Source of the DNA: Chthoniobacterales bacterium
GTDB taxonomy: Bacteria > Verrucomicrobiota > Verrucomicrobiia > Chthoniobacterales > UBA10450
Direction: 5' to 3'
Assembly: GCA_025934755.1 (NCBI GenBank)
Contig: JAICWQ010000008.1
Location: forward strand, 1 to 40,467
Length of the DNA: 40,467 nt
Positions 1 to 40,467 of this stretch are shown here, piece by piece. Under the pieces are notes generated by a model that was not told the DNA's origin, did no database searches, and was given only the letters and a program-made list of their open reading frames with translations. The first letter of the stretch is position 1, and the number at the start of each line of letters is the position of its first letter. The translations under genes were made by a program, and so were the position numbers.

Positions 1-1285
1 CTTCCGGCGCCGTCGTCGCTTCCGGGCTCCTGGCGGAGCCGGTCGGCAGCGGAGTTCCACCAGATTGTTCGCCACGACGATTCTTGCCTCTCTTGCCAGG
101 TTTTCCCGAATCCGGCGTCACACTGGGTGACATCTCCGTTTCAGCACCGGCTGCGGGTGAAGTCATTTCGCCTGGCTGAACTTGGGCAGTGTTTTTTCCT
201 TTCTTTTTTCTCCGTTCGGGAGACGCCATATTTGCTGCCGGCGACGTGGCCGCGTCAGCGGGTCCGGCACTTTGCATTCCAGCAGCCTTGTTCTTGTTCT
301 TTCCTTTGCCCTTTTCGAAGGCCGATGTTGCGGCACCGCTCGATGAAGCTGCGCCGAGGGTTGGCGGCGGAACCTTGTTCAAATCCTCGGACTTAAGTTT
401 TTCCTTCAACTGGCTTTGGGCGTTGGCATCTCCGGCAACGGACCAGCCTTTCTCGACTTTCGCTTGGGCAACTTTCGCTTTCGCGGAAGGCGGAGGCGCA
501 GCCCCGGCCGATTTGTTGATCCTCGCCGGCGCGGCCACCACCAAGGCATTCCCCTGAACCTTCGTTAGGCCTCCGGATTTTGCCGCGACCGAAACATCAA
601 CGTTGGCCGGGCGTTCCAGCTTTAGTCTTTGAATTGGCCGGCTCGAATATTGGTTGAGCACATTGATGTCAGGCCCGTAGCTGTAAACGGTTTTATTTTT
701 GTAGGTAATATTTGTCACGTTCACGGTCTGGGTGACGTAAGTGACATTCTGCTGGTAGGGCACGAGACGAGAACGCAGGACCGGTTCGCCGATGTAACGG
801 ACGTCGACAAAGTTGTAACAGGCCGGGCCGATATCGAATTCGGCATCGATGTGGCCGGTGAGGGGACGACTTTCATAAACAGACTCTGTCTCAGGCGGTA
901 GGGGCGCCCATCCAATGTAATTCCCGCCGGTTCGCCAGGAAACCCAAGCCGGCCCCCATTCATAACCGGGCTTCCAAACCCAGCCGTAATCGGCCAACTT
1001 GACCCAACGGCCATAGTGATAGGTGGCCCAACCGAAATCTTCGTACGATACCCAGGTCCAACCTTCTTCAGTGTAGGCCCAATAACCGTCCGCGTAGGGC
1101 CGCCACGTTGAACTGTTGGCCGCAACATCCGGTTGCCAGCAATAACCGTAGTCGCCGACCTCAAACCAACTCCCGCCACTGAGATTATCGTAGAAGAAAT
1201 TGACCGACATTTCCTGCGTTCGCGCCTGAGGCGCGACAAAAAGCACGACCGCGATAAAGGCGAAAACAGGGACCAGCTTTTTCAT
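1..1285 (-). CDS. DUF6600-type secreted Trp/Tyr-rich protein, partial at left edge
   Basis: The frame opens with ATG at 1285 (MKKLVPVF) and stays open to base 1, so the C-terminus lies outside the window; 428 codons are visible. A signal peptide is clear (MKKL, hydrophobic core, cleavage near QARTQ). Residues of about 30-125 are packed with Trp, Tyr and Gly (WRPYADGYWAY, GWTWVSYEDFGW, YGRWV, YGWVWKPGYEWGPAWVSWR, IGWAPLPP), the pattern of the DUF6600 family. After about residue 240 the chain becomes a Lys/Ala/Pro/Ser-rich, probably disordered tail. The family has no established biochemical function; an exported, surface or periplasmic role is inferred. It follows the HtrA-type protease gene on the same strand after about 100 bases and may be cotranscribed with it. 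Assignment to the family is by motif recognition only. Confidence 0.8.
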   Translation of the reverse strand, partial: MKKLVPVFAFIAVVLFVAPQARTQEMSVNFFYDNLSGGSWFEVGDYGYCWQPDVAANSSTWRPYADGYWAYTEEGWTWVSYEDFGWATYHYGRWVKLADYGWVWKPGYEWGPAWVSWRTGGNYIGWAPLPPETESVYESRPLTGHIDAEFDIGPACYNFVDVRYIGEPVLRSRLVPYQQNVTYVTQTVNVTNITYKNKTVYSYGPDINVLNQYSSRPIQRLKLERPANVDVSVAAKSGGLTKVQGNALVVAAPARINKSAGAAPPPSAKAKVAQAKVEKGWSVAGDANAQSQLKEKLKSEDLNKVPPPTLGAASSSGAATSAFEKGKGKNKNKAAGMQSAGPADAATSPAANMASPERRKKKGKNTAQVQPGEMTSPAAGAETEMSPSVTPDSGKPGKRGKNRRGEQSGGTPLPTGSARSPEATTAPE

Positions 1286-1388
1286 AAGAGACCAATGTTC
1301 GGAGTTTGGACTTTTTCGGCTGCGACTTTATTCAGCGGCTTTTTGCACCGGAAACCTCACTCCCGGAACGATATCGCCGTTACGCCGA

Positions 1389-2885
1389 TCAGCGGGGCCG
1401 CAAGACCAAAAACGACCGCGCTCGATGCCGGCAAACTGAAAGGACCTGGGGTTGAGCAGAGTCAAGGGTGCTGACAATTTTATTGTAATCCGCGACCGAA
1501 TTGACCGGTTGCTGATTTACTTCCTCAATCACATCGCCCTTTTGCAGATCGGCGCCTCCAAAAGACGGATCAACGTTCGTAACCACGACTCCATGGACGC
1601 TGTTCGGGAGATCCAGTTGGCGGGCGATCGCTGGCGTTAATTCTCCAACCTGAAAGCCGCTGAGTCCCGACGACCCTTCATCGTTCTCGTCGGGATTTTG
1701 CGGGGCCGGCGTCTGGCGCGGCCCAGCTTGCCCGGTTAAATAGCCGGGCGGCTGTTCCCTGATTTGGGTCGAGACCGTAATTGGCTTACCGCCGCGTTCG
1801 ATTTCCAACTCCACCTTTTTGTTGAGACCGGCTTGCGAAACAAGCCTTCGCAGATCGGTAAAGGTTTTTACGTCGTGGCCATCGAACTTGCGGATCAGGT
1901 CGCCCTTTTGAAGGTGAGCGTCTTCCGCCGGAGATCCTGGAACCACTTCATCAACGACCACGCCTTCATCTGATGGCGACGCCGCCTGTCCTGGCTGAGC
2001 AACGCGCATTTGCACTCCGAGATAGCCGTGAATGATCCGGCCTTGCTTCAACAAACTTTCGAGGGCGGTGCGAACGGTGTTCGAGGGAATGGCAAATCCT
2101 ACGCCGGCCGAAGCACCGCTCGTTGAGATGATGGCAGTGTTGATGCCCACTACTTCGCCGCGCAGATTGATGAGCGGTCCCCCGCTGTTGCCGGGATTAA
2201 TTGCCGCATTGGTCTGCAACAATTCTCCGACTTCGCTGGCCCGGCCTTTGTAACTGATAATTCCGTCCGTCACCGTTTCTTCGAATCCAAACGGATTGCC
2301 AATCGCAAGAACAAAATCGCCAACCTGCACCGAGTCGGAATCGGCCAGGACGAGCGGTTTGACCGAAGGATTATCGATCTTGAGCACAGCGATATCCATC
2401 TGCGAATCGGCTCCGATTAACCGCGCCTTTTCCGTGCGCCCATCGCTCAGTTGCACTTCGATTTCGTCCACCTGGGCAACGACATGATTGTTTGTGACGA
2501 TGTGGCCCTCGTTACTCACGATCACGCCGGAGCCGAGCGAATTCTGGACGAGGGCCTCATCCCGGCCGCGATATTGTCTTCGCGGATTTCCGAAGAAAAA
2601 CTCGAACGGGTCCATTCCCTGACGGCGAACACCGATTTTCTTCGACGTTTTCACGGCCACGACCGATGGAACGACGCTCTTAACCAGCGCGCGGCGTTCC
2701 TGATTCAACGCTTCCAGCGAAGCAACCTGTTTCGGATCAACATTGGGGGACTTGGCGAGAGTGTATTTCTCGGGAGCGCGCTGAAGGGTTCCCAGGGCTC
2801 CATGCTTGAGGCGATAGTCGTACAGCGCGGAGATCCCAAGGCTGAGCAATGCGACAAACACAAAAAATTTGAACAGGTTCTTCAT
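1389..2885 (-). CDS. HtrA/DegP-family periplasmic serine endoprotease
   Basis: This 498-residue protein has an N-terminal hydrophobic segment (about residues 5-21) that exports or anchors it, a trypsin-like domain (about 65-280) and two PDZ domains (about 285-375 and 400-495). The catalytic triad is visible as His134 (TNNHVV), Asp164 (MDIAVLK) and Ser234 (GNSGGPL). The family degrades or refolds misfolded envelope proteins, with the PDZ domains recognising C-termini and controlling oligomerisation. Length and two-PDZ layout fit DegP/DegQ (450-475 residues); which paralogue it is cannot be decided here. The ATG at 2885 shares its A with the recG stop (TAATG), which fixes the start and implies translational coupling. 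Placement after recJ-recG is unusual for a protease and suggests a stress-linked operon, though that is inference. Confidence 0.93.
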   Translation of the reverse strand: MKNLFKFFVFVALLSLGISALYDYRLKHGALGTLQRAPEKYTLAKSPNVDPKQVASLEALNQERRALVKSVVPSVVAVKTSKKIGVRRQGMDPFEFFFGNPRRQYRGRDEALVQNSLGSGVIVSNEGHIVTNNHVVAQVDEIEVQLSDGRTEKARLIGADSQMDIAVLKIDNPSVKPLVLADSDSVQVGDFVLAIGNPFGFEETVTDGIISYKGRASEVGELLQTNAAINPGNSGGPLINLRGEVVGINTAIISTSGASAGVGFAIPSNTVRTALESLLKQGRIIHGYLGVQMRVAQPGQAASPSDEGVVVDEVVPGSPAEDAHLQKGDLIRKFDGHDVKTFTDLRRLVSQAGLNKKVELEIERGGKPITVSTQIREQPPGYLTGQAGPRQTPAPQNPDENDEGSSGLSGFQVGELTPAIARQLDLPNSVHGVVVTNVDPSFGGADLQKGDVIEEVNQQPVNSVADYNKIVSTLDSAQPQVLSVCRHRARSFLVLRPR

Positions 2886-4951
2886 TAGCTGACGTTCGAA
2901 AAGGTTCGTCCTTGTTGTTCGACAATCAACTGCTGGAAACGTTGATTCTGCGGCGCGACCAGTCCTGGATCAGAGGCAAAGATCGACGTCGCAGCCCGCC
3001 GGGCGCGTTGCATCAGCTCCGCGTCGCGCTTGAGATTACCGATTTTCAACGCTGGCAGGCCGCTCTGCGCCGTGCCCAGCAAATCACCGGGTCCGCGCAT
3101 CTCCCAGTCTGCCTCCGCTACCTCAAAGCCATCGCCGGTTTTCTCCAGGACAGCCAATTTTTCGGCCGTTTCTGACGACGGCTCCGAGGTAAGGAGAATA
3201 CAATACGATTTGTGTTCGCCCCGCCCGATCCGTCCCCGAAGCTGATGAAGTTGGGCCAGCCCGAATCGCTCGGCGTTTTCAATCAGCATCACCGTCGCGT
3301 TCGCAACATCGACACCCACCTCGATTACGGTAGTGCTGACGAGTGCCTTCGTTTCACCGCTGCGAAATCGCTCCATGATTTCCTGCTTTTCGGGACCTGG
3401 AATCCGTCCGTGGAGTAACTCGCACGACCAGGGATGGAGCCGTTCGCGCCAGCGTTCGTATTCTACTGCCGCCGCTTTGGCCTCGAGCTTTTCGCTTTCC
3501 TCAACCAACGGATAAACGACGTAGATTTGGCGCCCGGCCTCAAGTTGCGCGCGCAAGAAACTTAACACTTCACCGAGTTTTGCCGAATTACGGACCGCGG
3601 TGATAATTTTCCCGCGGCCGCCCGGCATTTCGTCGAGGGTCGACACATCGAGATCGCCATAAACAGTCATGGTGACGGTGCGCGGAATCGGCGTGGCGGT
3701 CATCACCAAAACATCCGGCGCCGGTTCGTCCGGCCGCTGCCGGATTAGGCGCGCCCGCTGGACCACGCCAAACTTGTGTTGCTCGTCAATCACTACGAGG
3801 CCCAAATTCGGAAACGACACTTTCTCATAAAGCAAAGCGTGGGTGCCAATGATGACATCGGCTTTGTCCTCACCTTCAACCAGCGGCAAAAAACTTTCTT
3901 CCTGGCGGGCGGCCGTTCGGATCGATAATTTCACGCGCAGCGGTTCGAGCCACCGTCTCAGAACGGCATAATGCTGCTCGGCCAGGATTTGAGTCGGAGC
4001 CATGAAAGCTGCCTGATGACCGGCCTCCACTGCGAGCAAAATGGCCGCTATCGCCACCACCGTTTTTCCGGAACCGACGTCGCCCTGCAACAAACGGTTC
4101 ATCGGATGTCCGACCGAGAGATCGTGTCTAATTTCCGCGATCACCTTTTCCTGGGCAGTGGTCAATGCAAAGGGCAGCGAACGCAGAAATTTCTCCAACA
4201 ATTCCCCCCGCCCGCCGCGCGCCGCGCTCAGTTTTGAATGGGATTCGTTTCGGCGAGACGCAATCAACATCTGCATCGCGAAAAACTCGGACAAAACCAG
4301 ATGCTCGCGCGCGACCTCGAACGATTCCCACGTTTCGGGAAAATGGATCGCGCGAATGGCTTGCCCGCGGTCCCCGTTTTTCAGATTTTTGGGCAGCAAT
4401 GGCTCGATCGGTTCGGTATCGAGCTCTTGCAGCAGGCGATAAATGATGCTGCGCAGCACCCGTTGCGACAGGCCTTCCGTCGCCGGATAAATCGGCGTGA
4501 TTCGCCGCAAGTGAATCGATCGCTCTTCATCATTTTCGATCACTTCAAACTCAGGATGATCCATGCAAATTCGGCTTCCGCGCAATCGCGGTTTTCCGAA
4601 AACGACCAGCTGCTGGCCGGTCGCGATCATTTTTTGGATGTAATGCAGATTGAACCAGCGACAGGTCAGGGGTTGGCTCAGGGCATTGGCGTCGGGTTCC
4701 TGCAACGTTGCCTCAAAAATTTTTTTCCAACCGCCAAATCGCCGCAACGACGTTTTAATAACTTCCCCGGAAAGGCAGACTGGTTTGTCACTCTCCTCGC
4801 GCGGAAACTTCGGGAATTGATGCCGATCTTCGTGGCGCCGCGGAAAATGGGTCAACAAACCTTCGGCGGTTGTGATGCCCAGCCGCCGCAGCGCCAGAAT
4901 CTTCGGACGCGGGATCCATTCAACATCTTGCAGTTGCTGGGATATTTCCAT
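2885..4951 (-). CDS. recG: ATP-dependent DNA helicase RecG
   Basis: RecG remodels stalled replication forks and branch-migrates Holliday junctions. The protein is 688 residues from the chosen start, close to the usual 690. An N-terminal wedge/OB region (residues to about 250) is followed by a superfamily-2 helicase core: Walker A GDVGSGKT at about 290-297, the DEQH box at about 389-392, MTATPIPRT, and the C-terminal TTVIEVGVDV and QLRGRIGRG motifs typical of RecG. The frame also extends upstream to 5050, but that stretch lies inside recJ. ATG at 4951 (MEISQQLQDV) forms a TAATG overlap with the recJ stop and gives the normal family length. It is the middle gene of recJ-recG-htrA, coupled at both ends by the same overlap. 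Confidence 0.96.
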   Translation of the reverse strand: MEISQQLQDVEWIPRPKILALRRLGITTAEGLLTHFPRRHEDRHQFPKFPREESDKPVCLSGEVIKTSLRRFGGWKKIFEATLQEPDANALSQPLTCRWFNLHYIQKMIATGQQLVVFGKPRLRGSRICMDHPEFEVIENDEERSIHLRRITPIYPATEGLSQRVLRSIIYRLLQELDTEPIEPLLPKNLKNGDRGQAIRAIHFPETWESFEVAREHLVLSEFFAMQMLIASRRNESHSKLSAARGGRGELLEKFLRSLPFALTTAQEKVIAEIRHDLSVGHPMNRLLQGDVGSGKTVVAIAAILLAVEAGHQAAFMAPTQILAEQHYAVLRRWLEPLRVKLSIRTAARQEESFLPLVEGEDKADVIIGTHALLYEKVSFPNLGLVVIDEQHKFGVVQRARLIRQRPDEPAPDVLVMTATPIPRTVTMTVYGDLDVSTLDEMPGGRGKIITAVRNSAKLGEVLSFLRAQLEAGRQIYVVYPLVEESEKLEAKAAAVEYERWRERLHPWSCELLHGRIPGPEKQEIMERFRSGETKALVSTTVIEVGVDVANATVMLIENAERFGLAQLHQLRGRIGRGEHKSYCILLTSEPSSETAEKLAVLEKTGDGFEVAEADWEMRGPGDLLGTAQSGLPALKIGNLKRDAELMQRARRAATSIFASDPGLVAPQNQRFQQLIVEQQGRTFSNVS

Positions 4952-6651
4952 TAAGCCGTCGGCTCCGATTCCCGCAGCGCTTCCACTCGAATCTCCAGAC
5001 GGGTTTCGCCTTCGTAGTGGTCCGGTCGAATGCGAAAAGCAATATCCCACGGCTGCGGCGGGAGAGGATTGAGAGCGGCGCCGAAGAAAATTGCGCGACG
5101 CTGATGGCCTCGTTGCCGCAGCACTAACGAGAGATGATTCTCACCAACTACTCGAGGGGCGATTACGGGCTCAACGCCGCGCGCAAAAAAAAGCGGCTGC
5201 GGATTGCCGTTCCCAAAAGGCTGGAGCATTTCGTGCCAACCGAGAAAATCGTGATTCAATTCGCCAAAGGTGAGTTCGTGATCGAGGTGGAGTCGGGGCT
5301 GCAAATCGTCATCGGACAAAAGTTTGCGCGCAACGGCACAGAATTGCGGGGCGAAGAGATCGACGTCCTCTTCCTGAATGGTCAGGCCCGCTGCCATTTC
5401 GTGGCCGCCGTACTTTTGGAGCTTTTCCCCGCAACCAGTCAGGGCCTCCACCAGATGAAAACCTGTGATGCTGCGGCCACTTCCTTTCCCGAGCCCGTTT
5501 TCGTCGAAACCGATCACAATCGCCGGCCGATGATATTTGTGAGCGACGCGGGAGGCGACAATGCCCAGAACACCCGCGTGCCAGCCACGCGCCCACACCA
5601 CAATGGCGGCATCACGCGAAGGATCGAAATCTCTAGCGATCTTTTCCTCTACCGCAGCTAGAATCTGCTTTTCGACATCCTGTCGTTCGCGATTTTGCTT
5701 ATCTAGAAATTCCGCGAGCTCCGTCGCTTCACTTTCACTTTGGGTCAAAAGAAGCTGAAGCGATTTCTCGGCCGTGCTCAAACGCCCGGCCGCGTTCAAC
5801 CGCGGTCCAAGACGATACCCGATGGCTTCAGTAAAGATTGGCGCTCTCACACCGCTGACCTGCATCAGCTTTTTCAGGCCGGGCCGGGCCGAGCGCGCGA
5901 TCTCAACTGCGCCGCGCTGGACCAGGGTACGGTTCTCGCCGCAAAGAGGAACGATGTCGGCGACCGTCCCCAGGGCGACCAAATCGAGCCGCGATTTCAA
6001 ATCGAAGTCGACCGGCCGTGTTTTCAACAGCGCGTGACAAAGTTTGAAAACAATTCCAGCGGTGCACAGGTAATGAAATGGCGAATCTCGACCGATCTTG
6101 GGATTCACTAACGCCACGCATTCGGGCACACTGGATTTCGGTTCGTGGTGATCAACGACGATCACATCCACGCCGCGGCGGCGAAGGTCGGCGATCTCCG
6201 CGACTGACGACGTTCCACAGTCCAGCGCGATCAGTAGCTCCGGGTGATGTTGCTCCACACAGCGTTCCACGCTTTCGCGACTAAGGCCGTAGCCTTCCTC
6301 CATTCGCAACGGCAGAAACAGGTTTGGAGATGCGCCATATGCGCGCAGAGTTTCATTCAGAAGCGCCAGCGATGTAATTCCGTCGACGTCGTAGTCGCCG
6401 AAGAGAACGATTCGCTCCGGTCGATCGATCGCGGTTAAAATTCGCGACACGGCCGAATTCATGTTCGGCAGAAGAAATGGATCGCTCAGTGTTTTGAGCC
6501 GCGGCCGTAAATACGCCTGGACCTCGTCCGCATTGGCAAAACCTTTGCGTGACAGCAATCGGGCGATGCATTCGCACCCACAAATTTCGCTCCACGAAAT
6601 GTGAAGGGCATTGAGTTCCTCAGGAGGAGCAATAATCCAGCGGCTCGGCAC
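4951..6651 (-). CDS. recJ: Single-stranded-DNA-specific exonuclease RecJ
   Basis: RecJ is a 5'-3' single-strand exonuclease of the DHH phosphoesterase family, acting in recombination and mismatch repair. The 566-residue product matches the usual length (about 577 in E. coli). Visible metal-binding motifs are GDYDVDG (85-91), ALDCG with Asp144, and the diagnostic VVDHHEP (DHH at 167-169); the DHHA1 substrate domain carries GGHEMAAGLTI, followed by the C-terminal OB domain. The start is GTG at 6651: an in-frame TAA sits six bases upstream, so no longer form is possible. No Shine-Dalgarno is seen, and the predicted promoter would start the transcript almost at the GTG, so the mRNA may be leaderless. 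It heads the recJ-recG-htrA operon. Confidence 0.96.
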   Translation of the reverse strand: MPSRWIIAPPEELNALHISWSEICGCECIARLLSRKGFANADEVQAYLRPRLKTLSDPFLLPNMNSAVSRILTAIDRPERIVLFGDYDVDGITSLALLNETLRAYGASPNLFLPLRMEEGYGLSRESVERCVEQHHPELLIALDCGTSSVAEIADLRRRGVDVIVVDHHEPKSSVPECVALVNPKIGRDSPFHYLCTAGIVFKLCHALLKTRPVDFDLKSRLDLVALGTVADIVPLCGENRTLVQRGAVEIARSARPGLKKLMQVSGVRAPIFTEAIGYRLGPRLNAAGRLSTAEKSLQLLLTQSESEATELAEFLDKQNRERQDVEKQILAAVEEKIARDFDPSRDAAIVVWARGWHAGVLGIVASRVAHKYHRPAIVIGFDENGLGKGSGRSITGFHLVEALTGCGEKLQKYGGHEMAAGLTIQEEDVDLFAPQFCAVARKLLSDDDLQPRLHLDHELTFGELNHDFLGWHEMLQPFGNGNPQPLFFARGVEPVIAPRVVGENHLSLVLRQRGHQRRAIFFGAALNPLPPQPWDIAFRIRPDHYEGETRLEIRVEALRESEPTA

Positions 6652-6656
6652 TGATT

Positions 6657-6684
6657 ATTTTATCCGCCGGAGATTTTCTGACAA
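6657..6684 (-). promoter_or_regulatory. Predicted sigma-70 promoter of the recJ operon
   Basis: On the minus strand a -35 TTGTCA (6684-6679) is followed after 16 bases by a -10 TAAAAT (6662-6657). Both match consensus well in otherwise GC-rich DNA. The expected transcription start lies at about 6650, on the GTG start codon of recJ. Confidence 0.55.
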
Positions 6685-6709
6685 CTCTGGCCGGCCCGCG
6701 GATAATCAG

Positions 6710-6737
6710 TTGACTTGGAACCGAGCATTCAAATAAG
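6710..6737 (+). promoter_or_regulatory. Possible promoter of the small lipoprotein gene
   Basis: TTGACT at 6710-6715 is followed after 16 bases by AATAAG at 6732-6737 (four of six matches to the -10 consensus). The start site would fall within a few bases of the GTG start at 6746. It lies back to back with the recJ promoter. Confidence 0.35.
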
Positions 6738-6745
6738 AGAGAGCC

Positions 6746-7174
6746 GTGAAACGGAACGTTTTGGCAATGGCGCTGTGGTGCTTAACCGGTTGTCAGTTGT
6801 GGCACACCATGTTGGAGCAGCCGGGCGACCGAGCGAAACGCCTCGGCGTCGAAGGAGCAGCATCCAGCGGGAGATCCGCTCAACTGGAAAAGAAAACCGA
6901 AGTCTTCACCGGCAAAGTTGTGATGATCGACGGCGCGTATCGTCTGCGTCTGTTAAAAGATCCTGACATGGTTCTGCGTTTGACCCGCGCACGCAGAGAA
7001 AGCGAGTTTGCGCAGGGGCAAATTAATTTACGGAAGTACTACGAAAAGACCGTTTCGGTTAATGGAACACTTCATGGAGAATGGATTTTTGGCGCGGACA
7101 TTGTCGGTCAATGGACCCCACCTGGCGGCGACACCGGCCCAAACATGAGCGCACCGAAACAGACGAAGCCTTAG
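6746..7174 (+). CDS. Small putative lipoprotein of unknown function
   Basis: The gene encodes 142 residues from a GTG start at 6746. The N-terminus MKRNVLAMALWCLTGCQ has a basic n-region, a short hydrophobic core and a lipobox (LTGC), so Cys16 is probably lipidated and the protein membrane-anchored. The mature part is soluble and mixed in charge, with the recognisable stretch VFTGKVVMIDGAYRLRLLKDP and no domain I can name. A purine-rich GAGAGAG lies just upstream of the start. The last bases interlock with the stop of the convergent DUF72 gene (TTAG serves as TAG on one strand and TAA on the other). Function unknown; the lipoprotein call rests on the lipobox alone. Confidence 0.7.
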   Translation: MKRNVLAMALWCLTGCQLWHTMLEQPGDRAKRLGVEGAASSGRSAQLEKKTEVFTGKVVMIDGAYRLRLLKDPDMVLRLTRARRESEFAQGQINLRKYYEKTVSVNGTLHGEWIFGADIVGQWTPPGGDTGPNMSAPKQTKP

Positions 7175-8106
7175 GGCCGCAGGTTTAGCTTTTCCGCGAG
7201 CCGGATCGCATCGAACGGCGCGTGCACCTTGGCGTCATTGTCGAAGTAGACAAAAACGTCGCGTCGTCGGTGGTCGATCGTCCGGTCCGCAACCAGCCCG
7301 GCATCGGGCGGCTGACGTCCCTGGCGCCATAATTTGATCCGATTTGCCCACCGATCTAATGCCCGGTCGTCGTAACCACTCACGTAAAGTTTCTCCGCGC
7401 CATGCAATCGGATGTAAACGAAATCCGACGTCAGCTCTTCAGCGTAGGGGAACTTGCCGGCGGTGTCGGCGATCACAAAACCGATGTCGTCTTTCCGCAA
7501 CAACTGAAAGAAATCCGGAGTCATGAAAGTTTTATGCCGGACCTCGATTGCGTGGCGGATCGGCCTCACCGCCGCAGGATCGATCCTGGCGAAAGCGCGG
7601 GCTTTCAGTTTTGTGTCATGTTTTTTGGCGAGCCGGGACGCTTCCATTGTATCGCGGGGGAGCAGCGAAAAGAATTCGCGCAGTCGATCAGGATCGAATC
7701 CCAAACCGGGCGGAAGTTGCCAGAGAATGGGGCCGAGCTTCTCGCGTAAAGCAAGAAGACCGGAGCCAAAAAAATTCGCCAATGCGGTTTCGACACCGCG
7801 CAATTTCTTCATGTGAGTGATAAACCGGCCGCCCTTGACCGCGAAGACAAAGCCCGGCGGTGTTGCCTGGTACCATCGATGATAACTGGACGGGAGTTGC
7901 AGCGAATAAAAGGAGCCGTTGATTTCCACGGAGTTGAATGTCTTCGCCGCGAACTCGAGCTCCCGGTCCTGGGGCAAATCTTTGGGATAAAATTTTCCGC
8001 GCCAGCCGGCATAACGCCAGCCCGAGATGCCAACTCGCAATTGATTGCCGACTAAACGACGTCCAGGACGAGATCGCGCTTTGGCAATAGCTGGTGCGTT
8101 TGACAT
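7171..8106 (-). CDS. DUF72 (YecE-like) family protein
   Basis: This 311-residue protein has the hallmarks of the DUF72 family, a TIM-barrel fold of unsettled biochemical role: RVGISGWRYAGWRGKFYP at the start of the domain, FNSVEINGSFY, FVFAVKGGRFITH, LGPILWQLPP, the AIEVRHKTF strand, FVYIRLHGAEKLY and VYFDNDAKVHAPFDA. The ATG at 8106 lies 55 bases inside the upstream mqnA frame. A TTG codon around 8040, just before RVGISGW, is an alternative start that would remove the overlap, and the first 22 residues (basic, low complexity) are not conserved-looking. It is read as the last gene of the mqnE-mqnA group, but nothing links DUF72 to menaquinone synthesis. Confidence 0.88.
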   Translation of the reverse strand: MSNAPAIAKARSRPGRRLVGNQLRVGISGWRYAGWRGKFYPKDLPQDRELEFAAKTFNSVEINGSFYSLQLPSSYHRWYQATPPGFVFAVKGGRFITHMKKLRGVETALANFFGSGLLALREKLGPILWQLPPGLGFDPDRLREFFSLLPRDTMEASRLAKKHDTKLKARAFARIDPAAVRPIRHAIEVRHKTFMTPDFFQLLRKDDIGFVIADTAGKFPYAEELTSDFVYIRLHGAEKLYVSGYDDRALDRWANRIKLWRQGRQPPDAGLVADRTIDHRRRDVFVYFDNDAKVHAPFDAIRLAEKLNLRP

Positions 8107-8834
8107 AAGTCAGCAAAGGCGCGCAGACCGCGTTTTTCCTCCTCCCCAAAACTAAATCGGAGGAAATGGCGGTAATAGTGGCGACAAAATTCGGCCGAAA
8201 ATTCCGGTTCGGCGACGGCGATAACGCTGTCGATGTCATGCAAATTCTGATCCCGTAGCTTCCGCAGGCGGTCAGCGATTGATTTTGGATCACCGACTTC
8301 CGGTCGGACGAGCCAGAGCGCGTAAACGAAGGGAACGCGCCGAACCTTTTTCCATTGTTCGCCAAGATCCCAGAATTGGTAATCATTACCGTGTTCCCAA
8401 CGAAAGCGGATCGCCTGGTCGCCAATGAGCAGGCGGGCGGATTCGTCAGAGCCCGACGACGTCGTCGTAACCGAGGGATTGAGATTCAATTCCCCAAGCA
8501 GACAGCGTAGCAAATTGCCTGACGTTTGCGCGGCTGGATCGAGGACGATTTCCTTTACGTCAGCGATTTTTCCGTGATGAGCGACAACCACGCTGTAAAC
8601 TGGTCCGTCTGACGCGATCGAGACCCCATCGACGATCCGGTAGATTGGATTCCTTAGAAATTCAAAACTGGAAACGAGAGCAACATCCAGCTGGCCATTT
8701 GCGAGCTCAGGGCAAAGGGCGGACGGATGGTCAAGAGCGACTTCGCCTTCCCAACCATGAATGAGCGGCCGGGCATTGAGGTATTTGACCGAGCCAATGC
8801 GAAGAGAGTTCAAGTAACCGGGACCTGTGATCAA
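8052..8834 (-). CDS. mqnA: Chorismate dehydratase MqnA (futalosine pathway)
   Basis: MqnA removes water from chorismate to give 3-[(1-carboxyvinyl)oxy]benzoate, the first committed step of the futalosine route to menaquinone. The 260-residue protein has the MqnA/MqnD periplasmic-binding-protein-like fold; recognisable segments are IGSVKYLNARPLIHGW at the N-terminus, ELANGQLDVALVSSFEFLRN and VYALWLVRPE. The start is uncertain: the frame opens with TTG at 8834, a second TTG follows at about 8813, and no ATG or clear Shine-Dalgarno precedes the domain. It lies 54 bases downstream of mqnE, which makes the next intermediate, so the pair fits one pathway operon. Confidence 0.88.
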   Translation of the reverse strand: MITGPGYLNSLRIGSVKYLNARPLIHGWEGEVALDHPSALCPELANGQLDVALVSSFEFLRNPIYRIVDGVSIASDGPVYSVVVAHHGKIADVKEIVLDPAAQTSGNLLRCLLGELNLNPSVTTTSSGSDESARLLIGDQAIRFRWEHGNDYQFWDLGEQWKKVRRVPFVYALWLVRPEVGDPKSIADRLRKLRDQNLHDIDSVIAVAEPEFSAEFCRHYYRHFLRFSFGEEEKRGLRAFADLCQTHQLLPKRDLVLDVV

Positions 8835-8888
8835 TGACCAGAAATTTGCAAGAGGCTGATCACTGCCACTGATGAGCGGTCACTTTCT

Positions 8889-10037
8889 TTAGACGCAGGC
8901 CAGCTCAGCTTTCGGATGTGGCTGAGATGTCGATCCGTTCGCGCCGTTAGTGAGATGCCGATAGTAGCTATCGCGTTGAACTGGAACGCGCCCGGCTTCA
9001 CGGATGGCGAATTCCAAGGAAGCGATCGTTTGTTGTTGCGGCGTCGTTGCCCCGGCCATGTGGAAGATTTTCTCCTCCATAATGGTGCCATGCAGATCGT
9101 CGGCGCCGTAGCTGAGAGAAATTTGGGCTAATGGAAGGCCGGTGCTGACCCAATAGGCAGTCAAATGGTCGATGTTATCCAGATAAATTCGGCTGACGGC
9201 GAGGTTTCGTAATTGTTCGATCGCCGAAGCGCGCTTGATATGAGCCAACAGCGTCGTCTGCGGTTCGAATGCAAATGGAACAAAGCCGCTGAAACCGCCC
9301 GTTTCGTCCTGAAGTTGCCGCAGCTGGCGCAAATGATCGACTCGCTGTTCGAGCGTTTCGATGTGGCCGTATAACATCGTGCAGGTGCTCCGGCCGCCCA
9401 TTCGATGCCAGGCACGATGAACGTCGAGCCACTCCTCAGCCGTCTCCTTGCCGCGACAAATGCGGTCGCGCACCCCAGCGTCAAAAATCTCCGCACCGCC
9501 GCCAGTGATCGAGCCCAGGCCCCGCGCCCGCAATAGCTGCAACGTATCTTCGATCGGCATTTTGAAAATCCGATCGGCAAGGTGTCGGACTTCGATCGCG
9601 GTAAAAGCTTTGATGTGCAACCCAGGGTCGAGGGCGCGCAAACCATCCAAAAGTTCCAAGTACCATTCCTTTTTCAGGCTCGGATGCAAACCGCCGACCA
9701 TGTGCACTTCGGTGATTCCCAAGGGCAGTGCTTCCGCCACTGATTGAATTATCTCAGCGGAAGCATGCTCGAACGCGTGGGCATCTCGCTTTTTGGCGGC
9801 AAACGCGCAGAACTGACACGACAGAACACAGATGTTCGAATAGTTGATGTATCGATTGTGAATGTAACTGGCGTAATTGCCGTTTTTCCGTTCCCGAACC
9901 ACGTTTGCCATTAGTCCGAGGGCATTCAGGTCGGTCGCGCGATAAAGGGTCACCGCCTCGATCTCGGAAATGCGGGCCGCCGCCTCGATTTTCTCCGCGA
10001 TCGGCCTAAGTTCCTTTGGAATAAGTGAGTAATTCAT
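8889..10037 (-). CDS. mqnE: Aminofutalosine synthase MqnE (radical SAM)
   Basis: MqnE is a radical-SAM enzyme that joins the MqnA product to the adenosyl moiety of SAM, giving aminofutalosine. The 382-residue protein shows the iron-sulfur cysteines C70-x3-C74-x2-C77 (NICVLSCQFCAF). It also has the family stretches HMVGGLHPSL, IKAFTAIEV, GLGSITGGGAEIFD, TMLYGHIETLEQRVDHL and GADDLHGTIMEEKI, which favour MqnE over the related cyclase MqnC. ATG at 10037 precedes MNYSLIPKEL. With mqnA directly downstream, it shows that this organism makes menaquinone by the futalosine route rather than the classical Men route. mqnB, mqnC and mqnD are not in the window. Confidence 0.92.
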   Translation of the reverse strand: MNYSLIPKELRPIAEKIEAAARISEIEAVTLYRATDLNALGLMANVVRERKNGNYASYIHNRYINYSNICVLSCQFCAFAAKKRDAHAFEHASAEIIQSVAEALPLGITEVHMVGGLHPSLKKEWYLELLDGLRALDPGLHIKAFTAIEVRHLADRIFKMPIEDTLQLLRARGLGSITGGGAEIFDAGVRDRICRGKETAEEWLDVHRAWHRMGGRSTCTMLYGHIETLEQRVDHLRQLRQLQDETGGFSGFVPFAFEPQTTLLAHIKRASAIEQLRNLAVSRIYLDNIDHLTAYWVSTGLPLAQISLSYGADDLHGTIMEEKIFHMAGATTPQQQTIASLEFAIREAGRVPVQRDSYYRHLTNGANGSTSQPHPKAELACV

Positions 10038-10111
10038 CAGGAGCCGATGCTGAAATTGATGGCTTTACCATGCACAGACGTCCTGCCGGTTGCAACAAAA
10101 AGCACTGGACC

Positions 10112-10146
10112 GCGCCTGAGGGCCAAAAATAGGCCTCAGGGCCGCG
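10112..10146. other. Strong hairpin in the mqnE / sigma-factor divergent spacer
   Basis: CCTGAGGGCC (10115-10124) and GGCCTCAGG (10132-10140) pair with one bulged base around a loop AAAAATA, and flanking CGCG blocks can extend the stem. It sits between two divergent genes. It could be a dyad operator, an RNA structure in one leader or an intergenic palindromic repeat; nothing in the sequence decides which. Confidence 0.5.
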
Positions 10147-10187
10147 CAAGATCGAATCGCTGACCGTCCGTTCACGTCTGTTTATTA

Positions 10188-10787
10188 ATGGCCGACCCAG
10201 CAGAACCGGCGCGATCCGGAGATGACGCGGAAGACATCCGCCTAATGCGCTTGGTCGCGGGAGGGGATACCGCGGCCTTCGAGTCATTAGTCGAGCGACA
10301 CCAGGCGCTTGTTGCGGGCACAGTGGCTCGAATGCTCGGCAGCAATTCCGATGTGGAGGACATTACTCAACAAGTGTTTATTCGGGTCTGGAAAAGCGCC
10401 GGACGCTACGTCGCGCGGGCAAAGTTCACCACTTGGTTGCTCAAAATTACGCGCAATCTCGTCTTTAACGAAATGCGCCGGGCCAAACGTCATCCGCATT
10501 TGCCACTCCAAATCGACCCCGAAGCGGAACCGTTGCCATTAAAAGATGAAGCGACCGAAACGCCGGACGCGATGCTGCTGCAGAACGAACTGCAAAAGGC
10601 GATTGAGAGCGCAATTACACAACTTCCCGATACTCAGCGGATGGCGCTGGTGTTGCGGCGATACGAGGACCTCAGTTACGAAGAGATCGCCGACATCTTG
10701 GAGTTATCGTTGCCGGCAGTGAAGAGCCTGCTTTTTCGAGCGCGAACCGAGTTGCGAGAACGGCTAAAAGGTTACCTGGACGCTTGA
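10188..10787 (+). CDS. ECF-type RNA polymerase sigma factor
   Basis: The 199-residue protein has the two-domain layout of extracytoplasmic-function sigma factors. Region 2 spans about residues 25-100 (ERHQALVAGTVARML, SDVEDITQQVFIRVWKS, KFTTWLLKITRNLVFNEMRR), with the DVEDITQQVF stretch contacting core polymerase. Region 4 spans about 146-195, with a helix-turn-helix (LSYEEIADILELSLPAVKSLLFRAR) that would read the -35 element. ATG at 10188 is followed by a short acidic leader. No anti-sigma gene is adjacent: upstream is divergent mqnE and downstream a convergent secretin gene, so its signal and regulon cannot be inferred. RpoE-like is a reasonable family label only. Confidence 0.9.
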   Translation: MADPAEPARSGDDAEDIRLMRLVAGGDTAAFESLVERHQALVAGTVARMLGSNSDVEDITQQVFIRVWKSAGRYVARAKFTTWLLKITRNLVFNEMRRAKRHPHLPLQIDPEAEPLPLKDEATETPDAMLLQNELQKAIESAITQLPDTQRMALVLRRYEDLSYEEIADILELSLPAVKSLLFRARTELRERLKGYLDA

Positions 10788-10834
10788 CAGGAAAGCGGCA
10801 GGTCTTTTGTGACGCGCGGCTTTCGAAGAACAAA

Positions 10835-10869
10835 GAGGGCGGGCCCCTGCGCGGGCACCCGCCCCCTCT
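10835..10869. terminator. Hairpin between convergent sigma-factor and secretin genes
   Basis: GAGGGCGGG (from 10835) can pair with CCCGCCCCCTC (ending 10869), with two bulged bases and an inner GCCC/GGGC helix. The position between two convergent genes suits a bidirectional terminator, but no U-tract follows on either strand. Confidence 0.4.
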
Positions 10870-10889
10870 CAACCCCACATTCTGAAATT

Positions 10890-12608
10890 TTATTCGTTGC
10901 GGTCTTTAACGTCGCTCTTGAATTGGACCTGGGTCGCTTCCTCTGGAGGAGGCGGCTCGCCCGGTTTGGCGTAGTCAGCCGCTAGCTGACGATGTGATGT
11001 CGGGACCAATCGCACTGCGCCTTTCGCATTGTTTCGCCAACCGTTGGGATCGGCATACTCTTCCCCGACGTGATGCACGCCCGCGACCTGATCTTCCAAC
11101 CCGGTTCCATAACGCTGATCGATGATGGTCGGGGTAACGAAGATAAGCAGATTGCGCTTGTGGCGCTCGTTGTCGTGGCTTTGAAAGGCGTATCCCAGCA
11201 CAGGAATGTCGCCGAGTATCGGGACTTTCGTCCTCGCTTTTGATGTCTGATCGGAAAGCAACCCTCCGATTGCCAGAGTATCTCCGCTCTTGATCAAAAC
11301 GTTCGAATCGAGCGACCGCTTGTCGATGATTGGGCTGGTCACATCGGCGCCATTAAAGCTGAAGTGGAAGTCTTGAACTTTGTTGCTGATCTCCGGCTTC
11401 ACTGAAAGTGTTATGTAATTGTCCTTGTTCACTGACGGCCTCACGACCAGCGTGTTGCCAAAGGTCTTGTCCTGAAATCCTCCGAACACCGCGGTCGCGG
11501 TCTGCTCGTTGAAGTTCAGCTGCGGCACCGGCTGATTACGCAAGACTTCAATCTTGGCTTGTTGATTATCGGCCGTCACAACTCGCGGATTTGCCAGAAA
11601 CTCTGCGTCCGAGTCTTCGTTCAAAGCCTGCATGGTCGCGCTAAATTGCGGTACTGAAAGAATTGCGAACTGACCGAAGGCAAGCTTTTCCAAGCTTCCG
11701 AAGAAATTCGAGCTGCCAGGATTACCGAGAGCAAAGGGAGTGGTAGTCCCAGTGAACGTGGTGGTTGTCTTACCGCTCGAGTCGACTGTGCTGGTGGTTG
11801 GAGCGCCGTACTGATACGTCTTAGGCGCAGAGGCACTTCCGACGACCCCAGCCCAATTAATTCCATAGGCCTGAACTGGATCTGCGCTCACTTCCACAAG
11901 TCGGGCCTCAATCATCACCTGCCGGGTGGGCTTGTCGATTTGGAGCAACACTTTGCGAATATTGTCGATGTTACTGCGGGTCTCGCTGAAAAACATGGTG
12001 TTCGTCCGCTCGTCGATTTGCGGCGGGCTCTTGCTTTGCAATTGGGACGCAATCAGCGGCGACACATCTTTGGCGCGCGCATAACTGAATTGATAACTGT
12101 CGGCTTCGGTCGGCTCAGCGGTTTTCTCCGCGGCGGTCTTAATATAGTAAACGCTGTCGATCTTATCCATGAACAGCCCTTTGGCTTTCACAATGATCGA
12201 AATCGCCTGGAGCGCGGTCACATCTTCCAATCGCATGGTTACCGTCCCGGTGACCGAGTCACTTACCACCATGTTGACCTTGGCCTGACGAGCGAGCAGC
12301 CGGAGCACTTGACCGACGTCATCGCCCTGAAATTCACGAACTCCCACCCCGCCGCTTTCCACATTCGCGTCCGCTTCGGTCAAGACTGGAGATTGCGTGG
12401 TCGAAGCGGCATTGGTCTTTGGCGCTGGGCTGGCAGCCTGGACCGGAGCCTGGACAACCAACATCGGCGGTTGATCAGCGGGTTTGGTGGGATCGGGCGC
12501 ATGCGGGGCACCGGCTGGTGCCGGATTCGTCTGCGCCTGTGACAGAGAAAGCACGGTCAGAAACGCCGCCGCTGCGACGCATCCCCGCTGCTTGATTGAA
12601 GTTACCAT
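10890..12608 (-). CDS. Secretin-family outer-membrane protein (GspD/PilQ-like)
   Basis: Secretins form gated outer-membrane rings for type II secretion, type IV pili or phage export. This 572-residue protein begins with a signal peptide (basic MVTSIKQRG, hydrophobic core, cleavage near SQAQ) and a Pro/Ala-rich linker. An N0/STN-like domain follows (about 92-150: REFQGDDVGQVLRLLARQAKVNMVVSD), then an N1/NolW-like domain (about 170-230), and the secretin beta domain from about 320 to 500 with the diagnostic KVPILGDIPVLGYAF and LLIFVTPTII. A short Pro/Glu-rich tail ends the chain. No gspE/F/G-like or pil genes are beside it, so the system it serves lies elsewhere or it acts alone. ATG at 12608 has no clear ribosome-binding site. 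Confidence 0.9.
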   Translation of the reverse strand: MVTSIKQRGCVAAAAFLTVLSLSQAQTNPAPAGAPHAPDPTKPADQPPMLVVQAPVQAASPAPKTNAASTTQSPVLTEADANVESGGVGVREFQGDDVGQVLRLLARQAKVNMVVSDSVTGTVTMRLEDVTALQAISIIVKAKGLFMDKIDSVYYIKTAAEKTAEPTEADSYQFSYARAKDVSPLIASQLQSKSPPQIDERTNTMFFSETRSNIDNIRKVLLQIDKPTRQVMIEARLVEVSADPVQAYGINWAGVVGSASAPKTYQYGAPTTSTVDSSGKTTTTFTGTTTPFALGNPGSSNFFGSLEKLAFGQFAILSVPQFSATMQALNEDSDAEFLANPRVVTADNQQAKIEVLRNQPVPQLNFNEQTATAVFGGFQDKTFGNTLVVRPSVNKDNYITLSVKPEISNKVQDFHFSFNGADVTSPIIDKRSLDSNVLIKSGDTLAIGGLLSDQTSKARTKVPILGDIPVLGYAFQSHDNERHKRNLLIFVTPTIIDQRYGTGLEDQVAGVHHVGEEYADPNGWRNNAKGAVRLVPTSHRQLAADYAKPGEPPPPEEATQVQFKSDVKDRNE

Positions 12609-12720
12609 AAGTGGAAGTGAGATAAGTGCTGGCCGTTAAAAAGCAGGAAGCAGACCAGCCCCTGAAAGTTTCCCGAAGCCGGAGGAAGAGACTCAGCCAG
12701 CCGATCCTCTCGCGAGTTTG

Positions 12721-13386
12721 TTACGCGACCGTCGGGCGGGTAGCTTCGATAAACGCCTTAACCAGGCGATGATCTTTCTTGCCAGGCGACTTCTCCACTC
12801 CACTGGTCACGTCGACCCCTCGCGGATGAACTACCTGAACAGCTTGGGCAACGTTGTTGGCGTTTAAGCCTCCGGCCAAAATCACGCTTAGCTCTCGGTG
12901 CTTTTGTACAAACTGCCATGCAAATTTCCACGGGAAAACCTGCCCGCTGCCGCCAAAACCTGCGGGCGAAGCCGAATCCAAAATGAGGGTGTCGGTAGAG
13001 AAATCCGGCACGGCGCCAAGCGATCGTGAATGGCCGACCGGCACCGCTTTAGCGAACGAAATCCCTGCGTCTCGCAACCGCCGGCAAAATTCGGGCGATT
13101 CGTTTCCATGCAACTGCATTGCATCAATGAATGAAAGTTGCCCAATCCGACACGCATCTTCCCAGTTTGGGTCAGCCATCACTGCCACTCTCCAGACCGT
13201 ATTCGGCAATTTGCTGATCCAATCCCCCGCGGCGTCGAGATCGATGCAACGTTTACTTCGCGGAACAAGGTTGAAGCCGAGACCGTCCGCGCCAGCTTCG
13301 ATCGCGGCCACCGCATCCTTCTCATTTGTGATCCCGCAGATCTTGACAAAAATGCCGCTGGTCGGTTTTAACTTGCCGCTAAACAT
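12721..13386 (-). CDS. trpF: Phosphoribosylanthranilate isomerase TrpF
   Basis: TrpF converts N-(5-phosphoribosyl)anthranilate to the enol carboxyphenylamino deoxyribulose phosphate in tryptophan synthesis. The 221-residue (beta/alpha)8 barrel shows VKICGITNEKDA with catalytic Cys17, GADGLGFNLVPRSKR, the DAMQLHGNES strand, catalytic Asp137 in TLILDSAS, and phosphate-binding VILAGGLNANNV and GVDVTSGVE. Length is normal. The ATG at 13386 lies six bases after the stop of the upstream holin-family gene, so they are probably cotranscribed; no other trp gene is present. The secretin gene follows after 112 bases in which I see no hairpin or promoter worth calling. Confidence 0.95.
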   Translation of the reverse strand: MFSGKLKPTSGIFVKICGITNEKDAVAAIEAGADGLGFNLVPRSKRCIDLDAAGDWISKLPNTVWRVAVMADPNWEDACRIGQLSFIDAMQLHGNESPEFCRRLRDAGISFAKAVPVGHSRSLGAVPDFSTDTLILDSASPAGFGGSGQVFPWKFAWQFVQKHRELSVILAGGLNANNVAQAVQVVHPRGVDVTSGVEKSPGKKDHRLVKAFIEATRPTVA

Positions 13387-13392
13387 CGCGCG

Positions 13393-13809
13393 TCATTTGT
13401 CCGGTTCGATGACCCGGCCGCGGACCCGCTTGATTTGGGTATGATGGGTCAGGACATGGACTCGGCCGTCGCTGCCTCGAAAGAAGGCGCTCAATAGCCA
13501 GCTGACAAAGGAGATGATGATCGCGCCAAACACGGCGCTCCAGAAACCGTGCACTTTGAAGCAAGGCACTATCTCGCTGACAAACTTCAGCATTAGCGCG
13601 TTGATGATGAAAATAAACAAACCCAGCGTCAGCAGGATTAGCGGGAAACTAAGAAACAGCAGAATAGGACGAACAAAGGCATTGATGATCCCGAGCAGCA
13701 GGGAGGCGCCGAGCAGACACCCGATTCCCGTATAATCAATTCCGACGATCGGCGCGGCGACGAAGACGGCGAATGCCGTTATGAACCAACGAAAAACGAA
13801 ATCTTTCAC
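13393..13809 (-). CDS. Phage-holin family IV (YvlD-like) small membrane protein
   Basis: The 138-residue protein has four predicted membrane segments (about residues 7-22, 27-47, 50-72 and 88-108). It carries the GIINAFVRPILLFLSFPLILLTLGLF signature of the PF04020 phage_holin_4_2 / YvlD family, then a basic cytoplasmic tail. Members are common in bacterial chromosomes and are not evidence for a prophage; their function is not settled. GTG at 13809 is the start. It precedes trpF by six bases on the same strand. Confidence 0.82.
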   Translation of the reverse strand: MKDFVFRWFITAFAVFVAAPIVGIDYTGIGCLLGASLLLGIINAFVRPILLFLSFPLILLTLGLFIFIINALMLKFVSEIVPCFKVHGFWSAVFGAIIISFVSWLLSAFFRGSDGRVHVLTHHTQIKRVRGRVIEPDK

Positions 13810-13908
13810 GGCAGCACATTATTAGAAGGCAATCCTTTCGCCAAGCATGGTTCACAAAGCCCTTGTCAACCAAACGCTCCTCGCTAAATCGTAAATCAGG
13901 GAGGAATT

Positions 13909-14214
13909 GTGGTTGTGGCAAAAAAAATTAAGACCGACCGGACTGCGTCGGGCAAAACGACTAACACGAAGGCCAGCGGAAAAGCGGCACCTTCAAAACC
14001 TAAGAAAGCCGCGCGGCCAAAGAAACCGGCGATCCAAAAAGTCGAAACTAAAAATGGGCCGGTGCCCGTATTCGGGTTGGACCCGACCGATGAACAAATT
14101 CAGACCCGGGCCTATTTCATCTCGGAACGTCGTCGCCGGTTCGATCTCCCGGGCGACGCCAACTCCGATTGGCTCGAAGCGAAACGCCAGCTCGTAGCCG
14201 AAACTCGTCACTAA
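13909..14214 (+). CDS. Small basic DUF2934-like protein
   Basis: The product is 101 residues from GTG at 13909 (an alternative GTG six bases later gives MAKKIKTD). A good Shine-Dalgarno GGGAGG lies at 13899-13904, and a weak promoter-like pair, TTGTCA (13863) and TAAATC (13885), precedes it. The first 50 residues are Lys/Ala/Pro/Thr-rich and probably disordered or nucleic-acid-binding. The C-terminal half, DEQIQTRAYFISERRRRFDLPGDANSDWLEAKRQL, has the spacing of DUF2934 (a tRNA- or DNA-unrelated small domain of unknown function often ending in a W-x3-E/A pattern). Transcribed towards the response regulator gene. No function is assigned. Confidence 0.75.
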   Translation: MVVAKKIKTDRTASGKTTNTKASGKAAPSKPKKAARPKKPAIQKVETKNGPVPVFGLDPTDEQIQTRAYFISERRRRFDLPGDANSDWLEAKRQLVAETRH

Positions 14215-14216
14215 AT

Positions 14217-14257
14217 GGTAGGACGTCGCGCTGCGATATCCGGAGGCCGCTGCCTAC
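14217..14257. repeat. Imperfect palindrome between convergent genes
   Basis: GGTAGGACGTCGCGCTGCG faces CGGAGGCCGCTGCCTAC around GATATC. The outer GTAGG/CCTAC arms pair perfectly and GCAGCG-type blocks extend the stem imperfectly. It starts three bases after the DUF2934 stop and includes the stop codon of the response regulator gene. It looks like an intergenic palindromic repeat and could end transcription both ways. Confidence 0.45.
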
Positions 14258-14673
14258 AACGGCATGGAAAACTCCGCGCCCGGGACGCATTGTTTGATTC
14301 TTTCCAGTAAGCGATTGATCGCAAAAGGCTTGGCGACCAAGCCGGCGACGCCTGGTTCTTTAAGAAGCTCCTGCGCTCTTTTTTCGTCCGCTTTTCCGGA
14401 TACAAGAATCAGCGGCGGCACCTCCCTGATCGGCTCAATGTTTTGGTAGACCTTTCCGATCAGAAAAAACAACATCGCCCCGTCAATCATCGGCATCTGA
14501 AAATCGAAGACGAACAGGTCGTACTTCTTCTTCAGCGCCAGCTCAAACGCGTACTCCGGCTTCGGTGACGTATCGACCTCACATTGAAGCGTCGCGACCA
14601 GCGCCTCCCGTACGACGCGTAACAGCGCTACGTCATCGTCGACCATCAGGAACCGCTTTGGTTCAGCGGGCAT
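14254..14673 (-). CDS. Stand-alone CheY-like response regulator
   Basis: A single receiver domain of 139 residues with no output domain. The acidic pocket is VDDD (11-14), the phospho-acceptor Asp57 lies in LFVFDFQMPMIDG, the switch Ser is in LILVSGKADE (Ser92), and the conserved Lys115 is in AKPFA. It would receive phosphate from a histidine kinase and act by protein contact. No kinase gene lies nearby. An AAAAGAGAG purine tract precedes the ATG at 14673. The C-terminal residues overlap a palindromic repeat, so the last few codons may be repeat-derived. Confidence 0.9.
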   Translation of the reverse strand: MPAEPKRFLMVDDDVALLRVVREALVATLQCEVDTSPKPEYAFELALKKKYDLFVFDFQMPMIDGAMLFFLIGKVYQNIEPIREVPPLILVSGKADEKRAQELLKEPGVAGLVAKPFAINRLLERIKQCVPGAEFSMPL

Positions 14674-14684
14674 CGCTCTCTTTT

Positions 14685-14779
14685 AACCACAGAGAGACGC
14701 GGAGGTCACGGAGGATTTGATGAGGAAATCGCCTGGATCTGTTGACCTTTTCTTTCTCTGTGGTCTCTGTGTGCTCTGG
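14685..14779. repeat. Inverted pair of CCACAGAG-type micro-repeats
   Basis: ACCACAGAGA (14686-14695) has an exact inverted copy TCTCTGTGGT (14755-14764), and each continues into further purine-rich or pyrimidine-rich CAGAG-like units. The pair fills the divergent spacer between the response regulator and the small protein at 14813. Similar CCACAGAG strings are known as dispersed non-coding repeats in several soil bacteria. No gene is seen in 14674-14812. Confidence 0.5.
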
Positions 14780-14812
14780 CGACCGCAGCGAGCGAGTGGT
14801 AAATAAGAAACT

Positions 14813-15049
14813 GTGCAAAGCACAATTATCGATCTTGCAAACGCCTTGCGCGAACGTCTTGCCATCGTCGGTGACGAAAACAGCCGTCGCGATCCGGAAA
14901 CGCATATGGCGCGTCTCCGCGCCGTTTCAGAAAAGATCGACAATCTCGCCGGCACCCTCCCAAAACCGCTTGACCCGCAGCTGGCCCACTTTCTCCAACG
15001 CAAAAGCTACGACAAAGCCCTTGAGTTTTTGAATGGCCGGCAAGATTGA
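14813..15049 (+). CDS. Small alpha-helical protein of unknown function
   Basis: A 78-residue frame from GTG at 14813. Composition is protein-like: helical heptad-like stretches (IIDLANALRERLAIVGDE, MARLRAVSEKIDNLAGTL) followed by a Pro turn (PKPLDPQLAHFLQRKSYDKALEFLNG). No export signal or known motif. No good Shine-Dalgarno precedes the start. It converges on rpsD, with a hairpin between. I do not recognise a family. It is kept because it fills the strand between repeat and rpsD with non-random codon usage. Confidence 0.55.
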   Translation: MQSTIIDLANALRERLAIVGDENSRRDPETHMARLRAVSEKIDNLAGTLPKPLDPQLAHFLQRKSYDKALEFLNGRQD

Positions 15050-15055
15050 GCTCGT

Positions 15056-15074
15056 TCGCCCGGTGGATGGGCGA
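15056..15074. terminator. Short hairpin between the small protein gene and rpsD
   Basis: TCGCCC (15056-15061) and GGGCGA (15069-15074) form a six-pair stem with a seven-base loop directly after the plus-strand stop and just past the rpsD stop. No U-tract is present, so it is a weak bidirectional terminator candidate for the end of the ribosomal supercluster. Confidence 0.4.
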
Positions 15075-15078
15075 TCTC

Positions 15079-15690
15079 CTACCGAGAGTACAACTCCACG
15101 ATCAACTGTTCGTTGACGATCGGTTGCATTTCTTCACGAGACGGTATGTGGGCGACCTTGCCTTTGAGTGCGTCGCGATCCACCGTCAGCCAATCCGGCA
15201 CTGGAACAATCTGGGTGAGCTCGAGATTACGGACCGCGAGCTGGCGCGATTTCGGTTTGTCCTTAATCGCGATCTCATCCCCGGCTTTGACGTTGTAAGA
15301 TGCGACGTTAACGCCGCGCCCATTGACCTGCACGTGGCCGTGTGACACCAGCTGACGCGCCGCGTTGCGGGTATTCGCGAAGCCGAGCCGATAAATCACG
15401 TTATCGAGGCGAGTCTCAAGAAGTTGAAGCAAGGTTTCACCGGTCACCCCGCGCTTGCGCAAGGCGTTTTCGAAAATCCGGCGGAACTGACGCTCCAGCA
15501 GACCATATTGATACCGAAGCTTCTGCTTCTCCCCGAGAGCGATCGCATACTCGGATTGTTTCCGGCGCGAGCCCTTTGGCCCGTGCATTCCCGGCGGATA
15601 ATTTTTTCGCTCGAGCGATTTCGATGGTCCAAAAATCTGGACACCGTAACGGCGACTGATTCTTGTCTTCGGACCTGTATATCTTCCCAT
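15079..15690 (-). CDS. rpsD: 30S ribosomal protein S4
   Basis: S4 binds 16S rRNA early in small-subunit assembly. The 203-residue product has the N-terminal S4 domain (MGRYTGPKTRISRRYG, SEYAIALGEKQKLRYQYGLLERQFRR) and the S4 RNA-binding fold at about 93-155 (ETRLDNVIYRLGFANTRNAARQLVSHGHVQVNG). It is the zinc-free form, with no Cys pairs near the N-terminus. It is the last gene of the supercluster; rpoA and rplQ, which normally follow, are absent here. Confidence 0.97.
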   Translation of the reverse strand: MGRYTGPKTRISRRYGVQIFGPSKSLERKNYPPGMHGPKGSRRKQSEYAIALGEKQKLRYQYGLLERQFRRIFENALRKRGVTGETLLQLLETRLDNVIYRLGFANTRNAARQLVSHGHVQVNGRGVNVASYNVKAGDEIAIKDKPKSRQLAVRNLELTQIVPVPDWLTVDRDALKGKVAHIPSREEMQPIVNEQLIVELYSR

Positions 15691-15723
15691 GAGATTCGTT
15701 AATTCCTTAAGTGATTAAATCGA

Positions 15724-16323
15724 TCAGACGCGGCGCTGTTTCGGAGGCCGGCAACCATTGTGCGGAACAGGGGTGACGTCGCGAATCAGAGTCAAGTCAA
15801 GGCCGATCGCTTGAAGCGCGCGAACAGCGGATTCACGACCGGCGCCGGGGCCTTTAACGAGAACCTGGACTTCCTTGAGGCCGTGGCCCATAGCCTGGCG
15901 CGCGGCGTCCTGAGCGACCAATTGGGCCGCGTAGGCTGTGCTCTTGCGCGAACCCTTAAATCCAACTTTGCCCGCGCTCGACCAGCCGATGACGTTGCCG
16001 GTCAAATCCGTAATGGTGACAATCGTGTTGTTGAAGGTCGCGTAAACGTGCGCGATACCGCTGTGAACGTTCTTGGCGCCTTTGGCCTTAACGATCTTTG
16101 GCGCTTCAATTGAGTCAGGGTCGAGGGAAAGATTTTCCGAAGCGGGCGCAGCCCCTTCTTCCTTTTTCCCCTTCACCGGCGGCTTCTTCGCCTTGACCTC
16201 TTCGGTCGTGGCCTGAGGTTTCGTGGCTTCAGGCTCAGCCGCTTTGGCCACCGGCTTCTTTTCGTCTTTCTCTGCCTTCGGCTTCTCGTCTTTCGCCTTC
16301 GCTGGTTTCTTGGGTTCAGCCAT
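15724..16323 (-). CDS. rpsK: 30S ribosomal protein S11 with long N-terminal extension
   Basis: S11 lies on the platform of the 30S subunit near the mRNA exit and helps S6/S18 binding. Residues of about 75-199 are a canonical S11 ([72 protein letters not shown]). The first 70 or so residues, absent from ordinary 129-residue S11, are almost only Lys, Glu, Ala and Pro ([20 protein letters not shown] and onward) and are predicted disordered. ATG at 16323 lies two bases after the rpsM stop, and no internal Met is available near residue 70, so the extension is probably translated. Confidence 0.95.
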
Positions 16324-16325
16324 GA

Positions 16326-16721
16326 TTAAACTTTTCCTGCTTTAGCGTCCGGGTTTCGAATTACGCCGACGGTCTTGCGCGGACCTTTGCGGGTGCGCGC
16401 GTTGGTCGATGTCCGCTGACCGCGAACCGGCAATCCGCGACGATGACGCTGTCCGCGATAACAATTGATTGCCTGCAGTCGCTTGAGATTTCCCTGAATA
16501 TCCCGGCGCAAATCACCCTCAACCTTGATTTTGTTGTTCGTAATTGCGTGAATGATCTCGTTGATCTGCTGCGGCGTCAGATCCTTCGCCCGCGTATTCG
16601 GATCGATGTTGGTTTGCTCCAAAATCCGCCGCGAAGTCGCAAAGCCGATGCCGTAAATATAGGTCAGCGACGCTTCGACGCGTTTATCTGCTGGAATTTC
16701 AACTCCAAGTAATCTTGGCAT
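16326..16721 (-). CDS. rpsM: 30S ribosomal protein S13
   Basis: S13 sits in the 30S head and contacts the P-site tRNA and L5 through its C-terminal tail. The 131-residue product starts [20 protein letters not shown], has the helix-two-turn-helix core ([17 protein letters not shown]) and ends in the basic [20 protein letters not shown] signature followed by a slightly longer tail than E. coli S13. It lies between rpmJ (42-base gap) and rpsK (two-base gap). Confidence 0.97.
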
Positions 16722-16763
16722 CTGTAATCGTTAAATCTCCAAATCGCTCAATCCTTAAATAGT

Positions 16764-16877
16764 CTATCCCTGGCGCTGTTTATGTCGCGGATTTTTGCAA
16801 ATCACCCGCACCACATTCTTGCGCTTCACTATCTTGCAAGCTTCACAAAGTCTTCTCACTGAGGGTCGTACTTTCAT
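16764..16877 (-). CDS. rpmJ: 50S ribosomal protein L36
   Basis: This 37-residue gene reads [20 protein letters not shown] and ends RHKQRQG. It is the zinc-binding form of L36, with ligands Cys11, Cys14, Cys27 and His32. L36 stabilises 23S rRNA late in 50S assembly. ATG at 16877, TAG at 16764. It is the first gene after the intrinsic hairpin downstream of infA, only twelve bases after the U-tract, and it has no recognisable Shine-Dalgarno. Confidence 0.95.
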
Positions 16878-16888
16878 GTTGGTCGAAA

Positions 16889-16915
16889 CAAAAAACGCGG
16901 AGTCATATCCGCGTT
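16889..16915 (-). terminator. Intrinsic terminator or attenuator between infA and rpmJ
   Basis: Read on the minus strand, AACGCGGA (16915-16908), loop TATGAC, TCCGCGTT (16901-16894) form a perfect eight-pair GC-rich stem followed at once by TTTT (16893-16890), giving six U residues in a row. The stem begins two bases after the infA stop. All criteria of a Rho-independent terminator are met, yet it lies inside the ribosomal supercluster with four genes downstream and no evident promoter after it. Confidence 0.8.
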
Positions 16916-16916
16916 G

Positions 16917-17135
16917 TCACTTTTGGCGGAAGGTGATCCGCCCCTTCGACAAATCGTAGGGAGATATCTCTAGCATAACTTTGTCGCCGGGCAAGATACG
17001 AATAAAGTGCAACCGCATTTTCCCGGAAATATGGGCAAGGAGCTGGTGTTTGTTCGGCAGCTGGACCCGAAACATGGTATTCGGAAGCAGCTCGACGACA
17101 GTGCCTTCTACCGCAATTGCGTCTTGCCGCGACAT
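16917..17135 (-). CDS. infA: Translation initiation factor IF-1
   Basis: IF-1 occupies the A site of the 30S subunit during initiation. The 72-residue S1/OB-fold protein is of exact family length: [26 protein letters not shown], then [19 protein letters not shown] and LSKGRITFR. The start lies 28 bases inside map, which argues for coupled translation. Its stop is followed at once by an intrinsic terminator. Confidence 0.96.
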
Positions 17136-17884
17136 GTCAGAATTTCCGGCCCATCCTTGGCAATCAGGACCGTGTGTTCAAAATGGGCCGACCGCGTGCC
17201 GTCGGCCGTCCGCACCGTCCAGCCGTCGTCCAAAAGGCGCACGTCGGGCCCGCCGACATTAACCATGGGCTCGATCGCCAGGGTCATGCCGGCTTTCAAT
17301 TTCGGGCCGCTTCCGCGCCTGCCGTAATTGGGAATTTGCGGTTCCTCATGCAACTTTCGTCCCACCCCGTGACCAACAAACTCGCGCACCACCGAAAAAT
17401 TGTTGTGAGAAGCTTCGGCTTCGATCTCCGCGCAGATGTCGCCGAGCCGGGCGCCCTCGTCGGCAACTTTAATCGCGCGTTCCAAAGCTTTTTCGGTCAC
17501 GCGTAAAAGTTGATCTGTCCGCTCGTCTACCACCCCGACCGGAATGGTCTGGGCCGTGTCCCCCACCCAGCCGTCCTGAATGACGCCGATATCAAGTTTA
17601 ACGATGTCGCCGTATTGAATCCGGCGCTGACTGCCGATGCCATGCACAACTTCGTCGTTGAGCGAGATACAAATATTTCCGGGAAAAACGCGATGCCCCA
17701 GCCGGTACCCAAGAAACGCGCTTTTTACTTTCGCCTCGTTCATGAAATCGGCCGCGGCTTCGTCAACTTCCTTCGTCGTGACCCCCGGCCGAATCAGTTC
17801 GCTCACCCGATCCAGAATCTCGCTCGCGGTCCGGCACGATTGCCGCATCTTCTCGATTTCTTTTGCGTTCTTGATCGGGATCAT
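17108..17884 (-). CDS. map: Methionine aminopeptidase, type I
   Basis: MAP removes the initiator Met from new proteins. The 258-residue enzyme shows all metal ligands: Asp98 (KLDIG), Asp109 (VGDTA), His172 ([12 protein letters not shown]), Glu205 (LAIEPM) and Glu236 (HFEHTV), with substrate-binding His81 (EVVHGI). The layout is type I, with no zinc-finger or insert domain. ATG at 17884 overlaps the adk stop (ATGA) and its end overlaps infA by 28 bases. The last ten residues run past the usual end of the family and exist in the overlap. Confidence 0.97.
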
Positions 17885-18540
17885 GCCGACGCTTTGCCTT
17901 CGATTATCTGTGATATATCGCCAAACACCGCATCTCGGTCGCGGTTGCCATCAATCTTTCGCAAAATCGACATCTTCCCGTAGTAATCAGCCAGCGGTTG
18001 CGTCTTGCTGTTGTATTCACGCAAACGCTGTTGCAGCACCCCTACATTATCGTCGCTTCGCCGCTCCAGACGGCCTTCGCAATACGGACAGATTGGCCGA
18101 TTTGCGAACTGCGCGCTGCCGACACTCGTGGTGAAACCGCAAGTGCGGCATTGCAATCGTCCTGAAATCCTCGAACGGACAGTTTCTTCGGAAACATCCA
18201 GCCAAATCGCGGCGTCGATCGACGTTTGCAAACTTTTAAGGATCGACCCAAGGCTTTCTGCTTGCGGAAGCGTTCGCGGGAAACCATCAAATACGAAACC
18301 GTATCCGCCGTGAAGATGCAACCAATCCTCGATCAACTTCACAATCGTTTTGTCCGGGACCAAATCGCCGCGCTGCAACATTTCGTCGGTTTCCAAGCCA
18401 AGGGGCGTTCCGAGATCTTTCTCACGCCGCAAGATCGCTCCGGGCGATGTGACCGGAATCCCGAAGTGCCGGGTGATCATTTCCGCCTGAGTTCCTTTTC
18501 CGGAACCCGGAGCACCAAGTAAAACGAGTCGTCGCTTCAC
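17881..18540 (-). CDS. adk: Adenylate kinase with zinc-binding lid
   Basis: Adk interconverts ATP, AMP and ADP. From GTG at 18540 the product is 219 residues: P-loop GAPGSGKG (9-16), the AMP-site DGFPRT (85-90), and a LID domain with four Cys (131, 134, 151, 154; CRTC and CPYC) that would hold zinc, as in Bacillus-type enzymes. The frame extends upstream to 18603, but that lies within secY. GTG at 18540 overlaps the secY stop as GTGA and gives the proper N-terminus MKRRLVLLGAPGSGKGTQ, so it is preferred. Confidence 0.96.
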   Translation of the reverse strand: MKRRLVLLGAPGSGKGTQAEMITRHFGIPVTSPGAILRREKDLGTPLGLETDEMLQRGDLVPDKTIVKLIEDWLHLHGGYGFVFDGFPRTLPQAESLGSILKSLQTSIDAAIWLDVSEETVRSRISGRLQCRTCGFTTSVGSAQFANRPICPYCEGRLERRSDDNVGVLQQRLREYNSKTQPLADYYGKMSILRKIDGNRDRDAVFGDISQIIEGKASA

Positions 18541-20045
18541 TTCGACGCCAAAAACGCGGCCACGCCGCCGATCACGATGATGGCGATGCCGACATAAAGC
18601 CACATCAGTGTCCGCTGCGCTGCAGCCTCACCCCGAACGTAAGCCGACCGACCGCTACATCCGCCCCGCACGCGACCTTTACGCAAGAACCCGTCGTAAT
18701 GCCGCTGGATCAAGTGCGTTTCCACCTGGCGCATCGTGTCGAGAATGACCCCGACGATGATGAGCAAACTGGTGCCGCCAAAAAATTGCGCCGTCACCGT
18801 GGGCACGTGCAATCCCTGACTCAACAAACTCGGCAACACTGCGATCAAGGTCAGAAAAATCGCGCCCGCAAAAGTCAGCCGGGTCATTGTAAAATCAAGA
18901 AACTCCGCGGTCGGCTTGCCGGGACGCACTCCTGGAATGTAGCCGCCATACTTTTTCAGGTCGTCCGCGATCTGCGATGGCTGAAATTGAGTCGCGACCC
19001 AGAAATAACTGAAGAAGAATATCATCGCCGCCAAAACCACGTAATGCAGCCAGCCAGTCGACAACATCTCCGAAATCTGCCTGGCCGTCGGACTGCTTGG
19101 GAAGGCCCAGCTCACGATTTGATTTGGGAACAATAATAATGCCCAGGCAAAGATAATCGGCATCACCCCGGGATAATTGACCTTCAACGGCATGTACTGA
19201 GTGTTACCGCCGTATTGTTTCCGGCCAACGACGCGTTTCGCGTATTGCACTGTGATTTTTCGGACCGCCTGGGTAATCGCAATTACGCTGGCGATGACCA
19301 AAAACAAAAACGCCACCATCAATACAAGGATCGCGGGATTGACCTGGCTGGCCCCGGTTTGCGATGACGGAACGAAAGTTTTCCAAGCCTGCGCCAATGC
19401 AGCGGGTAAACGCGCGACAATGCCGATGGTAATAATCAGCGATATGCCATTGCCGATTCCCCGCTCGGTGATTTGATCGCCCAGCCACATCAACATCAGT
19501 GTGCCAGTGGTCAGCGAAATCACCGTTACTACCCGAAAGACCCATCCCGGATCGTCGACCAGCGGAATCCCTAGCCGCTGAATCGTCTCCGAAATTCCCG
19601 GCAACGCGACGCGGTACGCTTCCGGGTGTTGAAAGGAAATCGCGAGCAGATAGCCCTGGAAAATGCAGAGACCGAGGGTCATGAACCGCGTGTATTGCAT
19701 GATCTTCTGGCGGCCTCCGTCTTCGCGGGCCAGCCTTCCGAGTTGAGGAATCACCGCTGACAGCAGCTGCATCATGATCGACGCGCTGATGTAAGGCATA
19801 ATCCCGAGAGAAAAGATCGCGCAGTTCTCCAGCGCGCCGCCACTGAATAAATTCAGGAGCGCGGCCAGGTTTCCGCCAGCTTTGTCGCTAAGTGCGGTTC
19901 GAAACCATTCCTGCAACACCGCCTGGTTGACTCCCGGCGTCGTTATCGCTGCGCCAAGTCGCACAATCACGACGACGGCGAGGGTAAAGAGAATCCGGCG
20001 TCGTAGCTCCGGGATCTTAAGGGTGTTGAGAAAGGCCGAAACCAT
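18537..20045 (-). CDS. secY: Preprotein translocase subunit SecY
   Basis: SecY is the protein-conducting channel of the Sec translocon. The 502-residue protein has ten membrane segments. Recognisable parts are the N-terminal KIPELRRRILFTLAVVVIVRLGA, the plug region LNLFSGGALENCAIFSLGIMPYISASIMMQLL, GDQITERGIGNGISLIIT, and the cytoplasmic loop RKITVQYAKR. It is about 60 residues longer than E. coli SecY, mainly in the first periplasmic loops and the C-terminal arm. It follows rplO after nine bases. Downstream adk starts on its stop codon. Confidence 0.97.
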   Translation of the reverse strand: MVSAFLNTLKIPELRRRILFTLAVVVIVRLGAAITTPGVNQAVLQEWFRTALSDKAGGNLAALLNLFSGGALENCAIFSLGIMPYISASIMMQLLSAVIPQLGRLAREDGGRQKIMQYTRFMTLGLCIFQGYLLAISFQHPEAYRVALPGISETIQRLGIPLVDDPGWVFRVVTVISLTTGTLMLMWLGDQITERGIGNGISLIITIGIVARLPAALAQAWKTFVPSSQTGASQVNPAILVLMVAFLFLVIASVIAITQAVRKITVQYAKRVVGRKQYGGNTQYMPLKVNYPGVMPIIFAWALLLFPNQIVSWAFPSSPTARQISEMLSTGWLHYVVLAAMIFFFSYFWVATQFQPSQIADDLKKYGGYIPGVRPGKPTAEFLDFTMTRLTFAGAIFLTLIAVLPSLLSQGLHVPTVTAQFFGGTSLLIIVGVILDTMRQVETHLIQRHYDGFLRKGRVRGGCSGRSAYVRGEAAAQRTLMWLYVGIAIIVIGGVAAFLASK

Positions 20046-20054
20046 TTCCGAAAA

Positions 20055-20621
20055 TTATTTCCGGGAAGTTTTTTTCTTCGCTTTTGAAGTCGATTTTTTC
20101 TTCGGCTTCGCTTCTTCGGTCTGTGCCTCTTGATTTACCTCATCGGCAGCGGCCACCGGTTTCTCCGCGCTGCGATCCCGCATCGTAATTGTACCGCCGG
20201 CCTTTTCAATTTTCGTCCTGGCCGATTCACTGACCCTGTCGGCCTCAATTTTCAGGGCGTGCTTCAATTCGCCATCACCCAAAATCTTGATGCCGGCGAC
20301 ATCGCCGCGAACCAGCTTTGATTCGCGAAGCAATTGCTCGTTCACCACCGTGCCAGCTTTGAAATCGTTAAGGTCGGTTAAGTTAACGACCGCGTACTGT
20401 CGATGAAAGGCCGCGTTATTAAATCCACGTTTCGGCAACCGCCGAATCAGCGGCATTTGTCCGCCTTCGAACCCCAGACGCAGGCTGCCGCCCGAGCGCG
20501 CCTTCTGGCCTTTGTGACCTTTGCCACTGGTCTTGCCGTGACCCGAGCTCTCACCGCAACCGAGCCGCTTCACTCGATGACGGGCACCGGGACGCGGACG
20601 TAAATTGTGTAACCGCATCAT
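20055..20621 (-). CDS. rplO: 50S ribosomal protein L15 with C-terminal tail
   Basis: L15 is a late-assembly 50S protein. Residues 1-145 are standard ([20 protein letters not shown] after an extra Met, [37 protein letters not shown]). Residues of about 146-188 are a Glu/Ala then Lys/Ser-rich tail ending [15 protein letters not shown] that E. coli L15 (144 residues) lacks. The ATG overlaps the rpsE stop by four bases. rpmD (L30), which normally lies between rpsE and rplO, is missing. Confidence 0.96.
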
Positions 20622-21178
20622 GATTGTGCCGCGGCCACTTTTCCGTCGCCGCCGCCCTTGATTCCGCGGACTTTGAAAATCTCATCTTTCCGGCGCAACG
20701 ATTTGAGCGCGGCGATCGTCGCCTTGACCACGTTCGCGTGATTGCTTGAACCCAGCGACTTCGCGAGGACATCGCGAATGCCTGCCGCTTCGACTACGGC
20801 TCGCACGCCGCCGCCTGCAATAACGCCGGTCCCCGGAGAGGCGGGCCGCAACAAAACGCGACCGCCGCCGAATTCGCCGATTGTTTCATGCGGAATCGTA
20901 TTCTCGTGGAGTGAAACCTTCTCCATCGACTTCTTCGCGGCTTCCGACGCCTTTCGAATCGCTTCCGAAACTTCGTTCGCTTTTCCGAATCCGACGCCGA
21001 CCGAACCATCGTGATCGCCTGCAACGATCAATGCGCTAAAACTGAAACGCCGGCCGCCTTTCACAACTTTCGCGCACCGATTGATGAACACGACCTTCTC
21101 GGTCGTGTCGCCTTTTTGCGCAGGCGTTCGGTCCTGGTTACGTGAGTCTTGTCGTCCGCGTTGTCCTGGTGCTGCCAT
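20618..21178 (-). CDS. rpsE: 30S ribosomal protein S5
   Basis: S5 lies at the mRNA entry and supports decoding accuracy. The 186-residue product has the S5 double-stranded-RNA-binding domain ([44 protein letters not shown]) and the C-terminal domain ([39 protein letters not shown]). The first 26 residues are a Gln/Arg-rich extension. It lies four bases after rplR and overlaps rplO by four bases. Confidence 0.97.
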
Positions 21179-21182
21179 GAAA

Positions 21183-21548
21183 TTAAAACTTTAGTCCCCC
21201 TTCACGCGCCGCGTCCGCGAGCGCTTTCACTTTGCCTTGATATTGAAAACCGCCGCGATCGAACACGACGTTCTCAATTTTTTTTCCGCGAGCGCGCTCT
21301 GCGATAGTTTTGCCGATCACTTCCGCGCTGGCGCGATTGGCGGCTGCTTTATTTTTTCCAAGCACGGATTTTTCTGCTGTCGACGCCGCAATCAATGTCT
21401 TACCCGCGTCATCGTCGATGACCTGCGCGTAAACATGTTTCCCTGAAAAGTAGATCGACAATCGCGGACGCGCCGCCGTTCCGGAGACTTTCTTCCGGAT
21501 TCGCCGGTGCAAACGCTGGCGAGCTGCTTTTCGATTAAACGTCGCCAT
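21183..21548 (-). CDS. rplR: 50S ribosomal protein L18
   Basis: L18 binds 5S rRNA in the central protuberance. The 121-residue product has a basic N-terminus ([18 protein letters not shown]), [20 protein letters not shown] and the terminal [28 protein letters not shown]. Normal length and no extension. It lies five bases downstream of rplF. Confidence 0.97.
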
Positions 21549-21553
21549 AAAAA

Positions 21554-22093
21554 TTATTGGACGGTCTTGCCTTCCTTGCGGCGAATTTGTTCGCCCGCGT
21601 AACGCACTCCTTTGCCCTTGTATGGCTCGGGCGGATAGTATCGCCGAATGTCGGCAGCAACCTGTCCGACCATTTTCTTGTCCGGACCCTGGATCGATAC
21701 CTTTGTGTTATCGGTGACGATGATTTTGATGTCTTTGGGAATCTGAAACACAATCGGGTGCGAAAATCCGAGACTGAGATTCAAATTCTGCCCTTGGACT
21801 GCCGCTTTAAAGCCGACGCCCTCGATCTCCAGGTTCTTGGTAAATCCTTCACTCACTCCGACAATCATGTTGTGCACGAGAGCGCGCGAAAGACCGTGTA
21901 GCGCTTTCACGCTCCGAGTTTCGGCTTCGCGCGCCACCGAAACGTGATTGTCCTTCAGGCTGGCTTTGATTTGACGAGGCAACTTCCAAGTCAGTTTACC
22001 TTTTGGACCTTCGACTGAAACAGCGCCGTCCTCAGCGATGTTGACTTTGACTTTGTCAGGAATGTCGACCGGCTTATTTCCAATTCGCGACAT
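21554..22093 (-). CDS. rplF: 50S ribosomal protein L6
   Basis: L6 lies near the sarcin-ricin loop and the GTPase centre. The 179-residue product has the two alpha/beta repeats of L6, beginning [17 protein letters not shown] and carrying [10 protein letters not shown] and the C-terminal [23 protein letters not shown]. Normal length. It follows rpsH after four bases. Confidence 0.97.
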
Positions 22094-22097
22094 AAAA

Positions 22098-22496
22098 TTA
22101 CCAGACGTAAGCGAGCAATTCGCCGCCCACTTTTTGTTTTTTCGCTTCCCGGCCCGACATCACGCCGCGTGAGGTCGACAAAATTGCCGTGCCCATTCCG
22201 CCAAGCACTCGCGGAATCTCGTCCGCTCCGACGTACCGTCGCAACCCGGGCCGGCTCACCCGTTTCAAACCGGTGATCGCGCAGGTCTGATCGACCAGTT
22301 TGTTCGTAATCTTGATCCGCGGATGGGCCGCTTTGGTATCGACTTCGTAATCGCTGATGTAGCCTTCGCTCTTTAAAATCCGGACCACTTCGGCTTTGAG
22401 CTTCGAGTATGGGATGTAGAGCTCCATCTTTTGCGCGCGCGCGCCATTGCGCACCCGAGCGAGCAAATCTGCAATTGGATCTGTAACGGTACTCAT
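22098..22496 (-). CDS. rpsH: 30S ribosomal protein S8
   Basis: S8 binds helix 21 of 16S rRNA and, in enterobacteria, represses the spc operon. The 132-residue product reads TDPIADLLARVRNGARAQ, LKSEGYISDYEVD and ends in ILSTSRGVMSGREAKKQKVGGELLAYVW. It follows rplE directly (five bases); the rpsN gene for S14 that normally separates them is absent. Confidence 0.97.
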   Translation of the reverse strand: MSTVTDPIADLLARVRNGARAQKMELYIPYSKLKAEVVRILKSEGYISDYEVDTKAAHPRIKITNKLVDQTCAITGLKRVSRPGLRRYVGADEIPRVLGGMGTAILSTSRGVMSGREAKKQKVGGELLAYVW

Positions 22497-22501
22497 GAAA
22501 T

Positions 22502-23074
22502 TCAGGCGGCTTGCGCAGCCGGTTTCTTGGCGCGGTCAGCGAACGGCATCCCCATTTCGCTCAAGAGCGACTTGGCTTCTTCGTCCGTCCGCGCGGAAGT
22601 GACGATAGTAACATCAAAACCAATGTTGCGCTTGATTTTATCGAGCTCAACTTCGGGAAAAATCGTCTGATCGGGCACGCCCAGGGTGTAGTTGCCGTTG
22701 CCGTCAAACGAACGGGGCGGCACTCCGCGAAAGTCTCGAATTCTCGGCAGGGCCGCCTTGATCAGCCGCTCCAGGAACTCGTACATCCGCTCCCCGCGCA
22801 ACGTGACCTTGGCGCCGATGAGCTGGTCCTTTCGCAATTTAAAATTTGCAATGCTCTTCTTGGAGCGCGTCTCGGCCGGCTGCTGACCGGTAATCAGGGC
22901 CAGCTCGGCCTTCGCTTCATCGAGGGCCTGTTTCACATCCGGCTGCGAGCCGATGGAGGTATTGACCACGACCTTCTCGATCCGCGGAATCTGGTGGACG
23001 TTTTTGTATTTGTGCCGTTCCCGCAAAGCGGGCACCACTCGCTCCTTGTAATGACGGTAAAATTCGTTTTCCAT
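22502..23074 (-). CDS. rplE: 50S ribosomal protein L5
   Basis: L5 binds 5S rRNA and contacts S13 in the B1b bridge. The 190-residue product begins NEFYRHYKERVVPALRE and has VEKVVVNTSIG, TGQQPAETRSKKSIANFKLRK, IRDFRGVPPRSFDGNGNYTLGV and DVTIVTSARTDEEAKSLLSEMGMPF. A short Ala/Pro-rich end (ADRAKKPAAQAA) exceeds the E. coli length of 179. Its ATG shares a base with the rplX stop. Confidence 0.97.
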   Translation of the reverse strand: MENEFYRHYKERVVPALRERHKYKNVHQIPRIEKVVVNTSIGSQPDVKQALDEAKAELALITGQQPAETRSKKSIANFKLRKDQLIGAKVTLRGERMYEFLERLIKAALPRIRDFRGVPPRSFDGNGNYTLGVPDQTIFPEVELDKIKRNIGFDVTIVTSARTDEEAKSLLSEMGMPFADRAKKPAAQAA

Positions 23075-23373
23075 TACGCCGCCTTTTTCTCAGCCTCTTT
23101 CTTTGGCTTCGTTTTGGTTTTCTTCTCCGCTTTCTTCTCGGTCTCGAGCAACTTCACGTTCGAAATGTGAATCGGGCCTTCGCGCTCCGCGATTTTGCCC
23201 TGCGGATTATCCTGCGACTTCCGCAAATGCTTCTTAATGATGCGGACGCCTTCGATCAGCACCTGCTGTTTGCGCGGGCGCACTTCCAGGATTTTTCCGG
23301 ACGAACCTTTAAAGTTCCCGCAGATCACCTCAACGTTGTCGCCTTTCTTAACGTGAAATTTAAATCGGTTCAT
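23074..23373 (-). CDS. rplX: 50S ribosomal protein L24
   Basis: L24 is an assembly initiator of the 50S subunit. The 99-residue product has the KOW motif near the N-terminus ([25 protein letters not shown]) and the [20 protein letters not shown] segment. After about residue 80 it ends in a Lys/Glu/Ala/Thr tail ([21 protein letters not shown]). It overlaps the rplN end by four bases. Confidence 0.96.
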
Positions 23374-23735
23374 AGCACCTCCGGCGCGAGCGATACGATT
23401 TTCATGAAGTTACGCTCACGCAATTCGCGGGCGACTGGTCCGAAAATACGCGTTCCTCGCGGGTTCAAATCCTTGTCGATAATCACGATGGCATTGTTGT
23501 CGAACCGCAGAAGCGAACCATCGTCGCGACGAATCGGCTGCCGTGTCCGCACCAAAACCGCTCGCACCACTTCACCTTTCTTCACCGTGCCAGTCGCGCT
23601 TGCCTCTTTTACGTTCGCAGTAATCACGTCCCCGATCCCCGCATAAAGAGTGGCCTTGCCGATCACGCCGATCATCGTCGCCATGCGCGCGCCGGTGTTG
23701 TCCGCCACCTCAAGTCTGGATCGAATTTGCACCAT
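23370..23735 (-). CDS. rplN: 50S ribosomal protein L14
   Basis: L14 forms part of the factor-binding face and bridges to 16S rRNA. The 121-residue product starts [19 protein letters not shown] and ends in [23 protein letters not shown]. It has [11 protein letters not shown] and [18 protein letters not shown]. Standard length and no tail. It follows rpsQ after three bases. Confidence 0.97.
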
Positions 23736-23738
23736 AAA

Positions 23739-24041
23739 TTACTTTTGAAGCACCTCCACCAATCGCCAGCGTTTCAATTTACTCAGCGGACGCGTCTCCA
23801 TGATCCGCACGGTGTCGCCCGTTTTCGCCTTGTTCTCTTCGTCGTGGGCGTAGAAACGGCGGATCTGTTTCACGATCTTGCCAAACTTCGGGTGCGGCAC
23901 CCGGGTCGTGGTTTGGACAACGATCGTCTTGTTCATCCGATTGGAAATCACTTCGCCCACCCGGGTTTTGCGCGCGGAACGGGTGTATTTGGCCGGCAAC
24001 GGCGGCGGTTGCGGTGGAGATTGGGTCGCTTGCTCGGGCAT
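23739..24041 (-). CDS. rpsQ: 30S ribosomal protein S17 with Pro-rich N-terminus
   Basis: S17 is a primary 16S rRNA-binding OB-fold protein. The S17 core starts at about residue 26 ([63 protein letters not shown]). The first 25 residues ([20 protein letters not shown]) are a Pro/Gln extension missing from E. coli S17. No internal start close to the core is preferable. It follows rpmC after three bases. Confidence 0.95.
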
Positions 24042-24044
24042 AAA

Positions 24045-24281
24045 TTACTTTTTCTTTTTCGCCTTCGGTTCTTCCGCCGGGATGGTCTGCGGTTGTCTCG
24101 CTCGTTGTGACAGAATGGTTTCGATCCGCGCCACGTCGCGCCGGATCAAACGCAACCGGCTGGGTTGCTCGAGCTGCCCGCTTTGCTGTTGTAAACGCAG
24201 ATGCAACCGTTCCTGGCGAAGATCGCGCCGCTTGGTCAGCAACTCCTCGTGACTCATCTCGATGATTTCTTTGATTTTCAT
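24045..24281 (-). CDS. rpmC: 50S ribosomal protein L29
   Basis: L29 lies at the polypeptide exit and helps bind trigger factor and SRP. The 78-residue protein is two helices (MKIKEIIEMSHEELLTKRRD, IRRDVARIETILSQR) and a Pro/Glu/Lys end (AEEPKAKKKK) that adds about 15 residues to the usual 63. It sits between rplP and rpsQ as in other spc/S10 clusters. Confidence 0.94.
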   Translation of the reverse strand: MKIKEIIEMSHEELLTKRRDLRQERLHLRLQQQSGQLEQPSRLRLIRRDVARIETILSQRARQPQTIPAEEPKAKKKK

Positions 24282-24286
24282 TTTGG

Positions 24287-24712
24287 CTAAGCGGCGGCCA
24301 CGTGGTGACGGCTGATAAATTTTGTGCGCACCGGTAACTTGTCGGCAGCGAGTCGCAACGATTCACGGGCGACCGATTCCGTGAGGCCGTCCAGCTCAAA
24401 CAAAATGTTGCCCGGTTTCACGGTGGCAACCCAAAACTCCGGCTGACCTTTTCCCTTGCCCATTCGCGTTTCAGGCGGGCGCGCCGTCACGGACTTATCC
24501 GGAAAAATCCGGATCCAAAGTTTGCCTTTGCGCTTCATGTTGCGAGTCAAGGCAACCCGCGCAGCTTCGATCTGTGTGTTGGTGATCCACGCTCGCTCCA
24601 AAGTTTGCAGACCGAACTCGCCAAAGTTGATCCGGAGATTGCGCGAAGCAGTCCCCTTGCGGCTTCCCCGCTGGGACTTTCGATACTTCACTCTTTTCGG
24701 CATCAACGGCAT
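24287..24712 (-). CDS. rplP: 50S ribosomal protein L16
   Basis: L16 organises the tRNA acceptor-arm region of the 50S A site. The 141-residue product has [17 protein letters not shown], the [27 protein letters not shown] helix, [26 protein letters not shown] and [32 protein letters not shown]. Standard length. It follows rpsC after eight bases. Confidence 0.97.
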
Positions 24713-24720
24713 AAAATCTC

Positions 24721-25413
24721 CTAGGCCTCGACTGTCTGCGGTGCGATTGGCGGTGGCGGAGGCGGCGGCGCCTGTTGTTCAACCGGCGCTTCTTCCTTCT
24801 TACAAATCCAGCATTTCACGCCAATCTTGCCGTAAACCGTGTTCGCTTCGGCAAATCCATAGTCGATCGGCGTGCGAAGGGTGTGGAGGGGAATTTTCCC
24901 TTCACGGTACCATTCAGATCGCGAAATTTCCGCGCCGTTTAACCGTCCCGAGCAGCGCAGCTTGATTCCTTGGGCGCCAAAGTCCATCGCGACTTGCACC
25001 GCTTTCTTCATCGCCCGGCGATACGCGATTCGGCGTTCGATCTGCAACGCGACATTCTCGGCAACAAGTTGGGCATCGAGCTCAGGAGTTTTGATTTCCT
25101 GAATGTCGATCTTGATTTGTTTGCCCTGCGCCATTTTGGAAATCTCTTCGGTCATCTTCTCGATCTCGGCGCCTTTCCGGCCAATCACGATTCCGGGACG
25201 CGCGGTGTGTATCGTCACCCGGATCGAGTTCCAGGCGCGCTCGATCACGATCTTTGCGACCGCGGCGTACTGCAGCTTCTTCTTTACGTAAGAGCGAATT
25301 TCCAGGTCGCTGTGCAAAAAGTCCGGCAGCTCCTGAGGAGAGGCGTACCAGCGCGAACGCCAGTCGCGGTTCACGCCCAGTCTGAATCCAATCGGATTAA
25401 CTTTTTGTCCCAT
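24721..25413 (-). CDS. rpsC: 30S ribosomal protein S3 with CxxC and poly-Pro tail
   Basis: S3 lies at the mRNA entry channel and contributes to mRNA unwinding. The 230-residue product begins [20 protein letters not shown], has the KH domain ([19 protein letters not shown]) and the C-terminal domain ([43 protein letters not shown]). Where most S3 proteins read GVKVWIYKGE this one reads [11 protein letters not shown], introducing a C-x2-C pair, then a tail with seven consecutive Pro. Confidence 0.96.
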
Positions 25414-25416
25414 AAA

Positions 25417-25857
25417 TTATTTCTTTGCCGCCTTCGCGGTTTTCTTCGTCTTCTTCGGTTTCCGCTCGGTCGCGGCTGACGATTTCTCTTCGGTCTCTTG
25501 GCCAGCGGTCTGCTTCTTCTCCGGCTTTTCGTCCGTCAGAACGATCCGGATGTGGCTGGTTCGTTTCAAAACCCGGGAACCACTTCCACGGGCCCGAGTC
25601 ATCATTCGTTTGAAAGTGGGACCTTCGCCGACCACAGCCTCCTTCACCACCAGTCCGTCCGCTTTCAAGTTCGCGTTGTTCTCAGCATTGGCGATCGCGC
25701 TCTTGAGCGTTTTGTTGATCAGGAACGCGGCTTTCTTCGGCGTAAAGGCGAGGATGTCCAGCGCCGCCGAAACCGGCAGACCCTGGATCTCTCGCGTGAC
25801 TTCCCGCACCTTGAATGCCGAAATCCGCGCGTACTTATATATCGATCTAACTTCCAT
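25417..25857 (-). CDS. rplV: 50S ribosomal protein L22 with basic C-terminal tail
   Basis: L22 lines the nascent-peptide exit tunnel through a long beta-hairpin. Residues 1-108 are standard (YKYARISAFKVREVTREIQG, LAFTPKKAAFLINKTLKSAIANAENN, VVGEGPTFKRMMTRARGSGSRVLKRTSHI). The rest is a Lys/Thr/Glu/Ala tail (KKTKKTAKAAKK end) beyond the usual 110 residues. The gene follows the inserted coiled-coil protein across an 86-base AT-richer repeat spacer. Confidence 0.96.
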   Translation of the reverse strand: MEVRSIYKYARISAFKVREVTREIQGLPVSAALDILAFTPKKAAFLINKTLKSAIANAENNANLKADGLVVKEAVVGEGPTFKRMMTRARGSGSRVLKRTSHIRIVLTDEKPEKKQTAGQETEEKSSAATERKPKKTKKTAKAAKK

Positions 25858-25860
25858 TAA

Positions 25861-25943
25861 CTTCGTTCCGTAATTCGAGAGTCGAGATTCGTAATTCGTC
25901 TTTCCGATTCACGATTCTCGTTTCTCGATTTTCGATTTTATCC
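25861..25943. repeat. TTCG-rich micro-repeat spacer before rplV
   Basis: Plus-strand text repeats short units such as GTAATTCG, GAGATTCG, GATTCTCG, TTTCTCGATTTTCGATTTT. It is plainly lower in GC than its neighbours and resembles the AAATCCG-type repeat of the rplW-rplB spacer. No gene is seen. Confidence 0.6.
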
Positions 25944-26780
25944 TCACTTCAAACTCACTTTCGAGGCATCGACCTGCAGCCGATCCCCCACTTTAATCTT
26001 TTCCTTCCCAGAATCCTCAATCACTGCGCCGCAAATCCGCTGGCGCACATCCACCACCCGCAATGTCGCGATCTTTTGTTCCCCGCGCATCACTCGCAGC
26101 GGCATTCCAATCTTCACGCCGTGCTGTTCGCCAATGTTTGCGACCACGAAAGACCATTCGTCCTTCACGCTCACCACGCTGGCGTCCATCAAACTTACCC
26201 GGCTGGACGCCTGCCCACCAGACCCATCGCGAACTCGGGTCGATCTTCCTACCAGCTCACTGGTTTTGCGCAATTGCATTTCCACGTCCGCTCGCGCCTG
26301 GGCGTCGCCGCCTTGGACCGTTTTCAAATATCGCAAAAGCGCTTCGTTCAAACCGAGCAGTTGGTCGCGCAGGTCGTCCCGCTCTTTTTGGGCGAGCCGC
26401 AGATCGCTCACGGCGGCGAGCAACCGTTGCTCAAGTTTCGCGCGATCCTTGCCCGCTGATGCCAGCCCCAACGCTTCCATTCGCGATTCCAACTCGGCGA
26501 ACTTGCGCCGGAAGACTTCAGCCTCCGCGTTCGACTCCGCCAGGCTCATGGTCAACGTCTTGAGCGACTCCTGCTGAACCGACAATTGCTTGCGCAACTC
26601 TTCGTTCTGCCGAACCAGCGACTCCGCGGTCACCTTCGTTTCCGCGTCTTCAATTTTGGATTCTGTCAAAGAACTATTCTCTGCTGCAAGCAGCAGAGAA
26701 GTTGAGAGCAGGTAGTTGAGAGTTGAGAGCCGCAATATCGCAGCTCGTCTTCTCCCAATCCGATCTCTCTCAACACTCAA
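25944..26780 (-). CDS. Secreted coiled-coil protein inserted in the S10 operon
   Basis: A 278-residue frame lies between rpsS and rplV, where normally nothing intervenes. An Arg-rich stretch and a hydrophobic core (LNYLLSTSLLLAAENSS) look like a signal peptide cleaved near residue 33. Residues of about 45-170 are heptad-rich coiled coil (LVRQNEELRKQLSVQQESLKTL, EAEVFRRKFAELESRMEALG, LRLAQKERDDLRDQLLGLNEALLRYL). Residues of about 195-278 look like a compact beta domain (VVANIGEQHGVKIGMPLRVMRGE, ATLRVVDVRQRICGAVIE, IKVGDRLQVDASKVSLK). The start is uncertain: the frame opens with TTG at 26780, without Shine-Dalgarno, inside a dispersed repeat; a TTG about 45 bases later is another choice. A periplasmic, envelope-associated role is inferred. 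No family recognised. Confidence 0.75.
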   Translation of the reverse strand: MSVERDRIGRRRAAILRLSTLNYLLSTSLLLAAENSSLTESKIEDAETKVTAESLVRQNEELRKQLSVQQESLKTLTMSLAESNAEAEVFRRKFAELESRMEALGLASAGKDRAKLEQRLLAAVSDLRLAQKERDDLRDQLLGLNEALLRYLKTVQGGDAQARADVEMQLRKTSELVGRSTRVRDGSGGQASSRVSLMDASVVSVKDEWSFVVANIGEQHGVKIGMPLRVMRGEQKIATLRVVDVRQRICGAVIEDSGKEKIKVGDRLQVDASKVSLK

Positions 26781-26794
26781 CTAAAAACTCTCAA
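26690..26794. repeat. CTCTCAACT-type dispersed repeat at the start of the coiled-coil gene
   Basis: The plus strand carries GTTGAGAG/GAGAGTTGAGAG units at 26698-26728 and CTCAACACTCAACTAAAAACTCTCAAC units at 26769-26794, in opposite orientation, so the block is an imperfect inverted repeat. Minus-strand copies CTCTCAAC encode part of the putative signal peptide (LSTLNYLLSTS). The same unit recurs in tgt and near secDF. Confidence 0.65.
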
Positions 26795-27073
26795 CTATTT
26801 CGCCACCTTCGCCGTGTGCGAACCGTGTTTCTTAAAGATTCGCGTGGCCGAAAACTCGCCGAGTTTATGTCCAACCATGTTCTCGGTGATGAAAACGGAA
26901 TTGAAAATCTTTCCGTTGTGCACCAAAAACGTGTGGCCGACAAAATCCGGCGTCACCATCGAGCGGCGCGACCAGGTCTTGATCGCCTTTTTCGAGCCCG
27001 AGGCGTTCATCTTGTCGATCTTCTCGAGAAGATGCGATTCGACGAAGGGTCCTTTCTTTAGTGATCTAGCCAT
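26795..27073 (-). CDS. rpsS: 30S ribosomal protein S19
   Basis: S19 pairs with S13 in the 30S head. From ATG at 27073 the product is 92 residues, exactly the family length: [45 protein letters not shown] and [17 protein letters not shown]. The open frame continues upstream to 27175, but that stretch lies inside rplB and is not S19. rplB ends five bases upstream. Confidence 0.97.
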
Positions 27074-27078
27074 AAAAA

Positions 27079-27927
27079 TCAAACTTTCTTCTTGCTGCGG
27101 CGCCGTTCCAGAATAAACCGGTCGCTCGGTTTCCGTTTGGACCGCGTCTTGAATCCTTTCGCGAGCTGTCCCCATGGGCTGACCGGGTGATGACGCCCGC
27201 CGCCGCCTTTAGATTTGCCCTGACCGCCGCCCATTGGATGGTCGATCGGGTTCATAACCATTCCGCGCACGTGCGGACGGCGCCCCTGCCATCGGGTGCG
27301 GCCGGCTTTCCCGCTGGCCACGTTCATGTGATCAACGTTTCCGACCTGACCGATCGTGGCGAAGCAATTCTCGTGGATCCGGCGCACTTCGCCGGAAGGC
27401 ATTTTCACCAGCGCATAACCGCCTTCGAGGTTGTTTAAAATCGCTTGCTGACCGGCACTGCGCGCCACCTGTCCGCCACGTCCCGGACTGAGTTCGATGT
27501 TGTGAATGCTTGTTCCAAGCGGGATCGAGCGAAGGGGCAGCGAATTTCCCAGCTCCGGCGGCGCGTCACTTCCGGCGGTGACTTTCGCGCCCGCCTTAAG
27601 CCCATTCGGCGCCAGGATGTAACTCAGCTCTCCGTCGGTGTACTTAATAAGAGCGATTCGCGCTGAGCGGTTCGGATCGTATTCGATCCCGACTACTTCC
27701 GCGGCGACGCCATGTTTACGCCGTTTGAAATCGACTTTGCGATAACGCTGTTTGTGACCGCCGCCGATATGCCGTGAAGTCAGCCGGCCATGATTATTGC
27801 GGCCGCCAGACTTCCTTTTCGGTTCCAGCAAACTGCGTTGCGGACGCCACTTGGTAATCTCGTCGAAGGCCGGCGTTTGCTTGAAACGCTGGATCGGCGT
27901 GAGCGGGCGATAATTTTTGAGCGCCAT
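27079..27927 (-). CDS. rplB: 50S ribosomal protein L2
   Basis: L2 supports subunit association and the peptidyl-transferase centre. The 282-residue product has the L2 N- and C-terminal domains: [40 protein letters not shown], and the C-terminal [48 protein letters not shown] with the conserved His. Normal length. It is separated from rplW by a 137-base repeat spacer, the largest gap in the supercluster. Confidence 0.97.
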
Positions 27928-28064
27928 AACGTTTTACAAATTCGAAATCCGAAATCCGAAATCCGAAACGGACCGGCCGCTTCCCGGCATCTTGTTTGAA
28001 TTTTGGATTTTGTTCATTCGGGTTTGTTTCGATTTTCGATATTCGTACTTGGGATTTCCAGTTC
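27928..28064. repeat. AAATCCG tandem micro-repeat in the rplW-rplB spacer
   Basis: TTCGAAATCCGAAATCCGAA continues through 27941-27968 as about three copies of a seven-base unit. It is followed by degraded TTTTGGATTTTG, TTCATTCGGG, CGATTTTCGATATTCG text, which reads as opposite-strand variants. The 137-base spacer has no gene or promoter that I would call. The unit recurs inside tgt. Confidence 0.65.
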
Positions 28065-28346
28065 TCAGACGAGTTCGATTTTCTCCCCTTCGGCTAAAGT
28101 CACGATTGCTTTCTTCCAGTGGGCCCGGCGTCCAAGCGGTCCGCGGACGCGCTTCTGTTTTCCGGCGTAATTGCAGGTGTTCACGTCGATCACTTTCTTT
28201 TGGAACAACCGCTGCACCGCGTCCTTGATCTGGGTCTTGTTCGCCCGCGGACTGACTCGAAAAACGTATTTGTTTTGTTTTTCGCTCAACAGCGTCGATT
28301 TCTCAGTCAGTGACGCGGTTTCAATAATTTCGTGCGGCTCGCTCAT
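28065..28346 (-). CDS. rplW: 50S ribosomal protein L23
   Basis: L23 sits at the exit tunnel and docks trigger factor and SRP. The 93-residue product contains EKSTLLSEKQNKYVFRVSPRANKTQIKDAVQRLF and the extended loop VNTCNYAGKQKRVRGPLGRRAHWKKAIVTLAEGEKIE. Length is usual. It overlaps the rplD end by four bases. Confidence 0.96.
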   Translation of the reverse strand: MSEPHEIIETASLTEKSTLLSEKQNKYVFRVSPRANKTQIKDAVQRLFQKKVIDVNTCNYAGKQKRVRGPLGRRAHWKKAIVTLAEGEKIELV

Positions 28347-28951
28347 TTTAATCTTTCCGCCAGTTTTTCGAGCGCTTTTGGTGTCACCAAAATTTTCTGA
28401 AACGCCAGCAGCTGCTCGGTGTTCACGTCGGAAGCAGTCGCCAGCGCGACCGGTTTGACGTTACGAGCCGACTGGTAGGTCTTGTCATCGAACGAATCTG
28501 AAACGATCAGCACTTTCTTTGCGTCGGTCTGCTTGCGGACCAGTTCGACAAACGACTTCGTTTTGATTTCGGAAACGGCGAATTTGTCGATGGTCAAAAC
28601 GTCGCCGGCCTTGATTCGCTCGCTCAAAGCTTTTTGGAGGGCGAGACGCCGCACGGATTTTGAAACTTTCTTGGAATAATCGCGCGGATGCGGTCCGAAT
28701 ACGACGCCGCCGCCACGCCAAACCGGCGACGAAGCATAACCGGCTCGGGCGCGGCCGGTTCCTTTCTGCCGCCACGGTTTTGCCCCGGACAAGTCGACCG
28801 TCGCTTTTGTTTTCACGCTGGCCGTTCCGGAACGCCGTGCTGCTCGCATCGCGGTCACGACGTCGTGGACAGCTTGCGAACCACGGCCATCCTCGATGAC
28901 CTCGATCTTCGCTTCTTTCGCGGCGGCTTTGGTTAAAACTTTCGCGCTCAT
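28343..28951 (-). CDS. rplD: 50S ribosomal protein L4
   Basis: L4 lines the exit tunnel and in E. coli represses its own operon. The 202-residue product has the tunnel loop GAKPWRQKGTGRARAGYASSPVWRGGGVVFGPHPRDYSKKV and the globular part (ALQKALSERIKAGDVLTID, KVLIVSDS, ALATASDVNTEQLLAFQKILVTPKALEKL). Overlaps of four bases with rplC and rplW point to coupled translation. Confidence 0.97.
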   Translation of the reverse strand: MSAKVLTKAAAKEAKIEVIEDGRGSQAVHDVVTAMRAARRSGTASVKTKATVDLSGAKPWRQKGTGRARAGYASSPVWRGGGVVFGPHPRDYSKKVSKSVRRLALQKALSERIKAGDVLTIDKFAVSEIKTKSFVELVRKQTDAKKVLIVSDSFDDKTYQSARNVKPVALATASDVNTEQLLAFQKILVTPKALEKLAERLK

Positions 28952-29706
28952 TTCTTATGCTCGGCCGCCTTCTTCTCTGCCGCCTTTTCTGCCATTATCT
29001 CCCCCGCCTTCTTCGGCTTTTTAGAATGTGCTGCCGCGTCTGCCTTTGCGTGCTCCTGGTGCGCGGCGAGGAGCGCGCCTGGGTTTTTAATCGCGGGGCG
29101 GACGACCACGTAGCTGCCATTGCAACCGGGGACCGCGCCGCTCACCAAAATTATCTTCTCGGTTTCGCGGACCTGTATGACTCGCAGATTCTGAATGGTT
29201 ACGCGCTCGTCACCGAGATGACCGGGCATGCCCATGTTCTTCCAAATCCGGCCGGGCGTCGAACGATTGCCGATTGCACCATTGCGACGATGGGTTTTTG
29301 AACCGTGGGCCGCGCCCTGTCCGTGGAAATTGTGCTTCTTCATCACGCCTTGGAAGCCCTTACCTTTCGAGCGGCCGATGACATCAACGAAGTCGCCAGG
29401 CTGGAACTGGGTCACGGCGAGATTTACCTCGCCCTCCGGCAAATTCGCTTCTAATCGAAACTCGCGGACGAATTTTTGCGGCCCGACGTTGGCTTTCTTG
29501 AAATTGCCAAGCTCCGCTTTAGTTACGCGCGATTCCTTTTGGGCAGCGAACCCAACTTGCACCGCAGAATACCCGTCGTTCTCGTCCGTCAGGCGGCGAA
29601 GAAGAACGTTATCGCCGGCCGCGATCACGGTCACCGGATGCAGCCGGCCATTGGCGTCGTAGACGCTGGTCATGCCGATTTTTTGTCCTAGTAAACCGAT
29701 GCTCAT
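28948..29706 (-). CDS. rplC: 50S ribosomal protein L3 with C-terminal tail
   Basis: L3 reaches the peptidyl-transferase centre. Residues 1-208 are standard (SIGLLGQKIGMTSVYDANGR, FQPGDFVDVIGRSKGKGFQGVMKKHNFHGQGAAHGSKTHRRNGAIGNRSTPGRIWKNMGMPGHLG). The final 44 residues or so are Ala/Lys/Glu/His-rich (AGEIMAEKAAEKKAAEHKK end) and have no counterpart in the 209-residue E. coli protein. It begins 29 bases after rpsJ. Confidence 0.96.
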   Translation of the reverse strand: MSIGLLGQKIGMTSVYDANGRLHPVTVIAAGDNVLLRRLTDENDGYSAVQVGFAAQKESRVTKAELGNFKKANVGPQKFVREFRLEANLPEGEVNLAVTQFQPGDFVDVIGRSKGKGFQGVMKKHNFHGQGAAHGSKTHRRNGAIGNRSTPGRIWKNMGMPGHLGDERVTIQNLRVIQVRETEKIILVSGAVPGCNGSYVVVRPAIKNPGALLAAHQEHAKADAAAHSKKPKKAGEIMAEKAAEKKAAEHKK

Positions 29707-29735
29707 GTTGACGACGTGGGAAAATTCTCAAGCAG

Positions 29736-30047
29736 CTAAATTTTGATCGTGATATCAACGCCTGCGGGCAGGTTCAGCTTCTTCAATTCGTCCACCGTTT
29801 TCGCGGTCGGCTCGATAATATCGAGCAACCGTTTGTGCGTGCGGATTTCAAATTGTTCCATCGACTTTTTGTCGACGTGCGGAGAGCGATTCACCGTGAA
29901 TTTTTCAATCAACGTCGGCAGCGGAATTGGACCGGCCACCCGCGCGCCCGTGCGTTTGGCGGTCTCAACAATCTCGACCGCAGACTGATCGAGCATTCGA
30001 TGATCGAACGCCTTCAGCCGAATCCGAATTTTTTGTCCATCCGCCAT
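29736..30047 (-). CDS. rpsJ: 30S ribosomal protein S10
   Basis: S10 is a 30S head protein and NusE of the antitermination complex. The 103-residue product has [54 protein letters not shown] and [18 protein letters not shown]. Its ATG shares its A with the fusA stop (TAATG), directly joining the str and S10 parts; the tuf gene that often lies here is absent. Confidence 0.97.
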
Positions 30048-32227
30048 TATTTCTTCTCCTTTTGATCGAGAATTGCGGCAACGAGGTTCGCCGGAACCGG
30101 GTCAAAGTGTGATGGCTCCATCGAGTAGCTGGACCGGCCTTTCGACAACGAGCGGATCGCGGTTGCGTATCCGAAAAGTTCGGCAAGCGGGACGAGCGCG
30201 TGAACGATCGCGAGATTGCCGCGCGATTCGATGCTTTGAATGCTTCCGCGGCGCCGACTCAAGTCTCCGCAAATGTCACCCTGATATTCTTCCGGCGTAA
30301 TATTTTCGACCTTCATGATCGGCTCGAGCAGGATCGGTTTCGCCGCGCGGAAGCCGTCTTTCATCGCGAAAATCGCAGCCATCTTGAACGCGAGCTCGTT
30401 TGAATCGACTTCGTGGAAACTTCCGAAAACAATATCGCACTCAATATCGACAACGGGATAGCCGCCCAGAACGCCGTCCAGGACCGCTTCTTCGATACCT
30501 TTCTTGACGGCTGGAATGTATTCGCGCGGAATAATTCCCCCGACGATTTTATTTTCGACCACGTGGCCTTTGCCGCGCTCGCCCGGTCGAAGATCGACTT
30601 CGACGTGGCCGTATTGACCGCGGCCGCCGGATTGTTTGATCAACTTGCCGACGCCGTGCGCGTTCGTCGTGATGGTTTCGCGATAAGCGATCTGCGGTTT
30701 GCCCGCGTTCGCGTCGACTTTGAATTCGCGGAACATTCGGTCGCGAATAATTTCCAAGTGAAGCTCGCCCATGCCGGCGATGATGGTCTGGCCGGTGTCT
30801 TCGTGAGTGAAAACGCGGAAAGTCGGATCCTCTTCGGCGAGACGTTGCAGCGCAACGCCCATTTTTTCCTGGTCGAGCTTCGTTTTCGGCTCGATCGCCA
30901 TGGAAATAACTGGATCAGGAAAAGACGGCGGCTCGAGCAGGATCGGATGATCTTCGTCACACAGGGTGTCGCCAGTAGTGATGTTTTTGATTCCGACGAT
31001 CGCGGCAATGTCGCCCGAATAACAGGTCTCGATGTCTTCGCGTTTGTCGGCCTGGATTTGAATCAAACGAGAAATGCGCTCGCGTTTGTTCGTTCGGGGA
31101 TTGTAAACCGTGTCGCCCTTACTCAGCGTGCCGGAATAAACGCGGAAGAAAACGAGTTTCCCGACAAACGGGTCGCTCCACAATTTGAACGCAATCGAAC
31201 AGAAAGTCCCGTTGTCATCCGTCACCGCTTCCATCGGCTCGCCCGTGTCGGGGTTTTGACCTTTGGCCGGCGGAATATCGAGGGGGCTCGGCAGGTAATC
31301 GACGACTGCGTCTACCAGGTATTGAACGCCGATGTTCTTCAATGCCGACCCGCCGATGACCGGCACGAATTTGTTAGCAATCGTTTGCCGCCGAATCGCC
31401 GCCTTCAAAAGCTGCGGCGTCACCGGTTTTTCTTCCAGAACAACCTCGGCGATCTCGTCATCGATATTTGAAATCTGCTCCACCAGCTCTTTGTGAGCTT
31501 TATCGACTGCGGCGGCGTGTTCTGCCGGAACCTCGGTGACTTCGTAGGTCGATCCAAGCTGGTCGCTCTCTGAATAAATGATCGCCTTCTTATTAATAAC
31601 GTCGAGCTGCCCGCGCAGTTGATCTTCGCGGCCCAGCGGCAACAGCACCGGCCACGCGTTGGCGCCGAGCTTTTTGTGAATGCTGTCGACCGACATCTCG
31701 AAATCGGCGCCGACGCGGTCCATTTTATTAATGAAGGCAAGCTTTGGGACGTTGTATTTCGTCGCCTGCCGCCAAACCGTTTCGGATTGCGGTTGGACGC
31801 CGGCGACGCCGTCGAACACCGCGATCGCGCCGTCGAGCACGCGCAGCGAACGCTCGACTTCCGCGGTGAAATCAACGTGACCCGGCGTGTCGATGATGTT
31901 GATCCGCTGCTTGATCCCTTCGAAAATCTTGTAGACGCCTTCTTCTTTTTTCTGCGACCAGCTGCAGGTCGTCGCGGCGGAGGTGATGGTGATTCCGCGC
32001 TCACGCTCCTGTTCCATCCAGTCCGTGACAGTGGTGCCTTCGTGCACTTCGCCCATCTTGTGGATCATGCCGGTGTAAAACAGCACTCGTTCGGTGATCG
32101 TGGTCTTGCCGGCATCAATGTGAGCCGCGATTCCGATGTTTCGCGTCCGCTCGAGCGGGAATTTCCGGTCGGGGGAATTTGGCCCTTTCGCTGCGGCTGG
32201 TTTCTTTTCGGCGGTAGCGGTGGCCAT
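30047..32227 (-). CDS. fusA: Elongation factor G
   Basis: EF-G is the translocation GTPase. The 726-residue protein has an extra N-terminal 25 residues ([20 protein letters not shown]), then the G domain with [47 protein letters not shown] and [10 protein letters not shown]. Domains II-V follow, with [38 protein letters not shown] and the C-terminal [12 protein letters not shown]. Length slightly exceeds the usual 700 because of the head and a short insert. It follows rpsG after five bases. Confidence 0.97.
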
Positions 32228-32232
32228 AAAAT

Positions 32233-32706
32233 TTACCAGCGGAAATGAGCAAAGGCGCGGTTCGCCTGCGCCATTTTGTGGGTGTCTTCGCGTTTCTTGA
32301 TTGCGTTGCCTTGACCGGAGGCCGCGTCCTTGATCTCAGCGGCAAGCGCTTCGGCCATCGGCATGCCTTTGCGGGTGTCGGCGTACATTACGATCCAGCG
32401 CGTTGCTAATGAGATTTGACGGGCCGGCCCGACTTCCATCGGCACCTGATAAGTAGCGCCGCCAACTCGACGCGATTTGACCTCCAGCCGCGGACGAACG
32501 TTCTCGATCGCTTTGTTTACGACCTCGAGGGGATCGACCGAATCCGATCCTTCGCGCGATTTGTCAATCGCAGTATAGACAATGCGCTCGGCGAGCGATT
32601 TCTTGCCCCGTTTCATCACCGTGCTGATGAGGCGGGCAACTGCCGGGCTCCCGTAGCGGGAGTCGACGCGCTCTTCCTTTTTGTAAACTCTCTTCCGTCG
32701 CGACAT
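32233..32706 (-). CDS. rpsG: 30S ribosomal protein S7
   Basis: S7 organises the 30S head near the E site. The 157-residue product begins [20 protein letters not shown] and has [58 protein letters not shown] and [38 protein letters not shown]. Standard length. It lies 21 bases after rpsL. Confidence 0.97.
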
Positions 32707-32727
32707 TGTCGATCTTCTGTTTCAAAT

Positions 32728-33156
32728 TTACTTCTTCTCCGCGGCAGGCGCGGCCTTGCCCGCGCCGCCTCCACCAGCCGCGCCACCTTTCGGGCGCTTC
32801 GCTCCATACTTGGAACGACTGCGTCGGCGCCCATCGACGCCGAGCGAGTCGAGCGTGCCCCGCACAATGTGATAGCGCACGCCCGGCAAATCTTTCACTC
32901 GTCCCCCGCGCACGAGCACGATCGAGTGCTCCTGCAAATTGTGTCCCTCGCCCGGAATGTAGGCAATCACTTCCTGGCCATTCGTCAACCGCACTTTTGC
33001 GACTTTGCGCAAAGCGGAATTTGGCTTCTTTGGAGTGCGGGTCATCACCTGAACGCATACGCCGCGACGCTGAGGACAATTGGTCAGGGCCGGTGACTTC
33101 GATTTCACCGACATCTTCCGTCGTCCTTTCCGAATTAACTGGTTGATCGTGGGCAT
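32728..33156 (-). CDS. rpsL: 30S ribosomal protein S12 with short Gly/Ala tail
   Basis: S12 lies at the decoding site. From ATG at 33156 the product is 142 residues: [86 protein letters not shown]. The Lys of KKPNS, where streptomycin-resistance changes map, is the wild-type residue. After KYGAKRPK comes an 18-residue Gly/Ala-rich tail. The longer upstream frame overlaps the promoter and tgt and is rejected. It heads the supercluster. Confidence 0.97.
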
Positions 33157-33170
33157 TTTTACCAAAGCGC

Positions 33171-33211
33171 CGCCCGAATGGGGTAAAATCCGGGCGACAA
33201 AAAACCCGCCC
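33171..33211 (-). promoter_or_regulatory. Two mutually exclusive hairpins in the rpsL leader
   Basis: In the leader RNA, the segment at 33196-33191 (CGCCCG) can pair with the earlier GGGCG (33211-33207) or with the later CGGGCG (33176-33171), but not both. The second stem ends 15 bases before the ATG. This could be an autoregulatory switch; that reading is inference from base pairing alone. Confidence 0.4.
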
Positions 33212-33255
33212 AAACGCGTTAACACACTGTCACGCGCCTGATGCGGTGAGCGGCG

Positions 33256-33284
33256 ACTATAGAGGAGAAAATTGCGCTCCGCAA
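33256..33284 (-). promoter_or_regulatory. Promoter of the str-S10-spc-alpha supercluster
   Basis: On the minus strand TTGCGG (33284-33279) lies 17 bases before TATAGT (33261-33256), a good sigma-70 pair. Transcription would begin at about 33249, giving a leader of roughly 93 bases before rpsL. Confidence 0.6.
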
Positions 33285-33340
33285 AGAATATTTTGCGTCC
33301 GAATTTGTTTTGGGCGGCGATTGCGCGGAATCTCTGCCGA

Positions 33341-34507
33341 ATGCAAAAAGCGTTCGAACTTTTAGCGCAGGACCAGCAATCGAAGGCGCGGCATGGCCGG
33401 CTGGTGACTGCGCACGGCGCGATCGAAACCCCGGCGTTCATGCCGGTCGGAACGCAAGGGTCGGTGAAAGGAGTCAGCCCGCGCGAACTGCGCGAACTCA
33501 CCACCCAGATCATTCTCGGAAACACTTACCATTTGTTTGTTCGACCCGGACTCGAAGCGATTAAACATTTTGGCGGACTGCACAAATTCATGAACTGGGA
33601 CGGGCCGATCCTGACCGACAGCGGCGGTTACCAGATTTTTTCGCTGGCAAAGTTGCGCAAGATTTCCGAGGACGGCGTGCAGTTTCAAAATCATGTCGAC
33701 GGCACGCCCGCGTTTATCTCGCCGGAGATCGCGATGGAAATCCAGGCAGCGCTCGGCAGCGATATCGTGATGGTCCTGGACGAATGTCCCCCGTGGCCGT
33801 GTGAATACGATTACGCGGCGAAGAGTCTGGAAATGACCGTCCGTTGGGCGAAGCGATGCAAGGCGGCTGCCAAATCCGAATTCCGAAATCCGAAATCCGA
33901 AACAAACGCTCAACTCTCAACTATCGACTCTCAACTTCTGTTCGGTATCGTCCAAGGCGCGACCTTTGAAGAGCTGCGAAAGCAATCGGCGCAAGCGCTG
34001 GTCGAGATCGACTTTGACGGCTACGCGATTGGCGGCGTCAGTGTGGGCGAGCCGGAGGAAGAAATGTTTCGCGCGGTGGAATCAAGCGAACCGAATTTGC
34101 CCGCGAACAAACCGCGTTACGCGATGGGTCTGGGAACGCCGCCGCAGCTTCTGGAAATGATCGCGCGCGGGGTCGACATGTTCGATTGCGTTTTGCCAAC
34201 ACGGCTGGCGCGCAACGGAACGGCATTCAGTTCGACCGGCACCTTGAATTTAAAAAACGCCGAGTTCGCGATGGACAAACGGCCGATCGAAGAGAATTGC
34301 CGGTGTTCGACCTGCCGCGAGTTCGCCCGTGGTTATATCCGGCACTTGATCAAGGCCGAAGAGATTTTGGGCCTGCGGCTGATCACCGTCCACAATTTGC
34401 ATTTCTATTTAGAGCTGATGCGACAGTCCCGGGACAAGATCAAAAGCGGGACATTCGACGAGTTTCGGCGCGGATTTGTGGCCAATTACAAGCCGCGGAA
34501 TATTTAG
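33341..34507 (+). CDS. tgt: tRNA-guanine transglycosylase with repeat-derived insert
   Basis: Tgt swaps guanine for preQ1 in the wobble position of queuosine tRNAs. ATG at 33341 ([12 protein letters not shown]) gives 388 residues; a longer frame from 33272 lacks family support. Motifs: [37 protein letters not shown] with the Asp general base, [15 protein letters not shown], nucleophile Asp in [17 protein letters not shown], and zinc ligands CRCSTC plus His in [12 protein letters not shown]. Between [10 protein letters not shown] and LFGIVQG about 22 residues ([21 protein letters not shown] and L) are encoded by the dispersed micro-repeats, longer than the usual loop. Downstream yajC and secDF form the common tgt-yajC-sec neighbourhood. 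Confidence 0.95.
33872..33938 (+). repeat. Micro-repeat inserted in frame in tgt
   Basis: AAATCCGAATTCCGAAATCC and its continuation (33872-33901), followed by CTCAACTCTCAACTATCGAC and its continuation (33910-33938), join the AAATCCG unit of the rplW-rplB spacer with the CTCTCAAC unit at the start of the coiled-coil gene. The block adds a whole number of codons and has no stop in frame. Confidence 0.75.
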
Positions 34508-34510
34508 GTA

Positions 34511-34558
34511 GGGGCCGTTGCCCCCAACGGCCCGCGGGCGATTAGGGGCAATCGCCCC
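34511..34558. repeat. Two tandem perfect hairpins after tgt
   Basis: GGGCCGTTG (34512-34520) with CAACGGCCC (34525-34533), four-base loop; then GGGCGATT (34536-34543) with AATCGCCC (34550-34557), six-base loop. They begin four bases after the tgt stop. No U-tract follows, so they look more like an intergenic repeat or mRNA-stabilising pair than a terminator. Confidence 0.65.
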
Positions 34559-34624
34559 TGCCTCAAAGAGAGATTGCAGCCCCGGCGTTCAGGATTAAAG
34601 TCCGACCCTCGCTCAGACACTCCG

Positions 34625-34942
34625 ATGATGTTCCACCTTTTAGCTCAAGCACAACCGGTCGCCCCTGCTCCAGGCCCGGGCGGCGGGTTCGGCTTTTTCG
34701 TCCCGTTCATTTTCATCTTTGTTATTATGTACTTCATGCTGTTCCGGCCGCAGAAGAAGCGGCAACAGGAACAGCAACGCTTGATTTCGGCTCTAAAAAC
34801 GGGAGACAAGGTGGTAACCAACGCCGGAATTCACGGATTGATCGCCAACGTGAAGGAGACAACTGTCATTGTGAAGGTGGCCGATAACGTGAAGATCGAA
34901 ATGGAGAAGTCGGCGATCGCCAATGTGGTAAAAGAGGGTTGA
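34625..34942 (+). CDS. yajC: Sec translocon accessory subunit YajC
   Basis: YajC is a small inner-membrane partner of SecDF. ATG at 34625 (or the adjacent ATG at 34628) gives 104-105 residues. A Pro/Gly-rich N-terminus is followed by one membrane helix (GFFVPFIFIFVIMYFMLF), the RPQKKRQQEQQRLISALKTGDKVVTNAGIHG signature, and VADNVKIEMEKSAIANVVKEG. The longer frame from 34574 has no support. It lies between tgt and secDF; no Shine-Dalgarno is evident. Confidence 0.93.
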   Translation: MMFHLLAQAQPVAPAPGPGGGFGFFVPFIFIFVIMYFMLFRPQKKRQQEQQRLISALKTGDKVVTNAGIHGLIANVKETTVIVKVADNVKIEMEKSAIANVVKEG

Positions 34943-35030
34943 GTGGTTGAGACGTTGCGGAGTTGAGATGAGAATCAAAAAGCAAATCAGCGTGAACCCT
35001 CAACGTCTCAACATCTCAACATCTCAACTT
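34943..35030. repeat. Inverted CTCAACATCT-type repeat between yajC and secDF
   Basis: TTGAGACGTTG (34947-34957) has a perfect inverted copy CAACGTCTCAA (35001-35011), and GTTGAGATG pairs with CATCTCAAC nearby; the right half is about three tandem CAACATCTCAAC-like units. It leaves no room for a Shine-Dalgarno before the secDF ATG. Confidence 0.65.
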
Positions 35031-35035
35031 CCCCA

Positions 35036-37429
35036 ATGACTCCTGCAGGGACATTTTTTGCCGGCATCGGTCTGCTGATCCTGTTCGGCTGGTATTTCGC
35101 AACCGACAGTGAAAAAATCCGGCGACTCCTGGGAACGGTGTTGACCGTCGCCATCACCGCGTTTTGCCTGGCATCGACTTATCCGCCGTTCGATCAAAAG
35201 CGACCTGATGGAACAATCATTCGCGCGGGCAAAATTCACCTCGGGCTCGACTTGCAGGGCGGCACTTCGTTTTTGATTCGGCTGGAGCCGGCCGCAGGTC
35301 CTGAAGGAACCAAGCGGCCCATCACCAAGTCGATGGTCGATCAGGCGATCGAGGCAATCCGCAAACGTGTCGACCAATTCGGGGTTAGCGAACCAATTAT
35401 TACCCCGCAGGGAACGGACCGGATCTTGGTTCAAATTCCCGGGCTCGATGCCGAAAAAATCCAGGAAGCCCGGACACAGCTTCAACGAGTAGCGAAGCTC
35501 GAATTCCGGATGGTGTATCCCGACAACGGCGACCGTTTGGCCAAGATCGATCAAGGCCAGGAAGTCATTCCGCCGGACTACCGCATTGAAACCTACACGA
35601 TGCGGCCGGAAGGAAACGAAAAGCCGCGCCAGGAAAGGTTGTTGATCAAGAAAAAGGCCGACCTTGGCGGTGATCGGGTGACGGAATCTCATGCCTATTA
35701 TGGCAATGAGGGTTGGACCGTGCAGATGAAATTTGACAGCGCAGGCGCGAAAAAGTTTGGCGAAATTACGGCGGCGAACAAAGGCCATCGGTTCGCGATT
35801 GTGCTCGACGGCGCGGTCATATCCGCGCCGGTGATTCGTGATGCGATTTACGGCGGGGATGCGATCATTACCGGCAAATTCGACGAGACGGAAGCGCGTG
35901 GGTTGGCCAGCGTCCTCGAAAATCCGCTTCAGACCCCGGTGAAGATTGAAGAGGAGCGCCAGGTTTCGGCCAGTCTTGGGAGTGATTCTATTAAGAGCGG
36001 TATTTATTCCGGTATCGCCGGCTTCGCCCTGGTCGTGGTCTTCATGATCATTTATTACCGGCTGGTCGGCCTCATCGCGGACATCGCTCTGGCGATCAAC
36101 TGTATCATGGTGGTCGGCGCGCTCGGCATGTTCAACAGCGTGCTGACCCTTCCCGGCATCGCGGGATTGATCCTCAGCCTTGGAATCGCTGTTGACGCAA
36201 ACGTCCTGATCTACGAGCGCCTTCGGGACGAGATTAAGCAGGGAAAAACGCTGCGCACCGCGATCGACACTTCGTACTCAAAGGCCTTTAGCGCGATTTT
36301 TGACGCGCACGTCACCCAATTCCTTACCGCAGTGATTCTTTTCTGGCTCGCCAGCGGCCCGGTCAAAGGTTTCGCGCTGACCCTGACGATCGGCATCGTC
36401 GCCTCAATGTTCTCGTCGCTGCTCGTGACCTACACCTGCTTCTCCTGGGCGTTCGCGCTGAATATTCTCAAGAAAGTGTCGATGCTGCATCTCATTCGCT
36501 CGAAGGATTTCGATTTCCTCGGGAACGCCAAAAAATTCATGGTGGTGTCGGGAATTGCGATTGTGGCCTGTCTCGCCGCTTTGTTCATGCGGGGTAATCG
36601 GAACCTTGGCGCGGATTTTAGAGGCGGCGATTTGATGGTGCTGTCGGCCAGCCAGAAACTGACACCTGATGAAGTTCGGACCGCGCTGGCAAACACCGGT
36701 CTCCAGAACAGCGTGATCCAGTCGGAGCGAGTGGCTAACCGCGACCTGATCAGCATTCGGTCAGACGCCGGAAACGCGGACAAGATCAAGGCGCGGCTAC
36801 AGGAGGCGCTTCCAAAAGCCGGGTTGAAATTCGAACAGACCGATCACGTCGGCGCCCTGGTCGGGAAAGAATTGGCGAGCAAGAGCGCGCTTGCTCTGAC
36901 CCTCGGTTTGATCGGCATCTTCCTTTACGTCAGCATGCGGTTCGGAACCTCGTTTGCGGTCGGGTCGCTCGCCGCGCTGGCGCATGATCTCATTATTACG
37001 CTTGGAATTTTTTCCCTGAGCGGCCGCGAGCTTTCCCTCATCATGGTGGCAGCGGTCCTGACCATCGCCGGCTACTCGATTAACGATAAAATCGTCGTCT
37101 TCGACCGAATTCGCAGCGGCCTGCGGGATCGCCTGTCCGGTTCGGTTGCTCAAGTGATGAATCACTCGATCAACGACACCTTGTCGCGAACGATTCTTAC
37201 CGGCGGCACCGTTTTGCTGACCGTCCTCGCGCTCTATTTCTTCGGCGGTCCGGTGCTAAACGATTTTGCCTTCTCGTTCCTGGTCGGGGTAATCGTCGGA
37301 ACTTATTCTTCGATCTTCATCGCGTCCCCCATTGTGCTCTGGTGGACCCGGGCCCGAGGCAAAGACACCGCTTCACTTCGTCGCGAGGTCACCCAGTCCG
37401 CCACCAGCGCAAATCCGATTGCCCGCTAG
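35036..37429 (+). CDS. secDF: Fused protein translocase subunits SecD-SecF
   Basis: SecDF uses the proton gradient to pull proteins out of the Sec channel. The 797-residue protein joins SecD (about 1-490) and SecF (about 495-780) in one chain with twelve predicted membrane helices. SecD motifs are HLGLDLQGGTSFLIRL, VLDGAVISAPVIRDAI and GIAVDANVLIYERLRDE. SecF motifs are NRNLGADFRGGDLMVL, LTIAGYSINDKIVVFDRIR and DTLSRTILTGGTVLL. The fusion is usual in several phyla. ATG at 35036 follows a repeat-filled spacer after yajC. The first about 60 residues include an extra membrane helix. Confidence 0.96.
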   Translation: MTPAGTFFAGIGLLILFGWYFATDSEKIRRLLGTVLTVAITAFCLASTYPPFDQKRPDGTIIRAGKIHLGLDLQGGTSFLIRLEPAAGPEGTKRPITKSMVDQAIEAIRKRVDQFGVSEPIITPQGTDRILVQIPGLDAEKIQEARTQLQRVAKLEFRMVYPDNGDRLAKIDQGQEVIPPDYRIETYTMRPEGNEKPRQERLLIKKKADLGGDRVTESHAYYGNEGWTVQMKFDSAGAKKFGEITAANKGHRFAIVLDGAVISAPVIRDAIYGGDAIITGKFDETEARGLASVLENPLQTPVKIEEERQVSASLGSDSIKSGIYSGIAGFALVVVFMIIYYRLVGLIADIALAINCIMVVGALGMFNSVLTLPGIAGLILSLGIAVDANVLIYERLRDEIKQGKTLRTAIDTSYSKAFSAIFDAHVTQFLTAVILFWLASGPVKGFALTLTIGIVASMFSSLLVTYTCFSWAFALNILKKVSMLHLIRSKDFDFLGNAKKFMVVSGIAIVACLAALFMRGNRNLGADFRGGDLMVLSASQKLTPDEVRTALANTGLQNSVIQSERVANRDLISIRSDAGNADKIKARLQEALPKAGLKFEQTDHVGALVGKELASKSALALTLGLIGIFLYVSMRFGTSFAVGSLAALAHDLIITLGIFSLSGRELSLIMVAAVLTIAGYSINDKIVVFDRIRSGLRDRLSGSVAQVMNHSINDTLSRTILTGGTVLLTVLALYFFGGPVLNDFAFSFLVGVIVGTYSSIFIASPIVLWWTRARGKDTASLRREVTQSATSANPIAR

Positions 37430-37776
37430 CCGGAATTTGGGTCGTGGATCAGTTGATAAATTCGGTCGGGTCAGTTTCACTAATTTGAGCGCCGTAAGTG
37501 CGGCTTATTCATAGCGGGAATGCTCATTTCAAGCCGAAGCTCGTTAGGAGCGCCATCACTGAGAAATTTCATGTTCCTCCCGCTGAAGGTCTTGTTCTTG
37601 GGTAACGATCTCCTCTAATCAGGGCGCCTCACTGCGACTGACCCACTACCCGGATTTGGCCGAATTTGACGGGACGCGGGACCCCGCTTAAGATCGGCCT
37701 CGCCTCGTCACGCCGTAGCCGTTGGGCAACGGCGGACCGTAAGGCATAAAATTTGCAGGTCAGGAGTTGATTATAG
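37430..37776. other. 347-base spacer with repeat remnants and rpsU leader
   Basis: The first two thirds hold GAGCGCCGTAAGTGCGGC and GCTCGTTAGGAGCGCCATCA, degenerate repeat-like text with no open frame of note. The last third has the rpsU promoter (37666-37694) and, in the leader, a compact hairpin GCCGTT/AACGGC at about 37720-37735. No gene is seen. Confidence 0.5.
37666..37694 (+). promoter_or_regulatory. Promoter of rpsU
   Basis: TTGACG (37666-37671), exactly 17 bases, then TAAGAT (37689-37694). A start at about 37701 gives a leader of about 75 bases that includes the GCCGTT/AACGGC hairpin and the AGGAG ribosome-binding site. Confidence 0.6.
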
Positions 37777-37971
37777 ATGCCAGAAGTACTCGTTCGCAAA
37801 GGTGAGCCAGTTGATCGCGCGTTAAAGCGGCTGAAGAACAAGCTCGATGCCGAAGGGATTCTCGAGGAAGTGCGCCGTCTGCGCGCCTTCGAGACGCCTT
37901 CGCAGAAGCACCGCCGTAAAATGAAGGCTAACGCCAAGCGCGGCCGGACGAAATTCCGCTTCAACCCCTAA
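37777..37971 (+). CDS. rpsU: 30S ribosomal protein S21
   Basis: S21 joins late to the 30S platform and assists initiation. The 64-residue basic protein reads PEVLVRKGEPVDRALKRLKNK, LEEVRRLRAFETPSQKHRRKMK and ends AKRGRTKFRFNP. ATG at 37777 has a clear AGGAG site 10 bases upstream, rare among genes in this window. It stands alone, outside the ribosomal supercluster. Confidence 0.95.
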   Translation: MPEVLVRKGEPVDRALKRLKNKLDAEGILEEVRRLRAFETPSQKHRRKMKANAKRGRTKFRFNP

Positions 37972-38039
37972 GCGGACAGGACCAGCAGGATTACTCGGAT
38001 TTCTTACCGGAAATCCCGTCTAGTCTAATTTCTGACCGC

Positions 38040-38084
38040 TAATCGGCGTAGATTCTCCGTTCGCGCCGATTAAGAATGCTTTTT
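38040..38084 (+). terminator. Probable terminator or repeat hairpin after rpsU
   Basis: TAATCGGCG (38040-38048) pairs perfectly with CGCCGATTA (38064-38072) around a 15-base loop, and TTTTT follows at 38080-38084. The large loop and eight-base gap to the T-run make it a weak terminator; the surrounding GGATT/AATCC text looks repeat-derived. Confidence 0.45.
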
Positions 38085-38132
38085 GATTCGGGTCTCGTAA
38101 AAATCGGGTGAATCCTGTCTAGTTTCCGCTCG

Positions 38133-38822
38133 ATGAAGATTTCCGTGGTCATCCCCGTTTTCAACGAGCGAGCTACGGTCAAACAAATCGTCAGCGTGGT
38201 TCGCGCGGCTGACCTCGAAAACATTGAAATTATCGTGGTCGACGATGGCTCGACCGATGGCACGCAACAGGTTTTGAAGGACGAGATTGCCTCTGTGGCT
38301 GATCGGATCATTTATCAGCCACGGAACATGGGTAAGGGTGCGGCCTTACGGGCCGGATTTGCTGCGGCTACGGGCGACATCGTTTTAGTTCAGGATGCCG
38401 ACCTCGAATACAACCCGGCCGACTATCCCACTCTGCTCGAGCCGATTCTTTCGGGAAAAGCGGACGCCGTATTCGGCTCGCGGTTTATGGGAGGTCGTCC
38501 CCATCGAGTGCTGTATTTCTGGCACATGGTCGGGAACCGGTTTCTGACCCTGCTTTCAAACATGTTTACGAACTTGAACCTCACCGACCTCGAGACGTGC
38601 TACAAGGCCTTCCGCGCCGAGATCATCAAAAATCTCGATCTTCGCGAGAACCGATTTGGGTTCGAACCGGAAGTCACTGCGAAATTGGCCAAAGCCAGGT
38701 GTCGAATTTACGAAGTGGGGATTTCCTATAACGGACGCACCTACAGCGAAGGCAAGAAGGTGAATTGGAAAGACGGCTTTCACGCAATCTACGCCATTGT
38801 GCGTTATAATTTGTTTTCCTAA
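38133..38822 (+). CDS. Family-2 glycosyltransferase (polyprenyl-phosphate mannosyltransferase-like)
   Basis: The 229-residue protein is a GT-A fold glycosyltransferase of family GT2, close to DPM1/dolichol-phosphate mannosyltransferase. Evidence: [57 protein letters not shown] and the metal-binding QDADLEYNP. The acceptor-side segments are [30 protein letters not shown] and [14 protein letters not shown]. It lacks C-terminal membrane helices, so it is probably cytosolic or peripheral. Substrate sugar unknown. ATG at 38133 has no clear ribosome-binding site. Confidence 0.9.
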
Positions 38823-38919
38823 AACGTCATGCCGATCGCGCGCCGGGAATAAGTTCCTTGACGGCTGAAACCTTACCGGGCAAAAGAAGGGACTTTTCGG
38901 TGGAGGCCACAGCATCGCT

Positions 38920-39867
38920 TTGGGAACAAATCACTTCAAATTCTTGAGTGCCCTCGTCGGGGCGTCCGTGATATCGATCTTTGGGTCGCCGGCTGCTGCC
39001 CAGACCGTAACCACCGGGGCAGATCGGGCCGACCTGCTTCAACAACAAACCCAGCCGCTCTACGGGCCGGGGTTCGTAGATGGGCATGCCATCGAAACGC
39101 CGAACGATCCCGACATCGGCCAGCAGGAAATTGTGAGAGCGGAGACGCAATATCAACCGTTTACCTTTTCGATTGCGACGCCGGTTTTCTACACCTCAAA
39201 CGTCTCCCTCACTCCGAACAATGAAAAAGGCGACGTCGTGTTCGCCCCGGTGGCCGCCTTCTTTTACGATCCGCAGATTGCCGGAACCTTGTATGCGCAC
39301 CTTGGCGCGCGGGAACAGGTATTCTATTACGGTAAATATTCGGCCTTCAACTTCGGCAGCCTCGATTGCGAAGCAGGTCTCACTTATTTCCTGCCCCAGG
39401 CTCACAATATCATTCTTCGCGCGTGGTACGATTTTAACCGCCTCACCTTCGATGATCGGCTCGGCGACGAATTTTTTTCGGACCATCGAATTATCTTGAA
39501 TGCCGAAGTCCCGTTTCGGTTCGGTAACGTTCAACAAGTGTCCCTGGGCGTGGACGCGGACCTCAGCGTAGGCGCAGACCACCAATTCCCCCGGCGAAAC
39601 GATTATGATGGCTACGCCGTTTACTCGGTGGCGTTGACTCGGGCTTTTTCCGTGGGGGCAGTCGGTCGGGTGGTGGGACGAGTTTATCACCAGAACGGGA
39701 GAACGGATGTGAGCGAGATCATTTCGGCCACCGCCACCTATCATTTCACCAACTGGATTGCGTTGAGCGCGGTGAGCTCATTCGCGCACAACGATTCAAA
39801 CCAGGACGTGTTTGATTATAATGTCGGAAACGTTGGTGGAGCAGTGCAACTGACGGTCAAATTTTAG
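38920..39867 (+). CDS. Putative outer-membrane beta-barrel protein
   Basis: The 315-residue product from TTG at 38920 (stop in frame just upstream; GGAGG 13 bases before) has a signal peptide ending near GSPAAAQ. The mature chain alternates hydrophobic and polar residues in strand-like stretches (FTFSIATPVFYTSNVSL, ILRAWYDFNRLTF, VSLGVDADLSVGAD, AVYSVALTRAFSVGAVG, ISATATYHFTNWIAL) and ends in VQLTVKF, the terminal aromatic typical of barrels recognised by BamA. No ligand or family is named. The FecR-domain gene follows after 30 bases and probably belongs to the same unit. Confidence 0.72.
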   Translation: MGTNHFKFLSALVGASVISIFGSPAAAQTVTTGADRADLLQQQTQPLYGPGFVDGHAIETPNDPDIGQQEIVRAETQYQPFTFSIATPVFYTSNVSLTPNNEKGDVVFAPVAAFFYDPQIAGTLYAHLGAREQVFYYGKYSAFNFGSLDCEAGLTYFLPQAHNIILRAWYDFNRLTFDDRLGDEFFSDHRIILNAEVPFRFGNVQQVSLGVDADLSVGADHQFPRRNDYDGYAVYSVALTRAFSVGAVGRVVGRVYHQNGRTDVSEIISATATYHFTNWIALSAVSSFAHNDSNQDVFDYNVGNVGGAVQLTVKF

Positions 39868-39897
39868 ACGCAGAATGAAGTTTACCCATCGATCTCA

Positions 39898-40467
39898 ATG
39901 AAAACACGCTTTGCACCTTGGAGTTTAGTGGTGGCGAGTGGCCTCGCCGCCTTTTTGATCGTTTCCGCGTTGTTCGCGGCCGAGCGCAGGAGCGCGCGCG
40001 TCACCGAAGTGATCCGCGATGTTCATTTACTCGCCGCGAAAGCGGCAGCCCGTCCTGCCGCCGTGAACGACACGGTCAATGAAGGCAACGCAGTTCGCAC
40101 CGGCGCTGATTCGCGAGCAGAACTGACGTTCGCCGACCAGACCATCACTCGACTCGGCGCGAATACCGTTTTCAGCGTCGGAGGAGGAGCCCGGACTTAC
40201 GACCTCGGAAGCGGGGCAATTTTAGTGACGGCGCCGAAGAGTGCGGGCACCGTCAGAGTCTCCTCCGGCGTCGCAACATCGGCGGTGAGCGGTTTCACTG
40301 GCGTCTGGGAGACGCATACCAAGTTCGCAAACAAGATTCTTGTTTTCGAGGGCGACTTGGAAGCCTGGCTGAACAAAAATCCTACCGATCATCGCCAAAT
40401 GCATTCACACCAAATTCTCGTTTTTCCTCCAAATGCGACAGTGCTGCCGCAGCCGCAGGACTTCGAC
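39898..40467 (+). CDS. FecR-domain protein, partial at right edge
   Basis: ATG at 39898 opens a frame that continues to the window end (190 codons seen). It begins with a signal peptide or membrane anchor (MKTRFAPWSLVVASGLAAFL). A FecR-type domain follows: a glycine-containing repeat with NEGNAVRTGADSRAELTFADQTITRLGANTVFSV, then LGSGAILVTAPKSAGTVRVSSGVATSAVSGFTGVWET. In other bacteria FecR domains sense or scaffold in the periplasm; stand-alone Verrucomicrobial-type proteins of this shape have no proven role. It follows the barrel gene closely, suggesting a joint envelope function. Confidence 0.82.
   Translation, partial: MKTRFAPWSLVVASGLAAFLIVSALFAAERRSARVTEVIRDVHLLAAKAAARPAAVNDTVNEGNAVRTGADSRAELTFADQTITRLGANTVFSVGGGARTYDLGSGAILVTAPKSAGTVRVSSGVATSAVSGFTGVWETHTKFANKILVFEGDLEAWLNKNPTDHRQMHSHQILVFPPNATVLPQPQDFD

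Follow-up and report, generated by a model that had tools for sequence, protein, structure and literature searches.

The interval between the ribosomal protein genes rpsS and rplV in this S10 operon is occupied by a conserved gene, here called X, that encodes a predicted exported envelope protein and carries within its reading frame a nucleotide element matching the boxA of rRNA operons in the same phylum. We favor, with moderate confidence, the explanation that the complex of NusB and S10 acts through this intragenic boxA on the S10 operon transcript. In the window (the whole 40,467-nucleotide stretch that was analyzed), the minus-strand gene string runs rpsL, rpsG, fusA, rpsJ, rplC, rplD, rplW, rplB, rpsS, X, rplV, rpsC, rplP and on to secY, and it includes the following features.

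29736..30047, minus strand: rpsJ, encoding uS10 (NusE) according to the ORF translation; upstream of X in the same gene string
26795..27070, minus strand: rpsS (uS19), upstream neighbor of X, with its stop at 26795
25944..26780, minus strand: gene X, predicted exported coiled-coil and FlgT-C-like barrel protein of the rpsS-rplV interval; maximal ORF of 278 codons with a TTG start
26676..26735, minus strand: putative signal-peptide coding stretch LRLSTLNYLLSTSLLLAAEN, partly of CTCTCAACT-type repeats, with hydrophobic maximum LNYLLSTSLLLA and a cleavage site placed by eye
26666..26674, minus strand, which is the sense strand of the operon: intragenic boxA-like element GTTCTTTGA, covering codons 36-38 (AGT TCT TTG, Ser-Ser-Leu) and the first base of codon 39
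26229..26627, minus strand: coiled-coil region, residues 52-184, with AlphaFold2 helices 52-103, 107-154 and 160-184
25965..26189, minus strand: C-terminal beta-barrel, residues 198-272, resembling the FlgT C-terminal domain by VIA-align
25417..25857, minus strand: rplV (uL22), downstream neighbor of X, with its start at 25857

The initial annotation had proposed a reading frame between rpsS and rplV on the same strand, and the 278-codon minus-strand frame lies there, with uS19 upstream and uL22 downstream. It had also allowed that X might be a chance insertion without homologues outside this strain. That clearly fails, as 53 of 58 related genomes contain an X homologue. A chance insertion or an assembly artifact of this strain, for which the only argument is the repetitive, low-complexity sequence at either end of X in this genome, is already refuted by the presence of X in many independently assembled genomes and by strong purifying selection (dN/dS about 0.1-0.2; dN 0.07-0.3, dS 0.8-2.4), with X distances that track those of uS3 (r 0.92) and uL2 (0.85). 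The likelier start of X is codon 16, at 26735: the window has TTG at this codon, the closest relative ATG and another relative GTG. Translation from that position would give about 263 amino acids with a conventional signal peptide. The conserved TTG of the boxA site was also considered as the true start codon and was rejected, since many relatives have clear ATG-started signal peptides in frame ahead of it.

Gene order around X recurs far beyond the window. Among strong, complete matches, all 30 family loci and all 14 order loci place X between uS19 and uL22, with the three genes on one strand, and the order rpsS-X-rplV was found in 77 of 80 loci of a named collection (Chthoniobacterales, Spartobacteria, Ca. 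Udaeobacter and unclassified Verrucomicrobia, partly overlapping the 58 relatives); the remaining 3 show no uS19 because the contig ends there. Because the sequences compared are related, such counts overstate independence. In a profile search, 99 of 240 Verrucomicrobiota genomes matched X, some of the matches being paralogues elsewhere, and uL22 adjoined the match in 37 of the 40 profile-matching regions examined outside Chthoniobacterales. X homologues fill the same slot in several families and classes of the phylum.

A second set comprised 40 regions from genomes with no strong profile match in the rpsS-rplV slot; per-sequence E-values for this set refer to a database of one sequence. Eleven of these regions hold a short X in the slot, consisting of signal and barrel (112-127 amino acids). 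In another 14, an X-like gene immediately precedes rplV, with X-rplV-rpsC in order and uS19 not found within about 2.6 kb upstream (L197-L200, L203, L204, L206-L211, L213 and L214); in those other-family genomes the S10 operon is probably split, with X as the first gene of the distal part. The last 15 show no recognizable X, and the gap measures 9-313 nt where uS19 is nearby. By profile-profile comparison with hhalign, the short form (E 2.6e-11), the forms directly upstream of rplV without nearby uS19 (E 4.7e-18) and the forms from other classes (E 1.3e-22) all align with X, which argues that the long, short, rplV-adjacent and other-class forms are one family. Genera such as Akkermansia probably have X in the slot too. 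We conclude from the distribution that X was probably ancestral in the S10 operon of the phylum and was shortened or lost several times. The description of X as an insertion holds in that a real gene is embedded in the S10 operon, but it is incomplete, as X is an old feature of the phylum and not a peculiarity of one genome. Rather than an uninterrupted pair, rpsS and rplV flank an exported uncharacterized protein that belongs there in much of Verrucomicrobiota.

One way in which such an arrangement could be maintained, and the idea behind the initial annotation, is that X is an abundant envelope protein, required at levels that scale with ribosomes and growth rate, and that its gene has no regulatory role. 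The conservation of an exported coiled-coil and barrel protein beside rplV across the phylum fits this idea, as does the contact between the X stop and the rplV start (0-1 nt) in many relatives, including most family members; in the window, an 86-nt spacer, made up mostly of a 7-nt repeat, separates X from rplV. Against it, X has been lost in several lineages, where the rpsS-rplV gap is mostly short, and the synonymous constraint described below is left unexplained. We regard dosage as doubtful, although a real contender; it is compatible with action of NusB-S10 through boxA and does not exclude it.

The predicted architecture of the X protein agrees with what had been proposed from the window alone. 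The AlphaFold2 model (pLDDT 79.8) contains a long coiled coil, made of the three helices listed above, and a C-terminal domain of six strands, as expected from the earlier proposals of a long coiled coil and a C-terminal beta-like domain. The putative N-terminal signal was likewise confirmed as a hydrophobic segment, which is found in nearly all X forms; that of the window protein ranks among the weaker (KD over 12 residues 1.46). Most homologues combine the hydrophobic N terminus, the coiled coil and an FlgT-C-like barrel, some families have leader and barrel only, and the barrel fold is predicted in long and short forms alike. Comparison of X with Pfam and NCBIfam gave no family above the cutoff, and a sequence search of solved structures gave weak matches only, mostly to coiled coils.

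Structural comparison was more specific. The X barrel superposes on the FlgT C-terminal domain (PF16538) with Z scores of 10.8-11.2 and rmsd values of 1.7-1.9 Å over 73-75 residues (VIA-align: 8z5n, Z 11.2; 3w1e, Z 10.8, rmsd 1.9 over 75 amino acids), whereas X has a coiled coil in place of the other domains of FlgT. X itself falls below the PF16538 cutoff (15.6 versus 27 bits), and the family matches 11 of 40 X relatives at an E value of ≤0.1 (best E, 2.8e-4). The N-terminal barrels of F1-ATPase superpose on the X barrel nearly as well, which argues that the fold is generic. A flagellar role was rejected, as no FHIPEP (FlhA) match was found in the seven genomes searched, the window genome included. 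X also shares with MreC the order of an N-terminal membrane signal, a coiled coil and a beta domain, and MreC structure 2j5u ranked eighth in Foldseek; X differs in having one barrel and a mostly cleavable signal, and no MreC model was among its Pfam matches at an E value of ≤1. CT421.2, a signature protein common to the PVC phyla, differs from X in length at 53-80 amino acids, as judged from its published description (PMC3444138).

The architecture suggests that X most likely serves the cell envelope in a structural or tethering capacity, for example as a stalk or tether. X would be exported by the Sec pathway, with a cleaved signal peptide or, in some classes, an N-terminal anchor; the coiled coil would serve as stalk or oligomerizer and the FlgT-C-like barrel as head. 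The main texts of PMC12283558 and PMC4960237 contain no usable entry on X essentiality or on X in the proteome. A distant paralogue with a membrane segment, a coiled coil and a barrel was found in the window genome (contig C250; L230:822-1634) and in related genomes (L231:1632-2540). It carries the barrel motif VVLNLGxRxGVE and stands near sugar-nucleotide genes, and other genomes have tandem pairs of X-paralogue genes.

The initial annotation missed a nucleotide-level element inside X. In the Chthoniobacterales codon alignment, codon 36 was AGT in 31 of 34 sequences (background, 15%), codon 37 was TCT in 38 of 38 (11%) and codon 38 was TTG in 37 of 39 (31%); these three adjacent codons are the strongest departures from codon usage in the alignment, and the codons around them drift freely. 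As a control, 131 conserved Ser, Leu and Arg columns of uL2, uS19, X, uL22, uS3 and uL16 were inspected, and a single codon was used throughout only at TCT37 and TTG38 of X. Moreover, the 5′ part of X contains G.TCTTTG at a density of 0.24-0.28 per locus per 250 nt, roughly 25 times that found elsewhere on the operon sense strand over 4 kb on either side (about 0.01). As points against a boxA, TCTTTG is often followed in family f1 by T (from a TCA codon) rather than A, and several relatives have GTTCTTTC or GTTCTTTT at this position. Outside Chthoniobacterales, G.TCTTTGA was found within 330 nt after uS19 in 7 of 47 loci (shuffles: mean 0.30, maximum 3), always in the X frame and directly after the membrane segment. 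The seven sites come from five families (f18, f35, f37, f55 and f62) and are not independent events, because they probably represent one inherited site.

The constraint might instead reflect a Ser-Ser-Leu motif of the protein with preferred codons, a pause in translation that serves export, or a different kind of RNA or DNA site. Ser-Leu is indeed conserved at the protein level, and the site directly follows the export signal, where pausing could matter. We nevertheless consider such explanations unlikely: TTG is the commonest Leu codon and not a rare one, TCT is invariant at codon 37 despite its low share of Ser codons, neighboring codons are unconstrained, and the identical letters stand in the rRNA leaders and spacers of the phylum. 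A genome-wide DNA motif of the uptake or chi-like kind was rejected (30 sites, versus 32 for the reversed control). For TTGACA as a −35 box, no −10 element was seen by eye. Toward its 3′ end, X shows a weaker constraint on synonymous codons (window 25977-26021, codons 254-268; Ile262 ATA in 21 of 32, Ser257 TCT in 20 of 36), which is perhaps related to rplV initiation.

The identity of the element is indicated by rRNA operons of relatives, on which the comparison rests, as no 16S gene was found in the window genome. The 16S-23S spacers of three lineages read G[TA]TCTTTGAAAACT, and X reads G[TAC]TCTTTG; the spacer elements are GTTCTTTGAAAACT in L220 and L221 and GATCTTTGAAAACT in L217. GTTCTTTGAAAACT is the Gram-positive form of boxA. 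Two rRNA leaders from the same family as the window genome (L219 and L222) contain TCTTTGA twice. The rRNA boxA and the X element thus share the core G[TA]TCTTTG(A), in both cases on the transcribed strand, whereas X lacks the AAAACT tail of the spacer boxA, and the X element lies in frame inside a protein-coding gene of a ribosomal protein operon and not in an rRNA leader. A conserved GAATTGTGCG was also seen 10-15 nt before TTCTTTGA, or a variant of it, in 16S leaders of several lineages (L220, L221, L223 and L225), and it is possibly another antitermination element.

boxA is the site bound by NusB-S10 (PMC10250234, PMC10931766), a complex of NusB with the rpsJ product (PMC10931766, PMC5725501). 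NusB and Rho are encoded, and the S10 ORF lies upstream of X in the same gene string. We conclude that the assignment of codons 36-38 of X as a boxA and candidate NusB-S10 site is well supported at the level of sequence comparison.

The element and the gene are separable. In f18 and f37, boxA is present in both the rRNA spacer and X, and in f14 it is present in neither. No canonical boxA was found in X of f14 or f17, of the short-X families or of the lineages without nearby uS19, and the reverse holds in f15, where the rRNA boxA is present and X is absent. The RNA element and the envelope role of the protein may share one gene without depending on each other, as several lineages keep one without the other.

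In the explanation that we favor, RNA polymerase passing X would present boxA on the nascent mRNA to NusB-S10. NusB-S10, together with NusG and NusA, would then modify the elongation complex, so that little transcription of the distal operon, from rplV to secY and beyond, would be lost to Rho-dependent termination. Expression of the distal operon would thereby respond to free S10, and the two halves of the operon would be linked. As a counterpoint, the element is 8-9 nt long and, in an mRNA that is being translated, has to compete with ribosomes.

The main rival to antitermination is repression, as at suhB. Here the boxA would be real, but S10 (NusE) with NusB would bind its own operon mRNA in X, block translating ribosomes and promote termination by Rho, so that the operon would control its own distal half by feedback. 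Precedent exists, in that the Nus complex represses suhB in Escherichia coli and a gene of C. koseri, and boxA also occurs near rpsJ in three gamma-proteobacterial genera (PMC5725501); S10 is moreover encoded in the operon of X itself. Those sites resemble the X element in standing on mRNA and in their tie to a Nus factor gene. They were, however, sought within 50 bp upstream of start codons in gamma-proteobacteria (Baniulyte et al. 2017, PMC5725501), and the suhB boxA lies in a 5′ untranslated region near the start codon, whereas the X boxA is translated, lies about 20-36 codons into an ORF in mid-operon and recurs across classes of another phylum. RNA folding around the X boxA favors neither outcome: no unusual structure and no clear signal of a conserved hairpin or of accessibility was seen, and mean unpaired probability was 0.35 versus 0.38 for control 9-mers. 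Rfam gave no family in 18000-34000 even at an E value of ≤1. We judge repression improbable and continue to prefer antitermination.

A broader claim, to which we give slightly less than an even chance, is that X is a dual-code gene at the scale of the phylum, in which the ancestral coding sequence included boxA and NusB-S10 controls the travel of polymerase into the second half of the ribosomal protein cluster. If so, a single locus would couple protein export, rRNA-type antitermination and the supply of ribosomal proteins. Antitermination of rRNA and synthesis of ribosomal proteins are usually viewed as separate controls. A boxA within the S10 operon, conserved at the single-nucleotide level across classes, would be an immediate candidate for connecting them in cis, with S10 as messenger. 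The boxA inside X offers a specific RNA-level candidate mechanism for the proposed connection between X and ribosome synthesis. In the open-access literature searched, no report was found of a boxA inside the coding sequence of a ribosomal protein operon.

Short tandem repeats of 7 or 8 nt were also seen in the window at 25905-25937, 27938-27968, 33872-33902, 33905-33936 and 34999-35028 (units CGATTCT, AAATCCG, AACTCTC and CTCAACAT), mostly within or beside intergenic gaps. X appears frameshifted, split or stop-containing in a few draft genomes (L028, L040 and contig C215 of G013), through sequencing error or decay. Repeats similar to those of the gaps also encode some of the X signal peptide (STLNYLLSTSLLLA), and relatives have repeat-encoded N termini such as FRFSIFDFRL.
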